Notes under the pieces: model-generated
Databases searched by the model: none
Seen by the model: the letters and a program-made list of their open reading frames with translations, nothing else
Told to the model about the DNA's origin: nothing
Part shown: positions 1-64,000 of the stretch, piece after piece
Position numbering within the stretch: the first letter of the stretch is position 1
Layout of the letters: each line of letters starts with the position of its first letter
Assembly (NCBI GenBank): GCA_947479475.1
Contig: CANJZW010000008.1
Span: forward strand, 1-64,000
Direction: 5' to 3'
From: Chthoniobacteraceae bacterium
Lineage (GTDB): Bacteria; Verrucomicrobiota; Verrucomicrobiia; Chthoniobacterales; Chthoniobacteraceae
DNA: 64,000 bases
Program-made: the position numbers and the translations under genes

Positions 1-51
1 CCCAGTCCAAGCGCCCGGATGCGCTCAGGTGGAGCCGTTTTCGTCCCTCAA

Positions 52-104
52 AGGTGGTACATTTTGAACCCGGTTAATTCGACCGGAGGTGGTACATTTT
101 AACC
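52..104. repeat. Paired 14-bp repeat resembling IS21-family ends
   Basis: AGGTGGTACATTTT occurs identically at 52-65 and 87-100 in the same orientation, 35 bp apart, each followed by (G)AACC. Multiple spaced copies of a GGTACATTTT-like motif are typical of the ends of IS21-family elements. No istA/istB gene lies inside the window, so the body of such an element, if present, is to the left of position 1 or lost. The repeats sit where the adjacent transposase relic loses homology, suggesting that one element inserted into another. Confidence 0.4.
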
Positions 105-900
105 GACCGCTGACAAGTCCGCGCTCTTCTGCCTCACTGAGAATGATTTCGTTGCCATAACCACAATCGCCTCGCACAAAAGTCGGCCAGTGCGTTCGGG
201 GAAACTTGTCGAGAATGGCCTATAGACCAGGCATGCCATATTTTCCAGCATTCTGTTTTCCATCATGCACTTCCACTCCAAGACACAGGCGGGTGTTAGC
301 CATGAAATAACTGTGGTACGTGTGACTTGGACGGCCCGGTTTATGAGGATTATACCCAATGGATGCACCCTCTTGGTGGCCGTAAATAGGCTTCACCGTG
401 CAGTCGACATCTAAAATCCACTGCTGGCTAAGAACGGGCGCAAGCGAGTTCTGGAGTTCTTACGAGAGCCAGTTCAGCGCTTTAGGCTCATCCATTTTCT
501 TAAATGCATCGCGCACCGTATCCTCGCTGACAGTCTTGTGCATTCCCAAGAGAGCTGGATTTAGTAAATCACCACGCACTGCGTTAATGTGGGCGTATCT
601 CCAATGGCCGCAAAGAATGGAGAGAAAAATGGTGCCGATTACATCCACGATCGCACTGCCTCGGTTGCCAGAATACGCGAGCGGACAGTTTTTAAGAAAG
701 TGTGACCAACGTTCGCCGGCTTTAAGAAACTGGGCGAAGAAAATCAACTGCCCTTCGCGAGTGGTGGGTGTGCTGTGGTCAAATTCGGCGTAGTACCGGC
801 CGCCAGGAGTATCGACCGGCCAGGCTGGAGTGCGAGAAGCGGCTGGGAAATTGGGCTCACCCACTGGGTGAGTCTGAAGCGAGGTATTTTCAAGCTGCAT
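105..900 (-). pseudogene. Decayed IS1380-like DDE transposase
   Basis: Reading the minus strand in one frame gives a transposase-like protein interrupted by two nonsense codons: TAA at 462-460 and TAG at 222-220. The three pieces are in the same frame, so they are point-mutated parts of one gene. The middle piece contains LDVDCTVKPIYGHQEGA and GYNPHKPGRPSH, and the last contains RGDCGYGNE; these match the conserved Asp blocks of IS1380-type DDE transposases. The N-terminal piece starts at ATG 900. The C-terminal third, with the catalytic Glu, is missing: the frame runs into unrelated end-repeat sequence near position 105. The gene cannot make a full transposase. Family assignment is from motif memory, so another IS4-like family is possible. 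Confidence 0.75.
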
Positions 901-1028
901 CTCTCATTTTAACAGAGAGTTGCATCAAATCTACCAAACTTTCATTGCCGCATTTAGGATAATCTTTTTGTAGAGATCGAGGTCGGAACGGGCCGGGCTG
1001 TCCTCGCGTGTTGGGATGGCGGTAGGGG

Positions 1029-2324
1029 TTATGCGAGGAGTTCCTTGAGCACGCCGGTGCTGTCTCCATGGCGCTCGGCGTTGACTCCAATGCCGTGGAG
1101 TAAGGCAAGCCACGCGTTGCAAAGCGGGGTGTCTTTGGGAGCGACGATATTGTGGCCGAGTTTAATGCCCGCCCCCCCGCCGCTCAGGAGCGTGGGGCAA
1201 TTGTCGAGATTGTGTTCCGTGCGGATATTGCTGCCGTAGGCGAGGGCGACGTGGTCAAACAAGGCGGTGCCGTTGGATTCCTTGGTGGCTTTGAGTTTGT
1301 CGATGAAGCCGGAGAGCAGTTCGCTTTGTGCGAGGTCGCGGCGTTGGGAGGCATCCAGTTTTTCGCCCAGCGTGGAGTGGTAGTGGCTCATATCGTGGGG
1401 GGCGACTTTGATGCCTAGGCTCGTGAGCAGGGTGCTTACGGGCTGCCGGTAGGTGAGGACGCGGGTGCTGTCGGTTTGGATGGCCGCGAGAATGATGTCG
1501 TACATGACCTTGATCTCCTCGCGCCCCGCGAGACTGGGCTGCGGCTCGGGAAGTGGGGCGTTAGGTTGGGGGACGCCGATCCATTGTTCGTCTTTGCTCA
1601 GGCGGGTTTCGATGTCGCGGATGCCCTGGAAATATTCATCGAGTTTGGCGGTATCGTTTTTACCCAGGCCCCGCTGCATGGCGCGTGCGTTTCCAAGCAC
1701 GGTGTCTAGCACACTGCGTTTTTGAGCGAGCATTGCCTTTTGCTGTTCGATGGGCGTGGTGTCCTGGGAGAAAAGGCGGTGGAACGCTTCCACGGGTCCT
1801 TTGTGACCGCCGACTGGCTTTCCGCTAACGTCCCAGGCCATGGAGAGACCGGGGCCGTGCCCAGAGGCTTCGGCGTTTTCCGCACCGTTGAGCTGAAGTG
1901 AGGCAAAACGTGTGCTTAGTCCCAACTTTGCTGCAGCAACCTGATCGGCCGATATGCTGTTGTGGAAGTTCTGTCCGGGTTCAGCGAACCGGTTTGCGCC
2001 GGTGAGCCACATGGTGCTGCCCCAATGGCCTTCGTTGGAATATTTGTTGCAGAGCCCCTGGACGATTGAGAAGTCGGCTTTATGACGGGCAAGCGGTGTG
2101 AGTCCGGCGGGCAGTTCGTAGGCGGGGCCCGGATTTTTGATGTCAGGAAACCAGCTTTCCGTGGTGATTCCCCAGCCAAAGCCAAGAAAGATGAGCCGTT
2201 TTGGAGGTTCGACTGGGGCGGCCGCTGAGGCGAAGCGGCGGAAACCTAGGGATTCCAGCGCCGGTAAGGCGATGAGCGCTGTGCTGGAGCGGAGGAAGTG
2301 GCGGCGGGTCAGCGAGGGGTTCAT
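1029..2324 (-). CDS. DUF1552 family protein, Tat-exported (copy 1)
   Basis: A 431-residue protein with an N-terminal twin-arginine signal (LTRRHFLRSSTALIALPAL), predicted to be exported folded. The body matches the DUF1552 family of Planctomycetota and Verrucomicrobiota (PKRLIFLGFGWGITTESWFP near the start; a C-terminal GVNAERHGDSTGVLKELLA). The biochemical function of the family is not established. It lies 19 bp downstream of a DUF1592-type cytochrome gene and is surely co-transcribed with it. A paralogue of exactly the same length, with the same gene order, lies at 22494-23789. The start is the ATG directly before the Tat motif. Confidence 0.9.
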   Translation of the reverse strand: MNPSLTRRHFLRSSTALIALPALESLGFRRFASAAAPVEPPKRLIFLGFGWGITTESWFPDIKNPGPAYELPAGLTPLARHKADFSIVQGLCNKYSNEGHWGSTMWLTGANRFAEPGQNFHNSISADQVAAAKLGLSTRFASLQLNGAENAEASGHGPGLSMAWDVSGKPVGGHKGPVEAFHRLFSQDTTPIEQQKAMLAQKRSVLDTVLGNARAMQRGLGKNDTAKLDEYFQGIRDIETRLSKDEQWIGVPQPNAPLPEPQPSLAGREEIKVMYDIILAAIQTDSTRVLTYRQPVSTLLTSLGIKVAPHDMSHYHSTLGEKLDASQRRDLAQSELLSGFIDKLKATKESNGTALFDHVALAYGSNIRTEHNLDNCPTLLSGGGAGIKLGHNIVAPKDTPLCNAWLALLHGIGVNAERHGDSTGVLKELLA

Positions 2325-2343
2325 GGCGTCTGTTCTGGAGGGT

Positions 2344-5037
2344 TTACTTTGTGTGGAACTCGTTGCTGGCGACTAGTGTGTGGATGAATTCACGCACGGC
2401 GAGGTCTTTCTTGCCGGATTGGCTGAGCATGGTTTTCAGAAGCGGCTCGTCCGCGAACCCGCAGGGGCGGCCCAGGGCGTACTCAACGAGGGCGGAACTG
2501 AAGCCCCGGGCAAAGGCATCGGACCTGGATGCGACGATGTCCCGGAGGCCGAAATAGTCTTTAAAGGCGGGGCCTTTGTACAGAGCGGCGGAGGCTTCGA
2601 TGGGCCAGTTTTTTTTTGCTTTGGGATCGGGTTTCCCTGCGGCGTCGGTGGCCTGGTAGCTGTCCTCGGTGCGCCACCCGCCTGCGGCATCGAAGTTTTC
2701 CAGACCGAATCCGATCGGGTCGATTTTGCGGTGGCAGTTAGCGCATTGCGGATCCTCCTGGTGGGCGAGGAGTCTTTCGTGAGTGGTCAACACTTTGCCC
2801 GCAAGCCGCGAGATTGCAGGGATGTTTGCGGGCGCCGGCGGGGGCGGCTCGTTGAGGAGTTTGCGCAGCACCCAGGTGCCGCGTTCGACGGGGCTGGTGC
2901 GTTCCCCATTGCCGCCCATGAACTGGACGGCAGCCATGCCAAGCAGGCCGCCGCGGGGAGAGCCCTCGGGCAGGGACACCTTTTCGTAAGCATCCCCCTT
3001 GACGCCGGGTAGGCCGTAATAGTGAGCCAGCACGCGGTTGATCACAACGTAATCGGACTTCAGAAGATCGCGCAGACTCGCGTTGTGATGCACAAGATGT
3101 TCGATGGTTTCGTAGATCTCGTTCTTTGCCGCCACTTTGGTCGCGGTGTCGAAACGTGGATACAGGGCCCGGTTGATTTCAAAGAAATCGATCCGGTCCA
3201 TTCCCAACCATTGGTGCGTGAAGGCCCGGATAAACCCGCCCGCCCGTCGATCTTCCAGCAGGCGCTCCGTCTGAGCGGCCAGCACCTCGGGTTTGGCGAG
3301 TTCGCCGCGCTTGGCGAGTTCCCGAAGCGTGGCATCCGGCGGGGCGGACCATAGGAAATAGGAAAGGCGGGTGGCGAGTTCGGAGTCTGTGAGGGGCCTG
3401 CGTTTTTCCCCGGCGCTTGGTTCCACGAGGTAAAGAAACATGGGTGAAGAGAGCACGACAGACAGCGTTTCTTTGAGGGCGGCGGCGGGTTTGTCCCCGG
3501 CCTTGCTGCGAACGTTGTAGAGGCGGATCAGGTCGTCGATGTAGCCTTCGGGCGGCGCTGTGCCACGGAAGGCCTCTGTGGCGAAACGCTCCAAAGCGGA
3601 ACGGACGTCTTGAGGTGCGGGTGCGGGCGCTTTGTCGTCCAGCGGCAGGCCCAGGGATGCGATGCCCGGAGGCGCGGGGTTTGCCGTATTGGGAACACGT
3701 TCAATTTCCATCCAGTCCACCCAGAGCGCCACTTCGGGGCCGATTCCGTTGCGCTTTTGGGCCTCACTGCGCTTGCGACCGCCTTCCTCGTTGGTGTCCC
3801 AGCTGCCTTTTTCGCGGATGAACAAAGAGCGGTCGGAACGCTCTGTATGGCCGCGGGTCAGCGTGAACGGGATTTCGATCACCTGGGGCGCATCCAGGGT
3901 GCCGGAGACTTCGTGCGTGGCCATGACCTTTCCGGTGCGCGCGTGGAAGCCAAAATCAAGGAATCGGCGTTCTGGCGGGGCGTCGTTGGCGGCCGCGACG
4001 CGGACGCGCGCGATGTAGTTCCCCACGGGCCAGTCGAAGGGAACGAGGAGTTCGATGTAGTTGACGTTTAGTTCAGCGGGATGGCGCGTCTGGGTGCCGA
4101 GGTAGGCGCCCCGGTCGACTGCGGGTTGGCGGAGGTAATATTGGTGGTAGGGGAGCCATCCTGCTCCAAGGGAATCGTTGGCAAGGTCGGCGTCGTTTTC
4201 TCCTTTTTTGTCGAATCCAAACGATCTGGGGGAAGGTGCCCCAGGGATTTTCTCCCAAGAGCGGCGGAAGATACTGTCGTTTTTGGACTCCTTTTTAAGC
4301 TGAGCCACGATGTCCTTGTTCTCAGGAAGCGCGGCGGCGTCCTCGACCGCTTTCACCCAGAGTTTCGCTCTTTCGCGGGCGTCGATTTGATAGGCGACGA
4401 ATTTTTCGACTATCGGGGTGGTCGTTTCGGCTTCGTAGCGCAGTTTTTTTTCCACACCCGCCGCGGCCTGCCAGGCGAAGGATTCGGAGAGGGCTTCTCG
4501 TCCGAGCGCTTGGTATTGCTCAAACTGGTTTCCTGACATGAAAAGATTTGAACCCACGGTGTCGAATCCGCCCGTGCCGGTGTCTGAGGGGAGCTCGCTG
4601 ACGTTGATTTCCACCCCGAGCAGTTCGCGCAGCGTGTTGCGGTATTCGCGCCGGTTAAGTCGGCGCATCGTGATGACGCCGCGTTGATCGCTCAGGCTGC
4701 GGCGGGCGGCGACCATGGCGTTGGAGAGGTCATCCAGAAAATCCGCTTTTGCCTCGCGGGAGGGCTGCTTTTCCTCGTCGGGGGGCATCTCTCCAGAGTT
4801 TATTTGGTTGAGTACTTTCTGCCATTTTTCCGCCGTCTCGAGGTTGGTTATCGAGAAAGACAGTTCGTCGATGCGGAATTTGCCCTTCTGCTTTTCGGCG
4901 CCGTGGCAGCCCTCGCAATGCTCTTTGAGCAGGCTTTTGTGGCGTTCATTCATCGAGGCACGCGGCGGTTCTGTGGCTGCGTAGAGGAATGTGGGCGCCA
5001 GAAGGAGGGCGGCTAGAAGGTGAAGGAGGTGCTTCAT
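2344..5037 (-). CDS. DUF1592/DUF1588-type planctomycete cytochrome (copy 1)
   Basis: An 897-residue secreted protein. The start chosen is ATG 5037, giving a clean Sec signal peptide ([20 protein letters not shown]); a longer open frame to 5136 would bury it. Domain order read from the sequence: N-terminal heme motif CEGCH, DUF1587 ([17 protein letters not shown]), a long beta-rich middle region, DUF1595, DUF1592 ([20 protein letters not shown]), DUF1588 with a second heme motif [19 protein letters not shown], and C-terminal DUF1585. The two CxxCH motifs imply covalent heme in the periplasm. It is upstream gene of a two-gene operon with the Tat-exported DUF1552 protein. Electron-transfer or dehydrogenase roles have been suggested for the family but not demonstrated. 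Confidence 0.9.
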
Positions 5038-5195
5038 GAGTGTCTCGGAGGAGCCTGAGCGTGGGAAAAAGGGGTCGGAAGCTGAGGGGTTTTCAGAGAG
5101 GTCAACCCTCCGGGGCCTTGAAAAGTTAGCCTTCATTCGCCCTATCCGCCGCGTTGCCGGCAGGCGGACTGGGGTTTAAGGGAAATGAGGCTGGG

Positions 5196-5867
5196 TCAGG
5201 CGCAGGTTTTCAGCAGGAGATCGGCCTCCTTTAACTGAGATTTCCAGCGTTGAAGGTACGACATCTCCCTGTAAACCGAGGCCAGGTGCCTCAGCATTTC
5301 GGGCGTCCGCCGCTCCCAGACGGCGTCTACGGCGCGCACCTGGTTTTCGCAGCGTTCCCATTGCTGATTCACCTTCTGGGTGAGGTGCTCCAAATCAGAT
5401 CTCAAGGTGAATGTTTCGCTGCGCAACAAAGCCGAGCTTAAAGGAGAGGTGGAAACGGACCGAGACTCTCTCCCTTGCACCCCTGCGGGGTGGCTTCGGG
5501 CGTGCGACCCTTGGCTCAGGGCTGGTTGCTCGTGGCTCAAAGCACGTTGTCCGCAGAATGCAGAGATCTGCCGGTGCAGCGTCGCGATGCTCATGAAGAG
5601 ATCTGGAAGATTGGTGGGCACAAGGTGGCCATCGGCGGCGTCCAGGATGCCGGGTGATTCGAGTTCCAGCGCCGCTTCCAGTCTGCGCACCGGGTCGCGC
5701 AAAATCTGGTGCGCTGCTGTCACGGATTGGAAGTTCGCATGGGCTCCGGGTTCCCTGTTGGAATCTGGATGTGATTTTGCCGCCAGAGAAACAAACTTCT
5801 GCTGTACCAAGGAGGGATCCAGCCAGGGGCGGATTTTCATCTCAAAAGTGGCGAAAGGGTCGGGCAT
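5196..5867 (-). CDS. J-domain protein resembling HscB
   Basis: A 223-residue cytoplasmic protein. Residues about 15-70 read as a J-domain: LVQQKFVSLAAKSHPDSN carries the diagnostic HPD tripeptide between two helices, followed by FQSVTAAHQILRDPVRRLEA, the HscB-type NxAYxxLxDPxxRxxY region. The C-terminal part is helical (LTQKVNQQWERCENQVRAVD) as in the HscB substrate-binding bundle. HscB delivers the Fe-S scaffold IscU to its Hsp70 partner; no hscA, iscU or other Fe-S assembly gene is nearby, so a general DnaJ-like role is equally possible. It follows the first cytochrome pair's promoter region on the same strand but is separated by about 160 bp, and is probably independent. Confidence 0.65.
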   Translation of the reverse strand: MPDPFATFEMKIRPWLDPSLVQQKFVSLAAKSHPDSNREPGAHANFQSVTAAHQILRDPVRRLEAALELESPGILDAADGHLVPTNLPDLFMSIATLHRQISAFCGQRALSHEQPALSQGSHARSHPAGVQGRESRSVSTSPLSSALLRSETFTLRSDLEHLTQKVNQQWERCENQVRAVDAVWERRTPEMLRHLASVYREMSYLQRWKSQLKEADLLLKTCA

Positions 5868-6072
5868 TTTTTGGTAAGTTGCGGAATGGGCTCCTTGCGG
5901 TCGGAGCCCGGTTCCAGGCTAGGCCGGACCCGGATCCTGAGGGGCGCGGTAGGGGTTTTCGAGAATGGAGTGGCAAGAATGTGAATCGATCAACAATTTC
6001 CGAAGATCTAAAGGAAGGTAAGTGTTCACCGACCCGTTTCTTGGCCATCCCGTCGGCAGCATCCAGCCGCCT

Positions 6073-6140
6073 TCCCAGTGAGTCCCAGTGAGTCCCAGTG
6101 AGTCCCAGTGAGTCCCAGTGAGTCCCAGTGAGTCCCAGTG
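6073..6140. repeat. 10-bp tandem repeat AGTCCCAGTG, 6 copies plus a partial
   Basis: Six perfect copies of AGTCCCAGTG occupy 6081-6140, preceded by an 8-bp partial copy at 6073-6080. Because 10 is not a multiple of 3 and the array spells TGA on the plus strand, all plus frames are closed within three units; all three minus frames are open (reading His-Trp-Asp-Ser-Leu-Gly type peptides), so the apparent minus-strand open frame through it is an artefact of the repeat. Confidence 0.95.
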
Positions 6141-6175
6141 TTGCGCGGAAGCTCGAAATCCGGTAGGTACCCCCC

Positions 6176-6343
6176 GTGCTCAACTTCTTTTTCAGGTTCT
6201 GCTTATGGCTGGTTGTCCTCTGTGGGATGACTTTCTTCTGGATTGCTGTTTTCGATGCCAGTGATACCGGGTTGGTCGATTCCTTCTCTCGCAACGCGAC
6301 TCAAGCCGCAGACCGCATTTTCAACCTTAACCGCGCCTCCTAG
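6176..6343 (+). CDS. Candidate 55-residue single-pass membrane protein
   Basis: A GTG-started open frame between an in-frame stop at 6164 and TAG at 6341. It encodes a basic-aromatic start (VLNFFFRF), one hydrophobic helix of about 20 residues (CLWLVVLCGMTFFWIAVF) and a soluble tail ending RIFNLNRAS. That layout, with the charged arginine before the helix and an amphipathic tail after it, looks like a real small inner-membrane protein. There is no ATG and only a weak AGGT ribosome site 10 bp upstream, and I recognise no family. It stands alone on its strand between two minus-strand genes. Conservation in relatives is unknown. Confidence 0.3.
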   Translation: MLNFFFRFCLWLVVLCGMTFFWIAVFDASDTGLVDSFSRNATQAADRIFNLNRAS

Positions 6344-6548
6344 GTCGTGTTAACAGCCGACGCCTCCCACTGGCCTCTGCCGTTTTGAGCCCCAACGGCG
6401 CGCCTCAAGAGGAGTAGCGGTTTGGGAAAATGATGTTTACGGCTCCCCCCCTAGGGGCGCTGAGCCCCAGCTTCGCCTCTAAGCAGGCAGAAAGGATTCC
6501 GACATTTTCGCTGATTCGGCCTCCCTAGCGAGGCTCTCCTTAGCTCCC

Positions 6549-6584
<36 letters not shown>

Positions 6585-6641
6585 GCTCCACCGGGCTCCT
6601 GGCTTGGGAACCTCGAGCCCGGCTTTTGGCTGCGGCCCCTG

Positions 6642-8396
<1,755 letters not shown>

Positions 8397-8422
8397 GGGA
8401 ATGGCTGGGTTGGCTAGTCGCT

Positions 8423-8450
8423 GTAAATTTACGGTGTGACGGTGTGACGG
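8423..8450. promoter_or_regulatory. Palindrome and short repeat upstream of the htrA gene
   Basis: GTAAATTTAC at 8423-8432 is a perfect 10-bp palindrome 27 bp before the htrA start codon, next to two tandem copies of GGTGTGAC (8433-8448). A TTTTTACAGTGAC motif follows further upstream. It could be an operator for an envelope-stress regulator, but no known consensus is matched. Confidence 0.25.
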
Positions 8451-8584
8451 TGAATGGTGCGGAAATTTTTACAGTGACTTTTCTCGTCACCTTCAATGGG
8501 ACAGGGGTCGGCGGAGGGCGTTCAACACAAGCGGCCCCTTTTTTGCGGAAGCCGCGGAAGCATGTTTTTACTCTTTGCTACGGA

Positions 8585-9481
8585 CTAGGCGCGTACAGAG
8601 TTCGAAAAATCATACCGGGTTGTTAAAATATGTGAACCACCTGCGGGCAGGAGGATCGCGTTCTGGCCTGCATTGACCTGTTCCACACAGACAAAGTGCC
8701 GCCAGTCCTCGTTCCCCAGGTCCACCAGCGCCGCTGCTTTTTCAATCCAGGGGTTCCAGACGACGCTGCTTTTGGAGCCTGTTTTCGAAACCACCAAAGT
8801 CCTGCCCGAGGCAGGGTCCGACAGGATGCAGTCGGCCGTGGTGTTCAAATATAGCCGGTCTGTTTCGGCGGCAAAGGAGACGAAGGGGGTGGTATCTTCT
8901 TTGAGGCGGAGCGCGTCGGTTTTGTCGAGGTAATGGGCGCATTGGAGGCCTGAGACCGAAGCCGAATGGACGTCCTGAATGGGAAAATAGGGGTGGAGCG
9001 CCTGTTCGAATTCAAAGGGGGAGTCCCCTGTGTTTTGAACTTCCCAGCGGATGTCCAGCGCGGCGCCGAGCACGAACTGCAGGCTCAGAGCGAAGGCGTG
9101 GGGCCACAGGCTTCGGGTTTCTTGATCAGCCTGAAAGGAGAAACGCACGGTTGCCGGGCCGTTTTCGGGAACCGAAACCTCCTCCACCTTCCAGAAGCGG
9201 GTGCGCACGAGCCCGTGCATGGGGGCGGCGGGGTGGCCGGCGCGGGGGCCGAACCAGGGGAAAATGACGGGCACGCCGCCGCGGATGGCCTTGCCCGGGG
9301 CGAGGTGTGTGCAGGAACTGAGGAAGAGGATCGGGGACTGTCCGTGGGGGGTGAAGTCGAGGAGGTGTGCTCCTTGGGGGGAAAAGCGGGCGGTTCCGAA
9401 GGCGCCTGAGAGGGAGAGGAGGGGGAGGCCCTCGCTGGAGAGAGACTCTTGGACGTGTGGGGAAGAGGTTGGGCTTGGCAT
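8585..9481 (-). CDS. D-hexose-6-phosphate mutarotase (aldose-1-epimerase family)
   Basis: A 298-residue protein of the YeaD-like branch of aldose-1-epimerases, which interconvert alpha and beta anomers of glucose-6-phosphate. Family blocks visible are AHLLDFTPHGQSPILFLS, GKAIRGGVPVIFPWFGPR, MHGLVRTRFWKVEEV, the putative catalytic His in ALHPYFPIQDV and Glu in NEDWRHFVCVEQVNAG. The length is typical. The start ATG at 9481 lies just upstream of a small GCTGA repeat tract. Cytoplasmic; no metabolic partner genes flank it. Confidence 0.88.
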   Translation of the reverse strand: MPSPTSSPHVQESLSSEGLPLLSLSGAFGTARFSPQGAHLLDFTPHGQSPILFLSSCTHLAPGKAIRGGVPVIFPWFGPRAGHPAAPMHGLVRTRFWKVEEVSVPENGPATVRFSFQADQETRSLWPHAFALSLQFVLGAALDIRWEVQNTGDSPFEFEQALHPYFPIQDVHSASVSGLQCAHYLDKTDALRLKEDTTPFVSFAAETDRLYLNTTADCILSDPASGRTLVVSKTGSKSSVVWNPWIEKAAALVDLGNEDWRHFVCVEQVNAGQNAILLPAGGSHILTTRYDFSNSVRA

Positions 9482-9500
9482 GGAAAGAAAGGAGAGCAGG

Positions 9501-9525
9501 GCTGAGCTGAGCTGAGCTGAGCTGA
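9501..9525. repeat. Pentamer tandem repeat (GCTGA)5
   Basis: Five exact copies of GCTGA lie in the divergent spacer, 20 bp upstream of the mutarotase start. Copy-number change would alter promoter or leader spacing of the minus-strand gene, but no phase-variation role can be shown from one sequence. Confidence 0.9.
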
Positions 9526-9600
9526 GCCATGATGCGCGTACAGTTTGCTGCTTTTGGATCTACAAAGTGTGCTGTTTAGTGAATAGATTACAGACTAAAG

Positions 9601-10644
9601 ATGAAACCAGCTCTCCGATCCTCGTTGATTTTTGCCGGAATTGCCCTCAGTGGAATCCTCCTTGCTGGAGTTTGGGTGGCAAAGGAGGCCAAGCGGGTGG
9701 GCGGCCAGCAGCAGACGCGGCGCGCCTTGGCGGGCCCCCTGGGGGTGGACATGGCGTGGATTCCTGCGGGAAAATTCACGATGGGCGCAAACGACGGCCA
9801 GTCGGATGAAAGGCCGCTGCACGATGTGAAGCTCCGGGGCTTTTGGATCGACCGCTACGAAGTGTCTAACGATCAGTTCGCCAATTTTGTGGAGGCGACA
9901 AAATACGTGACGACGGCTGAAATTAAGCCGGATCCTGCTCAATTTCCTCAGGCGCCGCTCGAAAATTTGGTGGCGGGGTCGGTGGTGTTTTTTGTGCCTG
10001 AACGTGTTGAGAGCCTGAACAACCACATGCAGTGGTGGCGGTATCAGGCTGGGGCCAATTGGAGGCAGCCCGAGGGGCCGGGTTCGGACCTGAAGGGGCG
10101 GGGGCAGCATCCCGTGGTGCATGTTTCGTGGTTTGACGCGGTGGCGTACGCCAAGTGGGCGGGCAAGCGCCTGCCCACGGAGGCGGAGTGGGAGTACGCG
10201 GCACGGGGTGGCTTGGAGCAGAATCCCCTAGCCTGGGGCCGCGAGCTTTTTCCAAAAGGATTGTGGATGATGAACATCTGGCAGGGGCAGTTTCCTACTG
10301 AAAATACGGGTCAGGATGGGTTCAAGGGGACGGCCCCTGTGGGATCCTTCCCTCCCAATGGGTACGGGTTGCATGACATGGCTGGGAATGTGTGGGAGTG
10401 GGTGGAGGACTGGTACAGGCCGGATTATTATGCGCACAGCCCGAGGGACAACCCCCAGGGGCCGGAGGATAGCGTGGACCCGGCCGAACCGGGCGTGGCA
10501 AAGCGCGTGGGGCGGGGCGGGTCGTATCTTTGTAGTGATATGTATTGCAAGGGGTACCGCCCGAGTGCGCGCCAGAAAACATCGCCGGACACGGGGCTTT
10601 CCCACACGGGATTTCGGTGCGTGAAGGACGCTCCGGCGCCATAA
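9601..10644 (+). CDS. Formylglycine-generating enzyme (SUMF1/FGE family)
   Basis: A 347-residue exported or membrane-anchored protein (N-terminal hydrophobic segment, residues 6-25) with a full FGE-sulfatase domain: MAWIPAGKFTMGANDG, the HPVVHVSWFDAVAYAKWAGK block, LPTEAEWEYAARGG, and YGLHDMAGNVWEWVEDWY. Near the C-terminus GGSYLCSDMYCKGYRPSAR places Cys311 and Cys316 five apart, as the two copper-binding catalytic cysteines of human FGE. Most bacterial members of the fold lack this pair, so this one is probably a true enzyme that oxidises a sulfatase cysteine to formylglycine. No sulfatase gene is in the window. Monocistronic, upstream of the rpmH promoter. Confidence 0.85.
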   Translation: MKPALRSSLIFAGIALSGILLAGVWVAKEAKRVGGQQQTRRALAGPLGVDMAWIPAGKFTMGANDGQSDERPLHDVKLRGFWIDRYEVSNDQFANFVEATKYVTTAEIKPDPAQFPQAPLENLVAGSVVFFVPERVESLNNHMQWWRYQAGANWRQPEGPGSDLKGRGQHPVVHVSWFDAVAYAKWAGKRLPTEAEWEYAARGGLEQNPLAWGRELFPKGLWMMNIWQGQFPTENTGQDGFKGTAPVGSFPPNGYGLHDMAGNVWEWVEDWYRPDYYAHSPRDNPQGPEDSVDPAEPGVAKRVGRGGSYLCSDMYCKGYRPSARQKTSPDTGLSHTGFRCVKDAPAP

Positions 10645-10679
10645 AATGAGTAAAGCGCGTGAAAACCCTGGATGGGGCG

Positions 10680-10707
10680 TTGACAAGTGAAGTGAGATCC
10701 ATATGCT
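10680..10707 (+). promoter_or_regulatory. Sigma-70 type promoter of rpmH
   Basis: TTGACA at 10680-10685 and TATGCT at 10702-10707 are separated by 16 bp, an excellent housekeeping promoter pair, about 63 bp before the rpmH start. A C-rich/G-rich short hairpin followed by a T run lies in the leader (10711-10738) and might modulate read-through. Confidence 0.65.
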
Positions 10708-10769
10708 CGCACTCCCCTTTTTCGGGGGCAATTTTTTCGATTTTGAGTTAAACTAAGTGAATTTGAGTT

Positions 10770-11042
10770 ATGAAACGCACGTACCAACCCTCCAAGCGCA
10801 CTCGGAAGCAGCAGTTCGGATTCCGCACGCGGATGAAAACCAAGAACGGCCGAGCCATTCTCTCCCGCCGCCGTCAGCAGGGGCGTAAGCGTCTCTTGCC
10901 GAAGGGTGTGGAGATTCACTTTGAGCGCCAGACCGACCAGCACAACACGGCGGCCAAGGATTTGCTGCACCGCAAGCAGCGCCGTGCAGCCGAACGCATC
11001 GCCCACAAGGCGGCGCGCACGGCGGCCTACAAGGCAGCCTAA
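10770..11042 (+). CDS. rpmH: 50S ribosomal protein bL34 with long C-terminal extension
   Basis: The first 45 residues are canonical bL34 ([19 protein letters not shown], then [22 protein letters not shown]). Bacterial bL34 normally ends there; this one runs to 90 residues with a further basic, helical tail ([20 protein letters not shown]). The family is a buried 23S rRNA-binding protein, so the tail is likely to contact rRNA on or near the ribosome surface. First gene of the conserved rpmH-rnpA-yidD-yidC-khpB set. A strong hairpin directly follows the stop. Confidence 0.93.
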
Positions 11043-11052
11043 AGGCAGGCGT

Positions 11053-11107
11053 AACACGGCCAATTTCGGAGGCGGCAACGCCTGCGGATTGGCCGTGTTT
11101 GCTTTCC
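11053..11107 (+). terminator. Hairpin between rpmH and rnpA, likely partial terminator
   Basis: AACACGGCCAAT (11053-11064) pairs perfectly with ATTGGCCGTGTT (11088-11099), enclosing a smaller GGCGGCAACGCC-type hairpin. A short T-containing tract follows. Its position between rpmH and rnpA would let the ribosomal protein be made in excess of RNase P protein, as in other bacteria. Confidence 0.6.
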
Positions 11108-11136
11108 GAGGCCTTGAATAAAACCGCGCCGCCCGG

Positions 11137-11511
11137 ATGGAAATATCACCACGCAAGCTGGTTAGCCTGAAGCGGTCCGGGGAGTTCCGCCGCGTGCGGG
11201 AATCCGGCGTGTCACTTTCGGGCAAGTGGCTGGTGATGGGGGTCTGGCGGCAGCAGGGCGAGGCGCTTCCAGCGGGAGCTCCCTTGGACGTCCGGTTCGG
11301 ACTGATTACTTCACGGAAGGTGGGCGGGGCGGTGGTGCGAAACAAGGTGCGCCGCCGTTTGAGGCATATTCAACGGGCCCACCGGTTGAATGTCGTGGGG
11401 AGCGTGTGGTGTGTGACGGTGGCTAGATTTCGCGCGGCGCAGGCGACTTTTGCGGAATTAGAAGCGGAATGGTGCAAACTCGCAAAACGCGCGGGGGTGC
11501 TCGCCGCGTGA
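11137..11511 (+). CDS. rnpA: Ribonuclease P protein component
   Basis: A 124-residue basic protein that binds RNase P RNA and helps process tRNA 5' ends. The N-terminal [14 protein letters not shown] and the central RNR-type motif region ([20 protein letters not shown]) are characteristic. It follows rpmH and overlaps yidD by GTGA at its stop codon. The loop after the first strands ([19 protein letters not shown]) is somewhat longer than usual. Confidence 0.93.
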
Positions 11512-11789
11512 AAGCCCTCGTATGTGCGGCGATCCGTGGCTACAAGCGGCTGCTCTCACCCGTGTTCCATGCGATTGGAGGGCCGGGGTGCGGGTGTCGT
11601 TTTGAACCGAGCTGCTCGCGTTACTGCCTGGAAGCGGTCGAAAAACACGGGGTTGCCCGCGGGGGATGGCTCGGGCTACGGCGCCTGGCGCGCTGTCAGC
11701 CCTGGGGCGGAACGGGTTGGGACCCGGTGCCTGAATATTTGAAAAGTACGCCCCCGGGTGCCGGGGGCTGCTGCGGAAAAAGGAACTAA
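11508..11789 (+). CDS. yidD: Membrane protein insertion efficiency factor YidD
   Basis: Small amphipathic, membrane-associated helper of YidC-dependent insertion. Motifs [39 protein letters not shown] and GWDPVPE are typical. The GTG at 11508 overlaps the rnpA stop (GTGA) and gives a 93-residue protein; an upstream ATG at 11469 would add 13 basic residues and overlap rnpA further. The GTG start is preferred because it fits the family's N-terminus and translational coupling. The tail [10 protein letters not shown] is cysteine-containing. Confidence 0.9.
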
Positions 11790-11797
11790 AATTTACT

Positions 11798-13564
11798 ATG
11801 GACCGAACCGGAAAAATTGGCGTCGCTTTGGCGATTATCACGTTGGTGGTGTGGCAGATTTTCTACTCCAAGGAAATGGAGCGCACCCGGCTCGCCCAAG
11901 AGCAGGCCGCCGCTCTGGTAGCGACAGAGGGAGGCGCTGCCCACGCCGCAAACGCCCCCGCTGCCGCTGGAAGCGCCCCCGCCGTGACGCCGTCAACGCC
12001 GGCAGCCCCGGCGCCTGCTGTGGTAGTTGCCGCTGGATCGGCTCCCAAAAAGAGCGAGGTTTTGGAAGGCAGCGAAGCCAAGTGGACCTTCACCAACATC
12101 GGGGCGGGCATCGAACGGGTGGAGTTGCTCAAACACAAGGCGGAGGGAGGAAACACCCTTTTGCTCAACGAATTTGGAGGCGTGCCGATTGGCGCCCTCA
12201 CGGAAGGCTTTGAAAGCGCAGTGCTCGAACCGTATGAGATGGAGGTGTCTGCGGACCGCAAGGCCGTGACCTACCGCCGTACGGACAGCCGCCAGCTGGC
12301 TGTGGAGAAAAAGTTTGTCATGGGCTTCGGGGCGGCCGGTCAGGAAAGTTTGGAGGGGTTCCTCGTGAACCTAGAGGTGCGCTTTGTCAACCAGGGCACT
12401 GTCCCAGTGACGGTTCCTGCTTATGCGGTGCGGACGGGGTCCGCGGTGCCCTTGCACATTAAAGACCAGGCGCTGTACACCGGGTTCAGCCGGATGAGCT
12501 CCGGTGCGACCAAGTATACGGACGTGAACTGGTTTGAAGGGGGCGGGTTTCTTGGATTCAACCACGTGCCCCGGCCGGTGTATTCCGACGCGGGGCAGGT
12601 GCAGTGGGCGGGGGTGACCAATCAGTACTATTGTACGATTTTGACGCCCCTGGGGGAAACTGCAACCGAGGCGTTGGCCCGCAGGTTTCATCCGGAAATG
12701 AAGGACTGGACGGAAGGCGGCCGCTCGGGAGATGGGGTCGTGCCTTTCGCGGTGGATGGCGGGGTGCGGTTTGCTGCCACCGTGCTTGAGCCGGGCCGGG
12801 ATTTGGTGCGTAAGTTTGCGATCTACGCGGGGCCGCGCGAACACTGGAGGCTCAGGGAGTTGGGCGGTGGACAAGATCAGATTTTGGACTTTGGAATGTT
12901 CGGCATCGTGAGCAAGGTTTTGCTGGCGTCCATGAACTCGCTGCAGGGGATGCTGGGATCCTACGCGGGGGCGATCATTGTGCTGACTCTGATCATCAAG
13001 GGTTTGATGTGGCCGCTCCAGAACAAGTCCACGGCCTCGATGCAGCGGATGCAGGAGCTACAGCCCAAGATGACCGCCTTGAAGGAAAAGTACGCGGACG
13101 ATCCTTCGAAGATGAACCAGGAGCTGATGGCCTTGTACAAAAAGCACGGTGTTAACCCCATGGCTGGCTGCCTTCCGATGCTCGTGCAGATTCCTATCTT
13201 TTTCGGCTTCTACAACATGCTGGGGAAAGCGGTGGCCCTGCGTAACAGCCCTTTTCTGTGGGTGCAGGACCTCTCCCAGCCGGACACCGTGGCGGTGCTG
13301 GCCGGGTTTCCGGTGAACGTGCTGCCGCTTTTGATGGCGGGAACGATGCTTTACCAGATGCAGTTGACCCCGAAAACGGGCGACCCGATGCAGCAACGCA
13401 TGTTCATGTTCATGCCGCTAATTTTCGTCGTTTTCTGTTACAACTACGCATCTGCGTTGGCGTTGTACTGGACGGTACAGAATCTATTCACGATCGTGCA
13501 GCTTCTCATTACCAATCGGAAGAAGAACGCGGGCTTGCAGGTTGTCCGTTCTGGGGGCAAGTAG
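11798..13564 (+). CDS. yidC: Membrane protein insertase YidC
   Basis: A 588-residue Gram-negative type YidC. The N-terminal anchor (IGVALAIITLVVWQIFYS) is followed by an Ala/Pro-rich linker (residues about 42-80), a large periplasmic beta-supersandwich domain (about 85-360), and the conserved five-helix core starting near MLGSYAGAIIVLTLIIKGLM with the cytoplasmic coiled-coil (MQELQPKMTALKEKYADDP) and NPMAGCLPMLVQIPIFFGFY. It inserts and folds inner-membrane proteins alone or with SecYEG. It sits 8 bp after yidD. Confidence 0.97.
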   Translation: MDRTGKIGVALAIITLVVWQIFYSKEMERTRLAQEQAAALVATEGGAAHAANAPAAAGSAPAVTPSTPAAPAPAVVVAAGSAPKKSEVLEGSEAKWTFTNIGAGIERVELLKHKAEGGNTLLLNEFGGVPIGALTEGFESAVLEPYEMEVSADRKAVTYRRTDSRQLAVEKKFVMGFGAAGQESLEGFLVNLEVRFVNQGTVPVTVPAYAVRTGSAVPLHIKDQALYTGFSRMSSGATKYTDVNWFEGGGFLGFNHVPRPVYSDAGQVQWAGVTNQYYCTILTPLGETATEALARRFHPEMKDWTEGGRSGDGVVPFAVDGGVRFAATVLEPGRDLVRKFAIYAGPREHWRLRELGGGQDQILDFGMFGIVSKVLLASMNSLQGMLGSYAGAIIVLTLIIKGLMWPLQNKSTASMQRMQELQPKMTALKEKYADDPSKMNQELMALYKKHGVNPMAGCLPMLVQIPIFFGFYNMLGKAVALRNSPFLWVQDLSQPDTVAVLAGFPVNVLPLLMAGTMLYQMQLTPKTGDPMQQRMFMFMPLIFVVFCYNYASALALYWTVQNLFTIVQLLITNRKKNAGLQVVRSGGK

Positions 13565-13592
13565 TGGAGTGCAGGTTTGAACGCCTGCTTCT

Positions 13593-14039
13593 ATGAATCT
13601 GGATCCTCGCGAAACATTGGAGACAATGCTGGGTCTGCTGGGCTTCTACTGTCAGGTGGAAGAGAGCAGGGAGGAGTCGTGCGTGGTTTTGCAGGTTTAC
13701 AGCGCTGAAAAGGAGCGCCTCATCGGGCCCGAGGGGCGCGTTTTGGAAGACCTCCAGGCCCTGCTCAACCGCATGTTGCTCGCCCAGGACAAAGCCGCGC
13801 CCAAGGTCCAGGTCGACATCGAACACTACCGGGCCATGCAGTCGGACCGGCTGGTGACCCGCGTGATGACCCTCGCCGAATCGGTGCGCACCACGGGGCG
13901 CCCCCTGCAATTGGATCCGATGAACGCCTATGAACGGCGCATCATCCACAATGCTTTTGCGGAGGATTCCGAGGTGGAAACCTGGTCCCCGCCAGAGCAA
14001 GCCCGTATGAAACGCGTGGTCCTCAGGCGCCGTCGCTAA
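13593..14039 (+). CDS. khpB: KH-R3H RNA-binding protein (Jag/KhpB type)
   Basis: A 148-residue protein with a KH-like domain (YSAEKERLIGPEGRVLEDLQ, GxxG-type loop) and an R3H-like C-terminal part (NAYERRIIHNAFAEDSEVET). The N-terminal Jag_N domain present in Firmicutes homologues is missing. Proteins of this family bind RNA and in several bacteria affect envelope or cell-division gene expression. It is 28 bp downstream of yidC, its conserved neighbour. Confidence 0.88.
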   Translation: MNLDPRETLETMLGLLGFYCQVEESREESCVVLQVYSAEKERLIGPEGRVLEDLQALLNRMLLAQDKAAPKVQVDIEHYRAMQSDRLVTRVMTLAESVRTTGRPLQLDPMNAYERRIIHNAFAEDSEVETWSPPEQARMKRVVLRRRR

Positions 14040-14134
14040 ATCCCGCTCCGGAGGCCGTGCAACGTCCGTGTTGGGCTGCACTTCCGCCTTCCCTGTATTT
14101 GCCTCGCCGGGCGCTCCGATGCTAGGCTGCCCGC

Positions 14135-14932
14135 ATGGAACCCGCGTTGTACACCGTGGACGCCTTTACGGGGCGGCCCTTTTCTGGAAACCCCGCCGCA
14201 GTCTGTCTTCTGCCCGGGCCACGGGAGGATTCCTGGATGCGGCTTCTGGCTCGGGAAATGAATCTGTCCGAAACGGCCTTTGTGCATCCCGTGGACGGAG
14301 GATTTTCACTGCGCTGGTGGACCCCAAGGGTGGAAGTCCAGTTGTGCGGGCACGCGACTCTGGCGGCGGCGTGTGTGCTCTGGGAGGCGGGGCTTCTTGC
14401 GCCTTCGGAGGCCGCCCGGTTTCAGACCCTCAGCGGCTGGCTGACGTGCCGGCAGGAAGGAGACTGGATCGCCATGGATTTTCCCGCCAGACCGGCGCTG
14501 CCGTGTGAAACCCCGGCGGGGCTTGCCGAAGCACTGGGTTGCGAGGTTGTTGCCGCGGGTTGCAACGGCATGGACTACCTTGTTGAGGTACGCGATGCGC
14601 CTACCCTGCGCGGGCTCGCGCCTGATTTCGAGGCGCTTTCCAAACTCCCAGTCCGCGGGGTGATCGTGACAAGTTTAAGCGACTCGGCCGAATGGGATTT
14701 CGTGTCGCGTTTTTTCGCGCCGGCGGTCGGGGTGAACGAGGATCCGGTGACGGGCTCGGCGCATTGTGCGCTGGGGCCGTATTGGGCGTCCCGATTGGGC
14801 AAGGCGGAGTTTACTGCCCACCAGGCGAGCGAGCGGGGGGGAGTGGTGAATTTGAGACTGGAAGGGGAGCGTGTTTGGTTGCGAGGGCAGGCGGTGTTGA
14901 TGAGCGAGGTGAGGTTGCGGGCCTGGCATTGA
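14135..14932 (+). CDS. PhzF family isomerase
   Basis: A 265-residue protein with the PhzF fold signature: N-terminal YTVDAFTGRPFSGNPAAVCL, the catalytic Glu in ARENLSETAF-like sequence (AREMNLSETAFVHP), the QLCGHATLAAA block, and the C-terminal-half GVNEDPVTGSAHCALGPYWA. The family contains isomerases and epimerases acting on small acids; this member's substrate cannot be told. It is not near phenazine genes. It starts about 95 bp after khpB and could be read through from it. Confidence 0.9.
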   Translation: MEPALYTVDAFTGRPFSGNPAAVCLLPGPREDSWMRLLAREMNLSETAFVHPVDGGFSLRWWTPRVEVQLCGHATLAAACVLWEAGLLAPSEAARFQTLSGWLTCRQEGDWIAMDFPARPALPCETPAGLAEALGCEVVAAGCNGMDYLVEVRDAPTLRGLAPDFEALSKLPVRGVIVTSLSDSAEWDFVSRFFAPAVGVNEDPVTGSAHCALGPYWASRLGKAEFTAHQASERGGVVNLRLEGERVWLRGQAVLMSEVRLRAWH

Positions 14933-15288
14933 GGGGGCTTTTATTAATTAAAGTTTTAATGCAGAGGATTTTGTGGATTCTCTGTTGGAGCTTTCCCAGG
15001 GGTTCACCAGCAGGAGAAGGAGCGTCGCCTCCAAAACTTCAGGGGCTGAAATAATTACCTTTCCTGAAGGGGAGAGGGGAATGTAAAATAAAGGTACCGT
15101 TGAGTTTAGATAGGTAAAATCGATGTCTTCCGGCGGATTTTGGAGATCCTCACTCGATTGTTACAATGACGCCATCTGTTTGTCACAAAGGGCGGTGATA
15201 TTGGCGAGGTCTGATCCCACCCCGATTGGCACCCCCCTTAAATCAAGGTGTCGGCAGTGGGTGGATCAGGAACCCAATAAAACACACC
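14933..15288. other. Leader and control region of the phosphate cluster
   Basis: A 356-bp gap without a gene. It contains an AT-rich TTAATTAA palindrome just after phzF and, closer to the porin, the Pho-box-like repeats listed separately. No small gene or RNA structure was recognised. Confidence 0.5.
15158..15202 (+). promoter_or_regulatory. Candidate Pho-box repeats and -10 of the porin gene
   Basis: TTGTTACAATG (15158-15168) and TTGTCACAAAG (15180-15190) match at 9 of 11 positions and start 22 bp apart, i.e. two 11-bp Pho-box units, with a degenerate unit between. A TGATAT (15196-15201) is placed as the -10 of an activator-dependent promoter lacking a -35. The E. coli Pho box is built on a CTGTCAT-type 7-mer repeated every 11 bp. 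A PhoB-like regulator is not encoded in the window. Confidence 0.45.
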
Positions 15289-16809
15289 ATGTTGACAAAA
15301 TCCACCGTCCAGCTGATGGCCCTCGGGCTCGTTGGCTCCTTTGCAGCCACAGCCGCAGCCCAAGATGCTGGCGCCCTCATTGATTTGATGGTCCGCAAAG
15401 GGATGCTTAAAGACCAGGAGGCCGAACAGGTTCGTGCCCAGCTTTCCCGCGACTACGCCGCGAACACCCCTGCAGGCAAACTGAACCTGAGCTCCTCGGT
15501 GAAAGAGTTGAAGCTCAGCGGCGACGTGCGCGTGCGTGGTCAGTATGACACCCAAGATTCTCAGGCTGGGTTGGTCAATGGAGATCAGCGCATGCGCTAC
15601 CGCGTGCGCCTTCGCATCAATGGCGACTACAAGCTGAGCGATAATTTTACAGCGGGCTTCGGTTTGCAGACCACCCAAAACAACGATTCTGGCAACCAGA
15701 CGCTGGCGGGTGGGTCTACGGGAGACTACCATCAGAATTACGGAGTCTACATCAACAAGGCCTTCATCGGCTGGACGCCGATCCCCGGCCTGAATGTAAC
15801 CGGGGGTAAGCAGGTCAATCCGTTCTATACGACGGATATGCTGTGGGATGCGGACATCAATCCGACCGGTTTTACACAGCGCGTTGATTTGCACAAGTTT
15901 CTCAACATCGGGCCTCTCGAGTTGTCGGTCGTGGCCGGACAATTTGTGGTGTCTGACAACAATGAGAACAATGTTTCCGGAAAGACAAACCGGGACGCCT
16001 TCATCTATCAGACCCAGTTGATCGCCGCGGCTAACGTGACAGAGGGGATCAAGGTCACGGTTGCTCCTGGTTTTTACTGCAGCAATGCGGCAAATCTCGC
16101 GGCGACGACGTCAGACGGCGGCGGCGAATACAACTCCTCCAAGTGGAGCGGTTTGAACCAGTTGGACGGGCTCAAGGTCATGCTCCTTCCTGGGGATGTC
16201 TCCTTCAAGGTAGCTGGACTGCCTGTGAAGTTTAATTGGGACTTGGCTTACAACAAGGACGGCACAGACCGTAGCGCGTTGTACGGCATCAGCGGGGTGA
16301 CAGCTTCGAATTCAACTTATCTGCTGAAAGATACGGCTACCGGGAAGTTGAGTTCATTGGATTCGGCCGCCGCAGGCAAGAGTGTTGGTGATAAGACAAC
16401 ATTCACTGGCAAAACAATCGTTTCCGAAGTTGTTGCCGGCAAGTCGGCCGTCACGGAAAAGTCCGTAACCTCCTCGGGCCGCGATGATATGGCGTACTTG
16501 GTTGGCTTTGTGGTCGGTGAAAACAAAAAGAAGGGCGACTGGTCGCTCACCGCAAACTACCGCCAGGTCGGTCTTTCCGCGGTGGATCCCAACATCAATG
16601 ACTCTGATTGGGCATTGAGCTTCACCAACATGTCCGGCTACAAGGCGGGATTCCTCTATAGTCTGGGCGACGCCACGACGATTGGCGCCACTTATTATCA
16701 GGCGGATAATCTTCGCAAGGATCTCGGCGTGATCGGTGCCTCCGCTGGCCCCGGTTCAGTCAAAAACTCTGTAAGCGTCCTGCAGGTAGACGTGCAGGTT
16801 AAGTTCTAA
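15289..16809 (+). CDS. Outer-membrane porin, probably for phosphate
   Basis: A 506-residue beta-barrel protein. ATG 15289 gives a Sec signal peptide ending ATAAAQ; the longer open frame to 15226 adds an implausible leader. A short helical segment (ALIDLMVRKGMLKDQEAEQV) precedes the barrel, as in the PF16930-type putative porins. Alternating strands follow (RMRYRVRLRINGDYKLSDNF) and the protein ends VQVDVQVKF, with the terminal Phe used by the BAM machinery. Its place directly before pstS and the Pho-box-like leader suggest phosphate or polyphosphate uptake, by analogy with OprP/OprO; this is inferred from context only. Confidence 0.8.
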   Translation: MLTKSTVQLMALGLVGSFAATAAAQDAGALIDLMVRKGMLKDQEAEQVRAQLSRDYAANTPAGKLNLSSSVKELKLSGDVRVRGQYDTQDSQAGLVNGDQRMRYRVRLRINGDYKLSDNFTAGFGLQTTQNNDSGNQTLAGGSTGDYHQNYGVYINKAFIGWTPIPGLNVTGGKQVNPFYTTDMLWDADINPTGFTQRVDLHKFLNIGPLELSVVAGQFVVSDNNENNVSGKTNRDAFIYQTQLIAAANVTEGIKVTVAPGFYCSNAANLAATTSDGGGEYNSSKWSGLNQLDGLKVMLLPGDVSFKVAGLPVKFNWDLAYNKDGTDRSALYGISGVTASNSTYLLKDTATGKLSSLDSAAAGKSVGDKTTFTGKTIVSEVVAGKSAVTEKSVTSSGRDDMAYLVGFVVGENKKKGDWSLTANYRQVGLSAVDPNINDSDWALSFTNMSGYKAGFLYSLGDATTIGATYYQADNLRKDLGVIGASAGPGSVKNSVSVLQVDVQVKF

Positions 16810-16829
16810 CCCTTTTTGGTGTGCTAATT

Positions 16830-16868
16830 CCGGTCGGCGCTACGGGTGTTGCGCCGGCCGGAGTTTTT
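16830..16868 (+). terminator. Rho-independent terminator after the porin gene
   Basis: An 11-bp GC-rich stem (16830-16840 with 16851-16861, one G-T pair) with a 10-nt loop is followed by TTTTT. It would separate abundant porin mRNA from pstS. Confidence 0.8.
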
Positions 16869-16920
16869 CTCTGATGCTTCCCCCTGAAGTTCTATCCATT
16901 CGACATTCTTTTTCACACAT

Positions 16921-17733
16921 ATGATCCGTTCATTTTCTTTTGCTTCCCTCGCGTTGGTTGTTGGCGTCACGGCCGCGCAGGCTGAAAAAATTGTCATCAA
17001 GGGTTCCGACACCCTCGGTGCGAAGCTCGTGCCGCAGCTGGCCGAAGCCTACAAGGCAGCCAATCCCGGGACTGAATTTTCCATCGCAGCAGAAGGCTCC
17101 ACAACGGGCCTCGCTGCAATCATCGACGGCAATGCGGACATCGGTATGTCCAGCCGCCGCGCAAAACCTACGGAACAGTCCGCGGCCGGCGCAAAGAGCG
17201 TCATGTTGATGCCCACGATCGTGGCGTATGACGGCATCGCCGTGGTTGTGAACGAAAAAAACCCCATCAAGGCGCTGACCAAAGCCCAGGTGGAAAAACT
17301 TTTCACGGGTGATGTGAATGACTGGAGCGCCGTCGGCGGAAGCCCCGGGAAGGTCTCCATCTACACACGCAACACGTCCTCCGGCACGTATTCGGACTGG
17401 AAGGAACTGGCGATGAGCAAGCGCGATTACGCGGGTGGTTCGCAGAAGCTGGCCGGCAACGAGCAGATCGTGGCTGAAGTTTCTAAAAACCCCAACGCGA
17501 TTGGGTACGTAGGACTGGCTTACATCAAGTCCCCCGGCCTCAAGGTGGTGGCGATTGACGGCCTCGTTCCCAACAAGGCGACGATCCAGGGCAAAACCTA
17601 TCCGTACAGCCGGCCGACCTTCTATTTCACCAACGGCGAGCCCGCTGGCAAGGCGAAGGCCTTTGTGGATTTCACGCTGAGCGCCAAGGGGCAGGCGATT
17701 GCCGAGCAAGTCGGCTTTGTGTCAATTAAGTAG
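16921..17733 (+). CDS. pstS: Phosphate ABC transporter substrate-binding protein PstS
   Basis: A 270-residue periplasmic phosphate receptor. A Sec signal peptide (FSFASLALVVGVTAAQA) is followed by the family start IVIKGSDTLGAKLVPQLAEA and phosphate-binding segments AEGSTTGLAAIIDGNADIGM and TRNTSSGTYSDWKEL. The type is the short PBP-like PstS typical of many Gram-negatives. First gene of pstSCAB-phoU. Confidence 0.95.
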   Translation: MIRSFSFASLALVVGVTAAQAEKIVIKGSDTLGAKLVPQLAEAYKAANPGTEFSIAAEGSTTGLAAIIDGNADIGMSSRRAKPTEQSAAGAKSVMLMPTIVAYDGIAVVVNEKNPIKALTKAQVEKLFTGDVNDWSAVGGSPGKVSIYTRNTSSGTYSDWKELAMSKRDYAGGSQKLAGNEQIVAEVSKNPNAIGYVGLAYIKSPGLKVVAIDGLVPNKATIQGKTYPYSRPTFYFTNGEPAGKAKAFVDFTLSAKGQAIAEQVGFVSIK

Positions 17734-17737
17734 TGGT

Positions 17738-17770
17738 TTGTCACTCAATGGAGTCCGTGCTGTTACAACA
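17738..17770 (+). promoter_or_regulatory. Second Pho-box-like pair, in the pstS-pstC spacer
   Basis: TTGTCACTCAA at 17738 and CTGTTACAACA at 17760 begin 22 bp apart, the same phasing and the same YTGTYAC core as upstream of the porin. The second half falls inside the stem of the terminator described next, so it may be coincidental. Confidence 0.25.
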
Positions 17771-17792
17771 GTGCGGGCTCCTTTTGTGTTTA
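17750..17792 (+). terminator. Hairpin terminator after pstS
   Basis: GGAGTCCGTGCTGT pairs along its length with ACAGTGCGGGCTCC (three G-U pairs, small loop), followed by TTTTGTGTTT. As in other pst operons, it would allow more PstS than permease to be made. Confidence 0.7.
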
Positions 17793-17993
17793 TGGCAAAG
17801 TTGCCGGGAGCCTTGTCACACCAATGTCTTTTTTGTGCGAAGCGTTTTGAGGGTGCAGCTTGAATCGGGCGCGCAGAGGCGGGTTGAGCTTGTCCTGCGG
17901 CAGGAAATCCTTCCTGCTAGGGAGTGACTGGCGCGTCTGCAGATGATTGGTGAAGGAGTGGATGGCGGCTGGGAATAATTTCGTAGGTTTGTT

Positions 17994-19595
17994 ATGCAAT
18001 CAGGTGAACAAAATCAGGCGTTGAGTTCAGCGCTCAAAGGGAAAACGCGGCTCCGCGTTTTTGGGCTGACCTTTGACGATGTCATGCGTTATTTCTTTGG
18101 CGGCAACGCCACGGTGGCGGTGGTGGTTTTGGCTTTGATCCTCATTTTTTTGTTGAAGGAAGGCGCCGGTTTTTTCGGTCAGAACCACACCAACATTCGC
18201 GTTTATCGCAAGGCCGGTCTCGAATACGTGGACATCATGCGGGCGCCTTTGGAGGAGTTCTCCTCGCTGACCCGTTCGCTGAACGACGTCCGTCTCAAGC
18301 GATTTCGGACGCTTCTTGCGCAGGGCAAGGATGTCGCCGCCGCCAACGAAGCGCTCACCCCGTTTGACGACTTTGCGAATGCGTTTGGAGCGGCTGCCTC
18401 CGAGGCCCGGGGCGTGGTTTCCGACACGACTGAAGTCGCCTCTGCAGTGAAGACGCGGGCGCAGGTCAGCGCGGACCGAGAGGAAGAAAAGGCGATGCTT
18501 TTGCACAGTGGCAAGGCGGCAGAGGCTGCGGCGCTGAAGGTGGACGAGGTGAATTACGAGGCGGAGATCAAAATGATCACCGGCACCGCACCGGTGTGGA
18601 AGGCGGCCTCTCTGGAGATGCAGGAAAAACTGGGGGCGGCGCTTGTCGTGGCTCGTGCAGCGGACTGGTCCAAGGGCGACAAAGATTTGGCGAAGGTGCT
18701 CGAAAAAACGGAGCGGTTTATTTCGGACCTGCCCAAGGGCGAGTCGAGAATGGCGGCGTGGCGTTGGGACGAGCCTGTACCGTTCTCACGTGCGGTTACG
18801 GCTTTTTTGTTCGGTCGTGAATGGCTGACGGCGAGCTTCTGGCAGGATTGGTACGGAATATTGCCGCTGCTGGTGGGGTCGCTTGTGGTCTCGCTGATTG
18901 CGATGGTTATCGCGGTTCCTTTTGCCATTGCGGCGGCGATTTACATCTCCGAAGTGGCCACGCCCGGGGAGAAGGCGGTGATCAAGCCCTACATTGAGTT
19001 CATCTCGGCGATTCCCTCGGTGGTGCTGGGCTTTTTCGGAGTCGCGGTCCTCGGAACCGCGCTGCGCAGCCTTTCCCAGGTGGAATGGCTGCACTGGATT
19101 CCCGGGTTTCCGATGACGGAGCGCCTCAACGCTCTCACGGCGGGTTGCCTTTTGGCGTTCACTTCGATCCCGACGATTTTCTCCCTCGCAGAGGACGCGC
19201 TTTCCAACGTGCCCAAACATTTTAAGGAGGCGAGTTTCGCACTCGGGGCGACGCGTTTTCAGACCTTGGTGCGGGTGCTGATTCCCGCCTCTCTTTCGGG
19301 GATCATTTCAGCGGTCCTGCTCGGGTTCGGGCGCGTCATTGGGGAGACGATGGTGGTGCTTTTGTGCGCGGGGAACCGGATCGCGATTCCAGATTTCACC
19401 GAAGGACTCAGTGCGTTGTACCAACCGGTGCACACGATGACCGGAATCATCGCCCAGGAGATGGGAGAGGTCGCGCAAGGCAGCATCCATTATCGGGCTT
19501 TGTTTATGGTGGGGATCATTTTGTTCACCGTGTCGCTCTTGATCAACTTCCTCGCGCAGCGTGTGGTGCGGAAGTACCGGATTTCCATTGGTTAA
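17994..19595 (+). CDS. pstC: Phosphate ABC transporter permease PstC with large periplasmic insert
   Basis: A 533-residue permease, against about 300 in typical PstC. The first membrane helix is at about residues 38-60 ([20 protein letters not shown]); the core permease with the EAA-type loop ([20 protein letters not shown]) starts only at about 287 ([20 protein letters not shown]). The roughly 225 residues between are hydrophilic, Ala/Glu/Lys-rich and probably helical, and by topology lie in the periplasm. Catalytic coupling motifs look intact. It is followed by pstA after 4 bp. Confidence 0.93.
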
Positions 19596-19599
19596 CCCT

Positions 19600-20715
19600 A
19601 TGAATGCATCACCTAACTCCCATCCGTTCACGACCCCTGTGACGGGGGCTGTTCGAATCGAACGGATTGCTTTTAATGCGTTCCGGATGGCGACGTATTC
19701 GATCTTGGTGGCAGCCACCTTGATCTTCGGGATCATTTTTGTGAAGGGCTCGGAGACGATTTTCCGGCGCGAGTTTCCCTTCATCAATGTCACGTTTTTG
19801 ACGGGCTCTCCGGAGACGCTCCACGTTTTTGAACACGACGGTCAGAAACACGAGTTGGGTGACAAGGCCTTTCGCGCCTATCTCGAGAGCCACGGTAATC
19901 CGCAGGTGGCCGACGAGAATTACGTGTACAGCGCGGGCGGGATCTTCCCGTGCATTGTGGGGACGTTTTTTCTGGTGGTCGGTTCGATGGCGATTGCCCT
20001 GTTTGTGGGTATCAGTGCAGCGGTGTTTTTAAACGAATACAGCAGGGGAGGACCGCTTGTGGAGATGCTGCGGTTGGCTATTTTGAATCTGGCCGGGGTG
20101 CCTTCGATTGTTTTCGGGCTGTTTGGGTTCGGGCTGTTTGTCTTGTTCGCGCCCGTATTTGGTCCGGCACCGGATCCTTCGCATTTTTCGCTATCGCTTG
20201 GGTTCACCTATTTGAACTTTTCGGGCTGGGGTGTGTCCTTGTTGTCGGGCTGGTTTACGCTGGCGTTTATGGTGCTGCCAGTGGTGATCACGGCGAGCGA
20301 GGAAGCTTTGAAGGCCGTGCCGAAGGGTTTTCGCGATGGTTCTTTGGCGCTGGGGGCGACCCAGTGGGAGGCTATTCGAACCAACGTGCTGCCGTATGCG
20401 TTGCCGGGGATTTTGACTTCCTCCATTTTGGGGATCGCCCGTGTGGCCGGGGAGACGGCGCCGATCATGTTCACCGCCGCCTATGTGGTGAGGGATCGTC
20501 TGCCGTGGCAGGTGGAGCATGCGTCGGAAGTTCTTTTTCAAGGTGTGATGGCGTTGCCGTATCACATTTACGTGGTGTCTTCCAAAATTCCTCAAAACGT
20601 CTATACTGAACGGGTTCAGTTCGGCACGGCGTTTGTCTTTCTTTTCTTGGTCCTCTGCATCGCTCTGAGCTCCGTGATTTTGCGGAGCCGGATGCGGGCT
20701 CGTTATCGCTGGTAA
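19600..20715 (+). CDS. pstA: Phosphate ABC transporter permease PstA
   Basis: A 371-residue permease; ATG 19600 lies 4 bp after pstC (the longer open frame to 19561 overlaps pstC). The first helix (residues about 27-50) is separated from the second (about 113-135) by a 60-residue periplasmic loop, bigger than in most PstA. The EAA loop reads [20 protein letters not shown] and the last helices end at RMRARYRW. It forms the channel with PstC. Confidence 0.94.
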
Positions 20716-20716
20716 T

Positions 20717-21568
20717 ATGAGTGTCGAACTTGCAACCCCAACTGTTTCAAAAGTGAATCCCGAGCCTTCCCCGAGCCCAAAAACTCCTGCGTCTGCCCAA
20801 CCGGCGCCGCCTTCAACGATGATCGAGGTGGAGCACCTGGATTTTTTCTATGGGAAGGCGCAGGCTCTTCACGGCGTTTCCCTAAAGGTGCAGGCCAAAC
20901 AGGTCACCGCTTTTATCGGGCCCTCGGGCTGTGGTAAAAGCACCTTGCTGCGCTGCTTTAACCGGATGAACGATCTGATTGAAGGAACGAGGATTGGAGG
21001 AGGGAGCATCCGGATCCAGGGCGTGGATATTTACGATCCGTCGGTGGATGTGATCGCTCTGCGGCGGCAGGTTGGGATGGTTTTCCAGAAATCCAACCCG
21101 TTTCCCAAAAGCATCTACCAGAATATTTCTTACGGGCTGGAGTTGCAGGGGGTGCGGGACAAGTCGCGCTTGGACGCCGTGGTGGAGAAAAGCCTGCGTG
21201 GCGCGGCGCTTTGGGACGAGGTGAAGGACCGGTTGCACACCAGCGCCCTCGGGCTTTCTGGCGGCCAGCAGCAGCGTCTCTGTATTGCGCGGGCCATTGC
21301 GGTGGAACCGGCGGTGATCTTGATGGACGAACCGTGTTCGGCGCTGGACCCGATCGCGACAAGCAAGGTGGAGGAGTTGATTCAGGTGCTTAAAAAGGAT
21401 TTCACCATCGTGATCGTCACCCACAGCATGCAGCAGGCCGGGCGTTGCTCGGACCGCACGGCTTTCTTCTATCTTGGAAAATTGATTGAGATGGACGCCA
21501 CGCAAAAAATCTTCACCAAGCCCGCTCATCAACAGACGGAAGATTACATCACGGGGCGCTTCGGTTGA
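20717..21568 (+). CDS. pstB: Phosphate ABC transporter ATP-binding protein PstB
   Basis: A 283-residue ATPase. An N-terminal Pro/Ser-rich leader of about 35 residues precedes the canonical domain: Walker [10 protein letters not shown], the PstB-specific insertion with [20 protein letters not shown], signature [19 protein letters not shown], Walker [15 protein letters not shown], and switch His in [12 protein letters not shown]. It overlaps or abuts pstA (start 1 bp after the pstA stop). Confidence 0.97.
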
Positions 21569-21620
21569 GCCGAGTTCACCCCCCCCACAAGCCGCAAAAA
21601 CTTTGAAAGCACTTTAAAAT

Positions 21621-22286
21621 ATGAGTCTGTACTGGGAACAAAATTTGCAAGTCATTCGCGAGCAACTGCTCATGATGGGCAGCCTTGTGGAACGCAATTT
21701 GGGCCAGAGTGCGCGTGCGCTCATGGAACGGGACGACACCCTCGCCGACTTGGTGGAGGAGGAAGATTCCGAAGTGGACGAGTTGGAGAAACGGATCGAC
21801 GAACTCGTCATCACGTACATCTCCACGCACGGTCCGATGGCCCGGGACTGCCGTTTTCTGATCACCGCTTCGAAGATTTCCAGCGAACTGGAACGCATCG
21901 CCGATCAGGCGACTACCATTGCTCGCCGTGCGCGCGATCTCAATAGACACGCACCGCTGAATTCGCTTTCCAATATACCTGTGATGGTTGAAGAGGTGCA
22001 GGAGATGCTGCGCCAGAGCATCAAAGCGTTTGTGGACCGGGACACGGATCTTGCGCTCGAGGTGATTGGCCGCGATAAACTCGTCGACGTCGAATACAAA
22101 GAGACCGCGCGGGATGTGGAAGCCGCGATTATTTCGAACCCAGAAACAACGGGGCGTGAATTGCATTTGCTCACCGTGGCGAAGGCGCTGGAAAGGGCAG
22201 GGGACCACGCGACGAACATCGCGGAAGAGGTGTTTTACCTCTACAAAGGGCAGGACATCCGCCACGTAAAACTCACCTCGCTGTAG
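21621..22286 (+). CDS. phoU: Phosphate signalling protein PhoU
   Basis: A 221-residue all-helical protein made of two PhoU three-helix repeats with their metal-binding motifs (EEDSEVDELEKRIDE and the ERIADQATTIARRARDL helix; second repeat ERAGDHATNIAEEVFYLYKG). PhoU reports transporter state to the PhoR kinase; neither phoR nor phoB is in the window. Last gene of the pst cluster, convergent with the following DUF1552 gene. Confidence 0.95.
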   Translation: MSLYWEQNLQVIREQLLMMGSLVERNLGQSARALMERDDTLADLVEEEDSEVDELEKRIDELVITYISTHGPMARDCRFLITASKISSELERIADQATTIARRARDLNRHAPLNSLSNIPVMVEEVQEMLRQSIKAFVDRDTDLALEVIGRDKLVDVEYKETARDVEAAIISNPETTGRELHLLTVAKALERAGDHATNIAEEVFYLYKGQDIRHVKLTSL

Positions 22287-22493
22287 CGGGGTAAGACGCG
22301 GTCTTGGAGGGGCCGCTGACAGGAAGGACAGTAAAGGCAGTGGCTGGCTCTTTGCCCACGCCATTTTGCCAGGGCGGGATTTTCTGGGCGAACCTGGAAA
22401 GGTGCTGTGGAGAGAAAGGCGTCTACAAGTTCACCCGTGAACTTTGACGGCGAAGTTTTAGCCTCGGTTTCGCGCCAGTGCGCCGCCAGTAGG

Positions 22494-23789
22494 TTAGACG
22501 GCCATCTCCTTGAGGACGCCTGTGCTGTCGCCGTGGCGTTCCGCCTCTACTCCGACGCCACGCAGCAGCGTGAGCCACAGGTTGCAGAGCGGTGTGTTCT
22601 TTTGGGCGACCACATGGTGGCCGAGTTTGATCCCGGCGCCGCCTCCGGCGACCACCGTGGGGCAGTTGTCGAGATTGTGGACGGTGCGCAGGTTACTGCC
22701 GTAGACCACGCAGGTGTGATCGAGGAGGCTGCTTCCATCGGTTTCCTGGACGAATTTCAGGCGGTCGAGCAGACCGGCGAAGAGCTCGCTCTGGGCGCGG
22801 TCGCGCGCTTGGGAGGCCAGCATCCGCTCGCCGGGGGCGTAGTGGCTCATGTCGTGCAGCGCGACTTTGGCGCCGATGCTCTTGGTGAAGGCTTCTGCGG
22901 GTTGGCGGTAGGTGAACACGCGTGTGCTGTCTGTCTGGAAAGCTGCCACCATCAGGTCGTACATGAGTTTGACCTCTTCCTTGCCGTGGAGGTTCGCCGC
23001 GGGTTCGCCGATGGGTGCTTTGGGTTTTGTGACTCCAAGCCATTGTTCATCCCTGGCGATACGTGTTTCGATTTCACGGATGCTCTGGAAATACTCGTTG
23101 ATCTTGTCGTTGTCGTTTTTGGTTAGGCCGCGCTGGAGTTGCTTGGCGTCGGAGAGTACGGCGTCGAGGACGCTTCGTTCCTGGGCGAGCAGGGCCTGGC
23201 GTTGTGCCAGTGGCATGGGTTCTTCGGAGAACATCTTGTGGAACAACTGGGCGGGTGAATTCAGCCCCGCCACCGGTTTGCCTCCTGCGTCCCAGGAGAG
23301 CGAGAGGCCCGGTCCGTGGCCCTGATGGTGCGCCACTAGGTCCGGGTCGCCGCCATTGAGCTGGATAGAGCTGAAGCGGGTATCCTGCCCGAGTTTCGCC
23401 ACGGCCGCTTGATCGGCGGAGATGGTGTTGTGGAAGCTCTGGCCCGGTTCAGAAAAGCGGTTGGCGCCCGTGAGCCAGAAGGTGCTCCCCCAGTGCGCGT
23501 CCTGTGAGTACTGGTTGGACAACCCCTGGATGACGCTGAAATCCTTTTGGTGGCGGGCCAGCGGAGCGAGGCCCTCGGGCAGCGTGTATTCCGCGCCGAT
23601 CTGTTTGACATCTGGAAACCATGTTTCCTGGGTCACTCCGAAACCAAAGCCCAGGAAGATCATCCGCTTTGGACGGCTGACCGCTTTCTCAGCGGTGAAG
23701 GCGCGGAACCCGAGGGATTCAAGCGCCGGCAGGGCGATGACAGAACCTGCGGCACGGAGGAAATGACGGCGGGAAAGGCTGGTGTTCAT
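22494..23789 (-). CDS. DUF1552 family protein, Tat-exported (copy 2)
   Basis: 431 residues from ATG 23789, the same length as copy 1. The Tat signal is LSRRHFLRAAGSVIALPAL. The body is collinear with copy 1 (PKRMIFLGFGFGVTQETWFP; C-terminal RHGDSTGVLKEMAV). An open frame runs on to 23960 but has no signal in front. It is 28 bp downstream of the second DUF1592-type cytochrome. The two pairs look like an old duplication: order, spacing and length are conserved while the sequences have diverged. Confidence 0.9.
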   Translation of the reverse strand: MNTSLSRRHFLRAAGSVIALPALESLGFRAFTAEKAVSRPKRMIFLGFGFGVTQETWFPDVKQIGAEYTLPEGLAPLARHQKDFSVIQGLSNQYSQDAHWGSTFWLTGANRFSEPGQSFHNTISADQAAVAKLGQDTRFSSIQLNGGDPDLVAHHQGHGPGLSLSWDAGGKPVAGLNSPAQLFHKMFSEEPMPLAQRQALLAQERSVLDAVLSDAKQLQRGLTKNDNDKINEYFQSIREIETRIARDEQWLGVTKPKAPIGEPAANLHGKEEVKLMYDLMVAAFQTDSTRVFTYRQPAEAFTKSIGAKVALHDMSHYAPGERMLASQARDRAQSELFAGLLDRLKFVQETDGSSLLDHTCVVYGSNLRTVHNLDNCPTVVAGGGAGIKLGHHVVAQKNTPLCNLWLTLLRGVGVEAERHGDSTGVLKEMAV

Positions 23790-23817
23790 GAGAGGAAGGG
23801 CACTGTGAGGGGGGGCA

Positions 23818-26535
23818 CTATTTGGAATGGAATTCCTTGCTGGCAACGAGGGCGTGGATGAATTCGGGGAGCGCAAAGTCCTTTTGAGAGGCGCTTGCGA
23901 GAACATTGGCTGCGAGTGGTTCGTCGGAGAAACCAAAGGGGCGGCCCAGGCCGAACTCAATCAGAGCTTCGGTAAACCCGCGCGCAAAACGCTCTGGTTT
24001 GGCTGCAACTAAATCGCGCATCTCAAAGAAGTCCCGGAAGGCCGGGCCTTTGAAAAAGGCCCCGGATGGGTCGATGTTTTGGTTTTGTTTTGGAACATCG
24101 GGGCGCAAATCGACGGTGCGCCACTTGCCTACGGCGTCGAAGTTTTCGAGCCCGAATCCGATGGGGTCGATCTTGCGGTGGCACTGAGCGCACTGGGCGT
24201 CCTCCTGATGCTGGGCGATCCGTTCGCGGGTGGTCAGCGGTTTGCCGGCGAGTCGGTTGAGTTGCGGCACGTTGGCTGGCGCGGGCGGGGGCGGCTCGTG
24301 CAGGAGTTTGCGCAAGACCCAGGCGCCCCGTTCCACGGGACTGGTCTGCTCGCCATTGCTGCCCATGGCGAGGATCGCAGCCATACCCAGCAAGCCTCCA
24401 CGCGGGGAATCCGCTGGCAGCGCGACTTCGCGGAACTCGTCCCCGAAGACTCCGGGGATCTTGTAGTAGTTGGCGAGCAGGCCGTTGATGAATGCGAAAT
24501 CCGACTTGAGGAGCTTGGTGAGGCTGCCGCGTTTTTTGAGCAGGTAGGCGAACGTCTCGATCACTTCGTCCCGGGAGGCGGCTTTCGTGGGCAGGTCGTA
24601 GTCGGGGTAGAGCTTTGTATTGAACTGGAAAAAGTCTAGGCGCGAGAGGCCGAGCCACTGGAGGACAAACGGCTTGATGAAACGCACGCAACGTGGGTCG
24701 GCGAGAAGGCGTTCTACCTGCTGGGCGAGCATCGCGGGCTTTTGGAGCTCGCCCTTCTTGGCAAGCGCCAGAAGTTCGGCGTCCGGCGGCGTGCTCCAGA
24801 GGAAGAAGGACAGGCGCGTCGCCAGTTCCAGGTCCGTGAGCTGCCGGGTTTTTCCGTCCTCGGCCGGTTCGGTAAGGTAAAGGAAGCTGGGTGAGGCAAG
24901 CACAAGGGTGAGCGGTTCCTTGAGGGCTTCCAGAGGGGCGTCCCCCGCCGTGACTCGCAAGTGATAGAGCTTGCAAAGTTTATCGAGAAACTCCGTGGGG
25001 ATCGGGCGTCCGCGCAGGGCGCGCGAGGCGAAGTCCGAGAGGAAGCGGCGTGCTCCGGCATCGTCGGGCTGGAACTGTTCGATCTGGGTTTGGAGGGCGC
25101 TCAAGATTTGGGCGACATGGGGAGGGACAAACGGTCCTTCAACCTCCACCCAATCCACCCAGACGGCGTAATCGGGCCCGATCTTGTTTTCTTGAAAGCC
25201 GGCTCTGAAGAGTTGTCCGGCAGGCCCCATTCCGTCGGCGTTGCCGAGGATCGCTTTTTCCGCGAACTTGAAACGCCGCCCGCCCTCCGCATCGATATGT
25301 ATTGGGATTTCCAGGATCTGAGGCGTCTCCATTGTGCCTGTCACCTGGTGGGTATTGAGGACCTGGCTGGACGGGTAGTCGGAGAGGAAGTCCACAAAGC
25401 GCCTGTCCACGGGGCCTTCCTCGGTGCACGCGAGCCGGGCGCGGACCGTGTATTCGCCGGCGGGCCATTCCTTGGGCACTGGGACGCTCACCCAACGGTG
25501 GTTGAGATTCGCCACCCCGAGGTAAGTTCCTGTCTTGGCTTTGGGTTGGGTGAGATAGTCCGCGGCCTGGGGAATGTAGTTCTCCCAGCGGCCGTTCATC
25601 ATGTTGGCATCGATTGCATCGGGAAATCCGAAGTCCTTGGGCGAAGGGGCGCCTTGGATCTTTTCCCAATTGAGGTAGAATTTTTCGGATTGGTCTTTGT
25701 GTTTTTCGCGCAGTTCCTGGGCGATTTTTGCGTTCTCCGGCAAACGCGCGGCAGCGTCGACCTGCCGCGTCCATTTGGTGTGCCGTTTGCGAATGCTCAC
25801 AAACTCCGCCATCGAGCGTTCTATCATCGGGATTGTTTCGGCCTCGGCTTCGAAATGGGCTTTGTGAACTTCGGTCTTGGCCATCGCCGCTTTGAAGCTC
25901 TGGTCCAGAGCCTTCCGTCCGAGCTGGCGGTAAAGAAGAAACTGGTCGGCGGACATGAAGAGGGCGGAGCCCACGGTGTCGAAGTTCTCGCCGCCGCCGT
26001 CGGAGGGCAGGGTGGCCACGTCTGTTTCGACGCCGAGCAATTCACGGAGGGTGTTCTGGTATTCGCGCCGGTTGAGCCGCCGCACGGTGATGTTGCCGCC
26101 CTGGTCGGAGAGGGCCTTCCGGGCGGTCACCATGGTTTGGGAAAGGGCGTCCAGAAAATCGGCTTTTGCGTTGTTCTCGGGCTGCTTGGCGTCCTCCGGA
26201 GGCATCTCCCCGGAGTTGATCGAGTTCAAAATTTTGGCCCAGCGGTCCGCCTGTTTCAGCGTGTCCACGCTCAGGGAAATGTCGTCCAGCCTGAGTTTTC
26301 CCTTTTGTTTCTCGGGGCCGTGGCACTTGGTGCAGTAACTTTCAAAAAAAGCCCGGTGCTGGGTGGGTAATTCGGCCCGGAGCGGTGTGGCAGGCTCTGT
26401 GGAGGCTTTGGAGGCTGTTGCGGCCTGCGCGGGAAAGGAGGCGGTCGCCGACAGGGCGGCGAGGGCGGCCCATAAGCCCCCCTGAATGCGCGAAAAAAAA
26501 CCAAACTTGGGAAGATTAAGCAGCCACGGATTCAT
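23818..26535 (-). CDS. DUF1592/DUF1588-type planctomycete cytochrome (copy 2)
   Basis: A 905-residue secreted protein with the same domain order as the copy at 2344-5037. An N-terminal signal region (IQGGLWAALAALSATASFPA) is followed by heme motif CTKCHGPEKQKGK, DUF1587 ([17 protein letters not shown]), a beta-rich middle, DUF1595, DUF1592 (ELATRLSFFLWSTPPDAELL), DUF1588 with [19 protein letters not shown], and DUF1585. The start ATG 26535 gives 21 residues before the hydrophobic segment; no better start is visible. Co-transcribed with the downstream DUF1552 gene. Confidence 0.9.
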   Translation of the reverse strand: MNPWLLNLPKFGFFSRIQGGLWAALAALSATASFPAQAATASKASTEPATPLRAELPTQHRAFFESYCTKCHGPEKQKGKLRLDDISLSVDTLKQADRWAKILNSINSGEMPPEDAKQPENNAKADFLDALSQTMVTARKALSDQGGNITVRRLNRREYQNTLRELLGVETDVATLPSDGGGENFDTVGSALFMSADQFLLYRQLGRKALDQSFKAAMAKTEVHKAHFEAEAETIPMIERSMAEFVSIRKRHTKWTRQVDAAARLPENAKIAQELREKHKDQSEKFYLNWEKIQGAPSPKDFGFPDAIDANMMNGRWENYIPQAADYLTQPKAKTGTYLGVANLNHRWVSVPVPKEWPAGEYTVRARLACTEEGPVDRRFVDFLSDYPSSQVLNTHQVTGTMETPQILEIPIHIDAEGGRRFKFAEKAILGNADGMGPAGQLFRAGFQENKIGPDYAVWVDWVEVEGPFVPPHVAQILSALQTQIEQFQPDDAGARRFLSDFASRALRGRPIPTEFLDKLCKLYHLRVTAGDAPLEALKEPLTLVLASPSFLYLTEPAEDGKTRQLTDLELATRLSFFLWSTPPDAELLALAKKGELQKPAMLAQQVERLLADPRCVRFIKPFVLQWLGLSRLDFFQFNTKLYPDYDLPTKAASRDEVIETFAYLLKKRGSLTKLLKSDFAFINGLLANYYKIPGVFGDEFREVALPADSPRGGLLGMAAILAMGSNGEQTSPVERGAWVLRKLLHEPPPPAPANVPQLNRLAGKPLTTRERIAQHQEDAQCAQCHRKIDPIGFGLENFDAVGKWRTVDLRPDVPKQNQNIDPSGAFFKGPAFRDFFEMRDLVAAKPERFARGFTEALIEFGLGRPFGFSDEPLAANVLASASQKDFALPEFIHALVASKEFHSK

Positions 26536-26643
26536 GATTATCAGGATGACGGCGCACCAACTAATGGAAATCTTTTCAACGGCCGTTTCTTGGGGGGAAT
26601 CGCGCTTGAAAGGCCGGTTTACACAGAGGCGGGCGTTCGAGCC

Positions 26644-28086
26644 CTATCCGGTGATGTTCAATTCCTTGATGATCCCAAAAATTTCCATCCGCTTGCGCAG
26701 TGTGGCTCTTGTGATCCCCAGAAGCTTGGCGGCCCGCACTTGATTGCCGCCCGTCGCGCGCATCGCGTAGAGCGTAAATTCCCGTTCCAACCACGGCAGC
26801 AGCTGCACCGTTGGGTCGACTTGCGCCGCCTTGATGAGCGCATCGATGGCCATTTCTTTGGTTACCACTTCCGCCAGGCTGTTGTTGGAGGAAGGGTCGT
26901 CCATGGCGATCGCACCCAGCCCAAGGGGGATGTCTTTTGGCAGAAGAACGTCCGATGAGGCAAATACGCAGGCCCGCTGGATCGTGTTCTCCAGCTCCCG
27001 CACATTGCCCGGCCAGTTGTGGCTTTCGAGCACCTTGATCGCGTCCTCGGAGATCTTCAGGCGCGGCAGGCGCTGGCGGGCGGCGACCTTTTGTAAAAAA
27101 TACTCCGCCAAAAGACGCACATCCTCCAAACGCTGGCGCAGAGGCGGGAGCTGAATGCGCACGACGTTGAGGCGGTAGAAAAGGTCTTCGCGGAATTTTT
27201 TCTCTGCCACCTCCTGCTCGAGGTTTTTGTTGGTCGCCGCAATGATCCGGACGTCCCCCTTGAGCGACGTTGAGCCGCCCACGCGCGTGTATTCGCCGTC
27301 TTGAAGGACGCGGAGGATCTTGCTCTGGAGCTGGATGGGCATGTCGCCGATCTCGTCTAAAAAGAGGGTGCCACCGTTGCTCTGTTCGAAGCGGCCGGCG
27401 CGCTGGCTCACGGCGCCTGTGAACGCCCCTTTTTCGTGGCCGAAAAGTTCGCTCTCCAGCAGTTGCTCGGGGATGGCGGCGCAATTGATGGCGACGAAGT
27501 TCTTTCCGTTGCGCTGCGAATAGGTGTGGATCGCCCGGGCCACGAGCTCTTTGCCCGAACCGCTTTCTCCGGTGATCATCACGGGAGCGTCCGACATGGA
27601 GACGCGCCCGACCATTTTGAAGACCTGCGCCATCGCCTCGGATTTTCCCACCAGAGAGTCTTGGTGTTCCTCGACGGTGAGCTGCGGTTTGGCGGAAGTC
27701 GCCGCACGCATCTCGGCCTGTGCCTTGAGGGCGGCGTCCATGACGGCCTTGAGGGTGAAGGGCAGGGTTTCTTTGCGGACGAAATCAAACGCCCCAAGCC
27801 GCATGGACTCAATCACGGCCTGCGTCGTCCCAAACGCGCTGGTGAGGACGATGATCGCGTTGGGGGCGCGCTGGCGGATGCGGCCCAGCAGCTCCATGCC
27901 TCCAAAGGGAGAGAGGTGGGTTTCCGCCATGAGCACGTCCGGCTTTTCCTTGAGGAAAATGCGGAAAGCCTCCTCCGAATCCGAGGTGGTGATCACCTGC
28001 GTGGTGGGAGAGGTAAGCTGATGGGAGGTCCAGGCCAGAAAGTCGGGGTCTGGATCGGCGATGAGGAGTGTCTGAATACGTGCCAT
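26644..28086 (-). CDS. NtrC-family sigma-54 activator with Asp-to-Glu change at the phosphorylation site
   Basis: A 480-residue regulator: receiver domain (1-125), AAA+ sigma-54 interaction domain (about 140-380) and Fis-type DNA-binding domain. The AAA+ part has Walker A GESGSGKE, the sigma-54-contacting GAFTGAV loop, and an R-finger region. The C-terminus has the helix-turn-helix [20 protein letters not shown]. In the receiver the acidic pocket (Asp11, Asp13), Thr82 and Lys105 are kept, but the phospho-acceptor position is Glu55 ([14 protein letters not shown]). In NtrC the equivalent Asp-to-Glu mutant is partly active without phosphorylation. It is 3 bp after uppS, with no histidine kinase nearby. 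Confidence 0.92.
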
Positions 28087-28089
28087 TGT

Positions 28090-28842
28090 TTAGATTCCGC
28101 CAAAGCGGCGCTTTCGCCGGTGGAAGTCGCGGACTGCTTCTACGAGGTCTTCCCGGCCGAAGTCCGGCCAGCATTTGGGGGTCACATACAACTCAGTGTA
28201 ACTGAGCTGCCACAGCAGAAAGTTTGAGAGGCGCATTTCGCCGGAGGTGCGGATGAGCAGGTCCGGGTCGGGCCAATCACAGGTATAGAGATGGCGCTGC
28301 AGGTGGGCCTGGGTGAAGTCTTCCGGGCGCAACGTCCCTTCGGCTACCTCCTTGCACACCGAGCGTACCGCGTCTTCGAGCTCCGCTCGGCCGCTGTAAT
28401 TGATGGCCAGCACCAGGTTCATTCCCGTGTTGGTCGAGGTGCGGGCAATGGTTTTTTCCAGTGCCTCGCGTGCGGAGGGCGGCAGTTCATGCATGCGCCC
28501 GATCGCCCGGAGGCGGATGTTGTTGGCCAGCAGGGTGGGGAGTTCTGCCGCCAGAAAGTGCTCCAGCAAACCAAACAGCGCATGCACCTCGGCGGCGGGG
28601 CGCTTCCAGTTTTCAGTGGAAAAGGCGTACACCGTCAGGCAGCCGACGCCGATTTCGCAGCACGTCTCGGTGACCGTGCGAAGGGCCGCCGCGCCGTTTT
28701 CATGGCCCGTCACCCTTGGCAAGCCGCGTTGAGCCGCCCAACGCCCATTGCCATCCATGATGATGGCAATGTGCCGTGGTGGCGGCGGGTTGGTTCCAAG
28801 ATCCCGGGGTGGGTCCAGAAGTTCGCGACTCGGAGCAATCAT
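28090..28842 (-). CDS. uppS: Isoprenyl transferase, undecaprenyl-diphosphate synthase
   Basis: A 250-residue cis-prenyltransferase that makes the C55 lipid carrier for peptidoglycan. Signature blocks are HIAIIMDGNGRWAAQRGLPR (catalytic Asp of MDGNGRWA), LTVYAFSTENWKRP and the C-terminal DLLIRTSGEMRLSNFLLWQ. A Pro-rich 23-residue N-terminal leader precedes the core. It follows purA by 49 bp and precedes the sigma-54 activator by 3 bp, all on the minus strand. Confidence 0.96.
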   Translation of the reverse strand: MIAPSRELLDPPRDLGTNPPPPRHIAIIMDGNGRWAAQRGLPRVTGHENGAAALRTVTETCCEIGVGCLTVYAFSTENWKRPAAEVHALFGLLEHFLAAELPTLLANNIRLRAIGRMHELPPSAREALEKTIARTSTNTGMNLVLAINYSGRAELEDAVRSVCKEVAEGTLRPEDFTQAHLQRHLYTCDWPDPDLLIRTSGEMRLSNFLLWQLSYTELYVTPKCWPDFGREDLVEAVRDFHRRKRRFGGI

Positions 28843-28891
28843 GCGTTGACTGCGGAGACTACCACGGCACTGCCACTTTGCCTTCTTCCTT

Positions 28892-30656
<1,765 letters not shown>

Positions 30657-30717
30657 TTTGATCAGGACGGAAGGACTGGTTTGCCTTGGAGGCAAAATTA
30701 AGCTAACCAATGAAGTC

Positions 30718-31086
30718 ATGTCCAACGGCGCCCTCCTCATCATTCTCAAATCCGTGGTGGGGTTGGGGATCCTCAATGTCTGGATCCTTCGTTTCAACAA
30801 AGCGACGCCGTATCGTGGTGGCAACGCCCGAACGATGCCAGAGGAATTTGCGGCCTACGGTCTGCCCGTCTGGCTCACCTACGTGGTCGGCGCGCTCAAG
30901 GTTCTTTCTGCTTTGTGGCTGCTTGGCGGGATTTGGGCGCCTTTGCCCGCAGCCGCGGCTGCGACCGTCCTGTGTTTGCTCATGGTGGGCGCGCTTCTGA
31001 TGCACGTCAAAGTGCGCGACCCTTTGTTGCGGTACGTTCCCGCCGCATTGATGCTCGCCCTGAACCTCGCGATTTTGCAGGGCTAA
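30718..31086 (+). CDS. DoxX-like small membrane protein (plus-strand member)
   Basis: A 122-residue four-helix membrane protein starting MSNGALLIILKSVVGLGILN, with the DoxX-like loop (MPEEFAAYGLPVWLTYVVGA) and second-half helices (AAAAATVLCLLMVGALLMHV). It is diverged from, but built like, the minus-strand neighbour, so the two probably arose by inverted duplication or form heteromers under a shared control region (30657-30717). Confidence 0.7.
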   Translation: MSNGALLIILKSVVGLGILNVWILRFNKATPYRGGNARTMPEEFAAYGLPVWLTYVVGALKVLSALWLLGGIWAPLPAAAAATVLCLLMVGALLMHVKVRDPLLRYVPAALMLALNLAILQG

Positions 31087-31104
31087 CTTGCCTGTTGCCG
31101 CGGC

Positions 31105-32349
31105 TTAATCTCTGCCACTCGCCCCTCTGGGAGCCGGCCTCGCTTTTGCCGCGATGTTCTCGAGCAGGGCGCGTGCGCAAGTTTTTGCAAATTCGGGGTC
31201 GTTCACGGTGGTATCCATCTCCACCACTGGAATGTCCCGGCGGAGCGTCCGGCGGATGGCTTTAAAGAGGGCTGCGTCGGCGGCCGCGTCATGAAACACA
31301 AAACCGGGGGAACTGATCGCACTCACTCCCTTGAGCGGCAGCAAGACCGTCAACGGCCCCGTGGAGGTGTTGAGTCTTTGCGCCACCGCTTTGCCAATCG
31401 CGGCGGCCTCCTCGGCATTGGTGCGCAGCAGGGTTACCTGCGGGTTGTGGACGTACAACTTCCTTTCGTTGAACTTCGTGGGAACTGTCTCCCTGGCGAA
31501 AAAATTGACCATGTCCAAACAGCCCGGGGCGAAAATCGCGGGTGTGCCCGTGCGTGCGGCCGCCTCCAGCCGGGAGGGGCCCGCGCTTAAAACACCACCC
31601 ACTACTTCGTCGGCCCACTCGGTCGTTGTGAAATCCAGCACCCCGGCCGCCACCCCCGAGGCGATGAGCGCCTCCATCGTGCGCCCGCCCGTACCCGTGG
31701 CGTGGAAAACGATCACTTCGTAACCCGCCTCTTCAAGCAGGTGCCTGGCGTTTTCCACGCCGATGGTCGTGTTTCCAAACATGGAGGCGAAGATCAGCGG
31801 GCGATCCTCGGAGGGATTGTCCTGTTTGGCGGCTTCCAGCATTCCGCAGATCGCCCCGGCCGCCCGCGCCAGAAGGGGGCGGGAGATGCGGTTGAGGCCG
31901 GCGACGTCCACCACGCTGGGCATCATCACGATGTCGGTGGCGCCGATGTACTGGGCGGTGTTGCCGCTGGCTAGCGTGGAGACCATCAGTTTTGGAAAGC
32001 CCAGGGGCAGCGCCCGCATCCCGGCAGTGCCGATGGCCGTCCCGCCCCCGCCACCCAGCGAAATGACGCCCTGGATTCTGCCCGACCCACGCAGGGTCGA
32101 GAGCACCTTGGGGGCCGCCTGACTCATGAATTCCACCGCTTTGCCCCGGTCCTTCTGGATGCCCCCCAGATCCATTCCCGCCATTTCCGCTACCGATTGG
32201 CGCGTGAGGTGCGGTTTGACCTGCGGTTCACCGCCGGTGCCCACGTCGATCAGAATCGCCTGGTGGCCGTGCTGGACGATGCAGTCCGCCACAAATTGGT
32301 GCTCGGCGCCTTTGGTGTCGAGGGTTCCTAGGACTGCGATGGTGGCCAT
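31105..32349 (-). CDS. Tm-1-like ATP-binding domain protein (UPF0261)
   Basis: A 414-residue protein matching the Tm-1/UPF0261 family: N-terminal IAVLGTLDTKGAEHQFVADC, glycine-rich SLGGGGGTAIGTAGMRALP, PKLMVSTLASGNTAQYIGA and a C-terminal domain with ATGTGGRTMEALIASG. The plant Tm-1 protein inhibits tobamovirus replication through this domain; bacterial roles are unknown. The partner phosphoenolpyruvate-hydrolase-like gene often found beside it is absent here. Confidence 0.88.
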   Translation of the reverse strand: MATIAVLGTLDTKGAEHQFVADCIVQHGHQAILIDVGTGGEPQVKPHLTRQSVAEMAGMDLGGIQKDRGKAVEFMSQAAPKVLSTLRGSGRIQGVISLGGGGGTAIGTAGMRALPLGFPKLMVSTLASGNTAQYIGATDIVMMPSVVDVAGLNRISRPLLARAAGAICGMLEAAKQDNPSEDRPLIFASMFGNTTIGVENARHLLEEAGYEVIVFHATGTGGRTMEALIASGVAAGVLDFTTTEWADEVVGGVLSAGPSRLEAAARTGTPAIFAPGCLDMVNFFARETVPTKFNERKLYVHNPQVTLLRTNAEEAAAIGKAVAQRLNTSTGPLTVLLPLKGVSAISSPGFVFHDAAADAALFKAIRRTLRRDIPVVEMDTTVNDPEFAKTCARALLENIAAKARPAPRGASGRD

Positions 32350-32452
32350 GGGTGGTTAAGGTGAAGGGAACTTCCGCCAGCATGGCGGAGTCCTCCGTAG
32401 CGCGCCACACCGCAAACGAACGAGTTCATTTCAAGGACGGGCATTCAGGCCG

Positions 32453-32719
32453 TCAGGAGTCGAGTTCCCCCACGGCCTGGACGGCTACCGTATAAACCTC
32501 GGTGTCCGAAAGGCAGCAGATGGCCCCGACGAGATCGGGGTCCTCTCCGTTGTGGCGCATGTCGGTGGTGATTTGCATGATGGCGTTCATGCGCAAGTTG
32601 AAGGGGAGTTTCTCCAGGCTGGTGAACCAGCGGTGCAGGGTGTCGTCTGAAGCCAGGGTGCGGCAGAGCAGTTCGAGGGAGTGAACTTGAACCGGGGTGA
32701 GAGGCGTTCGGAGCGACAT
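32453..32719 (-). CDS. Hypothetical 88-residue protein
   Basis: An acidic, helical, cytoplasmic protein starting MSLRTPLTPVQVHSLELLCR and ending VAVQAVGELDS. Three predicted helical segments, no membrane segment and no recognised domain. It reads like a real gene because the reverse frame is broken and the composition is ordinary, and it stands between the Tm-1-like gene and the divergent permease gene. Function unknown. Confidence 0.5.
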   Translation of the reverse strand: MSLRTPLTPVQVHSLELLCRTLASDDTLHRWFTSLEKLPFNLRMNAIMQITTDMRHNGEDPDLVGAICCLSDTEVYTVAVQAVGELDS

Positions 32720-32885
32720 GGGAAAAGCGTTGATTCTTGGGCGCGCCTGTTCCAGCGCAAGGCCAAAAAAGCGCGCCGGACTCCATTTTTGAGGTCCCGT
32801 GGAAGCCGCCCCGCCGGTCGCCGCGCTTCGAATTCACAAACTTGCTCTCGCTTTAGGGGCGATGCCTTTGCCAGCGTCCTTCCCG

Positions 32886-34637
32886 ATGAACCCCGACCTG
32901 CCCCAATTTACCGCCGCCGAACACCGCGGCCGATTTGGCTGGCTGGATGTGGTGATTTTGGCGGGCCTCTTCGGACTGCTCTGGAGCGTCCTGCATTTTG
33001 GCGAGGGCATGCTTGTTCATTTCGACGAAAAAGCCATGGCCCCTCTGGAGACAGGGGTCTGGAGCATTCCTTATTATGCAGGCCGCACGCTGTTGCGGAT
33101 GTGGATTGCCTTCGGCTGCTCCCTCATTTTCACCTTCAGCGTGGGGTATGCTGCGGCCAAAAGCCGTGTTGCACGGTCCTTTATTTTGCCGGCCATCGAC
33201 GTCCTCCAGTCTGTGCCCGTGCTGGGTTTCCTGTCAGCCACGGTGACTGGGTTTATGGCGCTTTTTCCTGGAAGCCTGTTGGGGGTGGAGTGCGCCAGTA
33301 TTTTTGCGATTTTCACGGGGCAGGTGTGGAACATGACGTTTGGCTTTTACCATTCCATGGTCACGATTCCCTCTGATTTACAGGAGGCGGCCACCACTTT
33401 CGGCCTCAATCGCTGGCAGCGCTTCAGCACGCTGGAGGTGCCTTCCTCCATGCACAGTCTGCTCTGGAATTCGATGATGTCCTTCGGCGGGGGCTGGTTT
33501 TTTGTCGCCCAAAGCGAGGCCATCAGTGTGATGAACAAAAGCATCAAACTGCCCGGCTTGGGTTCCTACATGGCTTCCGCCGTGGAGCGGGGCGACAATA
33601 CGGGCGCGTTTTGGGCGGTGGTGGCGATGCTCGTGGTCATCGTCGCCAGCGATCAGTTCGTCTGGCGGCCCCTGATTGCCTGGGCCGACAAATTTAAAAT
33701 GGAGCTCACCGAGGCCTCCCAAGCCCCCCGCTCCTGGGTCTACGAACTCCTGCGCGGCGCCTACGTCTTTGAGTGGCTCGCGGAAAATCTCGTCCACCCC
33801 GTCACCGAACGGTTGCGCATTTTCACCCACAAGCTGACTCCCGCGCCCCCCTTCAAGCGGAGGAGCGGACCGGACCTCGCCCAGGTGGCCGGTGTGTTGC
33901 TCGGCGGTGCTTTCGCCCTTTGGGTGGGCTACCACGCCTTCACCGGGCTCTTGTCCGCCATTGAAACGGTCCGGCGCGGGGTTTCTCTGGAAACGCTCGG
34001 GAAAGTGGCGGGCCTCGGCCTGCTCACGATGCTGCGGGTCCTGGCGATGACTGTGCTGGCCACCCTCATCTGGACCCCCATCGGAGTCTGGATCGGCTTC
34101 AAACCCAGCGTCGCGCGGATCGCCCAGCCCTTGGCGCAAATCGCCGCCTCCTTCCCGGTGAACATGACGTTCCCAATCGTGGTCGGCCTTTTCGTGGCCT
34201 GGCGCATCCCGATGAACTGGGGGAGTATTTTCCTTATCGCCATGGGCACCCAGTGGTACCTGCTCTTCAACGTGATCGCCGGCGCCATGGCCATTCCCAA
34301 CGACCTCAAGGATGTCGCCCGCACCTACGGCCTGCGCGGCTGGGCCCTCTGGCGCACCCTCATTTTGCCCGCGATTTTCCCCTTCTGGGTCACGGGCGCC
34401 TGCACCGCCGCGGGGGGCGCCTGGAATGCCAGCATCGTGGCCGAGTGGGCCACCTGGGGCGATACCACCCTCAAGGCCGACGGTCTGGGCGCCTTCATCG
34501 CCGAGGTTACCCAGCGCGGCGACAAACCCCTCATCATTTGCAGCATCGCGATGATGTCCCTTTTTGTGGTCGCCACCAACCAGCTGCTCTGGCGCAGGCT
34601 CTACGCCCTGGCCGAGCGGCGCTTCCGACTAGACTAA
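32886..34637 (+). CDS. Fused double permease of a nitrate/sulfonate-type ABC transporter
   Basis: About 583 residues from ATG 32886 (ATG 32862 is possible). Two permease domains lie head to tail: the first around residues 15-260 with EAA loop DLQEAATTFGLNRWQRFSTL, the second around 320-580 with DLKDVARTYGLRGWALWRTL. Each repeat resembles the TauC/SsuC/NrtB family, so the fusion supplies both channel halves. The following ATPase gene begins 3 bp later. No periplasmic binding protein is found within the window, so the substrate is unknown. Confidence 0.88.
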   Translation: MNPDLPQFTAAEHRGRFGWLDVVILAGLFGLLWSVLHFGEGMLVHFDEKAMAPLETGVWSIPYYAGRTLLRMWIAFGCSLIFTFSVGYAAAKSRVARSFILPAIDVLQSVPVLGFLSATVTGFMALFPGSLLGVECASIFAIFTGQVWNMTFGFYHSMVTIPSDLQEAATTFGLNRWQRFSTLEVPSSMHSLLWNSMMSFGGGWFFVAQSEAISVMNKSIKLPGLGSYMASAVERGDNTGAFWAVVAMLVVIVASDQFVWRPLIAWADKFKMELTEASQAPRSWVYELLRGAYVFEWLAENLVHPVTERLRIFTHKLTPAPPFKRRSGPDLAQVAGVLLGGAFALWVGYHAFTGLLSAIETVRRGVSLETLGKVAGLGLLTMLRVLAMTVLATLIWTPIGVWIGFKPSVARIAQPLAQIAASFPVNMTFPIVVGLFVAWRIPMNWGSIFLIAMGTQWYLLFNVIAGAMAIPNDLKDVARTYGLRGWALWRTLILPAIFPFWVTGACTAAGGAWNASIVAEWATWGDTTLKADGLGAFIAEVTQRGDKPLIICSIAMMSLFVVATNQLLWRRLYALAERRFRLD

Positions 34638-34640
34638 CCC

Positions 34641-36002
34641 ATGGCAAAATCCACCGCTCCACTCCCGCCTGCGGCCCCGCCGAAGACCCCTCCGGTCATC
34701 GCCGAACTGCGCAACGTCACAAAGTCCTTCGTGGTGGCGGGGGGCAGTGAAATGAAGGTGCTCGACCAGATCGACCTCGCCGTCCACGAGGGGGAGTTGC
34801 TCGCTCTTCTGGGCCAGTCCGGTTCCGGCAAATCGACCATCCTGCGCTGCCTCACCGGCCTCACCCAGCCCACCATCGGCCGCGTGCTCTGCTACGGACA
34901 ACCCCTGGACGGCATCAATCCGCATGCCTCCATCGTATTCCAAACCTTCGCCCTCTACCCCTGGCTGACAGTGGAACAAAACGTCGCCGTCGGTCTTATG
35001 TCCAAACACATGTCCCGCGCCGACCGGGATGTCGCCGTGGAAAAGGCCATCGAATTGATCGGCCTCTCCAACTACCACGCCGCCTATCCCCGCGAAATTT
35101 CCGGCGGCATGCGCCAGCGTGTCGGGATCGCCCGGGCCCTGGTTTCCGCCCCGGAGATCCTCTGTCTGGACGAGGCATTCAGCGCGCTGGACGTCCTCAC
35201 CGCCGAGAATTTGCGCCATGAAATGATCAGCCTCTGGCACAAAAAAGATACCAGCCTCAAGAGCATCTTCATGGTCACCCACAACATCGAGGAGGCCGTG
35301 GAGATGGCAACGCGCATCTGCATTCTCTTCCCGCGCCCCGGCCGGCTGGGGTTGGTGCTCGAAAACAACCTGCCTTATCCCCGGGATTCCAAGAGCCCCG
35401 AGTTCCAAAACCTTGTGCGCACCATCCATGAAACGATCACCACCCTCACGCTCCCCGACCTTCCCCCGGAACCCGCCCCCGTCTCCGGCGCCCCCATCTC
35501 GAGGGCGCGCAATCGCATGGAGTCGATCCCGTACGTCCCCGTCGGGCAGATTCTGGGTCTCCTGAGTATTTTGCGGGACACTCCCGACGTCACCAACATC
35601 TACGACATCTCCGACGAGATCGGCAAAGAGTTCGGCGAAACCATCGGGATCGTCAAAGCCGCCGAAATCCTCGAAATGGTCGACACCCCCAAGAACGACG
35701 TCCGGCTCACCGACTTGGGGCAGCGTTTCCTTTCTGCCGACCGCATCGGGCGCCGCCAGATTTTCAACGACCAGATCCACAATCTGCGCATTTTCCACAT
35801 CATCATCGAATATTTGAAGCTCCAGGACGAGGTGGAGGCGGACCAGCTTCTGAAGGACATCGCCAGCGCGCTGCCCTACGACAACCCGGAAAAAATCCTC
35901 CAAACCATGGTCGCCTGGGGCCGGTACGCCGGTATCATGGACTTCAACGCCAATACGCGGACCGTTTTCGTCCTCAAGGACGAAGAGGAAGAACAACCCT
36001 AG
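34641..36002 (+). CDS. ABC transporter ATPase with C-terminal AAA-associated domain
   Basis: A 453-residue protein. Residues about 15-245 are a nitrate/taurine-type ATPase: Walker A GQSGSGKST, Q-loop region IVFQTFALYPWLTVEQNVAV, signature SGGMRQRVGIARAL, Walker B ILCLDEAFSALD. Residues about 300-453 match the AAA-associated C-terminal domain (PF09821) (VGQILGLLSILRDTPDVTNI). That tail is helical and presumably regulatory. It partners the fused permease immediately upstream. Confidence 0.9.
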   Translation: MAKSTAPLPPAAPPKTPPVIAELRNVTKSFVVAGGSEMKVLDQIDLAVHEGELLALLGQSGSGKSTILRCLTGLTQPTIGRVLCYGQPLDGINPHASIVFQTFALYPWLTVEQNVAVGLMSKHMSRADRDVAVEKAIELIGLSNYHAAYPREISGGMRQRVGIARALVSAPEILCLDEAFSALDVLTAENLRHEMISLWHKKDTSLKSIFMVTHNIEEAVEMATRICILFPRPGRLGLVLENNLPYPRDSKSPEFQNLVRTIHETITTLTLPDLPPEPAPVSGAPISRARNRMESIPYVPVGQILGLLSILRDTPDVTNIYDISDEIGKEFGETIGIVKAAEILEMVDTPKNDVRLTDLGQRFLSADRIGRRQIFNDQIHNLRIFHIIIEYLKLQDEVEADQLLKDIASALPYDNPEKILQTMVAWGRYAGIMDFNANTRTVFVLKDEEEEQP

Positions 36003-36057
36003 GCACAAATCCAGTCCGTATTGGCAAATTGCCCGACGGCACTCCATACTACCCCTT

Positions 36058-37992
36058 GTGAGCTACACGGTCTTCGCCCGGAAATACCGCCCTCAAACGT
36101 TTGACGACGTCGTGGGCCAGGAACATATCACCAGGACGCTGAAAAACGCGATCCTCCAGAACCGCCTTGCCCACGCGTACTTGTTCGTCGGCCCGAGGGG
36201 CACGGGGAAGACCTCTTCCGCCCGGATTCTGGCCAAGGCGCTTAACTGTTTGAGCAGCCCCGGCCCCACGCTGACCCCCTGCGATCAGTGCGATTCCTGC
36301 CGCGAAATCACCGCCGGCAACTCCCTCGACGTGCTCGAATTTGATGCGGCCTCGAACACCCAGGTCGACAAAGTCCGTGAAATCATCATCGACAACGTCA
36401 AATACCTGCCGGCCCGCGGCCGCTTCAAAGTCTATCTGGTGGACGAGGTGCACATGCTCTCCAGCGGCTCTTTCAACGCCTTGCTCAAGACGCTGGAGGA
36501 ACCGCCGCCGCACGTGAAGTTCCTCTTCGCCACCACCGATGTCCAGAAGCTCCCGGCCACGATTCTTTCCCGCTGCCAGCGGTTCGACCTCAAGCGCATC
36601 GGCGCCCCCGTCATCGCGGGCCACCTGATGCACATCGCCTCGCAGGAGGGGGTCAACCTCACGGAGGAAGCCGCGCTGGCGGTCGCCCTGGGAGCCGATG
36701 GCGGCATGCGGGACGCGGAATCCATGCTGGACCAGCTCGTAGCCTTTTGTGGGGGCAAGATCGAGGAGGCCGACGTGCTTTCCGTCTTTGGGTTCACGTC
36801 CCGGCAAAAGGTGAGCGACCTGTGCTCCGCCTTGCTCGCCCAGGACGCCTCCGTCGCGCTCGCCCTCGTGCACGAACAGGCCGAGGCCGGCCGTGACCTC
36901 ACCCAGTTGCTGGGCGATTTGATCGGCCATTTCCGAAATTTGCTCCTCGTTCAGGCTGATCCTGCCGGGTTGGAAGCCGAACTGGGCCGGGCCGTCGTGG
37001 AGTCTCTCCACGCCCAGTGTCAGGGAGTCGACAGGGAGCGGCTTTTGGAACTCATCGACCTCTGTGCCGCAGCGGAACAGAAAATGAAGTGGGCTTCCAA
37101 TAAACAAATGTATTTGGAGGTCGCCGTGCTGAGGGCGATTCAGGCGGTGGGTCAGGTGACGCTCGGCGAGGTGCTCGGAGCCCTTACCGCACTGCGCGAA
37201 GGCCGACCCATTGCCGAGCGGCCCAAGCCCGTGTTCACCCCGGTGCAGTTGCCCGCCCCGCGGCCCAAGGCGGCGAGCGCCCCTGTAAAGACGGCCCCGT
37301 CGGAACCGGCCGCGTTCGCCCCCGTGGCTCAAGCCCAACCCGAAGCCACACCCGTCGCGCCCCCGGTTCCCGAGCGCGCCCCGGCTCCGGAGGCAGCCGT
37401 TGCGGCACCCGTTGTCGTACCGGTTGCAGCGCCGGTTGCAGCGCCGGTTGCAGCGCCGGTTGCAGCGCCGGTTGCAGCGCCGGTTGCAGCGCCGGTCGTT
37501 GCCCCAGTCAGTGCTCCGGCTGTCGAGCCGCTCCCAACGCCCGTTTCCGCGCCTGCGATTCCCGTTGTGTCTGCGCCTGTTCCCGAGCCCGCCCCGGAGC
37601 CCGCCCCTCTAAGTCTCGCGGCCCTTTGGCCGCTGCTTGTGGAGACGGTGCGTAAAGAACGCCCCCTGATTTCAATGTGGCTGGAAGGCGGGGTGCTTAG
37701 TGCTCTTTCGGGGGGAGTCGCCGTGTTTCTTTTCCCCCGGGAACAGCCGTTGGCGGCTGAATACATCGCCCAGGCCAATAACCGTTCCTTTCTGGAGGCC
37801 TTGCTGAGCCGTTTGGTGGGTGCGCCGGTCAGTCTGCGGACGGAATTGAGCGACAATGTGGTCCTCCGGCCGGTGGCTCAACCGCCGCCGCCCCCGAAGG
37901 AAGTGGTGAAGGATCCGATGGAGGAGTTCAAAAACGACCCTCTGATTCGAAAGGCGCTGGAAATTTTCAAGGCCCGGTTGGAAGCCGTTTAA
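36058..37992 (+). CDS. dnaX: DNA polymerase III subunit gamma/tau
   Basis: A 644-residue clamp-loader ATPase starting at GTG 36058 (VARKYRPQTFDDVVGQ-type N-terminus). Motifs: Walker A VGPRGTGKTSSARILAKALNC, zinc-binding CDQCDSCREI, Walker B YLVDEVHMLSSGSFNALLKT and sensor region LFATTDVQKLPATILSRCQR. Domain III follows, then a Pro/Ala/Val-rich linker (about 400-520) and a tau-like C-terminal domain. I saw no A-rich slippery site for a gamma frameshift. ybaB follows 7 bp on. Confidence 0.95.
   Translation: MSYTVFARKYRPQTFDDVVGQEHITRTLKNAILQNRLAHAYLFVGPRGTGKTSSARILAKALNCLSSPGPTLTPCDQCDSCREITAGNSLDVLEFDAASNTQVDKVREIIIDNVKYLPARGRFKVYLVDEVHMLSSGSFNALLKTLEEPPPHVKFLFATTDVQKLPATILSRCQRFDLKRIGAPVIAGHLMHIASQEGVNLTEEAALAVALGADGGMRDAESMLDQLVAFCGGKIEEADVLSVFGFTSRQKVSDLCSALLAQDASVALALVHEQAEAGRDLTQLLGDLIGHFRNLLLVQADPAGLEAELGRAVVESLHAQCQGVDRERLLELIDLCAAAEQKMKWASNKQMYLEVAVLRAIQAVGQVTLGEVLGALTALREGRPIAERPKPVFTPVQLPAPRPKAASAPVKTAPSEPAAFAPVAQAQPEATPVAPPVPERAPAPEAAVAAPVVVPVAAPVAAPVAAPVAAPVAAPVAAPVVAPVSAPAVEPLPTPVSAPAIPVVSAPVPEPAPEPAPLSLAALWPLLVETVRKERPLISMWLEGGVLSALSGGVAVFLFPREQPLAAEYIAQANNRSFLEALLSRLVGAPVSLRTELSDNVVLRPVAQPPPPPKEVVKDPMEEFKNDPLIRKALEIFKARLEAV
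37423..37494 (+). repeat. 12-bp tandem repeat inside dnaX linker
   Basis: Six perfect copies of GTTGCAGCGCCG encode a Val-Ala-Ala-Pro repeat in the flexible linker of DnaX. The unit is a multiple of three, so copy-number change would only lengthen or shorten the linker and keep the frame. Confidence 0.95.
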
Positions 37993-37998
37993 AGATTT

Positions 37999-38313
37999 AT
38001 GAACATTAAAAAAATGATGCAGCAGGCCCAGAAGATGCAGGAGCAAATGCTCAAGGCACAGGATGATTTGGGCAAAAAAACCATCACCGCCACCGCCGGC
38101 GGGGGCAAGGTGACGGTCGTGGCCAACGGTTCCGGTGACGTGCTTTCGATCAAGATCTCGCCTGAAGTGGTTGATCCTCAGGACGTGGAGCTTTTGGAGG
38201 AACTCGTGCTCACGGGGGTGCGCAAGGCCATTGAGGAGGGCCGGGCCATCGCTCAGTCCGAGATGGGCAAACTGACCGGCGGCATGGGGCTGCCACCCGG
38301 CTTGGGATTCTAG
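37999..38313 (+). CDS. ybaB: YbaB/EbfC nucleoid-associated protein
   Basis: A 104-residue DNA-binding dimer protein with the family core (KKMMQQAQKMQEQMLKAQDD, GGGKVTVVANGSGDVLSIKI). The dnaX-ybaB order is widely conserved; recR, which usually follows, is absent here. Confidence 0.94.
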   Translation: MNIKKMMQQAQKMQEQMLKAQDDLGKKTITATAGGGKVTVVANGSGDVLSIKISPEVVDPQDVELLEELVLTGVRKAIEEGRAIAQSEMGKLTGGMGLPPGLGF

Positions 38314-38392
38314 GGCGCGAGATTCACGCGGGGCGACCCTTGGCCGCTCGTTTCCGAAACGGGGGCATTCTTTAAGGAATTTTACAGGAAGC

Positions 38393-41300
38393 CTACTCCA
38401 CTACCAGAACCCCGCGCATCACTCGCCAGTGCCCGGGAAACGTGCAGAGATACGGGTAACTCCCCGGCTTTCCCGGAGCCGTGAAAAGAAGCTCCGCGCG
38501 GCCGTTGGGATTCACCAAGGGTGTCGCATGAAGAATCTTGGGCGACTCGGGCACGAAGTTCTTCGCGAAACCCTCCGGCTTTGCCGCCATTTGATCCGCC
38601 AACGCTCCCACCTCCTCGTCTGCGCCGACCTCGACCAGCACCAAGTTGTGCTGCATTAGATCCGGGTTTTCAAAAATCAACCGGATAGGCTGCCCCGCTT
38701 TTACCCGGATTTCCTTGGGCGAAAACTGCATCAAATTCGGAACGGCCTGCACCCGGAGGGCGTTCGCGTCCGCCGCGTGAGCCGCCTCCCAGGCTGCCCC
38801 AAAAGCCTGCAACTCCGCTGCATCCTTGGCAAACCGCGCGCCCGAAAGCACCTGCCCCGTCATGTCGTAAATGAACACGGGCGGATGCGCGTCCTTGGCT
38901 TTGAGCTTCCGAAACGCGACCTCCACCAGGTTGAGCCCTTTTTGCAGGTCCAGCTGCACCTGCTGCTGCGAACTGTACGGGCTGTCCGCCGTCAGCAACT
39001 GGACTCCGTTTGCGGAAATGTCCAGGAAGCCGTGTTTCACGCTCAAAAGGACAGTCTGCGCGACCTGCGACTCGATCAAAGTCTGGAACACCGTTGTTTT
39101 GGGAGGGGCATCTTTGGCCTTCGCTTTGTCAGCACTCGCGGGATGAGGGCCCGCCACCTTGGATACGGCAACCCCAGCGCTCGCATCCTTCGCCGCAAGC
39201 CACTGCGTCACCTCCGTTGCCGGACTCACCTCCAGCACGGGGACCGCCCGCCCTCGGGTCGGTTGCGTGCCCGTCTTCAAATCCAGGACCATCTGGCGAA
39301 CCGCCGGTTCCTGGGTGCCCATTCCCTCCAGCACACTCTCCCATTCCAAAGCCCCGCCCCCGTGCAGACTCCCTCCGTGCGATCCCTGCGCCGCATGCGC
39401 TCCTGTCGCCGCTGAATTAACCGGCGCTCGCAGCTCCGCCCTCAGGTGCGAGACCGCGTTGACGACCGCCATCCGCACCCTGGGATGCGGATCGCGCGCG
39501 GCCTGCTTTAAAAACGCCGGTGCATCCTGAATTTGCGACGCCTGAAACCGGACCATCTGGACGGCCGCCGCCCGCATTCTCGGCTCCTGCGACTGCATGA
39601 GTTTCTTCAACCATTCCAGCCGTGGCTGCCCCTTGGTGTGCAGCACCCAAACAGCCTCCAACAAAGCCTGCTCGTAAACGGCGGCCTTCGGGTCCATCCC
39701 GCCAATCCACGCGTCCACTGCGGGCGCCACCTCCGCTCCAAGCTTGCGCAGTTCAATCCGTGCGTGTTCGCGCACCAGATCCTGCGCGTGCGTCAAAAGC
39801 GCCACCAACTCCGACAGGGGCGCCCCCTCGATTCGCGGCCAGTTTTTGGCCACCGGACGGTCTGCCGCCACGACCCTCCAGATGCGCCCCAGGGTGTGGT
39901 TCCACTGCGGATCGCGCATCGGATGCTGCGCGTGGCCGATGATGCGGCTTGAAAAATCCGAGACGTAGAGCGCGCCGTCCATTCCGAAAGCGGTGTCCAC
40001 CGGGCGAAAGGCGGAGTTTTGGGAGGTGAGCAAATCCAGGCGGTCCTCGCCTACGATCGCTCCGGAGTCCGCATTGGAGGCGGAGATGGAAACGCTGTAA
40101 CTGCCCAAGAGCGCCGCCGAAACAACCCCTTGCTGATAACGGTCGGGAAAATTGGGGCTCGAGACGACGCTGAGGGCCGACCCTTTTCCGTAATTCACCA
40201 CCGTCCCGTTGCCGTAGGGGTGATAAACTCCAAGCGGCGTCCAATTGAGAGGCAATCCGTCGAGCACATGCCCGCCCCCGAAGCGCTGGAAGATGTTTCC
40301 AAACCGGTCGAAAGCGACTTTCCAAGGATTGGGAGTGAGGCCCTGCCACTCCGTCTGGATGCGCCCCGTGATGGGGTTGAACCGGTAAGTGGTGGAATCA
40401 ATGCCGCGCACGACACCGAAGGGGGTTTCAAACTGGGAGCGGTGAAACACCCCGTCGCTAAAAATTACGTCCCCCATCGGATCCGTGGCGATCATGCCCC
40501 CGTGGTGGGAATCGGTGACGTCCACTCCGCGCAGCAACTCTTCCTGCGTGTCCGCGCGGCCGTCGCCATCAGTGTCCTTCAAGAGGAGGAGCCGCGGTTG
40601 GGCCGAGACGATCACCCCGCGCTCGTGGAAGGCAACGCCATCGAGGGCGTCAAAACCCCCGGCGAAAACGGTGCATTTGTCCGCCTTTCCGTCGTGGTCG
40701 GTATCCTCTAGGATCAGGATTTTATCGTCTGGCCGGGCTCCGGGAAGGGTGTGGGGAAAGGAGGGCATCGTCACCACCCACAAACGGCCGCGCGCGTCGA
40801 AGCTCATCTGGACAGGCGCCTTTAACTCGGGAAAGTCCGCCTCCGAAGCGAAACAATTCAGGACATAGCCTTCGGCAACACGGATGTCTTTTTGCTGTTC
40901 GACAGGGTCCTTCAAAATCCCGCCGCTATACCGGTCCGGAACACTTTTACCCTCGGGCAGCGGCGGCAGCGCAGGCCGCGTGAAATCTGAAAACCGCTTC
41001 TTCGGCTCTCGCACCAAGCCGTGGATGATCTCATCCGCCTGCTGGATCAGCGCGTGATACCGAGGAATTTCGGCCTCGTATTCCTCCACCCGCTTCCGGA
41101 CCCCATAATACACGACCCCGTTTTTTGGGCGCACGACCTCCCCGACGTACCCAGCCTTGAGCGAGGCGGCCTTCGCAACCTCGCGGACGCGCGCCGGATC
41201 GAGCGCCTCCACAACCGGCCCACCAAGTAACGCCCGGGCCACCCCCAACGCCGCCCTACGGGTTTGCTCTTCACTCAACGCAATCCCATGAACAGCGAGC

Positions 41301-41887
41301 GCTCCTCCCCCGGGAGCGTTCTTCGCTGGCACCCCCGTCCCCAAGTCGACAAAAAGCGCCCCATGTTTTGCGGCGATCTCCTCAATGGCTTTGGCGTAGG
41401 CCGAAACCTCGCGGTTGCGCTCGGCCAGACTCAATGCGCCTCCAGACTGCACCCCAACGGGCGACAGCAGCACCAACCTGGCCCCCGGATGCAGTCGTCT
41501 GATTTCCCGCAGGTAAACTTCCCAGTCTTTTTTGAATTGAACCAGACCCGCGTCACCGCCGAAGGATTCGTTGTTTCCGAAACCAATGACCACGGTCGTG
41601 GCTGGCCATTTGCTGAGAAGGCCTTTCATGTGTTCGACGTATCCCTCCGGCCGCAACCGATAGCCCACCTCGTCGCCAGTCCACGCCAGGCTGCGCACCA
41701 CAACGGATGCATCGGGATGCGCCAACTGAAGGCAGGCCTCCAGGTCACCGCCTTCCATCAGCTTCTCCACCAATGAATTTCCGTAGAACAAAAAGGTGTT
41801 CCCCTCCTTTGCTGGGTCAGCGGCAAGAGCCGCAACCGTTCCAAAAAGAAACCCGGTGAGAATCGTTTTTTTAAAAGAAAGGATCAT
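38393..41887 (-). CDS. Secreted multi-domain PVC protein: SGNH hydrolase, dehydrogenase propeller, HEAT repeats and cupredoxin
   Basis: An 1164-residue protein from ATG 41887 with a Sec signal (ILTGFLFGTVAALAA). Residues about 20-250 are an SGNH hydrolase-like domain (FLFYGNSLVEKL, IGFGNNESFGGD, LVLLSPVGVQSGG). Residues about 320-700 are the PVC-type membrane-bound dehydrogenase beta-propeller (PVQMSFDARGRLWVVTMPSF; LILEDTDHDGKADKCTVFAG). Helical HEAT-type repeats follow (about 710-900). The C-terminal 110 residues are a cupredoxin with all four type-1 copper ligands (His in LMQHNLVL, Cys in YPYLCTFPGHW, its His, and Met in VMRGVLVV). It is last of a three-gene minus-strand operon. Confidence 0.87.
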   Translation of the reverse strand: MILSFKKTILTGFLFGTVAALAADPAKEGNTFLFYGNSLVEKLMEGGDLEACLQLAHPDASVVVRSLAWTGDEVGYRLRPEGYVEHMKGLLSKWPATTVVIGFGNNESFGGDAGLVQFKKDWEVYLREIRRLHPGARLVLLSPVGVQSGGALSLAERNREVSAYAKAIEEIAAKHGALFVDLGTGVPAKNAPGGGALAVHGIALSEEQTRRAALGVARALLGGPVVEALDPARVREVAKAASLKAGYVGEVVRPKNGVVYYGVRKRVEEYEAEIPRYHALIQQADEIIHGLVREPKKRFSDFTRPALPPLPEGKSVPDRYSGGILKDPVEQQKDIRVAEGYVLNCFASEADFPELKAPVQMSFDARGRLWVVTMPSFPHTLPGARPDDKILILEDTDHDGKADKCTVFAGGFDALDGVAFHERGVIVSAQPRLLLLKDTDGDGRADTQEELLRGVDVTDSHHGGMIATDPMGDVIFSDGVFHRSQFETPFGVVRGIDSTTYRFNPITGRIQTEWQGLTPNPWKVAFDRFGNIFQRFGGGHVLDGLPLNWTPLGVYHPYGNGTVVNYGKGSALSVVSSPNFPDRYQQGVVSAALLGSYSVSISASNADSGAIVGEDRLDLLTSQNSAFRPVDTAFGMDGALYVSDFSSRIIGHAQHPMRDPQWNHTLGRIWRVVAADRPVAKNWPRIEGAPLSELVALLTHAQDLVREHARIELRKLGAEVAPAVDAWIGGMDPKAAVYEQALLEAVWVLHTKGQPRLEWLKKLMQSQEPRMRAAAVQMVRFQASQIQDAPAFLKQAARDPHPRVRMAVVNAVSHLRAELRAPVNSAATGAHAAQGSHGGSLHGGGALEWESVLEGMGTQEPAVRQMVLDLKTGTQPTRGRAVPVLEVSPATEVTQWLAAKDASAGVAVSKVAGPHPASADKAKAKDAPPKTTVFQTLIESQVAQTVLLSVKHGFLDISANGVQLLTADSPYSSQQQVQLDLQKGLNLVEVAFRKLKAKDAHPPVFIYDMTGQVLSGARFAKDAAELQAFGAAWEAAHAADANALRVQAVPNLMQFSPKEIRVKAGQPIRLIFENPDLMQHNLVLVEVGADEEVGALADQMAAKPEGFAKNFVPESPKILHATPLVNPNGRAELLFTAPGKPGSYPYLCTFPGHWRVMRGVLVVE

Positions 41888-42076
41888 GGGAAAAGCTGAG
41901 GAAAGGATTGTTTGGGAGCCGGGGTTCAACGTGGGGCTTGGTCCGGAAGCGTCAAATTTAGTTGATCCAATAGCAGACAGACATCCCGCTCAGGCCGGGG
42001 GCATCGCAGTCGAGGCAGACCATGCCTTTGACCAGACCGGCAAGAGCTCTCTTTAGTATCATCAAGCCACTGCGAT

Positions 42077-42805
42077 TCACTGAGAGAGTTCTTTGATGAA
42101 GATATTGCGGAACTCCACCGCATCTTTGTGGTTTTGCAGCGTGATTGGTCCCTCTGCAGGGATGTCTTTGACGCGTGCGCTCGTGATAATCTCCGTGCCA
42201 TTGAGTGTCACATCCACTCGATCACCGCGCAGCGTGATGATGAAGCGGTTCCATTCGCCTGGGCCTTTGTCAGCGCGGACGCTGGGCATTGTCTTTAGGC
42301 GTTCTTCTTTTGTGGTGCTGAGATCTTTGAATTTTGTGCCCACCTCGCCACTGCCGCAGGGTTGGCACCAAATGTTGACTTGGGCCAACCGCGCGCCACG
42401 TAAGTAGATGCCACTGTCACCCCAAGTGAGGTTGTCCTTCATGATGACCTTGCCCGCGGCGTCCATGTGAAACTGACCGTCGGCCGTAAGCCATTGATGT
42501 GGCTTTACCTCGGGTTTGCCCATAAGTCGCCAGTCGCTCATTAGAATGAAATTCTTGAAGCGGCGCGCGGTGGACAAGTTGTAGTCTTTGCCGCTCACTC
42601 GCTTTGGTTCATCGGTGCGCAGGCGAATCACCTCATCCGTGATCTCCCACACGCCATTGAGATGCGGCGGGGTATCCCAGTCAGCCCAGGTTTTACCATC
42701 GAAGAGCGAGGTGAAACCCGTGGTGTCAGCCTTTTCGTTCGCAGGTTCGGCCGCGAGGCAGGAGCTGATAACGAGGAGTAGCGAAAGTCGCAGGAGTTTT
42801 TTCAT
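42077..42805 (-). CDS. DUF1080 protein (3-keto-disaccharide hydrolase-like)
   Basis: A 242-residue secreted beta-sandwich protein. The N-terminal signal peptide (LLRLSLLLVISSCLAAE) may be a lipobox (SSC). The domain starts SLFDGKTWADWDTPP and has the DUF1080 blocks WRLMGKPEVKPHQWLTADGQ and GDSGIYLRGARLAQVNIW. The family includes 3-keto-glucoside hydrolases and laminin-G-like folds, usually in PVC glycan loci. It lies between the NHL-repeat gene and the large cupredoxin gene, all on the minus strand. Confidence 0.88.
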   Translation of the reverse strand: MKKLLRLSLLLVISSCLAAEPANEKADTTGFTSLFDGKTWADWDTPPHLNGVWEITDEVIRLRTDEPKRVSGKDYNLSTARRFKNFILMSDWRLMGKPEVKPHQWLTADGQFHMDAAGKVIMKDNLTWGDSGIYLRGARLAQVNIWCQPCGSGEVGTKFKDLSTTKEERLKTMPSVRADKGPGEWNRFIITLRGDRVDVTLNGTEIITSARVKDIPAEGPITLQNHKDAVEFRNIFIKELSQ

Positions 42806-42907
42806 GGAGCAGCAACGGGATTTTCGGGCATCCGGCAGTTTACCTTAATAAGGTCGTGCGGTGGTGTCGGGCCAACGGGATCCCTTTAGCGTGGAAACCG
42901 GATTCGC

Positions 42908-43987
42908 TTATCTGCGCCAAACTCGGATCTTGTGGTTTTCACTGTCGCCAATAAATACCGCTCCGTCTTTATCCACAAAAACTCCGTGCGGCCGAGCCAA
43001 TTGACACTTGAGCGGATCGCCCCCGTCCAGACCGTCCCCCTTTGTGCCGTCACCCACCAGCACCTCGAGGGTGCCCTTTTTTACGTCAATGTACCGGATC
43101 GAGTGCGACTCTGTATCCGCCAGATACACGTTTCCCTCTTGGTCGAGACTCACACATTTCGGTCCGGAAAGAGTAGCCTCCAGCGCCGGGCCGCCGTTGC
43201 CTGCAAAGCCGTTTTTACCCGTGCCTGCGACACGTCTCAGGGTGTTTGTCTTCGGATCTAGCAATAAAACAACATTGCCTTCGCGAAGAGCGAGATAACA
43301 TGTGCCATTAGGGGCAAATGCAAGGGCGCGCGGGCCGTTCACCGCAGAGCCTGTGATTGGAGACCCATCCGGCGCGGTTTTCTTTTCCCCTGAGCCGCAC
43401 CATGTCGAGATGATGCCTGTTCGCATCTCAATTTTACGAACGCGATGGTTGGCGATGTCGCACACATAGAGATCTCCATTTCCATCAAAGGCGATGCTGT
43501 GGGGTTCGTTGAATTGAGCTTCCGTCGCGGGCCCTCCGTCTCCGCTGAATCCCTGTTTGCCTGTGCCTGCGAAGGTCGTGATCTCACGGGTCCGAGCATC
43601 CACCCGCCGAATACAGGCAGTTGCCACGTCCACAATAAACAAGTTTGCCGCTCGATCCCATGCCAACTCGTAAGGCATGCCTAGGGAGGCCTCATTAGCG
43701 GGTTTGCCGTCCCCCAGATGCCCGGATTTCGCACTGCCTGCATAGGTTTCTACATTCCCATTCGCATCGATTCGGCGGACCCTATGGTTGGCCATATCGC
43801 AAAAGTAAAACATCCCGTCGGGACCGCGCGCGACGCCGAAGACGTTGTTGATTTGAGCCGCAGTTGCTGGGCCTCCGTCCCCCGAATAACCTTTGCTGCC
43901 GTTGCCTGCGAAGGTGGTTACTGTGGCCGCTGGTGTCGTGGTAAACGCGCAGGCGACCAGCAAAAATAAAGGTAAGCCAAGTTTCAT
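42908..43987 (-). CDS. Secreted NHL-repeat beta-propeller protein
   Basis: A 359-residue protein with a signal peptide (LPLFLLVACAFTTTPAAT) and about six NHL repeats, each with GxGxxGFSGDGGPA-type turns and IAFDGNGDLYVCDIANHRVR. Such propellers bind partners or ligands; no catalytic motif is seen. First gene of the NHL-DUF1080-cupredoxin set. Confidence 0.85.
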   Translation of the reverse strand: MKLGLPLFLLVACAFTTTPAATVTTFAGNGSKGYSGDGGPATAAQINNVFGVARGPDGMFYFCDMANHRVRRIDANGNVETYAGSAKSGHLGDGKPANEASLGMPYELAWDRAANLFIVDVATACIRRVDARTREITTFAGTGKQGFSGDGGPATEAQFNEPHSIAFDGNGDLYVCDIANHRVRKIEMRTGIISTWCGSGEKKTAPDGSPITGSAVNGPRALAFAPNGTCYLALREGNVVLLLDPKTNTLRRVAGTGKNGFAGNGGPALEATLSGPKCVSLDQEGNVYLADTESHSIRYIDVKKGTLEVLVGDGTKGDGLDGGDPLKCQLARPHGVFVDKDGAVFIGDSENHKIRVWRR

Positions 43988-44681
43988 TGGGAGAGACTAT
44001 TGTTTGCCGCTTCAATTCCAAGCTGAAGTTAAAGTGCCAAATGAACTTCAGAAGGGGCGAAAGAGCCATTTTGGCTTGGCCGGGCGGGTTGGACGTGGAG
44101 GTGGTGTCTGATGAAGTCGTGCGAGGGCGAGGGCTTCGTCTCGGTGGGCGCGGATGTATTATTTGCCCTCTTTGGGCCTAGCGTCGATGAGGCACTATTG
44201 GCGTGGTGCGCACCAAGAAGCTTTTGGAAATTCTAACCGAACAACGCGGTCCACCTCGCCCGCGGCACTCATTGAGCCCGCACACCAAGTGTCATACCTC
44301 TCCCCGCGTGCGCAAAGGGAGTGAGGCGGGCGAGTGGAGGCTCACACAGACAGGCCAACCGCCGCCAAAGGGTGAGCGCAGCAGAAGTAGGCGTGCAGAC
44401 GTGATGGGGACGGGGATGGGGTGAGGGACGTGGCGCGGGCGGTTGTGGTGTGTGGGGTTATGGGGAATTCCCCCTGTTTGTTTCAAGATTCTTAGCGGCG
44501 AAGAGAAAAGGGCCGGGGTATGCCAGTTGGCGTGTGATTTGCCACTCGACAGATTTTGCGCTGGAGGGCGGTTGAGCGGACCCTGCTGGATTTCACGGAC
44601 CGGTGGCGGCGTGGCCCCTGGGAATGCTCGGGAATGGCCTTAGATCAGGGCTGCTCCGTTTTTAAACGCAGATTTCCAGAG
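43988..44681. other. Gene-poor stretch with possible aldolase relic
   Basis: About 690 bp without a convincing gene. One open frame at 44111-44236 reads EGEGFVSVGADVLFALFGPS, which resembles the C-terminal end of HpcH/HpaI-type aldolases and might be a relic, but it is short and unsupported. The rest (about 44290-44440) is low-complexity, G/A-rich spacer with no hairpin or repeat that I can name. Confidence 0.35.
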
Positions 44682-44759
44682 TGGTCGGGCCGGAGGGATT
44701 CGAACCCTCGACCTCCTCGACCCGAACGAGGCGCTCTACCAAGCTGAGCCACGACCCGA
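44682..44759 (-). tRNA. tRNA-Pro (anticodon CGG)
   Basis: The minus strand folds into a complete cloverleaf. Acceptor stem TCGGGTC pairs with GGCCCGA, the CCA end is encoded, the D-arm is GCTCAGCTTGGTAGAGC, and the anticodon arm is CCTCG-TTCGGGT-CGAGG with anticodon CGG. The T-arm is GAGGG-TTCGAAT-CCCTC. 78 nt including CCA. It marks the start of a more accessory-looking stretch, though no integrase or attachment repeat was found. Confidence 0.95.
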
Positions 44760-45141
44760 ATTTAAACCAGCGCCCGCCAGGAGAAAAGCAGCGCAGATTT
44801 GAGGTTCACCCCGGCGCTGCAAGTCCTGAAACTGGCAAGACACGAATGGTATGGTTAAGACGTTGTCGGGTCAACTGGAAATATTCAGACTTCAAAACCG
44901 GCCGTTTTGACGCTCAAAACGCAGCAAGATCGAAAGTGCGAGGGAATCGTTTACAGCCGAGGATTTGACTTATTACGCGGCTCCTGAGGTAATCGATGGG
45001 ATCCTTTCGTTTATTGTCATGAAGGATAACATAATTCAGTCCAAAAAAAGAGCCGCAAATCATCGGCACCGAGGGTCCCAGCCTTAAGTTAGTTGAAATT
45101 AATTTTGACAGCTTTCAGCTTTTTGTATTAAGGAAATGGGT
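44760..45141. other. Spacer after tRNA-Pro
   Basis: About 380 bp, more AT-rich than the rest of the window. TTGACA at 45105-45110 and TATTAA at 45126-45131 resemble promoter boxes, but the 15-bp spacing and the start codon only 10 bp downstream make them doubtful. No gene seen. Confidence 0.4.
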
Positions 45142-45558
45142 ATGGAAAATCAAAACAACGCTGATGCTCCGAATGGCGATCATAGCAGCGAAGAAAACCG
45201 TATAGAGCGTGTGATTGAAACGCACATCAAAGATCTTCTGGCAAAACGTAAAGAAGTTCTTTCTAAGGTGCAGTCCGAATTGGATGACATCGACCGCGCT
45301 CTTCGTCACCTTGGCCATGAGACGCCATCCGGTCACTCATCGGCATCCAGCAAACAGAAGCGCCGCGCTAAGGTCACTGATGGCGACATTAAAGGGATGA
45401 TACAGAGTTTTATGTCTCCTGGACAGTACATGAGCGGCGCAGAAATTTTAAAACGCACAGGGATGAAGGCATCGAGGTTTGCAAACTTTAAGGTGGCGAA
45501 CAAGGGCTACCTTGTAACGCAAGGCGCCAAAAGAGCGATGAAGTACTCGCTCGCATAG
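45142..45558 (+). CDS. Unknown coiled-coil protein with C-terminal winged-helix-like part
   Basis: A 138-residue protein. ATG 45142 is chosen because AAGGA sits 7 bp upstream; ATG 45136 would have no spacing. The N-terminal half is a predicted coiled coil (RVIETHIKDLLAKRKEVLSK), the middle is basic and Ser-rich, and the last 60 residues (VTDGDIKGMIQSFMSPGQYM, then GAEILKRTGMKASRFANFKV) look like a small DNA-binding fold. I recognise no named family. It is monogenic, ends at a strong terminator and is more AT-rich than its neighbours, suggesting acquisition. Confidence 0.6.
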   Translation: MENQNNADAPNGDHSSEENRIERVIETHIKDLLAKRKEVLSKVQSELDDIDRALRHLGHETPSGHSSASSKQKRRAKVTDGDIKGMIQSFMSPGQYMSGAEILKRTGMKASRFANFKVANKGYLVTQGAKRAMKYSLA

Positions 45559-45609
45559 AGATTGCTTCGAAAACGGTCTGCCGTAAAATATAGGAGAATC
45601 TTGAAAATG

Positions 45610-45641
45610 AATCCGCCCCTATTTTAGGGGCGGATTTTTTA
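45610..45641 (+). terminator. Rho-independent terminator of the coiled-coil gene
   Basis: Twelve-base-pair perfect stem AATCCGCCCCTA with TAGGGGCGGATT, three-base loop, then TTTTTT. The best terminator in the window. Confidence 0.9.
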
Positions 45642-45888
45642 TTCGCTCGCAGTTCAAATACCTCGAAGCTTGCTTCTTTTGTCTAATCATTCAATGAGCG
45701 GGCATACTTAGAGCCTGTCCTGAATAGCCTTTTTTCACGCACGTTGTATCCTTTAAGTGTTGATGCAGCGTTTTTTTTTTGAGATTTCGGCGCTTCTCTC
45801 CGGCCTCGAAACACAACGCCAGGCAAACCCCGAAGAAAATCGGCTCTACGCAGGAAACCCTTTTCCTTTTGACTCCGCTTTTTGACAG

Positions 45889-46230
45889 AAAACCAGATCC
45901 AACCGTCAGGGGTGACTGTGATGTCGCCAAGTTTGTAGAGGCGGTACTTGCTCGGCGTGATGTCCTTGAGTTCCAACTTGAGGCGTCCACCTAAAACCCC
46001 AGTTGAAACGGCAGGTCTGGGTTGGGGATCGTCGTCGCATAGCCCCACGCCGCCTCTGGATCTTTCACCTGCAAGGGCCCGGTTTGACTCCCTGAGTTGG
46101 TGGGAACAAACGTTTGAATCCGGTCTTTGGCAATCCCCTCAAACTCGGGTGGCAGTGGCTTTTCCTCACCGCCGCCAGCGGGAAGGATTGGAGGCTTCTG
46201 GGTCTGTGCGCGTTGTTTTCGCCGGGGACA
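45889..46230 (-). pseudogene. Frameshifted C-terminal relic, probably a DUF4838-type protein
   Basis: On the minus strand two frames give a continuous-looking protein end. The upstream frame contains KDRIQTFVPTNSGSQTGPL and DPEAAWGYATTIPNPDLPFQ and stops at TAG 45993-45991. The neighbouring frame carries on with RLKLELKDITPSKYRLYKLG and DITVTPDGWIWF. These pieces recall the C-terminal region of large PVC secreted proteins of the DUF4838 type. No N-terminal part remains, and the next 100 bp hold no reading frame, so it is a fragment. The family name is tentative. Confidence 0.45.
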
Positions 46231-46308
46231 CTTAATAAAAAAGAGCGAAAATTAACCCTCAGAAGGGTTTGCATTTCGACGATGGAACCCGCAGTCGCTG
46301 GCACGTCT

Positions 46309-47448
46309 TCAGGGCCTGCCCAGCACCTGTTCAATCAACTGGTAGGATTCAAACCTCTCCGCGTTGGGAAAGTCGTGCGTGGAATCGGGATGAACCACGC
46401 GGAGGCGCTCCTCCGCCTGATAGAGTCCAAAAACGGGGCGGGCCGCCGCCGCAATTCGATCGACACTGTCCGCCTTGAAGTTGGCGTCTGCAAGGGGCGC
46501 ATTGACGAAAACAAATCTGGGCGCGAGTGCGGCAATTAATTCATAAAAATCGAAAGGGACGTCCTGAGGTTTGCCCAAAAAGGAGGCAAGGCCGGGCATG
46601 TAACGCTCCTGAACCCAGCCCTTGATGTCACCCCCATAGTAGTCGAGAAAAGAGTCAAACCCGCAACTGGAGACAACCACCTTTAAACGCGCATCCAAGA
46701 CCGCGGTGAAGATACTGTTGTGTCCTCCGAGCGAATGGCCAATGGTGGCAAATCCCACCTCTTTCCGGACAAAAGGAAACGTTTCAAGAAGATCCAACCC
46801 ACGGATGTTGTCCCAAACGGCCTTCGCCGTTCCACTGGCAAACCCCAGTTTCTTTAAATCAGGCTTGTACTCGGCAAGATGAGGATACGACGGGGAAAGC
46901 GTGACAAAGCCGCGCTCCGCAAGTTCCGCCGCGTACTGGCGGTTTGCCTTTCCTCCCAAGCCCACGACCACGCCATGGCCGACTAGGTTGTCTGTGGGAT
47001 GCAGGCAAAGCACTCCTGGGGCGGGCCTGCCTCCCAGCGCAGCCTTTGGTACACAGAGATAGGCAGGCACACGCCCTCCCTCGGTGGACTGGTAACTAAT
47101 CAAGCGGCGCACATAACTGCCGCAATCCGTTTCTGTTTCGATTTTTAAATCAAGTGCGCAGCGCGCTCCCGATGGAAGCGCCCCGATAATCCCCAGAAAT
47201 CCCTCGATCCCCTCTTTGCGCCGCATTTCCCAATTCTTGGAAGTCCGGGCGTTTTCCACTCCCTTCGCTCCGTGAAACTCCAACAAGTCGGTGCGGCTCA
47301 AACCTCGCAGAGGAGGCAACCCAGCGCCCAAAAGAAACGGCGAGAGAAAAAACACGCTCAGCGCGATGATCGCCACGCAGTGTGTCGTAAACCGAGTTGG
47401 AACCTGCGCTTGAGAGAAATTGGAATGGAGGGGGTGGGCCATGTTCAA
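46309..47448 (-). CDS. Secreted alpha/beta-hydrolase, acetyl-xylan-esterase-like
   Basis: A 379-residue protein with an N-terminal signal or anchor (VAIIALSVFFLSPFLLGAG). The hydrolase core has the nucleophile elbow GHSLGGHNS, an oxyanion region PGVLCLHPTDNLVGHG and a catalytic-His candidate in HDFPNAERFESYQLI. Related PVC proteins act as esterases on glycan or lignin fragments. Its substrate is unknown. It stands alone beside the gene relic. Confidence 0.8.
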   Translation of the reverse strand: MNMAHPLHSNFSQAQVPTRFTTHCVAIIALSVFFLSPFLLGAGLPPLRGLSRTDLLEFHGAKGVENARTSKNWEMRRKEGIEGFLGIIGALPSGARCALDLKIETETDCGSYVRRLISYQSTEGGRVPAYLCVPKAALGGRPAPGVLCLHPTDNLVGHGVVVGLGGKANRQYAAELAERGFVTLSPSYPHLAEYKPDLKKLGFASGTAKAVWDNIRGLDLLETFPFVRKEVGFATIGHSLGGHNSIFTAVLDARLKVVVSSCGFDSFLDYYGGDIKGWVQERYMPGLASFLGKPQDVPFDFYELIAALAPRFVFVNAPLADANFKADSVDRIAAAARPVFGLYQAEERLRVVHPDSTHDFPNAERFESYQLIEQVLGRP

Positions 47449-48002
47449 GAACTAAACCCACACCGTATCAATCACCACACCAATATTTAAGGGGAACCCG
47501 CCCAAGTGCGGTGCCTTAACTGCCACGCCACGCCAAAGTCCCATTCTTACAACAGAAGCGGTGCGCCCACCGGAGAGACTTCGCTTATCGGCGCCTCTCC
47601 AAAGTACGCGCACATCGCATTGGTGTGCGGCTTGCGTAAGATGTTGAGTGTCATTTTTAGTCTTCCGCAGGAATGCGGAGTCTTCCATGGCAGATGCGTA
47701 GCCGAGGCGTCTTTACGGCGCCAATCTCGGGCAAAGCAAAGGAGAAGAAAACGAAGCCCGGGTTGCGTTCATCCCTGTCGGCTCATCTCTGGCGAAAGCC
47801 TTATTAAGAGGACCAAAATTCAATCCCGAGCACTATCCAGCCACAATGGACTCTACGAGTCCGCAGGGGCTTCTAAACATTCGCGGCGGGTATGGGGACA
47901 GGCCCCTGTTTCCACGTGCCTCAAAACAGGCGTTGGCACGCAGATCGCAAAAAACGGACGGCTCTAAAAGGCGTCAAAAGCTAATCCATCAGTCCCAGCC
48001 TC
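47449..48002. other. Gene-free stretch before the P-type ATPase
   Basis: About 550 bp. The open frames here on either strand have odd, low-complexity composition and match nothing I know. A short direct repeat around GTCTTCCGCAG/GCGGAGTCTTCC occurs near 47655-47690. I see no gene, RNA or regulatory structure of confidence. Confidence 0.4.
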
Positions 48003-50690
48003 ATGCAAATTCAATGTCTGCCTGCCGACGAGGCGCTTTCCAGCCTGAAAACCTCCCGCGCCGGCCTCCATCCCACCGAAGCGGCTCGGCGCCTCGTGGT
48101 ATTTGGTCCGAACCATGTCGAGGAAGTGAAGAAAGAGAGTTTGTTTTTGAACTTCGCTCGCGAGTTCATCCACTTTTTCGCGATCATCCTGTGGGTTGGA
48201 GCCACCTTGGCGTTTATCGCCGAACACTTTGATCCGGGTCAAGGCATGTTCCGGTTGGGTGTCGCCATCGTAGGTGTCATCGTGATCAACGGCGTTTTTT
48301 CTTTTTGGCAGGAGTATAAAGCCGAACGCGCGGTAGCGGCGCTGCGGCAGCTGCTCCCTCAGACAGTCAAGGCATGGCGTGACAGTGAAGTCGTCTCGAT
48401 TGCCGCAAGCGAACTTGTGCCGGGGGACATTATCTTGCTGGAAGAAGGCAACCGAGTGCCGGCGGACTGTCGGCTCGTCGAGTCTTTCGCTTTGCGTGTA
48501 AACACGGCAACGGTGACGGGGGAATCCGTCCCGAGGGCGGGCGATTCGGAACCGAGCGTTGAGGCGTCTCCGCTATTTGCAAAAAACATTGTCCTTGCCG
48601 GGACATCCATCGCCTCTGGCCAAGGGCGTGCCGTGGTGTACGCCTCCGGGATGCGCACAGAATTTGGAAAAATTGCGCATCTCACGCAGACCGCTGGAGA
48701 AGCCAGTTCACCGTTGCAGCGTGAAATATCGCGTTTATCACGTGTGGTCGCGGTGCTTGCCACGAGTATGGGAATTGGGGTCTTTCTGACTGGGCAGGCG
48801 ATGGGGCTTCCCGTTGGAGACAACATGCTTTTTGCCATTGGAATTATTGTGGCCAACGTTCCAGAGGGCCTGCTCCCGACGGTGACTTTGTCTCTGGCAA
48901 TGGCCACGCAGCGCATGGCCAAACGCAACGCGCTGGTGCGCCACCTGCCCGCAGTGGAGGCGCTGGGCTCAACCACCACAATCTGCTGCGACAAGACCGG
49001 CACTCTGACTCAGAATCTAATGGCAGTGCGGCATTTATGGCTTAGCGGTAAATTCATTAAGCCAGAGATCCTCGGCTCGCAGACCGCTCTCGTCGACGAG
49101 AACCTGCAACTCTTCCTCAGTGCGTCCCTTTGTCACAACCTTAACGCGGTGGAGGAGCGTGGGCAGCACAGGTTTTTGGGCGACCCCATGGAAATCGCAC
49201 TAGCAAATATGGGGAGGCACGCCCTTGGGATTCCTGAGGGTCTCAATGGATTTTCACGCATTGATGAAATCCCATTCGACGCCAAACGCAAGCGCATGTC
49301 GGTGCTGTGTCAGACTCCGGATGGGCGTTTGCTCTGCTGCAAAGGGGCCCCTGAAACGGTCCTAGACTCGTGCGAATTTATCATGCTCGAAACGGGCATC
49401 GTGCCACTCGACGCCGCTGCAAAAAAACGAGTGCTTGCGGCGCAGGACGTCATGACTAGCGCTGGACTGCGGGTGTTGGCTTTCGCACACAGCGCCATCG
49501 TCGGCGATATGCCCGAAGAGGAGCACGGGATGATCCTGAGCGGGATGGTTGGCCTGGAAGATCCACCGCGTCCAGAGGTGGCTGATGCCATTGCGCGGTG
49601 CGCCACCGCGGGTATCCGGATTATCATGGTCACGGGGGACCATCCACAGACGGCCGTAGCGATAGCGCGCGAAATCGGCCTGGTGAAAACAACCCAGCCT
49701 CTGGTCATTGGGGGTGAGCAACTGCAGGCCATGTCGCCCGCACAACTGGAACAAACGTTGGACGCGCGGGAGATCATTTTCGCCCGCGTTTCGGCAGAAC
49801 AAAAAATGCGGGTCGTACAGATGCTCCAGAGCAAGGGTGAGATCGTCGCAGTCACAGGCGATGGAGTGAACGATGCTCCAGCACTCAAAACGGCAGACAT
49901 TGGAATTGCCATGGGCATCGGTGGCACAGACGTGGCGAAGGAAGCGGCGGACCTAATTCTTCTCGACGACAATTTCGCCAGCATCGTCGCTGCGATTGAG
50001 GAGGGGCGCGCTGTCTTTGAGAATATCCGCAAGTTTCTTACCTACATCCTCAGCTCCAATATTCCAGAACTGGTGCCCTATCTCGCTTTCATCCTTTTTA
50101 AAATCCCGCTGCCGCTCACCATTATCCAAATTCTAGCCGTGGATCTAGGCACCGACATGATCCCCGCTCTCGCTCTAGGCGCCGAAAAACCCGATCCCGG
50201 AGTCATGACCCGCCCCCCAAGGACTCGCGGTGAACGCCTGCTCTCGTGGGGACTACTTGCCCGCGCCTACTTGTTCCTGGGCGTAATCCAGGCGGCAGTC
50301 TCCATGGTGGTGTTTTTCATCATTCTTCATACGGCCGGATGGCGCTACGGCGAATTCCCTGGGAAGACGGACCCAATTTATCTACAGGCAACCACTGCAT
50401 GCCTCGTTGCGATCGTCGTGACACAGGTCATAAACGTCTTTCTCTGCCGGCACCCCTGGAAGTCGTCGCTATCTTTTAGTCTTTTCAGCAACCCTCTTAT
50501 CCTTTTCGGGATCGCCGCAGAGCTTTGCCTCATCGCCTTTATTGTCTACACACCCCTCGGCAACTGGTTGTTCAACACGGCTCCGATTGGATCCCAAGTT
50601 TGGCTAATGGCGCTGGGGGGGGCTGCATTAATGTGGGCCATGGAGGAAGCCCGGAAAGCCTGGGTGCGCCGATTCCACCCGCCGCAATAG
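48003..50690 (+). CDS. P-type cation-transporting ATPase, Na,K-ATPase-like (P2 type)
   Basis: An 895-residue ten-helix pump. Domain signs in order: N-terminal cation-ATPase domain, actuator motif VTGESVP, membrane motif VPEGLLPTVTLSLAMATQRM, phosphorylation motif DKTGTLTQN with Asp330, nucleotide-binding KGAPETV, and hinge TGDGVNDAPALK. The PEGLLPTVT helix is closer to animal Na,K-ATPases (PEGLLATVT) than to Ca-pumps (PEGLPA), suggesting a P2C-like pump for monovalent ions; ion selectivity cannot be read from this. It stands alone and has no regulatory subunit. Confidence 0.9.
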   Translation: MQIQCLPADEALSSLKTSRAGLHPTEAARRLVVFGPNHVEEVKKESLFLNFAREFIHFFAIILWVGATLAFIAEHFDPGQGMFRLGVAIVGVIVINGVFSFWQEYKAERAVAALRQLLPQTVKAWRDSEVVSIAASELVPGDIILLEEGNRVPADCRLVESFALRVNTATVTGESVPRAGDSEPSVEASPLFAKNIVLAGTSIASGQGRAVVYASGMRTEFGKIAHLTQTAGEASSPLQREISRLSRVVAVLATSMGIGVFLTGQAMGLPVGDNMLFAIGIIVANVPEGLLPTVTLSLAMATQRMAKRNALVRHLPAVEALGSTTTICCDKTGTLTQNLMAVRHLWLSGKFIKPEILGSQTALVDENLQLFLSASLCHNLNAVEERGQHRFLGDPMEIALANMGRHALGIPEGLNGFSRIDEIPFDAKRKRMSVLCQTPDGRLLCCKGAPETVLDSCEFIMLETGIVPLDAAAKKRVLAAQDVMTSAGLRVLAFAHSAIVGDMPEEEHGMILSGMVGLEDPPRPEVADAIARCATAGIRIIMVTGDHPQTAVAIAREIGLVKTTQPLVIGGEQLQAMSPAQLEQTLDAREIIFARVSAEQKMRVVQMLQSKGEIVAVTGDGVNDAPALKTADIGIAMGIGGTDVAKEAADLILLDDNFASIVAAIEEGRAVFENIRKFLTYILSSNIPELVPYLAFILFKIPLPLTIIQILAVDLGTDMIPALALGAEKPDPGVMTRPPRTRGERLLSWGLLARAYLFLGVIQAAVSMVVFFIILHTAGWRYGEFPGKTDPIYLQATTACLVAIVVTQVINVFLCRHPWKSSLSFSLFSNPLILFGIAAELCLIAFIVYTPLGNWLFNTAPIGSQVWLMALGGAALMWAMEEARKAWVRRFHPPQ

Positions 50691-50839
50691 CGTCAGGAGT
50701 ACTGGAGTACTGGAGGGCAAAAGGAATTCGCAAGCCCCTTTCCCCGCGCGTGGGGTGCACTCAGGGGGTAAATTACATCTGCTTTTTGTCATTCCCTGAG
50801 GTGTCTTGTTGGCAATTTGATTGATTGATGAATGATGAC

Positions 50840-50855
50840 GGTGTACGATATCACC
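50840..50855. promoter_or_regulatory. Imperfect palindrome just before the antitoxin gene
   Basis: GGTG and CACC bracket an AT-rich spacer directly upstream of the antitoxin start codon, a normal place for VapB autoregulation. The symmetry is short and imperfect. Confidence 0.2.
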
Positions 50856-50856
50856 C

Positions 50857-51078
50857 ATGCGAACCATCATCGATTTGCCGCAAGAACAACTGGGTGCGCT
50901 GGCTCGATTGTGTGCGATCCAGAAAATCTCTCGAGCCGAGGCGGTACGCCGCGCCGTTGATCGTCTATTGAAGGATTCAGTGATTGAGGATAAAGATGTT
51001 GGCTTTGGGATATGGCGGGAAAAGAGCATTACGGCAAGGCAGTATGTCGATAAAATCCGTAATGAATGGAGTTCTTAA
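50857..51078 (+). CDS. Ribbon-helix-helix antitoxin (VapB/CopG type)
   Basis: A 73-residue protein. MRTIIDLPQEQLGALARLCA and QKISRAEAVRRAVDRLLKDS give the beta-strand, helix and second helix of an RHH fold, which binds operator DNA as a dimer. The acidic-aromatic tail (KDVGFGIWREKSITARQYVD) would cover the toxin's active site. It overlaps the PIN toxin gene by TAATG. Confidence 0.88.
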   Translation: MRTIIDLPQEQLGALARLCAIQKISRAEAVRRAVDRLLKDSVIEDKDVGFGIWREKSITARQYVDKIRNEWSS

Positions 51079-51443
51079 TGAGAGCCATAATCGACACTGA
51101 CATTTTGATTGATTACCTTCAGGGGCAGGAGAAGGCGAAGGTGGAAATCGACCGTTATTCACGGCGCGAAATCAGTATTATTTCTTGGATGGAAATAATG
51201 GCAGGCGCTGATGGTTCAGAGGAAGAAAAAGAGTGCCAAGCCTTTTTATCAACGTTTATGATTCATCAATTATCCGTTGAGATCGCTGGGGAAGCCGTAA
51301 GACTGCGCAAGCGATTTCGAATTCGATTGCCGGATTCTGTTGTCTGGGCCACGGCTCGAGCGAATGACTGTCTTTTAGTCACCCGGAACACCAAGGATTT
51401 TTCAACGGATGAGCCAGGAGTGCGGGTTCCGTATCGTGTCTAG
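51078..51443 (+). CDS. PIN-domain ribonuclease toxin (VapC type)
   Basis: A 121-residue toxin from ATG 51078, overlapping the antitoxin stop (TAATG). Four conserved acidic residues of the PIN site are seen: Asp in AIIDTDILIDYL, Glu in SWMEIMAGADG, Asp in LPDSVVWATARAND and Asp in TRNTKDFSTDE. Such toxins cut tRNA or rRNA. The pair is located beside the P-type ATPase in the accessory stretch. Confidence 0.9.
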   Translation: MRAIIDTDILIDYLQGQEKAKVEIDRYSRREISIISWMEIMAGADGSEEEKECQAFLSTFMIHQLSVEIAGEAVRLRKRFRIRLPDSVVWATARANDCLLVTRNTKDFSTDEPGVRVPYRV

Positions 51444-51578
51444 CGGGTGCACTAGGAAATTGGCGCCATTCTCTCTGATTTTTTCTTGTCGCCCGGTGGA
51501 ATGGCCCTGAGCGGCTGCACAGACGGCAACCTCGCGCTATTTCTTGCTTTTAAACAAGTTAAATGGCGTGATTCGTTC

Positions 51579-52922
51579 ATGAATCATTTTAGATTAGGGA
51601 GCTCTTTCCTTCAATTTTCGTGCCTGGTTTTTTGTTTTTTTGGGCTTTGCTCCAGCACCAGTATTGGGGCTGATGTTCAGTCTCTTCTTTCGGCTGAACT
51701 GCCCTCGCTAGTCGCGCTCTACAAAACGCTGCACATGAACCCGGAGCTTTCCCTTCAGGAAGAGCAGACCGCGGCACGGATGGCCGCCGAACTTCGGGAA
51801 GCGGGTTTTGAGGTGTCGGAAAAAATAGGGGGGTATGGAGTGGTTGGGGTTTTGAAAAACGGGGCCGGTCCCGTGCTGTTGGTGCGAACCGACCTCGACG
51901 CCCTTCCGGTGCGGGAACAAACCGGGGCGTCCTATGCGAGTGCAAAAACGGCCAAGGACGATCTTGGGCGCGAGGTCCCTGTGATGCACGCCTGCGGGCA
52001 CGACATTCACATGAGCTGTTTTGTGGGGGCTGCGAGGGTGCTCTCCAAGCTTCAGAGCCAGTGGAGCGGCACACTGGTATTCATCGCCCAGCCCGCGGAG
52101 GAACGGATTCTGGGCGCGCGGATGATGCTGCGTGCCGGTCTTTTTTCTCGTTTTCCAAAGCCGGACAAAGCGCTTGCCCTGCATTGCTCCTTTGACATCC
52201 CGCACGGTAGCGTCGGGTTGATGGAAGGTTTCGCGATGGCAAACGTGGATACTCTTGAGATTCTCGTCCGAGGAGTCGGCAGCCACGGTTCCCAGCCGCA
52301 GCTTGGCAAGGACCCTGTTTTGCTTGCGGCCCAACTGGTGGTGGCGCTGCAATCCATTGTGAGCCGCGAGGTCAAGCCTGGTGATCCGGCGGTTGTGACG
52401 GTTGGCAGCATTCATGGCGGGACCAAGGCCAACATCATTCCCGACGAAGTGCGACTGCAGGTGACGGTGCGTTCTTACAAGGCCGAGACCCGCGAACTGC
52501 TCATTGCGGCAATCCGAAGAATCGCCGAGAACCTCGCGCTGGCTGCGGGGATGCCTGCGGAAAAGATGCCCGAAGTGATCCTCACCCAAGAAAGCGCCGC
52601 CGCTCTTTACAACACTCCCGAATTCACGCGCGAGGTGCGGCGCAGCTTGGAGGGTGCCCTCACTCCGGAACGGGTGGTAAGCGTTGAGCCTACAATGGGC
52701 GCGGAAGATTTCGCGGAGTTTGGCACCACAAAAGAAAAGATTCCATTGTGCATGTTTCGCCTTGGCACCCAGCCCGCCGAGGCGCTGTCTGAGGCAAAGG
52801 CTAAAAAGGTCACTCTGCCGTCTCTGCATTCGCCTTTTTTCAAACCGGAGCCTGAACCAACCATTAAAACTGGGGTTCAGGCAATGAGCTCGGTGTTATT
52901 GGACTTACTCAAAAAGCCTTAG
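51579..52922 (+). CDS. M20 family metallo-amidohydrolase (hippurate-hydrolase-like), secreted
   Basis: A 447-residue protein. ATG 51579 gives a signal peptide (FSCLVFCFFGLCSSTSIGAD); the longer frame to 51486 is rejected. Metal-site motifs: DLDALPVREQTG, MHACGHDIHMSCFVG, and VFIAQPAEERILGARMML, with a dimerisation domain around ITVRGVGSHGSQPQLGKDPV-like sequence and C-terminal GAEDFAEFG. It hydrolyses N-acyl or N-aroyl amino acids or similar amides in the periplasm. Monocistronic, with about 260 bp of empty sequence before the next gene. Confidence 0.9.
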   Translation: MNHFRLGSSFLQFSCLVFCFFGLCSSTSIGADVQSLLSAELPSLVALYKTLHMNPELSLQEEQTAARMAAELREAGFEVSEKIGGYGVVGVLKNGAGPVLLVRTDLDALPVREQTGASYASAKTAKDDLGREVPVMHACGHDIHMSCFVGAARVLSKLQSQWSGTLVFIAQPAEERILGARMMLRAGLFSRFPKPDKALALHCSFDIPHGSVGLMEGFAMANVDTLEILVRGVGSHGSQPQLGKDPVLLAAQLVVALQSIVSREVKPGDPAVVTVGSIHGGTKANIIPDEVRLQVTVRSYKAETRELLIAAIRRIAENLALAAGMPAEKMPEVILTQESAAALYNTPEFTREVRRSLEGALTPERVVSVEPTMGAEDFAEFGTTKEKIPLCMFRLGTQPAEALSEAKAKKVTLPSLHSPFFKPEPEPTIKTGVQAMSSVLLDLLKKP

Positions 52923-53188
52923 TTTTGGCCGGAATTTTTAGGCCATGGATTCGGATTTAGGCAACTCTATGAGCCTAGGGGTTCCACTCACTCGCATTCG
53001 AGAGGACAAAGGGGCTGGGGCCTTTTGGGAAAAGTGTAATAACCGGGCGGGAACCCCTACGAGCGCTAAGGAAAAGCCTGTGTCCGGGTGCTTCTCTCTG
53101 TCAGGCTACGGCGTGCGGGATCGTCAGGTGGACTTTTCTGACTCAATCCCTGCCCTGGCACTCCCTTTCGTTTGGCACGCCCTTTTTC

Positions 53189-54442
53189 ATGGATACCTCC
53201 CCCCAACCCAAGTCTGTCCCAAAGAGCTCCCACATCAAGATCGTGGCGCTGGAAACGGTCATTCCCGACGACATCATGCCGGGACTCCTTCTCCTGCGGA
53301 TTCATACGGATAACGGCCTCATCGGCCATGGGGAAACCTACTATGCCCCCCACGCGGTCGCCGCCCTGATTCACGACTGGATGGGCCGCCGGCTTCTGGG
53401 CTCCGACCCGCTTTCCATCGAGAACCACTGGCGTTTTCTTTACGAAAGAGCCTCCGCCTTCGGGGGGCGAGGCGCCGAGTTACGGGCGCTGAGTGCGATT
53501 GATCTGGCGCTTTGGGATATCCTTGGCCAGGCCCTCCAGTGCCCGGTCTGGCAACTGCTCGGGGGCAAAGCCCGCGAAAAAGTCCGTGTTTACAACAGTT
53601 CCGGCGGGCCGACTTATGGCAGACGCGCTGGCGAAGCCCGCGACCAGGGCTGGCCCGGCCACGGTGACATGGGCAAACCCGGTCCGCTTGAAGACAACTG
53701 GGCGTCCAACTTTGCCGCGGGAGATCTGGCGGAGGAATTACTTTCCGAAGGGTACACCGCCATGAAATTTTGGACCTTCGACCGGGCCTACCACCAATAC
53801 GGGCCGCATTTTCTGCCCTGGACGGCAGTGAAGGAATGCATCCGCCCGATGGAGGAGGTGCGCTCACGCGTGGGCGACCGGATGGAGATCCTGCTCGATG
53901 GACACGGCTTTTTCCAGTTGCCGGCGGCGTTGCGGATCGCCGAAGCGATGCGCGACCTCAAGCCGCTCTGGTTGGAGGATGTTCTGCGCGTAGACAACGT
54001 CGATACGCTGTCGGATTTCCGCCAAAAAGCCGGGGTCCCCGTGGCGGTAAGCGAAATGCTCCCCACCCGAGAGGAATACCGGTTGGTCCTTGAGAAACGC
54101 GCCGCCGACTACGTGATGATCGACCCGACTTGGGTGGGCGGGATCAGTGAAACCCGGCGCCTGGCCGAACTGGCGCAGGTCTACAATATTCCGGCCACCA
54201 TGCACGATTGCACCGGGCCGCTCACTCTATTTGCGGGGTTGCACGTGGCAACTGCCGTGCCAAACGTTGTCTTCCAAGAATCCGTGAGGGCGCACATCCG
54301 CACCTTCTACAGCTCGCTCATTGATACCAACGTGATGATCGAGAACGGGTTCGCCCTCCCTCCAGAAGGGCCGGGCCTGGGCACTAGACTGCTGCCCTCG
54401 CTTTTTGCGCCGGAGCACAACGGCTACCGGATCTCGCGTTAG
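53189..54442 (+). CDS. Enolase-superfamily sugar-acid dehydratase-like enzyme
   Basis: A 417-residue mandelate racemase/muconate lactonizing enzyme-like protein. N-terminal capping domain (IPDDIMPGLLLLRIHTDNGL, GHGETYYAPHAVAALIHDWM), barrel with metal ligands Asp in EILLDGHGFFQLP, Glu in LWLEDVLRVDNVD and Glu in VAVSEMLPTREEY, and the His-Asp pair region MHDCTGPLTLF. It resembles D-galactonate/mannonate-type dehydratases; substrate unknown. The cytochrome gene starts 40 bp after it, so a shared operon is likely. Confidence 0.87.
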   Translation: MDTSPQPKSVPKSSHIKIVALETVIPDDIMPGLLLLRIHTDNGLIGHGETYYAPHAVAALIHDWMGRRLLGSDPLSIENHWRFLYERASAFGGRGAELRALSAIDLALWDILGQALQCPVWQLLGGKAREKVRVYNSSGGPTYGRRAGEARDQGWPGHGDMGKPGPLEDNWASNFAAGDLAEELLSEGYTAMKFWTFDRAYHQYGPHFLPWTAVKECIRPMEEVRSRVGDRMEILLDGHGFFQLPAALRIAEAMRDLKPLWLEDVLRVDNVDTLSDFRQKAGVPVAVSEMLPTREEYRLVLEKRAADYVMIDPTWVGGISETRRLAELAQVYNIPATMHDCTGPLTLFAGLHVATAVPNVVFQESVRAHIRTFYSSLIDTNVMIENGFALPPEGPGLGTRLLPSLFAPEHNGYRISR

Positions 54443-54482
54443 CCCTGATCGGAATTCCCGGGGCCGCTTATATTTTTCAAAA

Positions 54483-56834
54483 ATGAATCCCCGCCTACAC
54501 CGGTTCATCGCTCTTTTTCCTTTCGTCCTCAGTGCGTCCCTGGCTGCAAACGCGGCTCCCGCAGCTTCAGTCGACGCAAAACTCTCGGGCGGCACGGGGT
54601 TTAGCCGCGAACAAGAGGCTTTTTTTGAACAGAAGGTCAGGCCTCTGCTCGTAGAAAAATGTTTCTCCTGCCACTCGGTGGAGTCCAAAAAACAAAAGGG
54701 CGGTCTGCTTCTGGACTCGCGAGATGCCATCCTCAAGGGCGGGGACTCCGGGCCGGCGGCGCTGGCCGGACAGGCTGCCGAAAGTCTATTGCTCCGGGCC
54801 GTCCATTATGGGGAGCCCGACCTTCAGATGCCCCCCAAGGAAAAACTCGCCCCTAGGGAGGTCGCGGTTTTGGAACAATGGGTGGGGGGTGGGTTGCCTT
54901 TTCCGGCGGCGCCCTCGGTGGCCGCCACCCGTCGCAAGATCGATCTTTCAGAGGGGCGTAAGTTCTGGGCCTTCACCCCGCTCGCAAAAACCGAACCTCC
55001 CCTCCAAACCGGAGGGACAACCACCCGACGGTTGGATGCCTACATTCACGCGAAACTTCAGGAGCACGGCATGACACCCGCCCCCGAAGCGCCCAAGGCT
55101 GTCCTCTTGCGCCGCGCTAAGTTTGACCTGACTGGACTGCCACCCACTCCGGAGGAACTGGCTTCTTTCGAAGCGGATGCCTCGCCGGACGCCTATGAAA
55201 AGCGGGTCGATCAGTGGCTGGCCTCTCCCCAATACGGTGAACGGTGGGCGCGTCAATGGCTGGATTTGGTGCGGTACTGCGACGTGGGGGAGTCCTGGAT
55301 GGAATCGAAAGGGAAATCCTACCCATACCGGGACTGGACGATTCAGGCGCTCAACGAGGACGTTCCCTACAACCGTTTCGTCGCCCTCCAGCTCGCCGCT
55401 GATTTAATGCCGGACGCCCGCCCCTCGGACCGCTCTGCCTTGGGGTTCATCGGACTCAGCCCGACCTACTGGAAGGAATTGCAGCTGCCTGTGGAAATCA
55501 TCAAGACGATCGTTTCGGATGAATACGAGGAACGCGTCCACACGCTATCGAGTGTCTTTTTTGGAATCAACCTGGCGTGTGCCCGCTGCCACGATCACAA
55601 GTTTGACCCGTTCACAGCCGAGGACTACTACGGAATCGCAGGGGTCTTCGCCAGCACACGCACGGCCGAGCAGGCCTTGGAGAAGGATGTGGATGCGGTC
55701 CGCGTTGCCGGCCTGAGGGAGCAAGTTTCGAAGCTGGAGGCGGAAGCGAAAAAGCTCAAAGCGCAGAAAGGCCAGGAGGTGGCCTCAAAAGTCACGGAGG
55801 CAGAAACGAAGATCGCAGCCCTCAAGGCGGATCCACAGTACGAGGCGACGCTCGTCACGGGCGCGCGCGAGGGGAGCCTCAAGGTGGAGGCCGCCGTGGG
55901 GAAACATGGCAGCAGGATCATCTACACAGAAACCCCGCAGGACCTTGCCCTGGAAGTCCGCGGCAATCCCAACCGGACCGGGGCGGTTGTCGAGCGGCAT
56001 CTCCCCGCGGTTTTTTCGGTGGGTGCACCAGTCAAGTTTTCCTCAGGGAGCGGGCGTCTGGATTTGGCGAAAGCGCTTTTCTCCGAGGCCCGTGATCTGG
56101 TGGCTAGGGTGATGGTCAACCGGATGTGGACGGCACACTTCGGGACAGGGATCGTGGGCACTCCCAGCGATTTTGGGATGCAGGGGGAAAGACCGACCCA
56201 TCCGGAACTCCTGGACGATTTGAGCGCCCGGTTTGTGGAAAACGGCTGGTCCATCAAGTGGCTCCACCGAGAAATCATGCTTTCAGCGACCTACCGGCAG
56301 GTGTCCGGAGTGGCGCCGGACGGAGACCCGGAATTGCGTTTTTACTCCCGTTTTCCGCGCCGGCGTTTGGAGGTTGAGCAGTGGCGGGATGCGTTGCTTT
56401 CCGCGAGCAACACCCTTGACCTGCAGATGGGTGGCCCTGCGATCGAACTCTCGGAAGCCAACAACAAGCGGCGCACTGTGTACGGGCTTGTAAGGCGCCG
56501 TGAGCTTTCAGACATCCTTCGCCTGCACGATTTTCCCGACCCCATCACGCACGCCCCTGTGCGGCTTCCAACGACCACGCCGCTGCAGCAGCTTTTCACG
56601 CTCAACAGTCCATTGCTGCAGCAGCAGTCCTTGGCGCTCGCCCGGAGGCTGGCCGCAGAGTCCAGCGATTCGCGCCAGCGCATCACCCGGGCTTACGTCC
56701 TGCTTTTCGGCCGGCCTCCCACTCCTTCGCAAACCGAGCTCGGATTTGCGTTCGTTGGTGAGGGCCGCGAAACCCTCTGGCAGGAGTACCTTCAGGTTCT
56801 CATGGGGAGCAACGAGTTCCTCTTCATCGATTAA
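54483..56834 (+). CDS. DUF1549/DUF1553 planctomycete-type cytochrome
   Basis: A 783-residue secreted protein starting at ATG 54483 with a signal peptide (FIALFPFVLSASLAANA). Domains: PSCyt1 with heme motif CFSCHSVESKKQKGG, DUF1549 with a second heme motif CARCHDHKFDPFTAED, a coiled region (REQVSKLEAEAKKLKAQKGQ), and C-terminal DUF1553 (EARDLVARVMVNRMWTAHFG). Like the DUF1592 type, it is exported through Sec for periplasmic heme attachment, and a Tat-exported partner follows 19 bp later. Confidence 0.92.
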   Translation: MNPRLHRFIALFPFVLSASLAANAAPAASVDAKLSGGTGFSREQEAFFEQKVRPLLVEKCFSCHSVESKKQKGGLLLDSRDAILKGGDSGPAALAGQAAESLLLRAVHYGEPDLQMPPKEKLAPREVAVLEQWVGGGLPFPAAPSVAATRRKIDLSEGRKFWAFTPLAKTEPPLQTGGTTTRRLDAYIHAKLQEHGMTPAPEAPKAVLLRRAKFDLTGLPPTPEELASFEADASPDAYEKRVDQWLASPQYGERWARQWLDLVRYCDVGESWMESKGKSYPYRDWTIQALNEDVPYNRFVALQLAADLMPDARPSDRSALGFIGLSPTYWKELQLPVEIIKTIVSDEYEERVHTLSSVFFGINLACARCHDHKFDPFTAEDYYGIAGVFASTRTAEQALEKDVDAVRVAGLREQVSKLEAEAKKLKAQKGQEVASKVTEAETKIAALKADPQYEATLVTGAREGSLKVEAAVGKHGSRIIYTETPQDLALEVRGNPNRTGAVVERHLPAVFSVGAPVKFSSGSGRLDLAKALFSEARDLVARVMVNRMWTAHFGTGIVGTPSDFGMQGERPTHPELLDDLSARFVENGWSIKWLHREIMLSATYRQVSGVAPDGDPELRFYSRFPRRRLEVEQWRDALLSASNTLDLQMGGPAIELSEANNKRRTVYGLVRRRELSDILRLHDFPDPITHAPVRLPTTTPLQQLFTLNSPLLQQQSLALARRLAAESSDSRQRITRAYVLLFGRPPTPSQTELGFAFVGEGRETLWQEYLQVLMGSNEFLFID

Positions 56835-56853
56835 TTTCCAACCACGCACCCTC

Positions 56854-58209
56854 ATGGACCTCCCCCTTTTCAGCCGGCGCCGCGCCCTCCAAACTGTGGC
56901 AGCGGGCCTGGGCACCGCTGCCCTCGCCGACATCCTCCATGCCGCGCCTTTAAAAGCCCCTCATTTTCCGGCACGCGCCAAGCGGGTGATTCATCTGTTC
57001 ATGAACGGCGGGCCCTTTCAATGCGACCTTTTCGACCCCAAACCGGAGGCCAATCGTCTCGCAGGAAAGCGTCCTGATGCGGCGGATCTGCGCACCGAGC
57101 GACCCACCGGGGCGTTGATGGGGGTGCCGTTTGAGTTCAAGCAGCACGGCCAAAGCGGGACGGCCATCAGCGAACTGCTCCCCAACACGGCGCGTCATGC
57201 GGACGAATTGTGCGTGATCCGCTCGATGCACACCGACAATCCAAACCACGGCCCCGCCTTGTTTATGATGAACAACGGCACGCTTACCCCCAACAGGCCC
57301 ACCCTCGGGGCCTGGCTCTCCTACGGACTGGGCAGTGAGAATGAAAACCTGCCCAACTTTGTCGCGTGTTGCCCGGGCAGGCCGGTGCGTTTTTCCGAAT
57401 TGTGGTCCAGCGGGTTCCTCCCCGGTGAACACCAGGGGATGTACGTCAACCACACGAATCTGGATCCCAAAAAAATGATCCCGTTCCTCTCCAACACCCA
57501 GATTCCGCCGGCCGACCAGTTGCGCCAGTTGGAGCTGATGCGCCGCCTTAATTCAGAGCACCAGAGCTTGCGCGGCGGCGACCCAAACCTGGAAGCGCGC
57601 ATCCGGGCGATGGAGACGGCGTACCGCATGCAAATCGACGCCTCGGACGCCTTTGACGTGGAGAAGGAACCGGCTTCGATTCGGGAGGCGTATGGAAAGG
57701 GGCACTTCGCCAACGGCTGCATTTTAGCGCGCCGATTGGCCGAACGTGGCGTGCGTTTTATCCAAGTCTACTACGGCAATGGGCAGCCATGGGACACCCA
57801 TTCCAAACACAACGAAACCACTCGCAAACTCTGCGCCGATATCGACCAACCCGTTGCCGCGCTGCTCAGCGATCTCAAAAGCCGTGGTATGCTGGAGGAC
57901 ACCCTTGTGGTGTGGGGCGGGGAATTTGGGCGGACGCCCACTACCGAAAACGCGGACGGCCGCGACCACAACCCGTGGGGATTTACCATGTGGATGGCCG
58001 GCGGCGGAAGCCGAGGTGGGACCACTTACGGCGAAACCGATGAGTTCGGCTTCCGGGCCGTTTCCAACAAGGTCCACATTCACGATCTACACGCCACCAT
58101 TTTACATCTGATGGGGTTTGATCACGAAAAACTCACCTACCGACACGCGGGGCGCGACTACCGGTTAACCGACGTGTCGGGGGAAGTGGTGCATCCGATC
58201 CTCGCGTGA
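56854..58209 (+). CDS. DUF1501 family protein, Tat-exported
   Basis: A 451-residue protein starting at ATG 56854; open sequence further upstream belongs to the overlapping cytochrome frame. The Tat-like signal is FSRRRALQTVAAGLGTAAL. The body shows the DUF1501 blocks RVIHLFMNGGPFQCDLFDPK, AELLPNTARHADELCVIRSM-like sequence and LVVWGGEFGRTPTTENADGR, a fold related to alkaline phosphatase and sulfatases. It completes the third Sec-cytochrome plus Tat-partner pair. Confidence 0.92.
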   Translation: MDLPLFSRRRALQTVAAGLGTAALADILHAAPLKAPHFPARAKRVIHLFMNGGPFQCDLFDPKPEANRLAGKRPDAADLRTERPTGALMGVPFEFKQHGQSGTAISELLPNTARHADELCVIRSMHTDNPNHGPALFMMNNGTLTPNRPTLGAWLSYGLGSENENLPNFVACCPGRPVRFSELWSSGFLPGEHQGMYVNHTNLDPKKMIPFLSNTQIPPADQLRQLELMRRLNSEHQSLRGGDPNLEARIRAMETAYRMQIDASDAFDVEKEPASIREAYGKGHFANGCILARRLAERGVRFIQVYYGNGQPWDTHSKHNETTRKLCADIDQPVAALLSDLKSRGMLEDTLVVWGGEFGRTPTTENADGRDHNPWGFTMWMAGGGSRGGTTYGETDEFGFRAVSNKVHIHDLHATILHLMGFDHEKLTYRHAGRDYRLTDVSGEVVHPILA

Positions 58210-58425
58210 GCGGTCGGTCGGCTACAACTTCGACGGAACGAGTGAGAGACTGTCCGTGAATGGCCGCAGCGAGTTGGAATGCGACCAGCCCACCCACGCC
58301 CCAGACGTGCGAGATGAGGACGGAGGCGGCTTTGAGATTGCGCTGGGCGGGTTCTCCGAAGCAGTTCAGGCCCTATGCCAGGCATAGATTTCGCGCTCTT
58401 TGTCGGTGAGGTCGCACTCGCTCAT
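58210..58425 (-). pseudogene. Truncated, frameshifted MoeB/ThiF-family relic
   Basis: An ATG at 58425 overlaps the modC stop (ATGA) and starts MSECDLTDKEREIYAWHRA, then TGA. A +2 frame shift gives CFGEPAQRNLKAASVLISHV and WGVGGLVAFQLAAAIHG. Together these match the N-terminal ThiF/MoeB/HesA region (YxRQ...FGxxGQxxLKxAxVLxxGxGGLG), including a damaged nucleotide-binding loop. It then ends at the 3' end of the DUF1501 gene, so about 200 codons or more are missing. The adenylyltransferase MoeB activates the molybdopterin sulfur carrier. Confidence 0.7.
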
Positions 58426-59072
58426 GGGGCGAATTCAAGGGGGCTGACGGCGCCGTCGGCGAGCAGAAAAAGGTGGTCGGCGAGCTGACAAGCTTCCTGG
58501 CGGTGGTGGGTGATGTGGAGGGCGGTTAATCCCAAGCTGCGCTGCACCTTCTTTAAAAGGGCGACGAGGTCCGCGTGGGTTTCTTCGTCGAGGGCGGAGA
58601 GTGGTTCGTCCAGAACCAGCGCTGAGGGTTCCGCTGCGAGGGCGCGTCCGAGGGCGACCCGCTGGCGTTCGCCCCCCGAGAGGTGGGCGGGTTTGCGGTC
58701 CAACAAATGGGAGATGCCAAGCAGTCCTGCGAGGCGTTCCACGGAGGGGGCGGAGGCCGCGGGTTTGAGCCCGCGAATCCGGGAGACAAAGGCGAGGTTT
58801 TCGCGGACGGTCATCGTGGGGAAAAGGGCGCCGTCCTGCGGGACGTAACCAATGCCGCGTTTGCCGGGCTCCCGGTCTGAGATGTCCTGGCCGTTGATCC
58901 AGACGCGCCCGGAGTAGGGCACTCTGAGGCCGCAGAGGATTTCAGCTAGGGTGGTTTTCCCGCAGCCGGTGCGGCCCATGAGCATGCCGTATTTTCCAAA
59001 GGGCACATCGAAGGATACCGGGCCGAGTTCAAAGGTGCCGGCGCGCCAGCGGATTTTGTCGAAGCGGATCAT
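58422..59072 (-). CDS. modC: Molybdate ABC transporter ATP-binding protein, short form
   Basis: A 216-residue ATPase from ATG 59072; open sequence upstream overlaps modB. Walker A GRTGCGKTT, VPQDGALFPTMTVRENLAF, signature LSGGERQRVALGRALAAEPS, Walker B LVLDEPLSALDE and switch His in ALHITHHRQEA are intact. The C-terminal Mop/TOBE molybdate-sensing domain of classical ModC (about 350 residues) is absent, so feedback by bound molybdate is probably lost. Last intact gene of modABC. Confidence 0.87.
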   Translation of the reverse strand: MIRFDKIRWRAGTFELGPVSFDVPFGKYGMLMGRTGCGKTTLAEILCGLRVPYSGRVWINGQDISDREPGKRGIGYVPQDGALFPTMTVRENLAFVSRIRGLKPAASAPSVERLAGLLGISHLLDRKPAHLSGGERQRVALGRALAAEPSALVLDEPLSALDEETHADLVALLKKVQRSLGLTALHITHHRQEACQLADHLFLLADGAVSPLEFAP

Positions 59073-59101
59073 GCGGGGGTGCGGGGGTGCGTTGATTCGG
59101 G

Positions 59102-59884
59102 TTACACGCGTTCGCCTGCTTTGCGCACGGCGAGCAGAACGGCTCCTGCGAAAAGTACCATGAGCAGGCTGACGGCCACGGCGGCCTCCAGATTGCCCAC
59201 GCTCAGTTCGAGCCAGACCGTGGTGGGGAGCACCTCCGTTTTCATGCGGGTGGCTCCGGCAAAAACCAGAATGGGGCCGAATTCCCCCAGGCTGTGCGCC
59301 CAGGCGACACTGGCAGCCGCAAAAACCCCGCCCCGGGCGCTGGGTAGAGTGACCCACCAGAAGGCGCGGGCGCGGGAGCAGCCAAGGGTCATGGCCACCG
59401 CTTCGGGGCGGGGGGAGAGGTGGTCAAAAGTGCCGCGCATGGTGCGGATCGCAAAAGCGGCGCCGATCACGAACTGGGCGACGATCACTCCGTAGACCGT
59501 GTACGTCAGGGGAACGGCCTTTTCTAACATGCGTCCGAGGGGCGTCTGGAAGAAAATGAGCAGCGCCAGTCCGACGACCATGGGGGGAAGGACGATCGGG
59601 ACGTCCAGCACGACTTCCACCAGGGTTTTGCCCGGGAATTGGGTGCGCGAGAGCAGGTATCCCGCCGGCACCGCAAACACGACGGAGAGCAGCGCAGTGG
59701 AGGTGCACGTCACGATGCTCAGGTAAACGGAGTGCTGGATTTCGCGGCTCAAGAGCGCCTTGAGAAGGTGCCCGGGCGTGCTGTAGGAGGCCGTGGCGGC
59801 GAGCATCCCCAGAATGAAAAGGGTGTAGCCTCCGGTCAGGAGTGCGAGTAAAAGCCAGAAGGCGCTGAAACGGGGTGTTTTCAA
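59102..59884 (-). CDS. modB: Molybdate/tungstate ABC transporter permease
   Basis: A 260-residue membrane protein starting at TTG 59884, 7 bp after the modA stop. Membrane helices begin with FSAFWLLLALLTGGYTLFIL. Permease blocks: VVFAVPAGYLLSRTQFPGKT, LDVPIVLPPMVVGLALLIFF and EAA loop ALGCSRARAFWWVTLPSARG-like sequence (actual: VAMTLGCSRARAFWWVTLPS). The ModB type of permease with CysT-like fold. It pairs with modC below and modA above. Confidence 0.9.
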   Translation of the reverse strand: MKTPRFSAFWLLLALLTGGYTLFILGMLAATASYSTPGHLLKALLSREIQHSVYLSIVTCTSTALLSVVFAVPAGYLLSRTQFPGKTLVEVVLDVPIVLPPMVVGLALLIFFQTPLGRMLEKAVPLTYTVYGVIVAQFVIGAAFAIRTMRGTFDHLSPRPEAVAMTLGCSRARAFWWVTLPSARGGVFAAASVAWAHSLGEFGPILVFAGATRMKTEVLPTTVWLELSVGNLEAAVAVSLLMVLFAGAVLLAVRKAGERV

Positions 59885-59891
59885 AGGATGC

Positions 59892-61424
59892 CTAATTATT
59901 CTTCAACCAGGCCGGAACTTCGATCTCTTTGCTGCGGATCGGCGCTTCGTCGCCGCGCCAGAGGAAGCCTGCCTTTTCAAAGGAGCCGCGATTGGCTTTG
60001 AGGAATTCAAGCAATCGCAGCGCGAGCTGTTTGTTGGGGGAGGCCGAACGCACGGCAAAGGGTTGGATCGCCTTGGCGCCCGCATGGAGAATCGGGACAA
60101 ACTCCAGAAGGCTGCGGCCTGCCTGCACGTTGATTCGGTGGACGATGGCGGCGTCCAGAGCGCCGGCCTGCATCTGGTTCACGAGAAAGTTTGCGGTGGG
60201 CACCTCGACGACCACGTTGCGTTGGATGCTTTCCAGAAGCCCCGAGGATTTGATGATCCCTTTGGTCATGTACCCCAGGGCGCTTTGTTCCGCATTACAC
60301 AGCCCGACGCGCAACCCCGCCTGTGCGAGGTCCCCCAGCGTTTTGACCCCCTTCGGGTTTCCCTGCCGAACGGCGATTCCGATGTCGGTTTCCGTGAGCA
60401 GGATCGCCTCAGGAAACTGCTCGGCCACCGGCGGCATAAAACAGACGTCGCACGCGTAGTAGACGTCGGGAACCTTGGAGGCGTCTGAGTTGCCCAGGTT
60501 TTTCATCGTCGCGCACAGGATCCCGCAGTCGTTGAAAACGGTAGTCATGCCGATGCCTTCGCGGGTGGCGAAGTCCTGGAGGAGCGACTCCACGGCGGGG
60601 CGGTTGATCCCTCCGCAGTAGAGGACCAGCTCTGGCTTTGGAGCCCACGCGTCGCCGGGAAGGGGGGTGAAGCCGACGCTTTTGAGCGCAATCCCCCCGC
60701 GTTCGGGCGCGGCGAGGAAACGGGCGAATTTCAGCGCTAGCGAGGGCTGGGTGCAGTCGGTCAAAATGGCGGCGCTGGCGCGTTCCGGTCTGGCGTCGAG
60801 TTCAGGCACATGGACGGCTTCGAGCCCTTGGAATTGGGGGATGAGCGCTTCCCAAAGGATGGCGGTGTCAACCGTACCGAGGGAAAGGTCTGCGGCAATT
60901 TCCGTCACTGTCGGTTTCATGACCGTCACCAATTCCGCGAGTTTATCCCAGCGGTCTCCGGCCACGGTTCGGGTGGTTTTGCCGACACTGGCGGTTTCAG
61001 GGTTTGAAATGGCCACGCGCACGCCCGTGCGCAGGAGGTCATCAAATGTGTGGATGCCCTTTGGATTGCCTGCGCGCACCGCGATCACGGGCGTTTGGCT
61101 TGCGAAGGGGAGCACCTCGCGCACGAGACCGTCCTTTTTGGCGATGGTGATCGAGGCATCGTCCGCGCCGATCAAAAGGTCGCCGGTATGGGCGACTCGG
61201 ATCTGGCTGAGCAAAGTGCCGGTGCCTCCAAACTGGAAGCGCACCTCGGCGCCGTCTTCTGCGGTGAAGGCGGCGGCCGCCGCCTCCAGGGGTTTGCGAA
61301 GGCCGGCCGCGCAGTACACAGTGAGGGCAGGTTTTTCCTGGGAGTTATTGGCGTCCCGGCAGGAGGGGAGGAAGAGCGCGAGAAAAAGGCAGTGGATGAT
61401 GAGGCGCAGAAACTGGCGTTTCAC
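59892..61424 (-). CDS. modA: Tandem-fused ModA-type molybdate-binding lipoprotein
   Basis: A 510-residue lipoprotein with two ModA-like binding domains in one chain. GTG 61424 overlaps the preceding stop codon (GTGA). Lipobox around Cys22 (LFLPSC). Domain 1 spans about 30-265 (LTVYCAAGLRKPLEAAAAAF, GGTGTLLSQI); domain 2 about 264-510 (ELVLYCGGINRPAVESLLQD). Domain 2 has extra cysteines at 270, 300, 304, 325, 328 and 376 (NDCGILC, ACDVCFMPP), absent from domain 1. The fusion could bind two anions or a metal; substrate is inferred from modBC. No ribosome site precedes it, consistent with coupling. Confidence 0.85.
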   Translation of the reverse strand: MKRQFLRLIIHCLFLALFLPSCRDANNSQEKPALTVYCAAGLRKPLEAAAAAFTAEDGAEVRFQFGGTGTLLSQIRVAHTGDLLIGADDASITIAKKDGLVREVLPFASQTPVIAVRAGNPKGIHTFDDLLRTGVRVAISNPETASVGKTTRTVAGDRWDKLAELVTVMKPTVTEIAADLSLGTVDTAILWEALIPQFQGLEAVHVPELDARPERASAAILTDCTQPSLALKFARFLAAPERGGIALKSVGFTPLPGDAWAPKPELVLYCGGINRPAVESLLQDFATREGIGMTTVFNDCGILCATMKNLGNSDASKVPDVYYACDVCFMPPVAEQFPEAILLTETDIGIAVRQGNPKGVKTLGDLAQAGLRVGLCNAEQSALGYMTKGIIKSSGLLESIQRNVVVEVPTANFLVNQMQAGALDAAIVHRINVQAGRSLLEFVPILHAGAKAIQPFAVRSASPNKQLALRLLEFLKANRGSFEKAGFLWRGDEAPIRSKEIEVPAWLKNN

Positions 61425-61520
61425 TTTTTGGAAGATTGACGGAGCAAAGCGAAGGCCGCCAGAAAGAATAAGGCAAGAGCGGCCGTTTTAAGGGCGCCTT
61501 CTTTTGGGAAATTCGAGAAA
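61421..61520 (-). other. Open frame overlapping modA start, possible truncated upstream gene
   Basis: On the minus strand an open frame ends TGA at 61423-61421, overlapping the modA GTG by GTGA. Its last part reads EGALKTAALALFFLAAFALL then RQSSKK, a basic-ended single membrane helix. In-frame stop upstream lies near 61660 and no ATG, GTG or usable TTG start exists in between. It may be the tail of a lost gene that once translationally coupled modA, or coincidence. Confidence 0.3.
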
Positions 61521-62057
61521 ACCGGCGCGGTGAGAAGTCCCTGTTTTCGGGGGGGAAACCTGATGGCCCCCAGTTTTTTGTCCCGGTGACTTTGAGTGAA
61601 TGGTCTCAGCCTGGATTTTGGCGCTTCACCTGGCAGGAGCGGGCGCCCTGTTTGCCGTTCCCATCAACGCGGAGGACAGCAGAAGGTCTGCCGAAACAAG
61701 GAGGGAAATGGGGCGTTGAAACATGGAAAGAAGCGGGAGAACGGTGCTTGAACACCGCAAAACGCTGGGGGTTGCGCTCGTACTGGTGGGGCTTGGAGGG
61801 GGAGTTTTCAGCCGCAAAGGAATACGCTGACTTTTTTGGACGGGGCAAATAGCTGAATGGCAAGACATCTCAGGGAAACCTTCATTTTCCCGAAGGTTTT
61901 TGAGGAATGGAAATAAAGACGCCTGTCTCATCAAAAACGCCTCGGGGTCCTCTTGCCTCAGGTTTATGCTAACGATTTCCCTCACGCTGGATTTAATGAT
62001 TAACTCTTTCGCAGCGTTTTTTCTGCCCTTAAACCGCTGTTTTTTTAATACCCCCTT
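61521..62057. other. Intergenic region between modA and the next dehydrogenase
   Basis: About 540 bp. A hairpin AACCTTC/GAAGGTT followed by TTTTTG at 61877-61901 looks like a terminator for plus-strand transcription although no plus-strand gene precedes it. No riboswitch-like structure of the Moco type was recognised. Other open frames have shadow composition. Confidence 0.4.
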
Positions 62058-64000
62058 ATGAACCTTCGGAAAACTGCTCTCCTTGCCGCCCTCTTTCAGT
62101 CTGTTTTACCCGCCGTCCATGCGGCCGAGCCTGTGGCGCCGAAAGCCGCCGCGCCTGCTGAGGATTCCTTTCCCAAGCAGCCGTCCATTGTGGGCATGAG
62201 CCCCTTGGAAACGTTAAAGACTTTCCAGCTCCCCAAGGGCTACCACATGGAGTTGGTGCTGTCCGAACCGGACATCAAGGAACCGGTCGCCGCCGTGTTT
62301 GATGGGAATGGGCGCATGTTCGTCGCGGAAATGCGCTCCTATATGCAGGACGCCGACGGCAATAACGAGCACGCAGCAAACAGCCGCGTCTCCCTCCACT
62401 GGTCGAGCAAGGGGGATGGGAAACTGGACAAACACACGGTGTTTATCGACAACCTGCTGCTGCCCCGCATGATCCTGCCGCTCGGTCCGGGGCAGCTGCT
62501 TGTCAATGAAACGGACACGCAGGACATCTATCTTTACGAGGACACGACAGGAAGCGGTGTGGCGGATAAAAAAACGCTTTGGTTCGAAGGGGGGCCTCGC
62601 GGCGGAAACCTCGAGCACCAGCAGAGCGGGCTGATTTGGGGGATGGATAACTGGTTGTACATGACCTACAACAACTGGCGTCTGCGGTGGCAGCCTGGTA
62701 CGGCGCCCCTCAAGGAGCCCATCGCAGCCAACGGAGGACAATGGGGCCTCGCGCAGGACGACTACGGCAAGCCCTGGATCGTTAACGCGGGGGGCGAGAA
62801 GGGGCCAATGAACTTCCAAACCCACATCCTCTACGCGGGGGTGAACCTCAAAAACCAGTTCTCCGAAGAATACTCGCAAGTCTGGCCTCTCGTCGGAATC
62901 GCGGACGTCCAGGGAGGCGAAAAGCGTTTCCGGCCCGAGGACAAAACGCTCAATCACTTCACGGCGACGTGTGGTACCGAGGTGTTTCGCGGCGACCGTT
63001 TGCCGGCGGACCTGCGAGGAGACTTGTTGTTTTCAGAACCCGTCGGACGTCTGGTGCGCCGCAGCAAGGTGGAAGTCAACGATGGGGTCACGACGCTTAA
63101 AAACGCCTACGAAAAGTCCGAGTTTATTCGCTCAACGGACCCACTCTCCCGTGTGGTCAACATGAACACGGCTCCGGATGGGACCCTCTACCTTGTGGAT
63201 ATGTACCGTGGCATCATCCAGGAGGGGAATTGGGTGAAGGAGGGGAGCTATCTCCGAAAAGTAGTCAGCCAGTATGACCTGGACAAGCAGGTGAGTATGG
63301 GTCGGATCTGGCGGCTCGTTCACGACGATTTCAAGCCGGGACCGCAGCCGCGTTTTTACGAGGCGTCTTCTGCAGAGCTCGCGGCGACTCTGGAACACCC
63401 GAATGGTTGGTGGCGGGACACCGCCCAGAAGCTGCTGGTTCTCCGGCAGGACAAGTCCGTCGTACCCGCGCTTGCAGGGCTTGCAGGCGGCTCAAAAAAT
63501 CCGATTGCGAGAATCCATGCGCTTTGGACTCTGGAGGGTTTGGGCGCCGCGGATGCCGCCATGGTGCGGAACGCTATGAAGGACGGGGATGCTACGGTGC
63601 GCGCGGCTGCAATCCGGGTGAGCGAGACGTTGGTCAAGGCAGGCGACGTCTCCCTTTTTCAAGACATCGTGGCGCTGGCGAAGGACAAGGACGGCTCGGT
63701 ATCGCTTCAGGCGATGTGCAGCGCGAGGTTGCTCAACCCCAATGAGGCGAAAGCTTTGCTCCAGTCTTGTCTGATGGGGGCAACGGGCCACTTTGCGCTC
63801 AAGGAAACCACTATGGAAATGCTCGCCCCAAAGCGTTCCTGGGGGAAGGAATTCAACGGAGATCAGAAGAATCTTTTGACCAAGGGAAACGATATTTTCA
63901 ATGAACTCTGCTTCACCTGCCACGGCGCCGATGGGAGAGGAACGCTCGTGGATGGAAAACCGGGTCTGACGCTCGCGCCTCCGCTCGCGTCGTCCCGCAC
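62058..64000 (+). CDS. PVC-type membrane-bound dehydrogenase with cytochrome c domain, 3' truncated by window
   Basis: A secreted protein from ATG 62058, open for 647 codons to the window end. A signal peptide (LLAALFQSVLPAVHAAEP) precedes the dehydrogenase propeller (LPKGYHMELVLSEPDIKEPV, FDGNGRMFVAEMRSYMQDAD, DMYRGIIQEG). A HEAT-type helical region follows (about 455-600), then a cytochrome c domain starts with NELCFTCHGADGRG near residue 617. The missing 3' end should complete that domain. Same architecture class as the 38393-41887 protein but with heme where that one has copper. Confidence 0.88.
   Translation, partial: MNLRKTALLAALFQSVLPAVHAAEPVAPKAAAPAEDSFPKQPSIVGMSPLETLKTFQLPKGYHMELVLSEPDIKEPVAAVFDGNGRMFVAEMRSYMQDADGNNEHAANSRVSLHWSSKGDGKLDKHTVFIDNLLLPRMILPLGPGQLLVNETDTQDIYLYEDTTGSGVADKKTLWFEGGPRGGNLEHQQSGLIWGMDNWLYMTYNNWRLRWQPGTAPLKEPIAANGGQWGLAQDDYGKPWIVNAGGEKGPMNFQTHILYAGVNLKNQFSEEYSQVWPLVGIADVQGGEKRFRPEDKTLNHFTATCGTEVFRGDRLPADLRGDLLFSEPVGRLVRRSKVEVNDGVTTLKNAYEKSEFIRSTDPLSRVVNMNTAPDGTLYLVDMYRGIIQEGNWVKEGSYLRKVVSQYDLDKQVSMGRIWRLVHDDFKPGPQPRFYEASSAELAATLEHPNGWWRDTAQKLLVLRQDKSVVPALAGLAGGSKNPIARIHALWTLEGLGAADAAMVRNAMKDGDATVRAAAIRVSETLVKAGDVSLFQDIVALAKDKDGSVSLQAMCSARLLNPNEAKALLQSCLMGATGHFALKETTMEMLAPKRSWGKEFNGDQKNLLTKGNDIFNELCFTCHGADGRGTLVDGKPGLTLAPPLASSR

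What the first reader, a model, noticed from the sequence alone, without database searches (positions are those of the whole stretch)
59892..61424. Tandem ModA in one lipoprotein with a cysteine-rich second domain
Two binding domains on one anchor are unusual for molybdate. Domain 2 alone has CxxxC (300/304) and CxxC (325/328) plus Cys270 and Cys376, hinting that it may hold a metal or disulfides and sense or bind something other than molybdate. With ModC lacking its sensing domain, control might have moved to this protein.
Basis: partly seen in the sequence, partly recalled or inferred. Interest (0 to 1): 0.6.

Follow-up and report, generated by a model that had tools for sequence, protein, structure and literature searches.

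The report
Two-lobed binding protein, cysteine pocket
This is a double substrate-binding protein of a bacterial importer whose second half has cysteines exactly where its molybdate-binding relatives touch their ligand; it belongs to a conserved, undescribed gene set that many relatives keep without any known use for molybdenum, and in this genome two of its partner genes have already decayed.

Summary
The tandem protein is real (window 59892-61424, minus strand, 510 aa). Its cysteines are not chance. C300 and C325 are invariant in all 54 distinct fused relatives. The first domain has Ser/Thr and Ala/Gly at those places in 52 of 52. By alignment they replace Ser39 and Ala58 of E. coli ModA, both ligand-contact positions. 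C304 and C328 (with C376) were gained together once, in the 17-member clade that holds the window. C270 is not conserved.

The protein sits in a conserved set not found described: a periplasmic CxC protein, an FtsX/LolD-type ABC pair, tandem SBP, ModB-like permease, ModC-like ATPase, a MoeB/ThiF-like E1 and, in some classes, an adjacent ThiS-family carrier. Fourteen of 53 genomes with the protein lack MoaA. Twelve of these keep the ModBC-like genes and also lack nitrogenase. So molybdate supply cannot be the general role.

In the window genome the CxC gene and the E1 gene survive only as relics beside the intact transporter genes. 'Regulatory control moved to this protein' has no support. Best reading: domain 2 holds a thiophilic ligand, sulfur-borne or a soft metal. 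The ligand is unidentified.

The parts
59892..61424 (-). Tandem substrate-binding protein, 510 aa, predicted lipoprotein (lipobox LPSC, Cys22)
60690..61325 (-). Domain 1 (D1, residues 34-245): ModA-like, with Thr and Ala at the lobe-A ligand positions; conserved Cys38
59964..60629 (-). Domain 2 (D2, residues 266-487): ModA-fold domain with the cysteine pocket
60525..60527 (-). Codon of Cys300 (N-G/D-C-G motif; aligns with E. coli ModA Ser39 / P. aeruginosa Thr60); invariant 54/54
   Evidence: contact lists from PMC9171197 and PMC8895017
60450..60452 (-). Codon of Cys325 (ACD motif; aligns with E. coli ModA Ala58 / P. aeruginosa Ala79); invariant 54/54
   Evidence: PMC9171197
60513..60515 (-). 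Codon of Cys304, 5-Cys clade (Cys in 20 of 54)
60441..60443 (-). Codon of Cys328, 5-Cys clade (17 of 54); never present without Cys304
60297..60299 (-). Codon of Cys376, all members of the 5-Cys clade plus 4 others
61311..61313 (-). Codon of Cys38 in domain 1 (VYCAAG), 49 of 52
59102..59884 (-). ModB-like permease (TIGR01581 E 9e-58, below that model's cut-off)
58422..59072 (-). ModC/WtpC-like ATPase without C-terminal regulatory domain (start inferred at MIRFDKIRW)
58262..58413 (-). Relic of the MoeB/ThiF-like E1 gene that follows modC in relatives: frameshifted start only (79% identity over 33 aa, then decay)
61588..61647 (-). Relic of the CxC-protein gene that precedes the tandem SBP in relatives: GARSCQVKRQNPG*D against GACSCQVKRQNPGWD of L038, internal stop
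   Evidence: 32 bits; best of 100 shuffles 25.8

Best explanation
This is a dual-receptor ABC import protein made by one ancient fusion of two ModA-type domains. D1 keeps an ordinary oxyanion-type pocket. In D2 the two lobe-A ligand positions have become cysteines (C300, C325), reinforced in one clade by C304, C328 and C376, so D2 most likely holds a thiophilic ligand in its cleft by its thiols. It works with a membrane-anchored periplasmic protein that has an invariant N-terminal Cys and a CxC motif, and in many genomes with an FtsX/LolD-type ABC pair, the ModBC-like importer and a cytoplasmic E1 (MoeB/ThiF-like) with or without a ThiS-family carrier. The sulfur-carrier genes make a sulfur-borne ligand (a thio-oxyanion or sulfane sulfur) slightly more likely than a soft metal ion. 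In the window genome the CxC and E1 genes have decayed, so the surviving transporter is probably a reduced or failing version. Shown: fold family, fusion history, cysteine conservation and position by alignment, gene association, relics, presence in genomes without known molybdenum use. Inferred: that the cysteines line the cleft in three dimensions, that they bind ligand, and what the ligand is.
For: C300 and C325: 54/54 D2, 0/52 D1. They align with E. coli Ser39 and Ala58, i.e. P. aeruginosa Thr60 (hydrogen bonds) and Ala79 (contact), per PMC9171197. One 5-Cys gain, 17 rows, SH-aLRT 99; D1 and D2 sets on separate branches at 100 and 95. Gene set. CxC-family presence (A2 or A3) matches D2 presence: 32 of 34 genomes, Fisher p 9e-35 over 286 genomes, relatedness not corrected. 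ThiS-family carriers beside the E1 in nine loci (six scanned with Pfam). Rhodanese lipoprotein and no ModBC in L041-L043. MoaA absent in 14 of 53 D2 genomes, MoeA absent in the 10 tested of these, nitrogenase absent except G244. Unfused second SBPs of related pairs carry His at the 325 position.
Against: No usable structure: models had mean pLDDT 41.8 and 60.1, with low confidence at the cysteine segments, so pocket geometry rests on alignment alone. No ligand data. The permease and ATPase look molybdate/tungstate-type, and most D2 genomes do have MoaA (39 of 53). All nine genomes with an operonic ThiS-family carrier have MoaA, so those carriers may be MoaD. A buried disulfide would give the same conservation.
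Confidence: 0.5

Rival explanations
1. D2 binds a soft metal ion (for example Cu(I), Zn or another thiophilic metal) by the Cys pair, exchanged with the CxC protein; the importer then serves metal uptake or delivery to a periplasmic enzyme.
For: Two to five clustered Cys, CxC partner with invariant N-terminal Cys, Cys/His variants at the same position in unfused relatives.
Against: No known metal-homeostasis genes were recognised as regular neighbours; the sulfur-carrier genes are not explained.
Confidence: 0.3
2. It is a molybdate or tungstate importer; D2 also binds these, with Cys adapting to thiomolybdate or fine-tuning, and MoeB/MoaD-like neighbours belong to Moco synthesis.
For: ModB/ModC similarity, D1 exactly at the TIGR01256 cut-off (62.5 bits), MoeB-like E1 and ThiS/MoaD-like carriers, MoaA in 39 of 53 D2 genomes including the window genome.
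Against: Twelve genomes keep SBP-ModB-ModC without MoaA or nitrogenase, most of them 90-97% complete; MoeA also missing in the tested ones. Ser39 is replaced by Cys in every D2.
Confidence: 0.2
3. C300-C325 form a structural or redox-switch disulfide across the D2 cleft; D2 is a non-binding spacer or a redox-gated lid for D1.
For: Periplasmic Cys pairs are often disulfides (general knowledge); both positions contact the same ligand in ModA by homology, so they should lie near each other.
Against: Invariant at ligand-contact positions; D2 is kept whole in L035/L036, where D1 has lost about 110 residues of lobe B, so D2 is not a mere accessory of D1.
Confidence: 0.2
4. In this genome the protein is a decaying leftover with no present function (compatible with any of the above for the family).
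For: Relics of both flanking genes; no intact A2 or A3 gene in the genome; six departures at positions invariant in the rest of its clade, against 0-3 for most others.
Against: All three transporter genes are open and full length, and all five cysteines are kept; a MoeB/ThiF-like 406-residue frame exists elsewhere (G000:C13).
Confidence: 0.25

Closest known systems
ModA of ModABC (E. coli, P. aeruginosa; PF13531, TIGR01256)
   Same: Fold family, order of motifs, adjacent ModB-like and ModC-like genes
   Different: Two domains in one chain; Cys at the Ser39 and Ala58 positions of D2; retained in genomes without Moco genes
GlnPQ tandem substrate-binding domains (PMC8025302)
   Same: Two substrate-binding domains in tandem, which in GlnPQ differ in ligand specificity
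   Different: GlnPQ domains are linked to the transmembrane subunit and bind amino acids; here the pair is a separate lipid- or TM-anchored protein
WtpABC / TupABC tungstate importers (PMC5517513)
   Same: The ATPase scores best with the WtpC model, though below its cut-off
   Different: No WtpA or TupA model was among the matches of the tandem protein; Cys pocket
MoeB/ThiF E1 with ThiS/MoaD carrier
   Same: E1 and carrier genes (PF00899, PF02597) adjoin the operon in relatives
   Different: Coupled to an importer with a cysteine-pocket receptor, and the E1 is kept without MoaA/MoeA in some genomes

Membership tests
ModA / molybdate-binding protein | Match to TIGR01256 at the curated cut-off | tested here: inconclusive
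   Whole protein 62.5 bits, equal to the cut-off, one stretch in D1 (39-241); none in D2
ModA / molybdate-binding protein | Ser/Thr at the E. coli Ser39 position and a small residue at Ala58, in each domain | tested here: not met
   Met in D1 (52/52), not met in D2: Cys and Cys in 54/54
ModA / molybdate-binding protein | Occurs with Moco or nitrogenase genes | tested here: inconclusive
   39 of 53 D2 genomes have MoaA; 14 do not, and only one of these has nitrogenase
ModA / molybdate-binding protein | Binds molybdate or tungstate | not testable with these tools
   Needs purified protein
SBP_bac_11 fold (PF13531) | Pfam match over cut-off in each domain | tested here: met
   154 and 94 bits against cut-off 25; Foldseek of the weak D2 model finds PEB3 and ModA-type structures first
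Metal or Fe-S binding protein | Bound metal at the Cys cluster | not testable with these tools
   Sequence shows conserved Cys only
GlnPQ-type tandem SBD transporter | SBDs fused to the permease subunit | tested here: not met
   Permease is a separate ORF, 59102-59884

The most novel reading that the evidence does not exclude
A previously undescribed uptake or exchange system of this phylum (tandem SBP with a thiol pocket, CxC membrane-anchored protein, FtsX/LolD-type pair, E1 and carrier) that handles a sulfur-borne or soft-metal ligand and is not a molybdenum system, although annotation pipelines would call it ModABC.
Probability: 0.4. Interest if true: 0.8.

Novelty: new variant of a known kind. 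Interest (0 to 1): 0.62.

Why it matters
Genes annotated as molybdate transporters are used to infer molybdenum use. Here a family with that look carries cysteines in the ligand position and persists in genomes without Moco genes or nitrogenase, so such inferences could be wrong. It also gives a directly testable candidate for a thiol-based periplasmic receptor with named partner genes.

Tried and rejected
Both are too weak to judge Cys distances, and no coordinates are returned. Relatives in viral contigs: none. Literature for a described tandem Cys ModA or this gene set: nothing found (open-licence library only). PQQ-like secreted proteins near the CxC genes and their paralogues were considered as the client, but the link is irregular. 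Promoter and terminator scan: nothing above chance. PF00384 matches in Moco-less genomes were not identified further: all 14 genomes matched, with matches of mixed extent, so they neither prove nor exclude a molybdoenzyme. The idea that ModC lost its sensor and control moved to the SBP was rejected for lack of any evidence. A relatedness-corrected co-occurrence test was not made.

Full report
Observation. The window encodes, on the minus strand, a 510-residue protein with two SBP_bac_11 domains, followed by a ModB-like permease and a ModC/WtpC-like ATPase without a regulatory C-terminal domain. Cys38 in domain 1 was overlooked.

Conservation. In 286 genomes of the class, 37 hold a relative of D2 that I count as fused (one of them, G120, is weak), and a further 16 were found in other classes of the phylum. 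Over 54 distinct D2 sequences C300 and C325 are invariant, whereas 52 D1 sequences have Ser/Thr and Ala/Gly there. C304 is Cys in 20, C328 in 17 (always with C304; Fisher p 2e-11, relatedness not corrected), C376 in 21, C270 in 6. A tree puts a set of 52 D1 rows (100), a set of 52 D2 rows (95) and the 5-Cys group (17 rows, 99; one change) each on its own branch: one old fusion and one later gain of the extra cysteines. Two D2 rows fall outside the starred set. Two other fused pairs (L099/L121, L122) lack the Cys and were set aside as a different kind.

Position. In the alignment C300 meets E. coli ModA Ser39 and C325 meets Ala58. In P. aeruginosa ModA the same positions (Thr60, Ala79; a constant offset of 21, my mapping) are a hydrogen-bond donor and a contact of the oxyanion (PMC9171197); Ser39 is listed as a contact for E. 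coli ModA (PMC8895017). C304, C328 and C376 are not in the contact list. Three-dimensional proof is missing because the models were poor. The weak D2 model still finds PEB3 and ModA-type folds first.

Related pairs. Some genomes have two separate adjacent SBP genes with ModBC, one with an ordinary pocket and one with His at the 325 position. A pair of one ordinary and one special receptor therefore seems to recur, with Cys/Cys or His solutions.

Gene set. Neighbourhoods share a membrane-anchored periplasmic protein family with no Pfam or NCBIfam match over threshold and an invariant N-terminal Cys plus CxC, an FtsX permease with a LolD-type ATPase, the tandem SBP, ModB, ModC and a MoeB/ThiF-like E1. 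The CxC family (A2 or A3) and D2 coincide in 32 of 34 genomes (pooled over the class genomes and not corrected for relatedness). In other classes ThiS-family carriers ending in GG stand beside the E1. In L041-L043 ModBC is absent and a rhodanese lipoprotein follows instead. L035 and L036 have lost lobe B of D1 but keep D2 whole.

Molybdenum. MoaA is missing from 10 of 37 D2 genomes of the class and from 4 of 16 others. MoeA is missing from all ten class genomes tested. Nitrogenase is absent from all 14 except G244. Twelve of the 14 keep ModB and ModC next to the tandem SBP. Incomplete assemblies cannot easily explain the joint loss, since most are 90-98% complete, but it is an absence argument, and PF00384 matches in these genomes were left unidentified. 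The window genome itself has MoaA and MoeA.

Decay in the window. Directly after modC lies a frameshifted start of the E1 gene (58262-58413). Directly before the tandem gene lies GARSCQVKRQNPG*D, a relic of the CxC protein (GACSCQVKRQNPGWD in L038), with an internal stop (32 bits against at most 25.8 in 100 mononucleotide shuffles). No intact CxC gene was found in the genome. The window D2 departs at six positions invariant in the rest of its clade. The order is thus the ancestral CxC - tandem SBP - ModB - ModC - E1 with both ends lost.

Reading. Domain 2 is a specialised receptor, most likely for a thiophilic ligand; sulfur-borne and soft-metal ligands cannot be told apart here. The sulfur-carrier neighbours lean to the first, the CxC partner fits both. 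Molybdate supply as the general role is unlikely. Regulation by this protein has no support.

Noticed in passing
L045, L071, L061, L072, L057, L063, L064, L044, L091, L107, L110, L119: Molybdate-type importer genes kept in genomes with no MoaA and no nitrogenase match; annotation as molybdate transporters could mislead.
   Followed up: partly
L123, L124, L125, L101, L102, L104, L106: Adjacent unfused SBP gene pairs with ModBC, one member having His in place of Cys325, often preceded by Cys (CHDP).
   Followed up: partly
L127-L138: Paralogues of the CxC protein away from the tandem SBP stand in part with FtsX/LolD-type ABC genes or with giant secreted PQQ-repeat proteins carrying laminin-G or malectin domains, one with a methyltransferase-like domain.
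   Followed up: partly
L035:4872-6194, L036:4881-6173: Tandem protein with about 110 residues of D1 deleted; no ModBC within the stretch held. L036 is titled Akkermansia muciniphila, which looks doubtful.
   Followed up: no
window 17023-17718 (+): A further weak SBP_bac_11 match (38 bits) in a 281-residue frame in the same window.
   Followed up: no
window 54405-58209 and 62058-63998: Flanking genes look like large secreted proteins with cytochrome-type CxxCH motifs and a twin-arginine-type secreted protein; not part of the transporter set.
   Followed up: no
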